A stretch of DNA of 17,152 nt from Gemmatimonadota bacterium (GTDB taxonomy: Bacteria > JBHIER01 > G020348925): contig CP070758.1 in NCBI GenBank assembly GCA_020348925.1, positions 1,992,862 to 2,010,013 on the forward strand. The letters are read 5' to 3'. Below, piece after piece: positions 1 through 17,152 of this stretch. The notes beneath the pieces are model-generated. The model saw nothing but the letters and a program-made list of their open reading frames with translations, did not search any database and was not told where the DNA came from. Position numbers and translations under genes: made by a program. Numbering within the stretch: the first letter of the stretch is position 1; every line of letters begins with the position of its first letter.

Positions 1-521
1 AAGTCAATATCTTGATACGGTTTAATACCATTTATATATAGAAACGTTTTCGTTCCTTTACCTTCGATTCTCATTCATTCTTGCCGTTTCTTTTCGCCGA
101 ACAATGAATATATGGTTTCCGTATAAGAAACCTTTTGCCATGTATTACAGAGTAACCGCAGGCTGCATACAGTCTTTCCCCCTCGGCTCAGAATATGGAT
201 GTTAATCACCGTGGTTTCAATAACCTTGCCTGTGAAATAACTCTTCACTAATTCGTCGCCTCAAATATATTCAGATATCCAAAATGTTAGTCGCTCGTTG
301 AATTCCACGTAAGTATATTAAACATTTTGATAAAAGTCAAGCCTGTATCTACACTATCGAGAAATTTTTTAGACTGGAAGATTCTTCCGTCACGAAGAGA
401 CGAAAACACAAAGATATATCTATGCGGCCACAAAACCTCGTTCCTGCAAATGCAGTGACCTACAAAATTATACAAAATACGTAACCGCAACCGAAAGACG
501 TAACTTGTACAACGGTAGTTT
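1..521. other. AT-rich stretch without a recognisable gene
   Basis: I find no convincing coding region here. An open minus-strand frame at 287-490 (67 codons) has no recognisable motif. A second minus-strand frame at about 67-250 is open but has no start codon or family resemblance. The stretch lies downstream of the SDR gene, which stops at 522, and is AT-richer than the genes next to it. It could hold decayed coding sequence, but nothing in it supports a function. Confidence 0.5.
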
Positions 522-1211
522 CTACATCCACATGCTCAACCTCATCATCCATCTGCGAAATTTTACCAGCGGGATTACTATCCGCGGGGCCGTGTAGCGG
601 ACCGGTTTTTTCTCGATGCACCTCAGCATATGCTGTGCGGCTCTATCGACACTCATCATGAAGGGCTTGACATCACCCTTGGCCATCTTCGTGTCCACGA
701 ATCCGAACCGCACGTTCGAGACATGAACACCCCTCGGTTTGAGGGCAAGGGCCAGGCTTTCGAGGTAGTTCGAGAATCCGGCCTTCGAGGCATGATAACT
801 GGGCGCTTCAGCGGATAACAGCTCGTCCGCCAAACTGGAGAGGCCAATGAAGTGTCCCCTGCCTCTTTTAACCATGGGAGAGATGACACAAGAGGCGGTC
901 TTTATCATGCCCATAAGGTTGACCTCGACAATTTCAACCTCCCCTTTCATATCTGAAGGTTCCAACACCTCCCCTATCCCTGCACAGTAAATACACACGT
1001 CGATCGGCTCATCCTTTTTCAGAACCGATCTCAACAGTTCGGAGTACCGGTCATCCTGTACTTCGGCCACAATATGCTCGTAGGACGGATCCTTTATCGG
1101 AGACTCGCTCCTGGAAATGCCGACGATCTTCCATCCTGCCTTCAGAAGCTCCCTGGTCGTAGCCAGTCCGATACCATCGGAATTTCCTATGAACAGTACT
1201 TTTGTGCTCAC
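522..1211 (-). CDS. Short-chain dehydrogenase/reductase (SDR)
   Basis: A 229-residue classical SDR with one Rossmann domain, expected to be a soluble NAD(P)H-dependent oxidoreductase of unknown substrate. The nucleotide-binding glycine motif is GNSDGIG at residues 9-15, a variant of TGxxxGIG. The NNAG element is reduced to CAG at 76-78. The catalytic residues are visible: Ser125/126 in GLSS, and Tyr139 and Lys143 in YHASK. The length is near the short end of the family (about 230-280). The C-terminus is basic and Trp/Met-rich (RRWMMRLSMWM), which may form a membrane-touching tail. The start is GTG, chosen because GGGAAGGT lies about 6 bases upstream and the glycine motif falls at the usual distance from the N-terminus. 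It stands 364 bases downstream of the flavoprotein gene, so it is probably a separate unit. The fold is secure but the substrate cannot be named. Confidence 0.9.
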   Translation of the reverse strand: MSTKVLFIGNSDGIGLATTRELLKAGWKIVGISRSESPIKDPSYEHIVAEVQDDRYSELLRSVLKKDEPIDVCIYCAGIGEVLEPSDMKGEVEIVEVNLMGMIKTASCVISPMVKRGRGHFIGLSSLADELLSAEAPSYHASKAGFSNYLESLALALKPRGVHVSNVRFGFVDTKMAKGDVKPFMMSVDRAAQHMLRCIEKKPVRYTAPRIVIPLVKFRRWMMRLSMWM

Positions 1212-1575
1212 AGATCTACCTTCCCACAGATTTCATTTCACCTGCTCCATTTATGAACTGTCATTTCGGCTCCGATGTATCGGGGAATCTCCTCGATTCG
1301 CAAAACAGACTCTCAATTAAGGAGACTCCGGGATAAACCCGGAATGACATGGTCTATGATTTATGACAGGGTCTCTAATTATGGAATATGCCATGGAACA
1401 AAGTTCAAAACCGGTGTTCATGGTAGCCCAATAAATATTTCGTGTGCTGTTGCGTTTACGCTGAGTTTATGAATACTCCAGGTTTCATCTCTTTCATTAA
1501 TGAACGCATAAAAAATATGACTGAAACAACCGAAGAAAGCATACGTCGAGCGATTCGAAGTATCAAAAAATAGTG
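1212..1575. other. Intergenic region with an inverted-repeat element and a doubtful tiny ORF
   Basis: This gap between the SDR start and the flavoprotein stop contains the 91-bp inverted-repeat element at 1259-1349, annotated separately. At 1469-1573 on the plus strand is a 34-codon frame (MNTPGFISFINERIKN...) rich in Lys, Arg and Glu, with no clear Shine-Dalgarno sequence. It could be a remnant of a longer gene or chance. I see no obvious sigma70 promoter for the SDR. Confidence 0.5.
1259..1349. repeat. 91-bp imperfect inverted-repeat (MITE/REP-like) element
   Basis: The left arm (1259-1292, beginning TGTCATTTCGG and ending GGGGAATCTCC) and the right arm (1321-1349, GGAGACTCCGGG to CCGGAATGACA) are imperfect inverted copies. 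Both ends read TGTCATT[T/C]CGG inwards. Each arm also has its own small hairpin: CCGAT-gt-ATCGG in the left arm and CCGGG-ataaa-CCCGG in the right. About 28 bases of spacer separate the arms. The look is that of the small dispersed palindromes with GTCATTCCGG-like ends found in many anaerobic bacterial genomes. No transposase is present. Whether it recurs in this genome cannot be seen from one window. Confidence 0.6.
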
Positions 1576-2181
1576 TCAAACAAGCTTTTGGCCGAGCTTA
1601 TAGGCTTTCTCAAAATAATACTCGACCCCTCTGTGTTCGATATCCCCGGCGTACATGTCCCCCACCGTCCTGGCATTCAGCGCATCCTTGATGGTCCCTC
1701 TGATAAGCGGCGTGGCCTGATCACAAAATCGTCTGTACAGTGGCCGGATGATGCCGGACGTGACAATAATAATTGCCCTTCGTTTCTTTTCCGATCGAGG
1801 ACGGGGGCACCCGTGTATGGTCAAGTAGCTCTTCTCAGGTGTGCTGAATGTCCAGCAGAGCCTTTCGAGAAACGCCATCATGAGTGCTGTGGCGTACCCC
1901 ATATGCACGGGTGTTCCGAAAATAAGCGAATCGGATTTGAGGACATCCTCGTAAAGAGCGTCCATATCATCCCGGATCGAGCAGGGAGCCATCGGCTCCT
2001 TCGTTTTGCTCTCCCGGCAGACGAGACAATTCCTGCAGAACTGAATGTCGTAATCAATCAGGTTGAGCTTCTTGACGTGGCAATCCGGGTGTCTGGCCTT
2101 CACCCCTTCCACTGCTTTGTCAACCAGTGCATCGGTTGCTTTCCCTTTTCGCGGGCTTCCGACGATGGCAAGAAGATTCAT
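1576..2181 (-). CDS. NADPH-dependent FMN reductase / iron-sulfur flavoprotein (Isf-like)
   Basis: A 201-residue flavodoxin-fold protein. The N-terminus MNLLAIVGSPRKGKAT is the beta-strand and phosphate-binding loop typical of the NADPH-dependent FMN reductase family. Residues 49-67 carry CxxCxxC followed by a fourth Cys after 11 residues (C49, C52, C55, C67). This resembles the compact Cys motif of archaeal and anaerobe Isf proteins, which bind FMN and a [4Fe-4S] cluster and pass electrons singly. FGTPVHMG at 88-95 is the usual second flavin loop. The frame stays open upstream to 2277, but I chose the ATG at 2181 because GGGAG lies 9 bases upstream and the flavin loop is then N-terminal, as in the family. 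A cytoplasmic electron-transfer or reductase role is likely; the partner is unknown. It lies 375 bases downstream of the PAP2 gene, so membership of the ergothioneine operon is doubtful. Confidence 0.85.
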   Translation of the reverse strand: MNLLAIVGSPRKGKATDALVDKAVEGVKARHPDCHVKKLNLIDYDIQFCRNCLVCRESKTKEPMAPCSIRDDMDALYEDVLKSDSLIFGTPVHMGYATALMMAFLERLCWTFSTPEKSYLTIHGCPRPRSEKKRRAIIIVTSGIIRPLYRRFCDQATPLIRGTIKDALNARTVGDMYAGDIEHRGVEYYFEKAYKLGQKLV

Positions 2182-2556
2182 GTCAGTGTCTCCCATGTGA
2201 GGTAAGGTTTCATGCCAGTGACCTCCTGCATCCTCGAAGAAGTGACTCCGGTTCGTCTGGGCAGTTGTTGCGAGCATCGGGCCGTCGGCGCCGGTGGTGT
2301 TTCAGAAGACGGTTTCCTTCGAGCCCGGAGAAAGATTTCCTTCGATTATCCTGACAATAGGAACTCGGTTTCATCATAACATCCTCTGCGTGCAAAGTTT
2401 TTGAAACATATGAAATTTACGCACAATAGTCACGTCTCCTCGATTTCAAGGACCATCGGCATGGAAAAGAAGCCGCGGTTTGGCAGCCTCTCGCCCTCCC
2501 GCTTCGAAAAAAGTGGGGCGAAACCTCCCTCAACCGGACCCCGGTCTCACGTGAGA
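2182..2556. other. Intergenic region between PAP2 and flavoprotein genes
   Basis: No family-like coding sequence was found on either strand. Immediately after the PAP2 stop codon is a perfect 14-bp palindrome (2543-2556, annotated separately). About 35 bases further along the minus strand comes a run of six T (ACTTTTTTCG), but the two do not form one clean intrinsic terminator. The flavoprotein promoter should lie here; I could not pick a convincing -35/-10 pair. Confidence 0.4.
2543..2556. repeat. Perfect 14-bp palindrome at the 3' end of the PAP2 gene
   Basis: The sequence GTCTCACGTGAGAC is a perfect palindrome that abuts the TAG stop of the PAP2 gene. It could be a protein-binding site or a stem at the 3' end of the ergothioneine operon transcript. 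A hairpin would have a very small loop, and no T-run follows directly, so a simple intrinsic terminator is not supported. Confidence 0.35.
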
Positions 2557-3375
2557 CTAAAAAGTTCCCAAAAAGCACATGACAATGGTTCCATGCCCAG
2601 GTCCTATGCTGAGTTTGAAACTGTCCGGTAAAGGGATCCCCAAAAACGCGTCAGTCAAAAACGCACTGACAAAATACCCCAAAGCGATTCCGGCCAGGAC
2701 ATCTGAGGGATAGTGTTTCCGGGCTTCAACCCGGGACCACGCCATGCCAACAGTGATTGTTTCCAGTCCCAGCTTGGCTCCGGTCCGAAATGTCGGCGAG
2801 ACCGGCCAATGATTCATATTTCTGGAGGCAAGCATGATCTGAGAGGCCGCATAGGAAGTGTGTAATGAGGGAAAACTGGTGAAATCCGATTCAGCATTCG
2901 GCCGTTCCCGTCCAATCGTATTCTGGAGAAACCGCGTCATGTGGAAGGTCGCCTGATTCGCCGAAACTCCCACCGCGACACCCTTTGATTTGGCACATAT
3001 CCAATCTGCCGCGTGTTCGCCGCCTGGTGTTGCCAAGACACTCAGCCAGTAGGCTATATTCGAAGCCCGAATGAGAGTGGCGCTTGCCCGACAAGCGTTC
3101 GCCTGCGACCCGAAGACCGGTGTCCGCTCAACCGCCCATTCCGCCACCTCTTCATCCATGTCATGAATCTGGAGAACAACGGCACCCAGGAGAGGAGCCC
3201 AAACTCGAGGCGTCCGCAGGGCATTTTTTGCAGCCTGACCGGCCCGCGACCATCCTGGGGTCAGTGTCACATCCTGTCCCCACCTGCGATTATTATGAAG
3301 CGTTCCGCAGCTCATCATCAACGCACTTCCACAAAGGAGACCCATAATCCGGGTTACCGTTTGAGATCTATTCAT
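2557..3375 (-). CDS. PAP2-family phosphatase, exported or membrane-attached
   Basis: A 272-residue member of the type 2 phosphatidic acid phosphatase superfamily, whose members dephosphorylate lipid or other phosphomonoesters, usually at or outside the inner membrane. The three signature motifs are visible. Motif 1 is Q151-NTIGRE-RP, where the usual first Lys/Arg is Gln. Motif 2 is PSLH at 169-172 with the catalytic His172. Motif 3 is SR at 214-215 followed by H221-YPS-D225. The N-terminus (1-23) is a signal sequence ending in LMMSC, a weak lipobox with candidate acylated Cys23. The start ATG has no clear Shine-Dalgarno sequence and lies 18 bases after the stop of the ergothioneine synthase gene, so translation is probably by reinitiation or coupling. 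Its position makes it the last gene of the operon, but no step of ergothioneine synthesis needs it. The fold is secure; the substrate is unknown. Confidence 0.85.
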   Translation of the reverse strand: MNRSQTVTRIMGLLCGSALMMSCGTLHNNRRWGQDVTLTPGWSRAGQAAKNALRTPRVWAPLLGAVVLQIHDMDEEVAEWAVERTPVFGSQANACRASATLIRASNIAYWLSVLATPGGEHAADWICAKSKGVAVGVSANQATFHMTRFLQNTIGRERPNAESDFTSFPSLHTSYAASQIMLASRNMNHWPVSPTFRTGAKLGLETITVGMAWSRVEARKHYPSDVLAGIALGYFVSAFLTDAFLGIPLPDSFKLSIGPGHGTIVMCFLGTF

Positions 3376-3393
3376 CGTTTATCGACCATACGG

Positions 3394-6300
3394 TTATTTG
3401 CACGCCACAAAACGTACAATCTTTTTTGAACCTTCGATGATCTCCTTCAATAAAAGAATGACCCGTTCTATCTCTTCTTCACTGTTTTCATATCCCAGGG
3501 AGAAGCGCAGAGCACAATGGGCTTGTTCCTCCGTCAGCCCCATGGCCAGCAGGGCGTGGGACGGTTCGGGAGAACCGGAGTGGCAGGCCGATCCGGATGA
3601 AAAGCAGACGCCCCGCCTGTCCATTTCCAAGACAATCGATTCACCTCTGAAACCGGGCAAGGTCACATTGAGCGTATTGGGCAGCCGTCTGCTTCTGTGA
3701 CCGTTGAACTCATAATCTTCCACAATATCACCAATACCTGCCTCAAGACGATTGCGCAGTTTTTTTAACCGCTCCATGTGCCCGAGATATGCTGGGACGT
3801 TCTCCATGGCTCTCCCAAAGCCCGCGATCTCCAAGACATTTTCAGTGCCGGATCGAATTCCACCCTCCTGACCTCCCCCATGAATCAAGCTTTCCAAACG
3901 AACTCCCTTTCGAAGGTACAATGCTCCGACACCTTTCGGGCCGTGCACCTTGTGACCTGAAAGGGTTAATAAATCGACACCGAGTGCCTCCACATCCACA
4001 GCTATTTTCCCCAGGGCCTGAGCGGCATCGGTATGGAAAAGAATGCCCTCCGCTTTGGCTACTTGGGCCAGCTCTTCTATGGGTTGCCTGGACCCGGTTT
4101 CGTTATTGGCCAACATGATCGTGACCAAACAGGTCCGATCTGTGATGGATTTCTCCAGATCATTCGGCCTGACACAGCCTGTTTCATCCACGTTCAGATA
4201 CGTCACATCAACATCATAGTTCTCCAGCCATCGACAGGTGTCCAACACCGCCGGGTGTTCGATGGAGGAGGTGATGATGTGATTCTTCTTGCCCCAATTG
4301 GCAAAGGCGACACCTTTGATGGCCAGATTGTTCGCTTCCGAGCCGCAGCCGGTGAATACGATTCTTTTGGCCGTGCAATTGATCTGGAGGGCCACTTGAC
4401 ACCGCGCCTCTTCAACGATCCTTCCGGATTTTCTCCCCTCCCGATGGATGCTTGAGGCATTACCGTACACGTCCATGATCTCCTGCATATACTCTTTCAC
4501 CTCAGGAGCAAGGGGCGTCGTGGCATTATGATCCAGATAGATTGTTTCTGTGGGTTTCACGTCTTGTCCTCTAAATCTATCTAAGTGTTGTCTTTCTTCG
4601 GAATCGATGATGAGTGGTGCACCGCCATCATCCATTTTGACCACATCACATAAGAGCGACTTGTAGACAGGAAAGCCGGATATGGGATCACAGTTGCCCG
4701 CGTCGGTCAGCTCATTAATATTGCATTCCTGCCAGGCTCTCGGTCCCACAGGGCTGCCACCGGCATGATTGGCCTCGATGGCACCTCTGACAATATCCTC
4801 CGTGACCGCGGCCCGCATGACGACCGAACCTCTGGGGCTTTTAACATGCACTTCGTCGCCATTCCGTATCCCTCGCGCTCGAGCGTCATCGATATTGATG
4901 GTGACCGTGGGCTCGGGTTGTTCCCTGGACAAACGCCCTATGCCGTGGTGCTGCGTATGAAAACTGGTTCTCAGCCTGGCTCCGGAATTGAAGACCAGCG
5001 GGAAGTCCTTCAACAATTCCGGTTGAGATATCGGCCCCTCTTTCGGCTCCGTGAATTTGGGGAGCGGCTCGTACCCATACTCCTCCAGGATGGTGGAGGC
5101 GATCTCGAACTTTCCCGAAGGCGTATCGAAGCCGGCCCTGCCATCGGGACGGAGCAAGCCCTTTTCCCATTTCCTGTATTGCATCATCTCCGTTTCGATG
5201 GAAACCGTGCCGCCTGCTGCTCTGACGTCCTCCAGGGTAAAGCCCGATCCTTTCAACACGTACCGCAGGAGCTCCTCCTGCGTCTGCGGATAGAGATGAC
5301 CGTATCCCAGCCTTTGTGCCAGTTCCGCAATAATAAAAAAATCGCTCCGCGCTTCACCCAACGGTTCGATCACCCGTTCCCGAATACGAAACGTCGAGCC
5401 GTAGGTCATGTAGGAGACATTTTCATAGTACGTCGTGGCGGGCAGAACGATATCGGCATACGCGGCATCGGCCGTGAGCTGCCGGTCTACGGTCACCAGG
5501 AAATCGAGCGCATTCAGTGTTTTCCTCCAGACGGACGGATTGGGCCACGAGGTCGTAATCGAGCTGCCCAAAATAATCAATGACCGGATCTTGTAGGGCT
5601 TTCCCTGTAAAACGGACTCCGGCAGCGCCACAGCATGGGCCTCATCCCTGTATTTGACATAGATGGGAAACCTATCCCGCCCCAACCTCGGTCCCACATC
5701 GGGATTGGCAATGAGGCCTTCTCTGTTTATCGGAAAACGATTTTTTTCCATGGAAAAACAAAGACCCCCCGGCACATCGAGCTGACCGGCCAGGGCCCAG
5801 AGAACCAGGCTCGCCCGAATGTTTTGGACCCCGGAGTTGCTGTACTCCAGACCGGTGTACATGAGTTGAGACACACCCTTGGCCCCTGCCAGTCTTCGGG
5901 CCAAGGTGACCACCGTTTTGGCAGGAACACCGGTAATGTGCTCCACGACCTCCGGCCGAAAATGCTGAACGTATTCCACCAGGCCCTCAAAACCGATCGT
6001 CCAGTCTCGAACGAAGGTTTCGTCGTAGAGTTCCTCCTCGATCAGAACATGGATCAGGCCCAAAGCGAGGGCACCATCGGTACCCGGCCGGATCGGAATC
6101 CACTGAGCCCCGGTCAGCTTTGCGGTCGCCGTTCTTCTGGGATCGATGACGACGACATCCGCCCCGCGTTTCCGGGCCTCGAAAATCCGGTGCATGTCAA
6201 TCGGCGGAAGATCCGTGGCCGGATTGGTTCCCCAGACCACAATGAGCTCTCCATTCTCGATATCCGAGAACATGTTCATAAACATACGGCCCATGGTCAG

Positions 6301-6798
6301 ATGGGGTGCGATCATGCCGTACGCCACATAGCACAACGCCCCGACGCCCATGGAATTGGGCGATCCGAAGGGAAACAGTACGCTGTTCGCAGAGGATATG
6401 GCAACGCCCTTGGGCTGATACACATCACACATGGACAGTTCGAAACTGCCAACGCCGGTATAGATGGCTGTCGCTTCCGCACCGGATGTCTCCTTTATCG
6501 ATGTCAAGTTGTCGACAACGGTCTCATACGCTTCATCCCATGAGATCCGCTCAAACTCGTAGGTTCCCTTCCGCCCCCTTCTCTTCATGGGATACAAAAG
6601 ACGATCTTCGGAATAGACGATGTCCGGCGAATGCTCCCCCAGTTTACAGATAATTCCCATGGGTGTGCCTTCGTCAGGTCTGACGCTGACGAGCCTCCCC
6701 TTGTCATCGAATGCAGCAACAATCCAACAGCCGGCGCTGCAAATTCCGCAAATGGCCCGTTTTTCAAAATTCGTATTCAAGGCTGCCACACTGTTCAC
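3394..6798 (-). CDS. Metallopterin-dependent ergothioneine synthase (MES): bis-MGD oxidoreductase fused to cysteine desulfurase
   Basis: A single 1134-residue protein with two modules. Residues 1-720 form a DMSO-reductase-family molybdopterin/tungstopterin enzyme. An N-terminal [4Fe-4S] site is formed by C17, C20, C24 and C51. Cys156 (GVGALCYVAYG) is the candidate metal ligand, and the dinucleotide-binding domain is at about 600-720. After a linker (about 721-750), residues 751-1134 are a NifS/IscS-type desulfurase: IYLDHNATTP start, H848 (SSIEHP), D924 and Q927 (HTDAAQ), PLP lysine K950 (SGHKVHGPKG) and persulfide-forming C1072 (SSGSACHSG). This architecture matches the characterised Caldithrix abyssi enzyme (recalled from the literature). 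There the desulfurase module supplies cysteine sulfur and the acetylene-hydratase-like metallopterin module inserts it into the C2-H of trimethylhistidine. The start is GTG, overlapping the EgtD stop by 4 bases (GTGA), with a weak ribosome site that implies coupling. No in-frame Met precedes the desulfurase closely, so the fusion looks real. A plain formate dehydrogenase or thiosulfate reductase is less likely. Confidence 0.92.
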   Translation of the reverse strand: MNSVAALNTNFEKRAICGICSAGCWIVAAFDDKGRLVSVRPDEGTPMGIICKLGEHSPDIVYSEDRLLYPMKRRGRKGTYEFERISWDEAYETVVDNLTSIKETSGAEATAIYTGVGSFELSMCDVYQPKGVAISSANSVLFPFGSPNSMGVGALCYVAYGMIAPHLTMGRMFMNMFSDIENGELIVVWGTNPATDLPPIDMHRIFEARKRGADVVVIDPRRTATAKLTGAQWIPIRPGTDGALALGLIHVLIEEELYDETFVRDWTIGFEGLVEYVQHFRPEVVEHITGVPAKTVVTLARRLAGAKGVSQLMYTGLEYSNSGVQNIRASLVLWALAGQLDVPGGLCFSMEKNRFPINREGLIANPDVGPRLGRDRFPIYVKYRDEAHAVALPESVLQGKPYKIRSLIILGSSITTSWPNPSVWRKTLNALDFLVTVDRQLTADAAYADIVLPATTYYENVSYMTYGSTFRIRERVIEPLGEARSDFFIIAELAQRLGYGHLYPQTQEELLRYVLKGSGFTLEDVRAAGGTVSIETEMMQYRKWEKGLLRPDGRAGFDTPSGKFEIASTILEEYGYEPLPKFTEPKEGPISQPELLKDFPLVFNSGARLRTSFHTQHHGIGRLSREQPEPTVTINIDDARARGIRNGDEVHVKSPRGSVVMRAAVTEDIVRGAIEANHAGGSPVGPRAWQECNINELTDAGNCDPISGFPVYKSLLCDVVKMDDGGAPLIIDSEERQHLDRFRGQDVKPTETIYLDHNATTPLAPEVKEYMQEIMDVYGNASSIHREGRKSGRIVEEARCQVALQINCTAKRIVFTGCGSEANNLAIKGVAFANWGKKNHIITSSIEHPAVLDTCRWLENYDVDVTYLNVDETGCVRPNDLEKSITDRTCLVTIMLANNETGSRQPIEELAQVAKAEGILFHTDAAQALGKIAVDVEALGVDLLTLSGHKVHGPKGVGALYLRKGVRLESLIHGGGQEGGIRSGTENVLEIAGFGRAMENVPAYLGHMERLKKLRNRLEAGIGDIVEDYEFNGHRSRRLPNTLNVTLPGFRGESIVLEMDRRGVCFSSGSACHSGSPEPSHALLAMGLTEEQAHCALRFSLGYENSEEEIERVILLLKEIIEGSKKIVRFVACK

Positions 6799-7811
6799 TT
6801 TAACAAGCTTTTCTCTTTATGGGGTTGAAACAATGTCACGTTGAAATATCGTTTCGTATCAAACCATTGTTTGATAATTTCCATACCCACCTCATCCGCC
6901 AACTGATCGATGGCCTGCAGAGAGAATTTATGAGAATTTTCCGTATGAATTCTCTCGTTTTTCTTGAAATGATAGGACCGATCCAAATCGGCAATATACA
7001 CATCCTGCTCGCAGGTGCTGATCAAATACATCTCAATGCGACTGTTCTCTTCGTTGTACACGGCCTTGTGCCTAAACGTATTCGGATCGAATTCCCCGCC
7101 CAATTCCCGGTTGATCCTGGACAGCAGATTCAAATTAAATGTCGCTGTGACATACTGATTATCGTTATAGGCCTGTTCCAATGCGCGTCTCTCTTTGATA
7201 AGATCAAAACCGATGAGTAAGTAATCTTGGCTCGATAATGTTTTGACAGTGTTTTGGAGAAACCGAATCGCCTCCTGCTGCTCAAAATTCCCAATACTGG
7301 AGCCCAGCCAGAGAATGAGCTTTGGTCGTTCATCCCGCATGTCGATTTGTCTGAGCCCCTCTTCATACTCTGCGGCGATGGAAATAATTTCCAGATCTTC
7401 GTATTGCTCCAGCAGCGAAATCGAGCTCTCTTTCAACATTTTCTTAGAAATATCGATGGGACTGTAGGTGACTTTATCGTGTTGGTTCAGCAGTTCCTCG
7501 ATGATCAATTGGGTTTTGATGCAACTGCCGCTGCCCAGTTCAACCAGGACAAGATCTGTCGGAAGACATGAAACGATATCCTCGGAAAAGGTTTTCAGGA
7601 TCTCCGTCTCGGCACGGGTCAAATAGTACTCCTCCAATCGACATATCTTCTCAAATAGCAGGGACCCTTGATAGTCATAAAAATAGATGCAGGGGATGTT
7701 CTTGGGCGTCTGTCTGAGTCCCCGGTCTACATCTTTGGCAAAAGAATCTGCGAATATTTCCAAATCGGTCGTAATCATTGTCGAACGATCCTGAATGGAT
7801 GAGGACGGCAT
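6795..7811 (-). CDS. egtD: L-histidine N-alpha-methyltransferase EgtD
   Basis: A 338-residue SAM-dependent enzyme that trimethylates the alpha-amino group of histidine to hercynine, the first step of ergothioneine synthesis. It matches EgtD along its length: the IYFYD-GS-LFE-EYYLTR N-terminal block (42-66), the SAM loop ELGSGSCIKT (91-100), PIDIS (118-122), LGSSIGNF (169-176), AYNDNQYVTATFNLNLL (214-230) and TENSHKF (290-296). Residues that bind histidine in the mycobacterial enzyme (Tyr56, Asn166, Tyr206, Glu282, Ser284, from memory) have plausible counterparts in Tyr63, Asn175, Tyr215, Glu291 and Ser293, so true histidine trimethylase activity is expected. AAAGGAG lies 8 bases before the ATG, a strong ribosome site. 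It follows the transporter gene by 42 bases and overlaps the MES start by 4. No egtB, egtC, egtE or rhodanese-like EanB is in the window, consistent with MES doing the sulfur step. Confidence 0.95.
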   Translation of the reverse strand: MPSSSIQDRSTMITTDLEIFADSFAKDVDRGLRQTPKNIPCIYFYDYQGSLLFEKICRLEEYYLTRAETEILKTFSEDIVSCLPTDLVLVELGSGSCIKTQLIIEELLNQHDKVTYSPIDISKKMLKESSISLLEQYEDLEIISIAAEYEEGLRQIDMRDERPKLILWLGSSIGNFEQQEAIRFLQNTVKTLSSQDYLLIGFDLIKERRALEQAYNDNQYVTATFNLNLLSRINRELGGEFDPNTFRHKAVYNEENSRIEMYLISTCEQDVYIADLDRSYHFKKNERIHTENSHKFSLQAIDQLADEVGMEIIKQWFDTKRYFNVTLFQPHKEKSLLK

Positions 7812-7853
7812 GCACTCTTCTCCTTTCGCTTTGACTCGTACTCTGCAACTAAT

Positions 7854-9362
7854 TCACAGGCGCAAACCTCTGGGAACAACCGCTCGCTCCGCAAGATCGA
7901 AAAGACCCTGGATCAAAAGGGCCAGAAGGGCTGCCGGAACGGCACCCTCCAGAATCATTCCGATGTTATCCAATCGGATGCCGGTCAGAAAGGGTTGCCC
8001 GTAGCCGCCGGCCCCGATGAGCGCCCCCAAGGTGGCCGTTCCGATATTGATGACGGCCGATGTTTTCACGCCGGCCAAAATGGTGCTGGAGGCCAGGGGC
8101 AGCTCCACCAGCCGCAGCCGGGTGGCAGGAGGAAGTCCCAGGGCACAGGCCGATTCGATCATCGAGGTCGGAATATCGCGGATTCCCGTAAAGGTGTTGC
8201 GCACAATGGGCAGCAGACTATAGAGAAACAAAGCCACTACTGCCGGGGGGCCGCCGATACCCAGCAGGGGAATCATAAACACCAGCAGGGCCAGGGAAGG
8301 GATCGTCTGTATGATACCCACGACGCCCAAAATGATCTTTTCGCACGACGAGATTTTGACGGCCAGTATACCCAGAGGAATGGCCATTAATATGGCCCCC
8401 GACAGCGAGAGAGCGACCAGAATCAAGTGATCGGTCGTATGCTTCCGGAGACGCTGCCAGAAATGATCATAGGATACATCAACTTGAATACCGAACATCC
8501 CGTGTAAGAAATCGGCTGCGATCTGTTTCTCACGGATCCCTTTGAGTTTGGCCTGCGCGTTCATGGCAATCATTTTCGATTCGGAGATTCGACCGGACAA
8601 CAACTCCAATTGTTCGACAAGCCGGGGCCTGCGCTCTATCACATCCGCGCGGTAAAGCAGGACCGCTTCGTACCGGGGAAAGTACTTCAAATCATCCTCC
8701 AACGCCCGCAGCCCGTAATACTCGATCTCGGCGTCGGTGGAGTACATATCGATGACCTGGATCGCCCCGCTGTCGATTCCCCGATAGGCCAGATCGTGGT
8801 CCAGCCCGCGGACAGAGGTTTGCGGCAGGTTATAATGGGCCCGCAACCCCTGCCAGCCATCGGCCCGGTCCATAAATTCATTGGTGAAGCCAAATTTGAA
8901 GTCAGGATATTTTCGAAGATCGGATATGGTCGTAACGGTGTATTCCTCGGCAAGGCGCTTCTTCATGCCGACGGCATAGGTGTTGTTGAAACCCAGCGGC
9001 CAGCTCATCACGATGCCAAATTCTGAGAGTTTTTCGAGCATATCCGGATCGGTTTGCAGGTCGTATTTCTGCAATATTTCGCGCCGGATGGTACCGGTAT
9101 ATTCGGGATAGATGTCGATATCGCCTTTGAGCAGCGCGTTCCAGAGAACGCGGGTGCCGCCCAATTCCCGCCGATGCTCGGAAGGCAGGCCGGCACTCTG
9201 GACCAGCAGGCATACGATTTCACCCAGGATGACGTTCTCCGTGAACTTTTTCGATCCTATCCTTATCCGAACATCGTCCTCTTCGTCGGTGACGGCGAAT
9301 TGAGGAGAGCTGCACCAGATAAGCCCGACAAGAATCCATATCAAAACGCATCTGGACATCAC
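7854..9362 (-). CDS. ABC transporter substrate-binding/permease fusion, quaternary-amine family (EgtU-like, swapped order)
   Basis: A 502-residue two-domain protein. Residues 1-24 are a signal or anchor sequence. Residues 30-300 are an OpuAC/OpuBC-type binding protein (IGSKKFTENVILGE at 35-48; LGGTRVLWNALLKGDIDIYP then EYTGT at 68-91). Residues 305-500 are an OpuBB-like permease with about five membrane segments and the EAA-type cytoplasmic loop (about 403-422). The conserved IGTATLGALIGAGGYG is at 440-455. This family imports glycine betaine, choline, carnitine or, for EgtU, ergothioneine. As I recall, described EgtU proteins have the permease first and the binding domain last; here the order is reversed, which fits a permease whose N-terminus is outside. 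The start is GTG at 9362 (overlap GTGA with the ATPase; GGAG 7 bases upstream) or the adjacent ATG at 9359. It lies directly upstream of egtD, so ergothioneine, hercynine or another betaine is the inferred substrate. Confidence 0.9.
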   Translation of the reverse strand: MMSRCVLIWILVGLIWCSSPQFAVTDEEDDVRIRIGSKKFTENVILGEIVCLLVQSAGLPSEHRRELGGTRVLWNALLKGDIDIYPEYTGTIRREILQKYDLQTDPDMLEKLSEFGIVMSWPLGFNNTYAVGMKKRLAEEYTVTTISDLRKYPDFKFGFTNEFMDRADGWQGLRAHYNLPQTSVRGLDHDLAYRGIDSGAIQVIDMYSTDAEIEYYGLRALEDDLKYFPRYEAVLLYRADVIERRPRLVEQLELLSGRISESKMIAMNAQAKLKGIREKQIAADFLHGMFGIQVDVSYDHFWQRLRKHTTDHLILVALSLSGAILMAIPLGILAVKISSCEKIILGVVGIIQTIPSLALLVFMIPLLGIGGPPAVVALFLYSLLPIVRNTFTGIRDIPTSMIESACALGLPPATRLRLVELPLASSTILAGVKTSAVINIGTATLGALIGAGGYGQPFLTGIRLDNIGMILEGAVPAALLALLIQGLFDLAERAVVPRGLRL

Positions 9363-10111
9363 ACCTGTTCTCCAGAGGTTTTTTCGAGATGACCCCGCTG
9401 CGCATTGATGAACCGCGTCACAAAAGGATCGGCAGGGGACCTCACGAGTTCTTCAATTGTGCCCTCCTGGATGAACAGACCGTCACGCATTAAGATCATG
9501 GTATCGCCCAGATATGCGGCCTCTCCGAGATCGTGGGTTACCATCAGCACCGTCTTGTGCAGTTTTTGAAAGATGGATTTCAGTTCCGCTTGTACATCGA
9601 AGCGTATGAGCGGATCCAACGCACCTAGGGGTTCGTCCATGAGCAACAGTTCGGGATCCAGCATCAGTGCCCGCATCAAACTCACCCGCTGTCTTTGTCC
9701 GCCTGAAAGATGGGCGGGATAGCGCGACAGTCCGTCCGCCGGGAATTGCGTCAATTCAATGAGCTCGGAAAGGCGTCTTTCTATTTCGGATCTCGACCAA
9801 CCCAGATAGGACGCCATCAGGGTGATATTTTGACGCGTCGTGAAATGTGGGAACAACCCCCCTTCCTGGATCACATAGCCCATCCTGCGGCGCAGTCGCA
9901 GGACCGTCTCCGGCAGGATCCGTTCTCCTCGGAAGGCAATGGTGCCGGAATCGGGGGAGACAAGACCGATAATCAGACGCAGAATCGTCGATTTGCCGCA
10001 TCCGCTGGGGCCGATGAGTACTGTTGTTTGGCCCTCCTGAACCTCGAGGTCAACGGACCGCACGGCCTCGATGCGATCGAAGGATTTGGAAACATTGACT
10101 AAGGAGAGCAT
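9359..10111 (-). CDS. ABC transporter ATPase, quaternary-amine/ergothioneine-type
   Basis: A 250-residue ABC ATPase that powers the membrane fusion protein encoded next to it. All motifs are present: Walker A GPSGCGKS (34-41), Q-loop Gln82 in VIQEGG, signature LSGGQ (135-139), Walker B LLLMDEP (155-161) with catalytic Glu160, D-loop ALD (164-166) and H-loop His193. It resembles the ATPases of the ProV/OpuCA/EgtV group but stops after the core domain (about 240 residues). It lacks the C-terminal CBS pair of the osmoregulated members, so ionic-strength gating is not expected. Its TGA stop overlaps the start of the permease fusion. The ATG at 10111 has no good Shine-Dalgarno sequence. It is separated from the amidohydrolase gene by 115 bases with no evident terminator, so the operon could start here or further upstream. 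Confidence 0.93.
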   Translation of the reverse strand: MLSLVNVSKSFDRIEAVRSVDLEVQEGQTTVLIGPSGCGKSTILRLIIGLVSPDSGTIAFRGERILPETVLRLRRRMGYVIQEGGLFPHFTTRQNITLMASYLGWSRSEIERRLSELIELTQFPADGLSRYPAHLSGGQRQRVSLMRALMLDPELLLMDEPLGALDPLIRFDVQAELKSIFQKLHKTVLMVTHDLGEAAYLGDTMILMRDGLFIQEGTIEELVRSPADPFVTRFINAQRGHLEKTSGEQV

Positions 10112-10226
10112 AACATGTCAGAGGCAAAACGTCGTTTCGTTTTCAGCAACGTCCCTACTGGACGGCGTTCCGGCGCCACCGGGAGTCAGGTTCCCTGAGT
10201 GACGGTTTGAATACAACTCATGAAAA
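10112..10226. other. 115-bp gap upstream of the transporter/ergothioneine genes
   Basis: This is the only sizeable gap before the ABC-egtD-MES block. On the minus strand there are GC-rich short self-complementary stretches (CCGG-tggcg-CCGG) and a bulged AACG...GTCC/GGGACGTT pairing, but no T-run to make a terminator. I found no convincing -35/-10 pair. It may hold the block's own promoter or simply be a spacer in a longer transcript. Confidence 0.3.
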
Positions 10227-12236
10227 CTATTTCAGGAAAACAATCTTTTTCGTGTCGACAATGCCGTTCCCCTTCAGACAGCAGAAATAGAGGCCTGACG
10301 CTGTGTGTTTGCCCGCATCGTCCAGACCGTCCCAATGAACCGAATTAACACCTGGGTCGCACCGTCCATTGACCAACACACGAATTCTTTCACCGAGGAT
10401 GGTGTAGACAGACAACTCGACGTGCGTCGAAAGCGGAATGTGAAATTGAATCGTCGTGGACGGATTGAACGGGTTCGGGTGATTCTGCAACAATCGGAAG
10501 CATTCCGGGACGTTATGCTGGTCCTCGTCAGATTGTACGGACGTAAACGGATTCAGTCCAGCGTCGTAGACAATCTCGCCGCCCACGATCGTCATCTCCG
10601 AGACCAGATCGATCAGTTCCGCGGGACTCATGGTGTACAGGTCGTGGGACCAGATGACGAGGTCGGCGTACTTCCCCGGTTCCAGCGAGCCGGTGGTGGA
10701 CTCGGCGAATCCGGCGTAGGCCGATCCCATGGTGTGGACGCGGAGGGCTTCCCCCATGGTGAGTTTTTCACTGGGATTGTATTCGAACCCGGATTGTGGG
10801 CTCCGCCGCAGCGTGGCGCCGTGGAAAGCATATTTGGGCTCCTGGTAGGGCGAGGCCGGTACGTCACAGCCGAAGGCCAGGGGAATCCCCATATCCAGCA
10901 TGGTCTTGAGCGGCAGATAGCGTTCCATGGTGAGACTGTCCGTGGCTTCACTGATGCCATCGCTGTACCACGCAATCCACTGGGGCTGGGTGGAGAGAAT
11001 GATGTTGTTCTCCTTCATCCGCTGCACAGCGGCTGTGGTCGGAAAGAAACCATGTTCGATCCGGTGCCGGGGATCGGGTCGGGGACTGGCCCCCATGGCC
11101 TCTTCAAAGGCCGTCAGGACCATGTCGATGCCTTGATCCCCTCCCACATGAATCGCCACCTGAAGGCCGGTATCGTGGAGTATTCGCACGATGCGGTTTA
11201 TCTCCTCCTGGGAATGGTAGGGATAGGAAATCTCTGAGGCATACAGGCTCTTGTCGTACATTAAAATCGTCCGCGCGGCAATCCCGCCGTCCATGGCCAG
11301 TTTCCAGCCGGCGAACCTGAAAAGACCCGAGTCGTCCGGCCGAAATATCCGGGCAAGAGAATCGGCCTCTTCTTCGTCATCGATATAGAGCAATGTGTAG
11401 AGCCGGACCTTGAGCCGGCCGCTTTCGGCGAATTCTCTGTAGAGCAGGATGTCCCTGGCGCTGCCGACAATGACATCCTGAATCGAGGTGTACCCGGCCT
11501 CTAAGCAGAGCTGCTGACCCCGTTCGATATCCTCGAATTTTTCCTCGTCGCTGCGACCGCCGTATCCGGTGGCATGCTTCCCCACCAGGTTTTCGGCCGG
11601 ATAATGGGATAAGATGCCTGTCGGTTGGCCATGATCGTCGTGCATGATGAGGCTGCCTGGGGGATTCGGTGTGCTGCTGTCGATTTCTGCGATTTCCAGG
11701 GCAGGGGTGTTCACCACGGCGAACTGACCGCTGGAATGACGAAGATACGCCGGATTGAGCGGCGCGACCGAGTCGATGTCCCAGCGATCCACGGTCTCAC
11801 CGGACTGCAGGGCGAAACCCTGATTACCCGAGATCCAATCTCCCGGACTCAACTGCTGAGCATAGTCTCCCACAACCTGCAGGAGATCGGCCTTGGAGGT
11901 GACGACGGGATGCCGTATGTTGAGATAACCAGGCCAGAACTGCTGACCGTAATACATCATGTGATAGTGGGAATCGATCAGACCCGGCGTCACGGTTTTC
12001 CCATTGAGATCGATCATTTTGGACTGCGGTCCTGCCAAGGTGAATATATCAGGGTCACTCCCCACGGCGAGTATGGTGTCCCCCTTGACAGCCACCGCCT
12101 GGAAGATATTGTTCTCATCATCGACCGTGATCACCTTTCCGTTGAAAAGGATCAGGTCCGCCTCCTCGAGGGCAAATACGAATGTTGAACCGACAAAAAG
12201 TATCCATCCGATAACCAGCGCTATTCCAGTCTTCAT
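10227..12236 (-). CDS. Secreted amidohydrolase (family 3, YtcJ/NfdA-like) with T9SS C-terminal domain
   Basis: A 669-residue exported metal-dependent amidohydrolase. Residues 1-22 are a signal peptide. The amidohydrolase-3 core follows: VTPGLIDSHYHM with metal ligands His90 and His92, the GWKLAMDGG block with the usual bridging-Lys region, IHVGGDQ, RIEHG and GCDVPASP with the catalytic Asp. Family members hydrolyse N-substituted formamides and other C-N bonds, but the substrate cannot be read from sequence. The last 80 residues are a type IX secretion sorting domain: LLQNHPNPFNPSTTIQF, then a beta-sandwich ending SGLYFCCLKGNG...KKIVFLK. The protein is therefore expected to cross the outer membrane and be surface-attached or released. 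The ATG at 12236 is chosen over the TTG at 12260 because AAGGGGG lies 7 bases upstream and the signal peptide follows at once. It lies 95 bases downstream of the Cys-rich gene. A link to ergothioneine metabolism is possible but only by position. Confidence 0.9.
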   Translation of the reverse strand: MKTGIALVIGWILFVGSTFVFALEEADLILFNGKVITVDDENNIFQAVAVKGDTILAVGSDPDIFTLAGPQSKMIDLNGKTVTPGLIDSHYHMMYYGQQFWPGYLNIRHPVVTSKADLLQVVGDYAQQLSPGDWISGNQGFALQSGETVDRWDIDSVAPLNPAYLRHSSGQFAVVNTPALEIAEIDSSTPNPPGSLIMHDDHGQPTGILSHYPAENLVGKHATGYGGRSDEEKFEDIERGQQLCLEAGYTSIQDVIVGSARDILLYREFAESGRLKVRLYTLLYIDDEEEADSLARIFRPDDSGLFRFAGWKLAMDGGIAARTILMYDKSLYASEISYPYHSQEEINRIVRILHDTGLQVAIHVGGDQGIDMVLTAFEEAMGASPRPDPRHRIEHGFFPTTAAVQRMKENNIILSTQPQWIAWYSDGISEATDSLTMERYLPLKTMLDMGIPLAFGCDVPASPYQEPKYAFHGATLRRSPQSGFEYNPSEKLTMGEALRVHTMGSAYAGFAESTTGSLEPGKYADLVIWSHDLYTMSPAELIDLVSEMTIVGGEIVYDAGLNPFTSVQSDEDQHNVPECFRLLQNHPNPFNPSTTIQFHIPLSTHVELSVYTILGERIRVLVNGRCDPGVNSVHWDGLDDAGKHTASGLYFCCLKGNGIVDTKKIVFLK

Positions 12237-12331
12237 GATTAGCCCCCTTCCAGACTTCAATTTCGAGAAACGTGATTTAAACTTCCTGTACTTTGGATGT
12301 TAGACACGAACAAAAAGTGTCCCGCGCTTTG

Positions 12332-12808
12332 CTATTCTTCAAATGTTACATTAAACGCACAAACATCATCGCCATGACCTATTGATTGAACAAGGTCCAC
12401 GTTGACGCGCCCCCGACAGACCGCAGAAAAAAGGCTCTCCATCAGGCCTAAAGAACACAGACAATGGACCGGATTCGGCTTGGCAAGACCAGCTCTCACA
12501 AGGGTACAGTTACATTCTCCGATGACCAGACGGGCCTCGTTGTCTTGTTTTTCCCAACAGCTGGCGAGATTATGACTCTGTGACCGCCGCCGATTCATAG
12601 CACCGAGAAGCTCGCCCACGGATTCCGGATTTTTACCAAGTATTTGTCTGCACTCATCAAGGATCTGAACCGAACATTTTTCCCCGGCAGCTTTCATCAC
12701 TTCTTGTGTCACAGTCTGATTGCTCCGTTCGGCAAGACAGGTCTCCAAAGCGTCAATCCAGTTCAAGGTGAGCTCAACAGTCTTTTGTGGGATATCCGTT
12801 CTCTCCAT
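12332..12808 (-). CDS. Cys-rich small protein, possibly V4R/ATC-hydrolase-like
   Basis: A 158-residue cytoplasmic protein (no signal or membrane segment) that I cannot assign firmly. It has ten Cys: 24, 45, 53, 84, 99, 101, 116, 118, 131 and 150. These include two CxC pairs (ECNCT at 98-102 and HCLCS at 115-119), which suggests metal, Fe-S or sulfur binding. The N-terminal half is helical and acidic. The C-terminal half (FSAVCRGRVNVDLVQSIGHGDDVCAFNV) resembles the end of V4R or 2-amino-thiazoline-carboxylate-hydrolase-like domains, in which a G-D-x-C-x-F strand closes the fold. That resemblance is by eye and weak. The ribosome site is excellent: AAGGAGG, 7 bases before the ATG. It is the first gene of the same-strand run leading to the transporter and ergothioneine genes. 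It could sense or carry sulfur or metal, but that is speculation. Confidence 0.75.
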   Translation of the reverse strand: MERTDIPQKTVELTLNWIDALETCLAERSNQTVTQEVMKAAGEKCSVQILDECRQILGKNPESVGELLGAMNRRRSQSHNLASCWEKQDNEARLVIGECNCTLVRAGLAKPNPVHCLCSLGLMESLFSAVCRGRVNVDLVQSIGHGDDVCAFNVTFEE

Positions 12809-13210
12809 TATTGCTCCTCCTTAACAGGAAACGCCTAATCTCCGTGCGTGCTCTGTTGCATTCAACAATCGGCATTCGGCATCTGACTTTCGTTTCAAAG
12901 AAGCACAAGAATAAAACTCACCTCACGAAATCTTCCGTCGCTTGCAAATGAGATGTCAGTTGATTGCTCCTGTATATCCCATTCTACTGAAGCATATAAA
13001 ATTGTGGACGAAAGTCAAGAATAAAATGGGTGCACGCGAAAAAGTGCTAATGTGTGAAGCGAACATGCATCGATGCGAAGAGGCGTAAAAGGGTAAAACA
13101 TCACGTGTCTTCTTTTGACTCAAAAAAACATTTCATTCTGTGAACTCCGTCAGAGAATCGCGTCTTCTATAAATGAAGGAAAAAAATAACCGCTTATTTT
13201 TTGATCTTTT
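12809..13210. other. 402-bp intergenic region upstream of the Cys-rich gene
   Basis: No gene was found. It separates the S41-type gene (stop at 13211) from the head of the ergothioneine-linked run. It contains a candidate minus-strand promoter (12992-13019) and, next to the S41 stop, an AT-rich short palindrome followed by a T-run (AAATAA-gcgg-TTATTTTTTT on the minus strand, about 13181-13196). The latter could act as a weak terminator. This is the most likely place for the cluster's main transcription start and for any operator. Confidence 0.45.
12992..13019 (-). promoter_or_regulatory. Candidate sigma70-type promoter for the Cys-rich gene and the run downstream
   Basis: Reading the minus strand, TTGACT (13014-13019) is followed after 16 bases by TATGCT (12992-12997), a near-consensus -35 and a partial -10. 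It would give a leader of about 180 bases before the ATG at 12808. The spacing is acceptable, but the -10 is weak and the leader long. Bacteroidota-type promoters differ from this consensus, so the call depends on the phylum. Confidence 0.35.
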
Positions 13211-14962
13211 TTATTGTTTCGATTCCATGTTCATCATTTTCTCAAGTTGGGCAATCATTTTCACAGCATTCTCATTGTCGGGATTCAGTTCGAGTGACTT
13301 CTTGTAGTATTGTATGGCTGCTGGATTGTCTCCGGTTCTCATAAAATATTCCGCGTAGCTATCCCAACCGTTAAAAGAATTTGGGAATACTTTTACATTG
13401 AGCTCAAAGGCGAAACGGGCTTCTTCCATCTTGTTTTGATTCATGTAATCATAACCCATATTGTTCACTGCTGATTCAAAGTTGTATTTGGCGCTGATCG
13501 GGAATGTGAACGGTGTGATGTTCAATTCGTTTTTGTGTACACCCCAATCATAGTTTATTTCATTGAAGAAATTTAGTGCTGGTTTCGGTCCATTTGCATG
13601 CAGCACCGTTTCTACTGCTTTTACTCCGTCTGTAAATATTGCTTCAAGCGCTGGGTCTGCCCCTGAGAAAAAATCCGAAGATGAAAACGGTGCCGGGTAA
13701 TGAGGAGGAATTATAGAGTTTTTTCCAGCGGGCCACACAATGTTGAAATATTCCGACGAGACGAAGAGCGTTGCACCACTGTTTGGCAATGTTCCGCGGT
13801 TTACCATATCACTGAACATATTTTGCGCCGCTCCTGTCGGTTCACCCACAAGCAACGTTTGAGTGTGAAGCATCATCTCGGCGACGAGCAAAACAGCGGC
13901 ACTGAATGATCTTCGCCCGATGAGAGTGTAGAGATGTCCAAGTCTATTAATATTCTCTCGCTTGATAATCTCATTGATGAAGGGCAGAACCATCGGTCCG
14001 TTGCCGCCGTCGTTAAAGCGTAAGTCGAGAATAAATTTGTCAATATTGTCAGCATTATAATCAAAGTATTCAAACATTCTTTGATAGAACTTCTCAAAGC
14101 TTTCATTCTGCTGATGCCTGATCAGATTGAATTGCACATACATTGCCTTGTGCTCATTATCGTGTTCGAACCAGTAATTATGATTCCCATCCAGGTGTTT
14201 CAAAAAGAGAGGGGATTCTTTTTCTCTACCTGTAAATGCCGACGCAAAGGGTATTCCTTCAGGCCCGATGTCCATGCCGCGAAGGATGTTGTTCGCGCCA
14301 GTTGGCGTAACGGCAAATAAAACAATTTCGTCTTCCATTCCGTCTACGGTTTCAATTAAGAGTGGTAACTTTTTTGCCGTTTCGGTGATACCGAGACCGT
14401 AAGTGAGCTTGCAAGTGATAACAATCAGCGGTACTTGTTCTTTTTTATAAAAATCATTATCAGCATATGCAAGCGTACCGGCCCTTTTGAAAGCCTCTTC
14501 TGCGGAGAGCTGTCCTATTTTTATTACTCTTGAACCGATATATTTGGCATGTTCTTCAGCGATACCTGTAATAAAAATACCATCAGTAAATTCATACAAT
14601 CGCACAGGAAATATGTCGCTATATCCCTGCAAATTATTTGCATTCAGCGACGTGTGCCCATCGCGAAGAGAGGCGACAACCTGACGTATGGCGGTGAGGC
14701 ATTCTTCTTCAAAGTGACTGTTTCTAATCTTTTGTTCGGCTTGTGCTACTGTACGTTCAAAATCATCTTTACTTATCCGGTAAAAAATATCCGGATGCTT
14801 ATCTCTAAGTGTTTTTGTTACCCAATTCAGATCCTCGAGCCACTGCTGTCGGGTGAATTGTGTGCTGTTCTGGGTATGTACCATACTGAAGGTGCATAAC
14901 AAAAGTACAAGGGAAAGGAGGTGATTTTTTCGCAAGACATATTTTTTCGATAATGATTTCAT
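13211..14962 (-). CDS. Exported S41-like peptidase homologue with C-terminal TPR repeats
   Basis: A 583-residue protein with a signal peptide (about 1-30) and a C-terminal-processing-peptidase-like (S41) domain at about 35-450. The family blocks are RDGHTSLN (101-107), a beta-strand FILDLRFNDGGNG (310-322) and RRSFSAAV (351-357), where Ser354 is the likely nucleophile, followed by LLVGEPTGA (370-378). The usual CtpA lysine is not obvious. A Ser/His/Glu arrangement using His103 and Glu374, as in tricorn-type members, is possible. Residues 495-570 contain two TPR-like repeats (DYMNQNKMEEARFAFE and AAIQYYKKSLELNPDN). It is expected in the periplasm or outside. GAGGAG lies 6 bases before the ATG. 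The gene is AT-richer than the ergothioneine cluster and typical of Bacteroidota, so it may be of separate origin. The substrate is unknown. Confidence 0.85.
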   Translation of the reverse strand: MKSLSKKYVLRKNHLLSLVLLLCTFSMVHTQNSTQFTRQQWLEDLNWVTKTLRDKHPDIFYRISKDDFERTVAQAEQKIRNSHFEEECLTAIRQVVASLRDGHTSLNANNLQGYSDIFPVRLYEFTDGIFITGIAEEHAKYIGSRVIKIGQLSAEEAFKRAGTLAYADNDFYKKEQVPLIVITCKLTYGLGITETAKKLPLLIETVDGMEDEIVLFAVTPTGANNILRGMDIGPEGIPFASAFTGREKESPLFLKHLDGNHNYWFEHDNEHKAMYVQFNLIRHQQNESFEKFYQRMFEYFDYNADNIDKFILDLRFNDGGNGPMVLPFINEIIKRENINRLGHLYTLIGRRSFSAAVLLVAEMMLHTQTLLVGEPTGAAQNMFSDMVNRGTLPNSGATLFVSSEYFNIVWPAGKNSIIPPHYPAPFSSSDFFSGADPALEAIFTDGVKAVETVLHANGPKPALNFFNEINYDWGVHKNELNITPFTFPISAKYNFESAVNNMGYDYMNQNKMEEARFAFELNVKVFPNSFNGWDSYAEYFMRTGDNPAAIQYYKKSLELNPDNENAVKMIAQLEKMMNMESKQ

Positions 14963-15070
14963 TCTTTTCTCCTCACTGTAACTGTTTTTGAAAATATCAT
15001 TTTGGTATCACTGTTCCACAAGGGATAATTGTTACAACCGATCCGCTAAGATTCGGTACGAGTGAGTGTT

Positions 15071-15510
15071 TTAATGACTATCGATGTAATGTATAACCTC
15101 TTGCTGAAGGAAATTCATGAACTTATCCGCTCCCCCACTTGTTGGAAATCTCTTCCTTTCTTGTTCTCCGGGCTCAGGAGTGAAATCTCTATTGCCATCG
15201 CTATTGGTAATTCCAACAACCAATAATTGAGGAATATAATCTATTTTGGTCAGAAAATGTACGATTCCTGTTGCATAGTGAAATGCATATTCTGCCTCTA
15301 ACAGATATAAAACTGGATACGTTTATTCATCCGATTGTAACCTGGGGGAGTAGAACCCATAATATTTCATGTTTCATGCAATATTTTCGATTCGAGAGCT
15401 ATCGAATTTCCTATTATTACAGGATGGGAAGGTTGTTGGTCAATCACAGAGCATACATTTCCTAAGATGGCAAAAATAAGAAGAAGAACTTTTTTGATTT
15501 CAACTCTCAA
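15071..15510 (-). pseudogene. Decayed, truncated alpha/beta-hydrolase esterase (COG2819-like)
   Basis: Joining two minus-strand frames gives the N-terminal third of a periplasmic esterase. It has a signal sequence (IKKVLLLIFAILGNVCS), then IGNSIALESKILHET, an in-frame TGA, GSTPPGYNRMNKR, a frameshift at about 15318, then PVLYLLEAEYAFHYATGIVHF, IPQLLVVGITNSDGNRDFTP and FPTSGGADKFMNFLQQEVIHYI, ending at TAA (15071-15073). These blocks match family patterns such as YPVLYLLDG, VVGIxNTDRxRDLTP and SGGADKF. The GHSxGG nucleophile region that should follow is missing, so the gene is both disrupted and 3'-truncated. Its start is uncertain (TTG at 15510, or further upstream). It lies just upstream of the S41/TPR gene. 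Esterases of this group often carry C-terminal TPRs, so the two may once have been related neighbours. Confidence 0.75.
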
Positions 15511-15526
15511 TTTTAAACTGCTTTCT

Positions 15527-15553
15527 TTGAGAAACCGGCAATCGGTTCCTCAA
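15527..15553 (-). terminator. 11-bp stem hairpin between the FISUMP gene and the esterase pseudogene
   Basis: On the minus strand TTGAGGAACCG and CGGTTTCTCAA pair around a 5-base loop (ATTGC), with one G-U pair. It stands about 110 bases after the FISUMP stop codon. The stem is good but is followed by AAGAAAG, not a T-run, so if it acts in termination or 3'-end protection it is not a classical intrinsic terminator. Confidence 0.3.
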
Positions 15554-15665
15554 GAACGCTCACAAAACAGCCGACAGTGTACACGCATTACGGAAATATG
15601 GGGTTTCGGCAAGGGATAATGAACTGCCCCGGTTCCGTTGCGCTCGTACTGCAACACATAAGCAC

Positions 15666-16394
15666 TCAATCCTTAATACACCGAACCGAAAACCCACTCG
15701 CCTTATGCCCTGGATTACTTCTGATGCCGTCCTTATCTGGAAAGAGACCCCAGTGCCAGGCAAATAAAGAATCGTATGAGGTCGAGGACCACCAGGTCGC
15801 ATAGTACCCGACATCACCGGCACTTCCGAACTGACCGCGCCCACCGGCTGGAAGTCCTGAAAAACCACTTTCATGCGTTGCGCGAGTGTTTTTATTTTTC
15901 CATAGATTTGAACTGTTATCTTTTATTTTACGACCGGCTACATCTGTTCCACCCAGAAATTGTATGAGTATCATACATTCGGATTCTGAAGGCACGTGCC
16001 ATCCTTCCGGGCAGAGGCTGCAACCGTTCTGTACTGCATAAAAATTGTACAACAGCCCATAGGTCTCTTTGTAATCGGTTGAACCCTTGTCTACCATACA
16101 ATACGCTCCGTCCGTCGCCAGAGGCCATCTGTCGTTATCGGGCACATTGGGAATGGGTGTGCCGTCACGATAATGGGTGACTTTCAGGTTCTCACCCATC
16201 CAAACTTGCGATCCTATTCTCACAGTATGGTAAACATTACCGTCAAAATCAGTCACAGTGCTGTCCGATACTTGAGCACGGTGATAATCGTTCATACCAC
16301 CCTCATTCTTTCTTAATCCGGTTATGAACAGTATCAAAATTCCGATCCCTATAGTGAATAGTACTCCTCTGGAAAGCCATTTTAATCTCTTCAT
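15666..16394 (-). CDS. FISUMP-domain protein (Fibrobacter succinogenes major paralogous domain), membrane-anchored
   Basis: A 242-residue protein with an N-terminal basic stretch and one hydrophobic segment (about 10-27: GVLFTIGIGILILFITGL), which is a signal anchor or uncleaved signal. Residues 47-242 form a FISUMP domain. It opens with VTDFDGNVYHTVRIGSQVWMGENLKVTHYRDGTPIP, continues with GLLYNFYAV and CPEGWHVPSESE, and closes with the WWSSTSYDS...GFSVRCIKD block. This domain is common in surface or periplasmic proteins of Fibrobacterota and Bacteroidota and has no established catalytic role. AAGGGA lies about 9 bases before the ATG. The gene is complete and of typical length. It supports placement in the FCB group. 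Confidence 0.9.
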   Translation of the reverse strand: MKRLKWLSRGVLFTIGIGILILFITGLRKNEGGMNDYHRAQVSDSTVTDFDGNVYHTVRIGSQVWMGENLKVTHYRDGTPIPNVPDNDRWPLATDGAYCMVDKGSTDYKETYGLLYNFYAVQNGCSLCPEGWHVPSESECMILIQFLGGTDVAGRKIKDNSSNLWKNKNTRATHESGFSGLPAGGRGQFGSAGDVGYYATWWSSTSYDSLFAWHWGLFPDKDGIRSNPGHKASGFSVRCIKD

Positions 16395-16480
16395 TATTCT
16401 TTCCCTTTATTGCTTGCTGCCTAGTTTAAGGAATTATTCTATTCAAGATGTCAGTTCCAAAATTTCTGTCGGGCAATGCT

Positions 16481-16852
16481 CTATGAGTCAAGCCGATCAA
16501 AGCTTTCCTTTGTGATCTCCGCTTTCACCTTTCCGGTGTGCGAAATACCTTGGGGTTCAAACAACATAAGCTTGACATGGCCCTTGGGGACAACACGATG
16601 CTCTGTGCCCCGAGGGACAATGTAAAATTCACCGGCATGCAAAGAGAGGGTATTGTCCCTCTCCATTACTTCAAGCATCCCATCAATCAAGAGAAACATT
16701 TCATCTTCATTATCATGTGTGTGCCATGGAACTTTATCCCCTTCACACCGAACAAGCAGGACATGTTGCCCGTTCAGCTCCCCAACTATTTTCGGAGAAA
16801 AAGTATCCTGAAACTTCTCGAAGCATCTTTCGATATTCACTACTTTTGTCAT
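16481..16852 (-). CDS. Small cupin-domain protein
   Basis: A 123-residue single cupin. Motif 1 is WHTHDNEDEMFLLIDG, with metal ligands His44, His46 and Glu51 (or nearby Glu49). Motif 2 is GEFYIVPRGTEH with His85, giving a complete 3-His/1-Glu site. Proteins of this size act as small isomerases, dioxygenases or sugar/ligand binders, or have no known activity, so no reaction is proposed. The frame is open to 16888, but the ATG at 16852 is preferred because GGAGG lies 6 bases upstream and the protein then begins as its relatives do (MTKVVNIERCFEKF). It is 86 bases upstream of the FISUMP gene on the same strand. Confidence 0.88.
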   Translation of the reverse strand: MTKVVNIERCFEKFQDTFSPKIVGELNGQHVLLVRCEGDKVPWHTHDNEDEMFLLIDGMLEVMERDNTLSLHAGEFYIVPRGTEHRVVPKGHVKLMLFEPQGISHTGKVKAEITKESFDRLDS

Positions 16853-16907
16853 TTCTTTCCTCCATATGCATAACGCTCCGGCGCTCAACTACGTGCCAAG
16901 GACTGCT

Positions 16908-17152
16908 TCAAACAGCCGCATAGGCGGCAGCCCGGTCGCACGGGCGCGAGACACCACCGTCAACAGGTGTTCGGGGAAATAGGGAACTGAGAATCCTGAC
17001 AGCGCGGCCCTCTTCTTCGCTGCGCACCTTGTCCCCTTGGATCGACTGCCAGAAGGTTAAGAACATCGTGATAATGAACAGCGTAAATGTCAAGACATGT
17101 GTGGCCTTCCTCTTCCTTTCCGTCCGGCTCCAGCCATATTGTCCCATGATGC
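16908..17152 (-). CDS. Doubtful short membrane ORF, open to the window edge
   Basis: A minus-strand frame with an ATG at 17147 and no stop before the window edge, so it may be the end of a longer gene. It has a basic N-terminus (RTERKRK) followed by one hydrophobic segment (HVLTFTLFIITMFLTFW), and then a C-terminal part (RTPVDGGVSRPCDRAAAYAAV) that does not look protein-like. No family is recognised. It could be a small membrane protein, a frameshifted remnant, or not coding. Confidence 0.3.
   Translation of the reverse strand, partial: IMGQYGWSRTERKRKATHVLTFTLFIITMFLTFWQSIQGDKVRSEEEGRAVRILSSLFPRTPVDGGVSRPCDRAAAYAAV

Follow-up and report, generated by a model that had tools for sequence, protein, structure and literature searches.

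A predicted operon for oxygen-independent ergothioneine synthesis adjoining an EgtU-like transporter in a Gemmatimonadota genome

The window (the whole 17,152-nucleotide stretch analysed here) contains a run of four minus-strand genes, the enzyme part of which is very probably (a probability of about 0.9) an operon for ergothioneine synthesis without oxygen. The gene order is an ABC ATPase (10111–9359), a binding-domain/permease fusion (9362–7854), egtD (7811–6795), and a 1134-residue fusion protein (6798–3394) assigned as a metallopterin-dependent ergothioneine synthase (MES). EgtD is predicted to convert histidine and three SAM to hercynine (trimethylhistidine, TMH). By analogy with the C. 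abyssi enzyme (CaMES), cysteine sulfur would then pass to C1072, on to C1133, and to a Mo/W site on C156, and TMH would take up the sulfur at the imidazole C2 to give ergothioneine. Gene identity, residues, spacing, phylogeny and transporter association are established here; the chemistry is carried over from CaMES. The upstream ABC importer would most likely retrieve ergothioneine, or else hercynine, from the periplasm or the surrounding medium, a salvage role that we infer.

Organization of the gene run and EgtD

The ATPase and transporter fusion genes overlap by 4 bp, and a spacing of 42 bp separates the permease from egtD. The egtD and MES genes also overlap by 4 bp, as the first-pass annotation had recorded, and their reading frames have the sequence 5′-GTGA in common; MES has a GTG start. 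There are no runs of N within the window and 100-N gaps flank it on both sides, so the gene order lies inside one contig and is not an assembly join. The genome as a whole is a single 5.04 Mb contig with N-joined pieces, and about 300 bases into its 16S gene (L053 5301–5723, about 4.3 kb before the window) the sequence breaks off at a gap of 100 N. Promoter scans gave no excess over shuffles.

A PAP2 phosphatase-like gene (2557–3375) is on the same strand and starts 18 bp past MES, and a predicted amidohydrolase (10227–12260) with a FlgD_ig/type-9-secretion-like C-terminal tail is located upstream of the transporter; at the MES locus L023 there is no match to the former, and the catalytic part of the latter is not conserved. 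A gene for an NADPH-dependent FMN-reductase-like flavoprotein is near MES at three loci (window 1576–2277, L023 9908–10651, and L029 5215–5508).

The 338-residue EgtD (L-histidine N-alpha-methyltransferase) scores 365.2 bits against TIGR03438 in a profile search (cut-off 290.9) and spans the full length of PF10017. Alignment to mycobacterial EgtD places Y63, N175, Y215, E291 and S293 in the expected histidine-site columns, in agreement with the histidine-binding residues proposed at first pass. The protein thus shares its histidine-site residues and full-length fold family with mycobacterial EgtD, although the two are distant in sequence and the window egtD adjoins MES instead of EgtB.

The MES fusion protein

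The fusion contains Molybdopterin (residues 66–495), Molydop_binding (607–714) and Aminotran_5 (753–1113) domains, and its best PDB matches are cysteine desulfurases and acetylene hydratase. The N-terminal [4Fe-4S]/bis-MGD module (about residues 1–735; 6798–4594, minus strand) has Fe-S cysteines Cys17, Cys20, Cys24 and Cys51 and a predicted Mo/W ligand, Cys156 (6333–6331; CaMES Cys153), all invariant in 11 MES homologues. The C-terminal NifS/IscS-type cysteine desulfurase (residues 753–1127; 4542–3418) scores 469 bits with TIGR03402 and 255 bits with Aminotran_5. Residue matches and the homologue alignment assign Lys950 (3951–3949; CaMES Lys952) as the PLP lysine, Cys1072 (3585–3583; CaMES Cys1074) as the persulfide cysteine, and the penultimate residue Cys1133 (3402–3400; CaMES Cys1135) as the relay cysteine.

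The comparison with CaMES was made through published residue numbers and spacings rather than by direct alignment, because no Calditrichota MES found has the published length and numbering of the C. abyssi enzyme. All nine key residues are in the window protein (C17/C20/C24/C51, C156, K950, C1072, C1095 and C1133) and are invariant across the 11 aligned homologues, and invariant or nearly so among homologues more broadly. Mutation work on CaMES showed Cys153, Lys952, Cys1074 and Cys1135 to be essential and Cys1097 to be of little weight, and the four Fe-S cysteines (14/17/21/48) were inferred (Beliaeva and Seebeck, PMC9516567). The spacings equal those of CaMES among the Fe-S cysteines (3/4/27), from the last of these to the metal ligand (105), and from the lysine through the persulfide cysteine (122) and then by 23 and 38 to the relay cysteine; the sole difference is an inter-module linker 5 residues shorter. 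An AlphaFold model of MES built with an 11-row alignment had a mean pLDDT of 48 and was discarded as unusable.

The [4Fe-4S]/bis-pterin module and NifS-type desulfurase (K950, C1072) reported at first pass are therefore present, and the likeness to the C. abyssi architecture drawn there extends to the fusion order and all published functional residues, nearly all at the published spacing, including two absent from that earlier residue list, C156 (metal ligand) and C1133 (relay). CaMES (PMC9516567) and the window protein share fusion order, length (1136 and 1134 residues), Fe-S cysteines, a Cys metal ligand, the PLP lysine, and the persulfide and relay cysteines. Unlike CaMES, the window MES has the shorter linker and is overlapped by egtD and preceded by an EgtU-like transporter. 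On these residues and spacings, it is a further member of the published enzyme class.

Two other readings of the fusion have been weighed. In the first, the fusion joins an unrelated desulfurase to a pterin module that is really a formate dehydrogenase, polysulfide reductase or acetylene hydratase. This reading draws on a general similarity to those families, about 25–30% identity, and is highly improbable. The closest solved relative of the module is acetylene hydratase (2e7z), which also has a Cys metal ligand. Full-length fused homologues are 57–76% identical to the window MES, so the resemblance is not chance, and they form a clade drawn from Nitrospirota, Planctomycetota, Calditrichota, an archaeon and other lineages. 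In a tree of N-terminal modules that includes no experimentally tested MES, the window module falls inside this clade (support 97/98), far from the long branches that carry acetylene hydratase, FdhH, T. thermophilus polysulfide reductase and paralogues from the window genome itself; the grouping with formate dehydrogenases or thiosulfate reductases that the first-pass annotation had named as refuting is not seen, and the module groups with MES homologues instead. Acetylene hydratase itself has no fused desulfurase, and its catalytic Asp13 has no equivalent in the window MES, where the position is Ser21 (CQSCDINC vs CGICSAGC). The active site of formate dehydrogenase has a (Se)Cys-His pair, and this position is Cys156-Tyr157 in the window MES.

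There is likewise little chance that the fusion adds sulfur to some compound other than TMH. Such a role draws on Calditrichota genomes G137 and G138 (L055 12334–13323 and L056 12042–13013), in which MES is 60–62% identical and followed directly by an ATP-grasp-like gene, with no full EgtD match genome-wide (the G137 match is under the cut-off), a setting hinting at a different imidazole substrate there. The window MES is instead overlapped by egtD, and EgtD is present in 10 of the 11 fused-MES genomes in a survey of 386 (Fisher p about 9e-9).

The EgtU-like transporter

The transporter fusion and its ATPase (10111–7854), upstream in the same gene run, were missed at first pass. The 502-residue fusion (9362–7854) has a substrate-binding domain (about residues 30–290; OpuAC 32–286) followed by a permease (about 300–500; BPD_transp_1 327–498), and the best PDB matches of the binding domain are structures of SpEgtUC, from the pneumococcal ergothioneine importer EgtU. 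Its 250-residue partner (10111–9359) is a ProV/EgtUA-like ABC ATPase (TIGR01186 229 bits, under the cut-off), and the order of the two genes is conserved at L023 and other loci. The S. pneumoniae transporter (PMC9732360) likewise combines an ATPase with a fused permease/binding domain, although in the window the binding domain comes before the permease, the reverse of EgtUBC.

The window protein keeps the SpEgtUC cage residues N339, Y341, Y419 and Y443, the contact residues K242, T275, T296, E375 and R379, and also D381; in it the aromatic cage and betaine-carboxylate contacts are represented by K38, Y88, T91, N127, Y129, R166, Y207 and Y231. N127 and E162 are retained in nearly all copies from genomes with EgtD; E162 corresponds to SpEgtUC E375, which contacts the imidazole and is credited with telling ergothioneine from hercynine (PMC9732360). 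The EgtU affinity pattern is absent, with G244, F293 and Y337 replaced by F40, Y88 and F125. This F/Y/F pattern is found in nearly all copies from EgtD genomes, whereas close EgtU relatives in genomes lacking EgtD retain the EgtU pattern. It also occurs in some homologues from EgtD-less genomes and so is not diagnostic; most EgtD-genome copies fall on one side of a binding-domain tree, with exceptions. Given the changed affinity determinants and the non-diagnostic pattern, we refer to the transporter as EgtU-like rather than EgtU.

The association with ergothioneine genes is strong. Of the 386 surveyed genomes, 20 contain a strong full-length transporter match (E up to 1e-80), and EgtD is present in 17 of these, against a background of 52/386 (p about 1e-13, in one sample spanning many families and uncorrected for kinship); of the other three, one has MES but no EgtD detected and two have neither. 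With partial matches included, 19 genomes contain both the transporter and egtD; in 10 of these the two lie no more than 10 kb apart, where about 0.09 would be expected (also uncorrected for kinship). ATPase, fusion and egtD are together at L069, L076–L078, L156–L159 and L162, and at L160 transporter and egtD are 6 kb apart. At L071 the ATPase and fusion are divergent from egtD, and the gene after egtD encodes an EanB-like protein of three rhodanese domains. EgtD and transporter have this triple rhodanese as their partner at L071, and MES in the window and at L023. The genome containing L071 (G045) also has partial EgtU-like fusion copies (L071 3–690 and G045:C82:42900–43205) beside the full copy adjoining egtD.

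From this association and the pocket residues, the transporter is probably an importer of ergothioneine or hercynine. Since it has neither G244 nor the F293/Y337 pattern of EgtU it could carry another betaine, and an ordinary osmoprotectant importer (for glycine betaine, choline or proline betaine) merely situated beside ergothioneine genes would account for F40, Y88 and F125, which agree with the description of the glycine-betaine binder AfProX in PMC9732360, and for a substitution that, as G244F, lowers SpEgtUC affinity about 100-fold (PMC9732360). Such an importer appears unlikely in view of the co-occurrence with and adjacency to egtD over many families, and of the conserved E162 imidazole contact and N127. 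Import of hercynine as the MES substrate, rather than of ergothioneine, is comparably doubtful: loci L156, L157 and L158, with EgtD and transporter, show no sulfur-inserting enzyme nearby, and the F40 pocket is unlike that of the ergothioneine-selective EgtU, but the genome's own EgtD would make TMH, and the discriminating glutamate is conserved.

The conserved importer association is what these loci add to the published MES class, and no description of it was found in the literature searched. Whereas EgtU is found in non-producers, the window-type transporter is in ergothioneine producers, and it accompanies ergothioneine genes whatever the sulfur-insertion route. There is about an even chance that binding-domain-first transporters beside egtD are a separate ergothioneine/hercynine importer family within producers' biosynthetic operons, common to the MES and EanB-type anaerobic routes. 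Such a family would perform the task of EgtU through another kind of pocket, and would imply that ergothioneine is recycled or scavenged by the organisms that make it. If producers do have an importer dedicated to ergothioneine, the compound would seem either to be worth the cost of recycling or to pass from cell to cell, which bears on its role in anaerobes.

Gene order and distribution

The order ATPase, fusion, egtD, MES is found only in the window and at L023, where MES is 76% identical. Nitrospirota, Kuenenia and the archaeon have egtD downstream of MES and no closely similar transporter. In the egtD tree, in which several deep branches are weakly supported, the window and L023 genes are nearest to transporter-linked egtD and apart from the MES-linked egtD of Nitrospirota, Kuenenia and the archaeon. 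Together with the gene orders, this placement hints at a single egtD–transporter module to which MES was joined.

The first-pass annotation correctly took the enzyme class as already described (PMC9516567), but its view that few examples exist does not hold: 55 genomes are listed in the paper that reported the discovery, and fused MES is present in 11 of the 386 genomes surveyed here. A scan of named genomes gave 11 relatives, and MES turned up in 9 genomes when Calditrichota were scanned. As a class MES is fairly widespread, and the window adds a well-formed member with an overlapping egtD.

Genome G048, which carries EgtD and the transporter and no fused MES, has two stand-alone proteins (L085 6120–8447 and L086 6517–8730) that share about 50% identity with the pterin module of MES and have no desulfurase. 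They branch just outside the fused-MES clade in the N-terminal module tree and are possibly a split MES or have another activity. A Spirochaetia MES (L024 4329–7751, genome G060) has unrelated neighbours, and EgtD was not found in that genome assembly, which may be incomplete. In genome G093, MES (L080 7864–11243) is in two overlapping open frames (residues about 10–520 and 523–1134), which reads as a frameshift or assembly error.
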